Of a stretch of 7,399 nt of DNA, positions 1 to 7,399 are shown piece after piece. The DNA is from a bacterium (lineage in GTDB: Bacteria; Coprothermobacterota; Coprothermobacteria; Coprothermobacterales; JAADFF01). The notes below the pieces were generated by a model. It searched no databases and was not told where the DNA came from. It saw nothing but the letters and a program-made list of their open reading frames with translations. Location: assembly GCA_027063755.1 (NCBI GenBank), contig JAMORD010000087.1, positions 1-7,399 of the forward strand, written 5' to 3'. Position 1 is the first letter of the stretch, and the number at the start of each line of letters is the position of its first letter. A program made the translations under genes and the position numbers.

Positions 1-1484
1 TATGTATACCACCCAGCAAGCTTAAATACACTGCCAGGATGGGCCTCTTTGGCCACATAAACGGCGTAAGATGATGCCTTTCTCATGGTCTCTTCTATTT
101 TCTTTTTCTCCTCTTCAAAGTGTCTAAGAGAGTCTCTGGCACAGTTTAGGTTGTTCATGAGTATTTGTTTGGTCTTAGGGGTGCGAATATTTTTCAGGTT
201 ATCTATGATTTTTTCTATGGAGCTACTACAGTGTTCCATCTGCTCCTTTATGGCCCTTAATTCCTCTTTGAGGTCTTCAATATACCCGGCATGTACCTCT
301 GTTCGGGTGCCATGTATGTTGCTCACAACGGGCACATATATATACTTTCGTGCCATGAGGCTGCCACCCACGGCTATGGCCCGTGGGTTAACGGCTATGA
401 TGTTTTCCCCAGAAAATATATGGCTGTGTCTGAAACCACCTGTTGAATATACACTACCACCAGATTCCACTGTAATTTCTATAAACTCTCGGGCATATAC
501 AAACCCACTGGCCTTGATATAGCCTTCTTTATCACCTGTGGCTATGCCGTTTATATATACATTGCCCCCGGCCTTGATATAACCGTTGTCAAGGGTGCCC
601 CTTACAATGACATTGCCCTTTGCCTCTATGGAAAATCCCGGTAACACACTGCCCCTTACCTCTACATGTTTGACATTTTTGATGTTGCCCACCTCGTAGT
701 CAAGGTCGCCGTCTACAATGTATACTTCTTCTATCTTGTATTTGCCCTCTTCTTTTACGAGAATACCGCTGGTGGTCGCTATAACCTTGTTGCCATCTAC
801 CTTTAAACCTTCGCCGATAATGGACTCAAGCTCTATGTCTTTGCCCGGTATAGGTGATATTTCCCTGTCAAATATGTCTCTGCCCGGTTTGCCCGGTGTC
901 GGGGGGATTTTTTCTATGACTATGTCGCCCTCATTGACATATATGAGACTGGTAATCTCGTGCCAGTCTATTTTTCCTTTTTTTAGTGTAGGTCTGACTT
1001 TTTTCTCTTCTGGTATGACCTTGATGTATGCATTTTTACCGTGAATGGGGGGAATACCTCTGGCAACCACTTGGGGTATGCCGGGTTTCTGAAGGGCCAT
1101 TGTTACGGCAGACTTGTCTATATACTTAGGACTAACATGATGTTTATTGATAAGAGCATTGTATATGTCATCTTCTGTCATATCTGTTCCATTACCTATA
1201 GCTGGGTAATATATTATTCTGCCAATAAGTCCATCGGAAGAGGTGATAAGTTCAAAGTATCCATTACTGTTTATGGGTTCGTCGCTGATTTTTATCCATT
1301 TTCCTTGATGTTTGTTAATATTTTTTATGAGAATGTCGTCTATCTTGGGAAGGTGAAGTTTAGACAGTAAAGATGATAGTTTGTTAGGTTCTATTGTGTT
1401 GTGTAGTTTGATAAAAGTGCCACGAGGTTCTGTTTTTATAGATATGCGACCGACTCTAACGACTTTAATGCCATCTCCAGACAA
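1..1484 (-). CDS. fapA: FapA/DUF342 family beta-helix protein (C-terminus beyond left edge)
   Basis: 494 codons are visible and the frame is still open at the left edge. The family (DUF342, FapA, flagellar assembly protein A-like) makes cytoplasmic polymer-forming proteins; in Vibrio FapA affects flagellar assembly, but most members have no defined role. An N-terminal region of about 140 residues leads into the DUF342 signature: GRGIPPIHGK near residue 141, then EGDIVIEKIPPTPGKPGRD near 183-202 and a second PIPGKDI turn. From about 255 to 420 come short glycine-rich beta-helix rungs (VDGDLDYEVGNI, VEVRGSV, IEAKGNVIVRG, IKAGGNVYINGIATG, IKASGFVYARE, VGGSLMARKYIYVP). A charged, probably coiled-coil segment (LKEELRAIKEQ...FEEEKKKIEETMRKA) follows, as in family members. 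The start is TTG at 1484, 8 nt after GGAGG. It diverges from the prefoldin gene, and the nearby chemoreceptor fits a motile cell. The family call is firm; a specific flagellar role is inference. Confidence 0.9.
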   Translation of the reverse strand, partial: MSGDGIKVVRVGRISIKTEPRGTFIKLHNTIEPNKLSSLLSKLHLPKIDDILIKNINKHQGKWIKISDEPINSNGYFELITSSDGLIGRIIYYPAIGNGTDMTEDDIYNALINKHHVSPKYIDKSAVTMALQKPGIPQVVARGIPPIHGKNAYIKVIPEEKKVRPTLKKGKIDWHEITSLIYVNEGDIVIEKIPPTPGKPGRDIFDREISPIPGKDIELESIIGEGLKVDGNKVIATTSGILVKEEGKYKIEEVYIVDGDLDYEVGNIKNVKHVEVRGSVLPGFSIEAKGNVIVRGTLDNGYIKAGGNVYINGIATGDKEGYIKASGFVYAREFIEITVESGGSVYSTGGFRHSHIFSGENIIAVNPRAIAVGGSLMARKYIYVPVVSNIHGTRTEVHAGYIEDLKEELRAIKEQMEHCSSSIEKIIDNLKNIRTPKTKQILMNNLNCARDSLRHFEEEKKKIEETMRKASSYAVYVAKEAHPGSVFKLAGWYT

Positions 1485-1508
1485 TATATTCACCTCCCCC
1501 TGTTTATT

Positions 1509-1514
1509 ATTATA
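1509..1514 (-). promoter_or_regulatory. Candidate -10 element of the fapA-like gene
   Basis: Read on the minus strand this is a perfect TATAAT, 24 bases upstream of the TTG start, giving a short leader that contains the GGGGGAGGTG ribosome site. No good -35 hexamer lies 16-18 bases further upstream, so this is a position-based suggestion only. Confidence 0.3.
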
Positions 1515-1591
1515 AAGTTTCGTATAAGCAAATAGCCATAAGTTTGTTGTAGTGTATCTTGTGAATGTTTCTGGGGTGTTTCTGGTATGTA

Positions 1592-1597
1592 TATATT
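1592..1597 (+). promoter_or_regulatory. Candidate -10 element for the prefoldin gene pair
   Basis: TATATT lies in the 154-base divergent spacer, 41 bases before the prefoldin start and upstream of a run of eight A (1608-1615) and the AAGGAGGTGG ribosome site. The -35 region at proper spacing (TTCTGG) matches poorly. Weak support. Confidence 0.25.
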
Positions 1598-1638
1598 GCC
1601 CAAGGGTAAAAAAAACCGAGGGAAGGAGGTGGTGTACC

Positions 1639-2079
1639 ATGGTGAAGAAACTCACCCGTGAGGAGAAGGAGCAGATGTACACCGATCTGCAGGAGAGGTT
1701 TAATGTCCTCTTGGCAAAGGCCGAAGGCCTGAGGGACCAGATTAGGGGTATTGATGCTGCCATTGTGCAGTGGGGTGCCACACTGAATACCCTGAAGACT
1801 TTGAAGTCTATGGGTAGCGGTAAAGTGGTGCATATACCCGTTGGTCCCGATATTAAGGTTAAGGTCAAGTTGGAGGAGATTGACACTGTTATTATGAATG
1901 TGGGCTCTGACATTTATGCAGAATTCTCCTATGAGGATGTAGAGAAGAAAATAGAGGAACAGGTTGCGCTCTTGAGGGCCTTGAGAGACTCCCTTGTCAC
2001 GGAGCTTGAAAACACCGTTAATGAACTCAAGGAGATTCTGCCTAAGGTCAGAGAGACAGGTCCCACAGAGGAGGAGTGA
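1639..2079 (+). CDS. pfdA: Prefoldin alpha-type subunit
   Basis: 146 residues, the usual size of archaeal prefoldin alpha. Prefoldin is an ATP-independent cytosolic jellyfish-shaped hexamer (two alpha, four beta) that holds unfolded proteins on coiled-coil tentacles. The order is typical. An N-terminal helix of about 50 residues carries the family-like pattern ...LLAKAEGLRDQIRGIDAAI. A central beta-hairpin region (about 62-98) follows, with VVHIPVGPDIKVKVKL and TVIMNVGSDIYAEFS. A C-terminal coiled coil (about 99-138, VEKKIEEQVALLRALRDSL) ends in an acidic TEEE tail. I chose ATG at 1639, 9 nt after AGGAGG; GTG at 1642 is also possible. The frame is open upstream to 1552, but that stretch is not prefoldin-like. 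The small gene at 2086 follows in the same frame after one TGA, so the two are likely co-transcribed. Prefoldin is characteristic of archaea and eukaryotes and uncommon in bacteria. Confidence 0.88.
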   Translation: MVKKLTREEKEQMYTDLQERFNVLLAKAEGLRDQIRGIDAAIVQWGATLNTLKTLKSMGSGKVVHIPVGPDIKVKVKLEEIDTVIMNVGSDIYAEFSYEDVEKKIEEQVALLRALRDSLVTELENTVNELKEILPKVRETGPTEEE

Positions 2080-2085
2080 TTCGCC

Positions 2086-2253
2086 ATGGTACAGAAGGAG
2101 TGGGAATGGTACCAGAAGATACTGGAAGGGGCCCGCTCCTTCTATCTTGACCTGGGTGGAATACTTGTGGAGGTAGACAGACAAACTGCCGAAGAACACC
2201 TCCGCCAAAGGCTCAGGGAAGATACCACCTCCGAAGAAGGGAGCACCAAGTAG
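2086..2253 (+). CDS. 55-residue protein resembling the prefoldin beta hairpin core
   Basis: A short gene (MVQKEWEWYQ...EEGSTK) six bases after the prefoldin alpha stop, with GGAGGAG (2070-2076) placed correctly before its ATG. Residues about 19-43, with FYLDLGGILVEVDRQTAEEH and LRQRL, resemble the centre of prefoldin beta, where a VY...GG.L...D...A...L pattern marks the beta-hairpin and the start of the second helix. A normal prefoldin beta is about 115-120 residues with long helices on both sides. Here only about 17 residues precede the hairpin and about 12 follow it, so nearly all of both tentacles is missing. It could be a minimal partner of the adjacent alpha-type subunit, a degenerate remnant of a beta gene, or a chance resemblance. 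That it is a real gene is fairly likely from the ribosome site, tight spacing and terminator; the prefoldin link is from memory of family patterns. Confidence 0.6.
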   Translation: MVQKEWEWYQKILEGARSFYLDLGGILVEVDRQTAEEHLRQRLREDTTSEEGSTK

Positions 2254-2268
2254 GTGCTCCCTTTTCTT
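2237..2268 (+). terminator. Rho-independent terminator after the prefoldin pair
   Basis: Perfect 9-bp stem GGGAGCACC (2239-2247) and GGTGCTCCC (2253-2261) with loop AAGTA, extendable by A-T pairs, followed by TTTTCTT. The ascending arm encodes the last codons of the 55-residue gene; the TAG stop (2251-2253) spans the loop and the first base of the descending arm. Confidence 0.92.
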
Positions 2269-2357
2269 GTGGTTTCCTGAGAAAAAGAAATTGGTGGGTT
2301 GAGAAAATTGTTATTTTTTGAGTATCCGTGCTGAAGGAAGTATTTTATAAGGGAAAT

Positions 2358-2363
2358 TATAAT
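2358..2363 (+). promoter_or_regulatory. Candidate -10 element for the chemoreceptor gene
   Basis: A perfect TATAAT lies in the AT-rich 159-base spacer between the upstream terminator and the chemoreceptor start. A promoter must lie here because the terminator isolates the gene. There is no convincing -35 at 16-18 bases, and no sigma-28 or sigma-54 type motif was recognisable. Confidence 0.35.
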
Positions 2364-2427
2364 ATCTAAGTAGGAATTGTTAGCAGGGTGGTAGTGTGTT
2401 TAGATAGGGCTGTGGGAGGTGATTGTG

Positions 2428-4008
2428 GTGAAAAGACTCATGAAGGTTATCGTGTTTCTACTGATTATCTCTGTCTTGTTTGGTGGATATGTTTTTTATA
2501 AGGCATATACGCTTTACCAATCCATGCAGACGATAAAGTTTGTATCTGATTTCAATGGAGATCTGACAAAACTTGTATTGTATGCCGTTGAATCAAATAT
2601 TGGTAATGATAAAGATATAAAGCTCTTATACGAGAAAATGTTAACAAAAATCAATCAAGATATAAGTAATCTTGATGTTCCTTTATCGGTAAAAGCCAAT
2701 ATAGATGATATTGTGAGACAAACACAGGACTTAGAAAGATTACTAGGTAATAATACGGCTGATGTAAAAAATATTAATACTAAAGTTGATAAAATTTTAG
2801 AAAGTATACATAACTTAGAATCAAGACTAATCAAGGACACATTATATTCCGTTGGTGGAATGCTTACTTTGGCTATTATTCTTGGAATAGTGCTTTTATT
2901 GGTTGTCTTATACGCTATGTATCTTGTAAAATCTATACTTGATGCGGTTAAAGAACTTGAGAGAATATCTGGAGATATAGAACAAGGTAATCTGAAACTT
3001 GATGCTCAAGTTAAGACTAACAATGAGGTTGGTGAGGCGCTGATCCGCCTTATAAAGGTTATTGATAATAGATTGGTTCCTCTGATAAAGGGGGTTATTG
3101 AAAGTGCAGTTAATCTTGATAGTATGGTAGATAGACTCAATGATTCTTCTGACCACCTTAGTAGTGTTGTTGATGAGTTTAGCCATCAGACCGATCAAGT
3201 ATCCACCCAATCTTCTAACATGCAACAGGCACTGGGTAATGCTCTTGGTGCCGTGTCAGAGGTTCTTGCCGGTACATCTAATGTTGCCAATGCCGCTGTT
3301 TCCCTTTCTGAAGTAGCCTATACACTAGGCAATGTTGTTGAAGAGGGCAAAGAGAGTATGGAGTCACTTGGTAGTGCTATGAACAAAGTTGTTGAAAGCA
3401 CTTCCAGTGCTACAGAGCGTATTAAAGAACTTGAGAAGTGGACAGAGCGTATTAACGAAATAGTCAATACAGTAAGCGATATAGCCGAGCAGACTAACCT
3501 ACTGGCCCTCAACGCAGCCATTGAGGCGGCCCGTGCCGGCGAAGCGGGAAGAGGTTTCGCCGTGGTTGCCGAAGAGATTAGAAAACTGGCAGAGGGTAGT
3601 AGAGATGCCGCCGAGGAGATAGCCGGTGTGCTGAAGACTGTTACGAATAACATTAAGCAGGCTACAACGGATATGGAAAGTGTTAATGAGTCTGTAAAAC
3701 TATCTGAGATGTCCAGAAATACCATGGAAAATGTTCTCAATAAGATTGTTGAAAGCACCATGAAAGTCAGCGAAGGTGCCGAATCACTGGCTGCACTTGC
3801 CGAAGAACAGACCGCCGCAGCCCAGAACATATCCAGTGAACTTGATTCTGTTAAAGAACTTGTTAATTCGTTCACCTCAGCTACAGCCAGCATTGCCAAT
3901 GGTGTAAAGGATATCAGAGTAATCGTTGAAGAGATAGACAACATTGCACAGGAGATAGACCAGCTTTCTGGAGACCTACGTCACAGGGTATCCTTCTTCA
4001 AAGTATAG
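2428..4008 (+). CDS. Methyl-accepting chemotaxis protein (membrane chemoreceptor)
   Basis: 526 residues; senses a ligand outside the inner membrane and controls CheA kinase through CheW. TM1 is at about residues 6-25 ([18 protein letters not shown]). A small helical periplasmic domain (about 30-140) resembles no sensor family I can name. TM2 is at about 145-167 ([20 protein letters not shown]), followed by a divergent HAMP (about 168-215, ending [15 protein letters not shown]). A long cytoplasmic coiled coil then holds the invariant signalling tip at about 353-392 ([33 protein letters not shown]). The return helix contains [13 protein letters not shown]. The C-terminus ends RVSFFKV without a CheR-binding pentapeptide. 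GTG at 2428 is chosen 8 nt after GGAGG (2415-2419); GTG at 2425 or 2419 is possible but closer to or overlapping the ribosome site. It is transcribed alone between two terminators. The sensor half is markedly more AT-rich than the signalling tip. Confidence 0.95.
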
Positions 4009-4035
4009 AAAGTCCCACTATACTTGCCTGTTTTC

Positions 4036-4062
4036 AAAGCCCCTGGCAAGCCAGGGGCTTTT
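4036..4062 (+). terminator. Rho-independent terminator after the chemoreceptor
   Basis: A perfect 11-bp stem, AAAGCCCCTGG (4036-4046) and CCAGGGGCTTT (4051-4061), with tetraloop CAAG, ends in a short T run. It lies 28 bases past the chemoreceptor stop and separates that gene from the polymerase gene. Confidence 0.93.
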
Positions 4063-4143
4063 GCTGTTATCAGGAGCGTTGCAGTATTGTCTGTTATATA
4101 TTTGTCGTGTATGCCTTGTAAAATTATTTATATGTTATATCTG

Positions 4144-4152
4144 TGATATACT
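4144..4152 (+). promoter_or_regulatory. Candidate extended -10 promoter of the RNA polymerase gene
   Basis: TGATATACT has the TGn extension plus TATACT, placing a transcript start near 4159 and leaving a leader of under 30 bases that holds the AAAGGTGGTG ribosome site (4171-4180). The -35 position 17 bases upstream reads TTATTT, a weak match to TTGACA, as is common for extended -10 promoters. It lies in the 123-base spacer after the terminator. This looks like a host-sigma promoter rather than a special one. Confidence 0.5.
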
Positions 4153-4185
4153 AACGGTGTGACTGTTGTGAAAGGTGGTGTCAAA

Positions 4186-7100
4186 ATGATTGAACATCTT
4201 AGGCATCTCCGAAAACTTATACTTTCCCAATATCCTATTTTTAACGATGAGTATATGTCCCGCATCGCATCTGAGAAAATAGATTTTTCTTTAGAAGAAA
4301 TAGACAAAGATGTTTATATTGTAAATGGTAAAAAACAAGGACATGTTGTGGCAAGATATATGGTTCCCGCTCAGAGAATAATGCATTGGAAAGGTAAAGA
4401 CTGGGTTTCTCCTTTAATATTTTTACCACATGAAGAGGATTGGAAAAAGAGTAAGGTAGATTATACCCGTGGTATATATGTGCCTGCGTATATGCTAAGT
4501 TTTATAAAGAAAATGTATTTTAGGTTGCTTTCGGATAAGAGTACCGAAGAAATAGATGATGTGTATGTTATTGATCTTATGCCCTCTGTGGGTACGGAGC
4601 GTGTAAAGGTGTATTGGGATGTGCCCTTTGTGTCCACATCATTTCCCGTATGGTATGACATTACCGATGAAAATGCCATATCGCAGATTTCGTATAAAAA
4701 CCTTGTCATATTGCCACTGTTTGCAGAGCACGATGTTCTCTCATATCGTAAATACAGGGCTGTCAATCCTACCCAGAAAGGTATTCTGTGCCCTGTACAC
4801 ACTCCAGAGAGCAAGAAAATGGGTTTTTACCTATATATGGCCCATGGTGCTTCATATGATGAGCAAACATTTTCTATTGTGCCTGCAGAAGATGATGAGA
4901 AGCAGTTTAGCACGGCAGTGCTCCATGTGCCTTATTTTAACTACTCAGATGCCCCTCGTGTTATGATGGGTGCCAAAAATTATAAGCAGGCGGTAAAGGT
5001 TGATGGTGCAGAGGAGCCTGTTATTAGTACAGGTTATGAAACAGAGGCCCTAGGTAAGAATGCCCTTGTTGTATATGGCCTTTACAAAGGATACACCATA
5101 GAAGATGGCATTGTTGTCTCTCGCTCATTTGCTCAGAAGATGAAACACATAGATGTCGTGACGGTTTCTATAGATATTGGAGAGGGTATGTTGAAGACTT
5201 TAAATATCAATGTCAAGGTGGGGGATGTTGTCAAACCGTGGCAGGTGATTGCAGAGTATAGGCAGTTTGACAAGAAGAAAAAGGTGTATTTTCCATCGTT
5301 TGCCCCCGGTAGGCTAAAGGCCATAAGGCAGTTGCCCGATAGAGATTTTTTGCTGGCTTCTGCCTCGCTAAAGCCAGATAGTAAATATCAACTACCTGTG
5401 ACAGTGGTCTTTGAAATAGAGGTTGAAAGACCCCTTCGTGTTGGCGACAAGCTAACAGGTAGGCATGGAAACAAAGGTGTTGTTTCCAAGATTGTAGATG
5501 ACAAAGATATGCCACATGTTTATATTGACGGCAAGTATATACCGGTTGATGTGGTTATGACACCTCTTGGTGTTATATCGCGTAAGAATATTGGTGCCCT
5601 TATAGAGACCTCGTTTTCTGTGACTAAGAAGCATGGCCTGAATGTGAAGATGGGGCCATATGTACAGTTGGAAACAGGAGATATAGAGGCCGTTCGTAAG
5701 AAACTCCAAGATTTGGGGGCTGACAGATATGGCAGGTTTAAAGTATATTTTGGTGGTAAAGAATTTTATGCCCTTGCCGGTTACCAGTATATTTTGAGAC
5801 TTCATCATCACGCAGAGACCAAACTTTCTGTTAGAGGTAAAGATGGCCCTGTCAATATCTTTGGACAGCCTGTCGGTGGTAGGCAAAATAGGGGAGGACA
5901 AAGACTTGGAGAGATGGAGATATGGACGCTAATGTCCCATGGCAAGAAAGATGTCTTTCACTATGTGATGTCTCTGGCAGGTAAAGATAGGGCATGGGAG
6001 ACATATAGATATCTCCTTCTTTTGATGGGAGTATCATTGTCTATAAAAGGTAATAAGGTAACATGGTCAGCTTTGACGACTAAGACGGCATGGAAGAAAC
6101 ATATAAAGCATGTGCGCTCTGTAGATAAGATAGGAGATAAACCGAAGCTGTATCAGGTCAAAGACGAAAAAGGCTACTATATAGCCCGTTATCTGTGGCC
6201 ATATTTCTTCCCTCGTAAGCTTTATGAGAGACGCTCGGGTAAGGCCAAACCTATTATTAACAGCCGTTTTAATATTGTTCCCAAATATGTTCCCAAGGTG
6301 CTTAGCCTATATGGTGGAATGACGGTTGATAAGAAGAAAATGGAAAAGAAAGATGTTTCTTATAGACATCTACCAACCTTAGATGTGGTGATTGGTTATG
6401 CTAAAGCTGAACAGTCTTCTAAATATGGACTGTTTCGCAGATATGTACTTGGTAAACGCTTAAACTGCACCGGGCGTGCTGTTATTGTGCCTGATCCCAC
6501 TCTTGATTTAACGACAATTCGTATACCAAGGGTTATGTATGAAGAGTTTGGTGGTAAAGGTGGAAAACCCATATGGGTACTTCTGGGAAGACAGCCCTCC
6601 CTTCACAAACATAGCATACAGGCATTTAAAGCGGTGCCGTGGGATGAGTATGCTATAGCGGTATCGCCAATGATATGCAGTGGCTTTGGAGCAGATTTTG
6701 ATGGTGATACGATGTGGCTTATACATGTTAGGGATAGTAAAAGGCTGAAAGCCTCTTTAAACGATATGACCCTACTTGCCAATTTCTATCTACTCAGAAA
6801 TGGTGAGCCGGCGGTGCTGTTTGGACATGACTATGCGTGGGGATATTTTCTAGAACATGGTGGTGATATTGCCGAACGAGTAAAGCGATTTATTGTCGGT
6901 GATAGTGCCAATATGCCCCGTGTAGACAGAAATAACATAAGAAAGTTGGAGAAGTCTTATTTCTCAGCTGAGCATTTAGAAAATTCTATAAAAGATCTTC
7001 ACAGGTATTTGGATACTGCCACATACTATCCACCATCGTTTACATTCTTTATGCTTTATGATGCTATTCATGGAGATAAAAATGCTCTGCAGTTTATACT

Positions 7101-7399
7101 ATTGCTACCCCTCAGTGGTGCCCGAGGTGGAGAAGATGCTGTATCTGAGTTGGTTGAAGAAATATCTGTAGATGAGAAAACAGCTGATGCTTTTATGGTG
7201 CCTCAGAGTCTATCTCCATTTGCTAAAGGTCTAACATCTGCGGAAGTATGGGCTGTTGCCTACAGGGGGAGAAACTCTATGATGGATAAGAAGCTGACTG
7301 TTGCCTCTTCTGGTGCCACTACAAGGGAGATGGTCTACAAACTCGCACACTTGAAATGGAAAGACATTAAAGATATTGTAACAGGGTATGTAGGTGATA
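4186..7399 (+). CDS. Single-chain RNA polymerase, beta and beta' fused (C-terminus beyond right edge)
   Basis: 1071 codons without a stop, open at the right edge. A DNA-dependent RNA polymerase with beta and beta' catalytic barrels in one chain. Beta part: NPTQKGILCPVHTPES (194-209, fork-loop/rifampicin region), VPYFNYSDAPRVMMGAK (249-265), GYTIEDGIVVS (302-312), GDKLTGRHGNKGVVS (420-434, with K422 and K430 matching E. coli K1065 and K1073), PLGVISRKNIG (460-470), QPVGGRQNRGGQRLGEMEIW (562-581). Beta' part: KYGLFRRYVLGKR with GRAVIVPDP (746-769), GRQPSLHKHSIQAF (801-814), ADFDGD (D837, D839, D841 binding the catalytic Mg2+), GEPAVLFGHD, SGARGG (977-982), and a bridge helix ending VASSGATTRE. 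About 150 residues joining the halves contain no cysteine, so no beta' zinc ribbon. The trigger loop must lie past the window. ATG at 4186 follows AAAGGTGGTG; an in-frame GTG at 4168 lacks a ribosome site. Much shorter than Helicobacter-type rpoBC fusions. Polymerase identity is firm; sigma use, promoters and origin are unknown. Confidence 0.96.
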   Translation, partial: MIEHLRHLRKLILSQYPIFNDEYMSRIASEKIDFSLEEIDKDVYIVNGKKQGHVVARYMVPAQRIMHWKGKDWVSPLIFLPHEEDWKKSKVDYTRGIYVPAYMLSFIKKMYFRLLSDKSTEEIDDVYVIDLMPSVGTERVKVYWDVPFVSTSFPVWYDITDENAISQISYKNLVILPLFAEHDVLSYRKYRAVNPTQKGILCPVHTPESKKMGFYLYMAHGASYDEQTFSIVPAEDDEKQFSTAVLHVPYFNYSDAPRVMMGAKNYKQAVKVDGAEEPVISTGYETEALGKNALVVYGLYKGYTIEDGIVVSRSFAQKMKHIDVVTVSIDIGEGMLKTLNINVKVGDVVKPWQVIAEYRQFDKKKKVYFPSFAPGRLKAIRQLPDRDFLLASASLKPDSKYQLPVTVVFEIEVERPLRVGDKLTGRHGNKGVVSKIVDDKDMPHVYIDGKYIPVDVVMTPLGVISRKNIGALIETSFSVTKKHGLNVKMGPYVQLETGDIEAVRKKLQDLGADRYGRFKVYFGGKEFYALAGYQYILRLHHHAETKLSVRGKDGPVNIFGQPVGGRQNRGGQRLGEMEIWTLMSHGKKDVFHYVMSLAGKDRAWETYRYLLLLMGVSLSIKGNKVTWSALTTKTAWKKHIKHVRSVDKIGDKPKLYQVKDEKGYYIARYLWPYFFPRKLYERRSGKAKPIINSRFNIVPKYVPKVLSLYGGMTVDKKKMEKKDVSYRHLPTLDVVIGYAKAEQSSKYGLFRRYVLGKRLNCTGRAVIVPDPTLDLTTIRIPRVMYEEFGGKGGKPIWVLLGRQPSLHKHSIQAFKAVPWDEYAIAVSPMICSGFGADFDGDTMWLIHVRDSKRLKASLNDMTLLANFYLLRNGEPAVLFGHDYAWGYFLEHGGDIAERVKRFIVGDSANMPRVDRNNIRKLEKSYFSAEHLENSIKDLHRYLDTATYYPPSFTFFMLYDAIHGDKNALQFILLLPLSGARGGEDAVSELVEEISVDEKTADAFMVPQSLSPFAKGLTSAEVWAVAYRGRNSMMDKKLTVASSGATTREMVYKLAHLKWKDIKDIVTGYVGD

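Follow-up and report, generated by a model that had tools for sequence, protein, structure and literature searches.

Transcription in bacteria is thought to be carried out by one multisubunit polymerase. The stretch of DNA analyzed here (7,399 nt, hereafter the window) is an entire contig (C87) and ends inside a gene, P0001, in which the catalytic cores of the two large polymerase subunits appear to be joined in one chain. This raises the question of whether P0001 encodes the housekeeping enzyme of its host or a separate polymerase. A sequence-only reading of the window favored a distinct lineage with a dedicated transcription role.

P0001 combines the beta and beta' catalytic cores in one chain

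From the ATG at position 4186, the P0001 frame encodes at least 1071 aa and is open up to the contig end, with 0 frameshifts and 0 stops. A GTG at position 4159, upstream of this ATG, is an alternative possible start. Because the contig stops 18 residues past the bridge helix, the trigger loop of P0001 lies out of view and 1071 aa is a lower bound; the full chain probably comprises ~1300 aa. No continuation was found on other contigs of the genome: the last 42 bases occur once, a search with PF04998 matched rpoC only, and profiles for the polymerase C-terminus and for two partner proteins described below (p300 and an AAA+ ATPase) retrieved, above noise, rpoC and an NtrC-type regulator only.

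As had been read from the letters, the core motifs of beta and then of beta' follow one another in one frame, the Pfam matches occurring in the order Rpb2_3, Rpb2_6, the start of Rpb2_7 and Rpb1_2 (Table 1). The proposed catalytic residues K422, K430, D837, D839 and D841 were invariant across 66 aligned sequences. The alignment comprised P0001, 12 beta+beta' pairs of cellular enzymes, 40 fused chains from viruses and 13 further single-chain candidates from bacteria. Pfam and the alignment also bear out that these motifs are cellular-like, and in phmmer P0001 matched bacterial beta with 138 bits (36-41% identity over ~200 aa). An AlphaFold model of P0001, for which 30 sequences were used, reached a pTM of 0.76 with core pLDDT mostly 85-97 and contains one unbroken helix at the position expected for the bridge helix. 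Residues ~60-607 matched Rpb2/beta chains in structure comparison (Z 24-27 over ~440 residues), the match list being filled by the beta half and speaking for this half only, not for the beta' half. Chance as the source of these polymerase features is excluded, and P0001 is confirmed as a single-chain two-barrel RNA polymerase of the multisubunit clade.

Table 1. Features of the polymerase gene and of the region directly upstream, by position in the window
Feature	Residues	Position	Strand	Basis or remark
Intrinsic terminator AAAGCCCCTGGCAAGCCAGGGGCTTT		4036..4063	+	3' of the MCP gene; sets MCP apart from the polymerase gene
Shine-Dalgarno-like AAAGGTGGT		4171..4179	+	6 nt 5' of ATG 4186
Single-chain two-barrel RNA polymerase gene P0001		4186..7398	+	3' end lost at contig end
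Rpb2_3, beta fork region (Rpb2 domain 3)	163-221	4672..4848	+	Pfam E 9e-7
Shortened flap region	~302-419	5089..5442	+	Motif spacing, predicted model
Rpb2_6, beta double-psi barrel (Rpb2 domain 6)	405-567	5398..5886	+	Pfam E 5e-36
Active-site lysine K422 in Rpb2_6	422	5449-5451	+	Alignment
Active-site lysine K430 in Rpb2_6	430	5473-5475	+	Alignment
Start of Rpb2_7 (GGQRLGEMEIWTL)	570-591	5893..5958	+	E 1e-4, under Pfam cut-off
Rpb1_2, beta' double-psi barrel (Rpb1 domain 2)	798-861	6577..6768	+	Pfam E 9e-18
Catalytic DFDGD in Rpb1_2	837-841	6694-6708	+	Alignment
Bridge helix	1018-1053	7237..7344	+	AlphaFold helix; family-profile alignment reaches residue 1052

Parts of the cellular subunits are reduced or missing. 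In the Pfam scan of P0001 neither Rpb1_1 (PF04997, the beta' N-terminal clamp) nor Rpb2_1 was found. The distance from the beta C-terminal motif to LGKR is 185 residues in P0001 and 109-136 in the Thermotogota chains described below, against 304-862 residues ahead of the LGKR motif in cellular beta' taken by itself. The flap span between GYTIED and GDKLTG measures 118 aa in P0001, 149-172 in the Thermotogota members and 152-274 in cellular beta, and a flap-tip helix was not found in the P0001 model. The clamp coiled coil in the beta' N-terminal region binds sigma region 2. Because this region is missing and the flap is reduced and lacks the flap-tip helix, the use of sigma70 by P0001 appears unlikely from the sequence and the predicted model.

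The host genome encodes an ordinary polymerase and the locus is chromosomal

The genome of the window is a metagenome-type assembly (1.5 Mb, 251 contigs, 88% complete), and its contig C97 bears an ordinary rpoC of 1934 aa and the 3' part (411 aa) of an ordinary rpoB. Since separate rpoB and rpoC genes are present and P0001 lacks PF04997, P0001 is not the housekeeping enzyme. The possibility that P0001 is the sole polymerase of its host, raised in the sequence-only reading as the case against a dedicated role, thus falls with the genes on C97.

Upstream of P0001 lie genes for FapA, a prefoldin and a chemotaxis receptor (MCP), which occur in the same order in a genome of the same genus (G001), with 83% nucleotide identity over 2.3 kb (FapA, prefoldin), falling to 74% within the gene of the receptor. 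This synteny, which bears out the bacterial chromosome-like setting proposed earlier, ends at the MCP gene, just 5' of the polymerase gene; the polymerase is missing from G001, where a different gene follows the receptor. Such a break, in an assembly of 251 metagenome-type contigs, is what an assembly chimera or binning error would leave if a foreign polymerase fragment had been joined to a host contig. We regard this as the least probable of the readings weighed here, in view of the unbroken contig, its normal terminator and Shine-Dalgarno sequence, the conserved upstream order (74-83% identical), the GC content and codon usage of P0001, which resemble those of host genes, and the likewise chromosomal position of its relatives. 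A chromosomal setting of P0001 is therefore supported. The terminator at 4036-4063 is strong.

P0001 is related to full-length chains in Thermotogota

The closest relatives of P0001 are full-length chains of 1287-1426 aa in 9 of 103 Thermotogota genomes. Bacterial genomes screened for GADFDGDTM gave eleven loci. The best match to P0001 lay in Athalassotoga saccharophila (complete chromosome, chain of 1287 aa, E 4e-102); two Thermotogae MAGs came next (E 1e-86 and 1e-84), then a partial Kosmotogaceae copy, and after it Candidatus Ozemobacter. A trigger loop (GERGTQLSMK; GERGTQLSMKTFQT-like) is present in the nine Thermotogota chains, beta' C-terminal cysteine motifs also occur in them, and the Thermotogota genomes checked contain normal rpoB and rpoC as well.

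A profile built from the nine Thermotogota polymerases scored the truncated P0001 at 467 bits (E 3.5e-140), and the next non-family chains, though longer sequences, at 373 bits (viral L118) and 369 bits (Ozemobacter). In a maximum-likelihood tree (614 columns), P0001 grouped with the Thermotogota chains with a support of 91, and these grouped with Ozemobacter with 72. AU tests, for which one constrained tree search ended at the time limit, rejected both a position of P0001 in the main viral clade (p 0.0002) and one among the cellular enzymes (p 1e-25); a grouping of P0001 with Ozemobacter was not rejected (p 0.19). The P0001 branch is long (~1 substitution per site) and its first ~150 residues have no significant match to the family profile (E 0.08), which by sequence comparison marks P0001 as a divergent relative of the Thermotogota family. 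We also considered a family-specific N-terminal domain as a character common to P0001 and the family and discarded it, as it was not significant in P0001. Membership of P0001 in this bacterial single-chain family or in its sister group is probable.

An IMG/VR scan for ADFDGDTM yielded 120 stretches, most of which have beta and beta' motifs in one ORF; these fused chains have near-cellular motifs. Like the mReC Caudovirales polymerase, they share multisubunit-clade motifs with P0001, and many viral chains are one polypeptide with ADFDGDTM, whereas mReC was defined via separate beta and beta' profile matches. In contrast to P0001, the viral fused chains are mostly 2000-2200 aa long, have mostly NADFDGD (many of them NADFDGDTM) in place of GADFDGD, lie on viral contigs and form a separate clade in the AU test. 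A peptide-pattern search of IMG/VR for close P0001 relatives confirmed none, and the pattern with a trailing W gave no match. Matches of tblastn in phage and plasmid records were set aside: they showed rpoB and rpoC as split genes, and a large share was host-like sequence from records that carry no annotation. Salmonella phage Arash gp206, one chain with both barrels (GNKG, ADYDGD), was likewise rejected, ending ~90 residues past DYDGD.

The abundance of fused beta-beta' chains on viral contigs, the patchy distribution (9/103 Thermotogota) and the start of the P0001 gene where synteny with G001 ends, in a genus of which one member lacks it, would suit an enzyme that belongs to a mobile element, such as an integrated virus or a plasmid, and serves the element's own genes; its nearness to CRISPR genes (see below) would then reflect shared defence or mobile islands. 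We judge this unlikely. The AU test rejects a place in the viral clade, the three IMG/VR matches to the family-like CxGFGADFDGD score far under the bacterial family, the GC content and codon usage are host-like, no viral hallmark gene was noticed beside the nine Thermotogota polymerases, and the same operon sits on complete or long chromosomal contigs in different genera.

A conserved operon links the polymerase to a sigma54-activator-type AAA+ protein

In Thermotogota, the polymerase gene is followed by a gene for a ~300 aa protein (p300) and one for a sigma54-activator-type AAA+ ATPase, and in the four loci measured the genes of this operon overlap. For p300 no Pfam match and no known family was found, and its predicted model (pLDDT 43) was too poor for a structure search. 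The AAA+ protein (~470 aa; Sigma54_activat E 2e-34) has Walker A and B motifs and, in most members, a GAFTGA-like loop (GAFTGA, GSFTGS, GAFTDA, GSWTGS); a C-terminal helix-turn-helix is missing from the family AAA+ proteins, as judged by reading their sequences. A p300 profile run through the 103 Thermotogota genomes gave nine matches, all of them (9/9) with polymerase, p300 and AAA+ in order. Because the query was p300, the five of these nine loci that were new are independent of the polymerase query. The family AAA+ also adjoins both Ozemobacter polymerases (E 4e-46 and 7e-47), while p300 was found in none of 386 genomes beyond Thermotogota. A search of the other contigs of the window's genome (88% complete) retrieved neither p300 nor the family AAA+. 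An AAA+ candidate on its contig C47 proved to be an ordinary NtrC-type regulator.

CRISPR genes adjoin the operon in the relatives

CRISPR genes or arrays adjoin the polymerase operon at all seven Thermotogota loci with enough flanking sequence (7/7); the contigs of the other two (G100 and G134) are too short to judge. Directly 3' of the operon in Athalassotoga, PADLOC identified Cmr1, Cas10, Cmr3, Cmr4, Cmr6, CARF proteins and CARF_CYTH_HD. G099 has a Cmr/Cas10 and CARF_CYTH_HD-like set with a 17-repeat array (by sequence reading and Cas_APE2256), G101 has CARF_CYTH_HD (E 3e-107) and a Cas_APE2256 protein, and G122 has CARF_CYTH_HD (E 1e-156). In G125 and G127 the fourth operon gene is Cas6b; G131 has a Cas6b gene by sequence and G101 the 3' part of one. 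Long arrays and putative type I cas genes lie ~5-10 kb away in G127 and G131. Linkage at 7 of 9 loci has a p of 3e-6 at a background of 10%, which was assumed, not measured, and the count includes two close pairs (G101/G125 and G127/G131). In Ozemobacter sibiricus an array lies 1 kb from the polymerase gene, together with Cas1 (E 2e-76); no CRISPR was found within 20 kb of the second Ozemobacter locus.

At the window itself, the 4 kb 5' of P0001 contain no CRISPR genes and the contig ends before any 3' neighbour. The genome does have a type III-B system, with the 3' part of Cas10, Cmr genes and a CARF-HD protein on contig C103 and a Cas10 on C125. The polymerase is missing from G001, in which no Cas10 scored above the cut-off either, a co-occurrence drawn from one genome pair only. 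A PF22335 match on contig C100 was rejected as a GGDEF-type protein, not Cas10. For the polymerase family as a whole, a role in CRISPR or defence seems about evenly poised. The dedicated role proposed for P0001 from the letters gains content from the sigma54-type AAA+ operon and the CRISPR genes of its relatives.

A single-chain two-barrel build and linkage to type III systems, which target RNA, and to Cas6 and CARF proteins would also suit an RNA-templated enzyme. Such an enzyme would amplify crRNA or the RNA targeted by CRISPR, in the manner of the two-barrel polymerases of eukaryotic RNA interference, and feed type III signalling. The motifs of P0001 are however those of cellular DNA-dependent enzymes and not those of QDE-1 or YonO, and a sigma54-type AAA+ partner fits the opening of DNA promoters better; we consider an RNA-templated enzyme highly improbable.

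Comparison with known polymerases and published systems

Single-chain two-barrel polymerases are already known (PMC10770324, PMC7281927). P0001 resembles YonO, crAss gp66, P23-45 gp64 and QDE-1 in having both double-psi barrels in one chain and differs from that clade in keeping extended beta and beta' conservation. Apart from a few residues, YonO-type single chains have little in common with the cellular enzymes, and YonO lacks trigger-loop homology (PMC5467207, PMC10770324). The view of P0001 as a distinct lineage, not of the YonO, crAss or plasmid type, held. The accompanying premise, that every single-chain relative diverges strongly, did not; it is contradicted by the IMG/VR fused chains and by a published survey that recognised fused-DPBB derivatives within the multisubunit clade (PMC10770324). 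With cellular rpoB/rpoC, including natural beta-beta' fusions, P0001 shares the active site, fork and bridge helix, and its relatives share the trigger loop and the beta' C-terminal cysteine motif. Unlike the cellular enzymes, P0001 is about half their size, has no beta' N-terminal clamp domain and a reduced flap, and coexists with a normal rpoBC.

In the open literature searched, we found neither the operon nor the AAA+ partner nor the domain losses described, and no account of a Coprothermobacterota-type member. On a CRISPR-dedicated polymerase, the literature yielded one mention, UAS-58, a 'two-component RNAPol + CARF' that places a polymerase among CARF-type modules in the neighborhood of type III CRISPR loci (Altae-Tran et al. 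2023, PMC10910872). UAS-58 may be the RNAP-p300-AAA+ module of the relatives of P0001; the comparison is with a one-sentence description, in which neither architecture nor taxa nor a function is given and no AAA+ or p300 partner is named. The text of the 2025 CRISPR classification does not contain the term 'RNA polymerase'.

A possible route to sigma70-independent initiation

The best explanation, to which we give slightly less than even weight, is that P0001 is a chromosomal auxiliary DNA-dependent RNA polymerase of a CRISPR-tied family with the RNAP-p300-AAA+ operon and its own initiation factors. We counted against it that P0001 is preceded by the FapA, prefoldin and MCP genes and not by CRISPR genes. 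The activity of the enzyme, the roles of p300 and the AAA+ protein, the targets and the presence of the same partners for P0001 are all matters that we infer.

Such an enzyme would carry the beta and beta' catalytic cores fused in one auxiliary chain and would have lost the parts that bind sigma70, the beta' N-terminal clamp coiled coil and the flap tip. In place of sigma70, p300 could act as the promoter or initiation factor, and the AAA+ ring, with its GAFTGA-like loop and no DNA-binding domain, would remodel the complex of p300 and polymerase so that transcription starts. Its action would resemble the sigma54 system without belonging to it. We consider this specific p300/AAA+ initiation model less likely than not. 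Putative targets are CRISPR arrays or cas/CARF genes, which are favored by the presence of cas6 in several of the operons. Immunity might then be expressed while a phage inhibits the host polymerase, or upon a cyclic-oligoadenylate signal. A complete second bacterial transcription system for CRISPR immunity, composed of a one-chain polymerase, an initiation factor and an AAA+ opener, with P0001 as a divergent member outside Thermotogota, is a possibility that we put forward with considerable reserve.

Implications

The CRISPR-adjacent operon of the relatives hints at transcription machinery set aside for defence against viruses. If this is true, a chromosomal single-chain polymerase with an AAA+ partner and CRISPR linkage would represent a defence system with its own transcription machinery. 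Transcription of immunity genes during phage shutdown of the host polymerase would become testable, as would initiation by a two-barrel enzyme without sigma70 contacts. A minimal polymerase of ~1300 aa with bridge helix and trigger loop would moreover offer a model for determining which parts of the multisubunit enzymes serve regulation only.

Single-chain polymerases in viruses and in other bacteria

Among the IMG/VR stretches from a scan for ADFDGDTM (L041-L160), many diverse viral contigs carried one ORF of ~1450-2500 aa, which joins beta and beta' and contains this motif. Four of these chains (L042, L047, L086 and L143), 1450-1510 aa in length, constitute a compact subgroup and formed a separate clade of their own in the tree. 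Both barrels, that of beta and that of beta' (the latter with ADYDGD), occur in the chains encoded by Salmonella phage Arash and by Vibrio phage D69. Since these chains end ~90 residues past this motif, the remaining beta' must be encoded elsewhere. One Lentisphaerae MAG harbored two differing single-chain polymerases together with an additional rpoB/rpoC pair; an integrase-like gene was also present on L223. In two Thermotogota, as judged by eye, the polymerase operon was directly preceded by two genes, one macro-domain-like and the other possibly DarT-like.

Genomic context of the window

In the window's genus and in the same-order genome, rpoC encodes an unusually long product (1934-2041 aa), whereas that of the phylum's other family comprises ~1250 aa. 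Upstream of the single-chain polymerase, this bacterial genome encodes an archaeal-type prefoldin subunit, which was limited to the window's genus among nine genomes of the phylum compared. Copies of the MCP signalling segment (74-88% identity) were observed on ~10 further contigs of the same genome, which thus holds a large family of such receptors.

Features of the window and of the compared loci
Feature	Locus	Position	Strand	Remark
Prefoldin subunit, archaeal-type	window	1552-2079	+	Pfam E 2e-16
MCP signalling segment	window	3469-3595		repeated elsewhere in genome
rpoC	L040	1246-7050		unusually long
rpoC	L235, L266			see text
Two-barrel chain, Arash	L164	6093-10670		~1525 aa
Two-barrel chain, D69	L165	6099-10682		~1525 aa
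Odd single-chain polymerase 1, Lentisphaerae MAG	L223	2407-6492		1361 aa
Odd single-chain polymerase 2, Lentisphaerae MAG	L224	5122-10053		1643 aa
Macro-domain-like and possible DarT-like genes	L258	12601-13885		sequence read by eye
Macro-domain-like and possible DarT-like genes	L260	12347-13631		sequence read by eye
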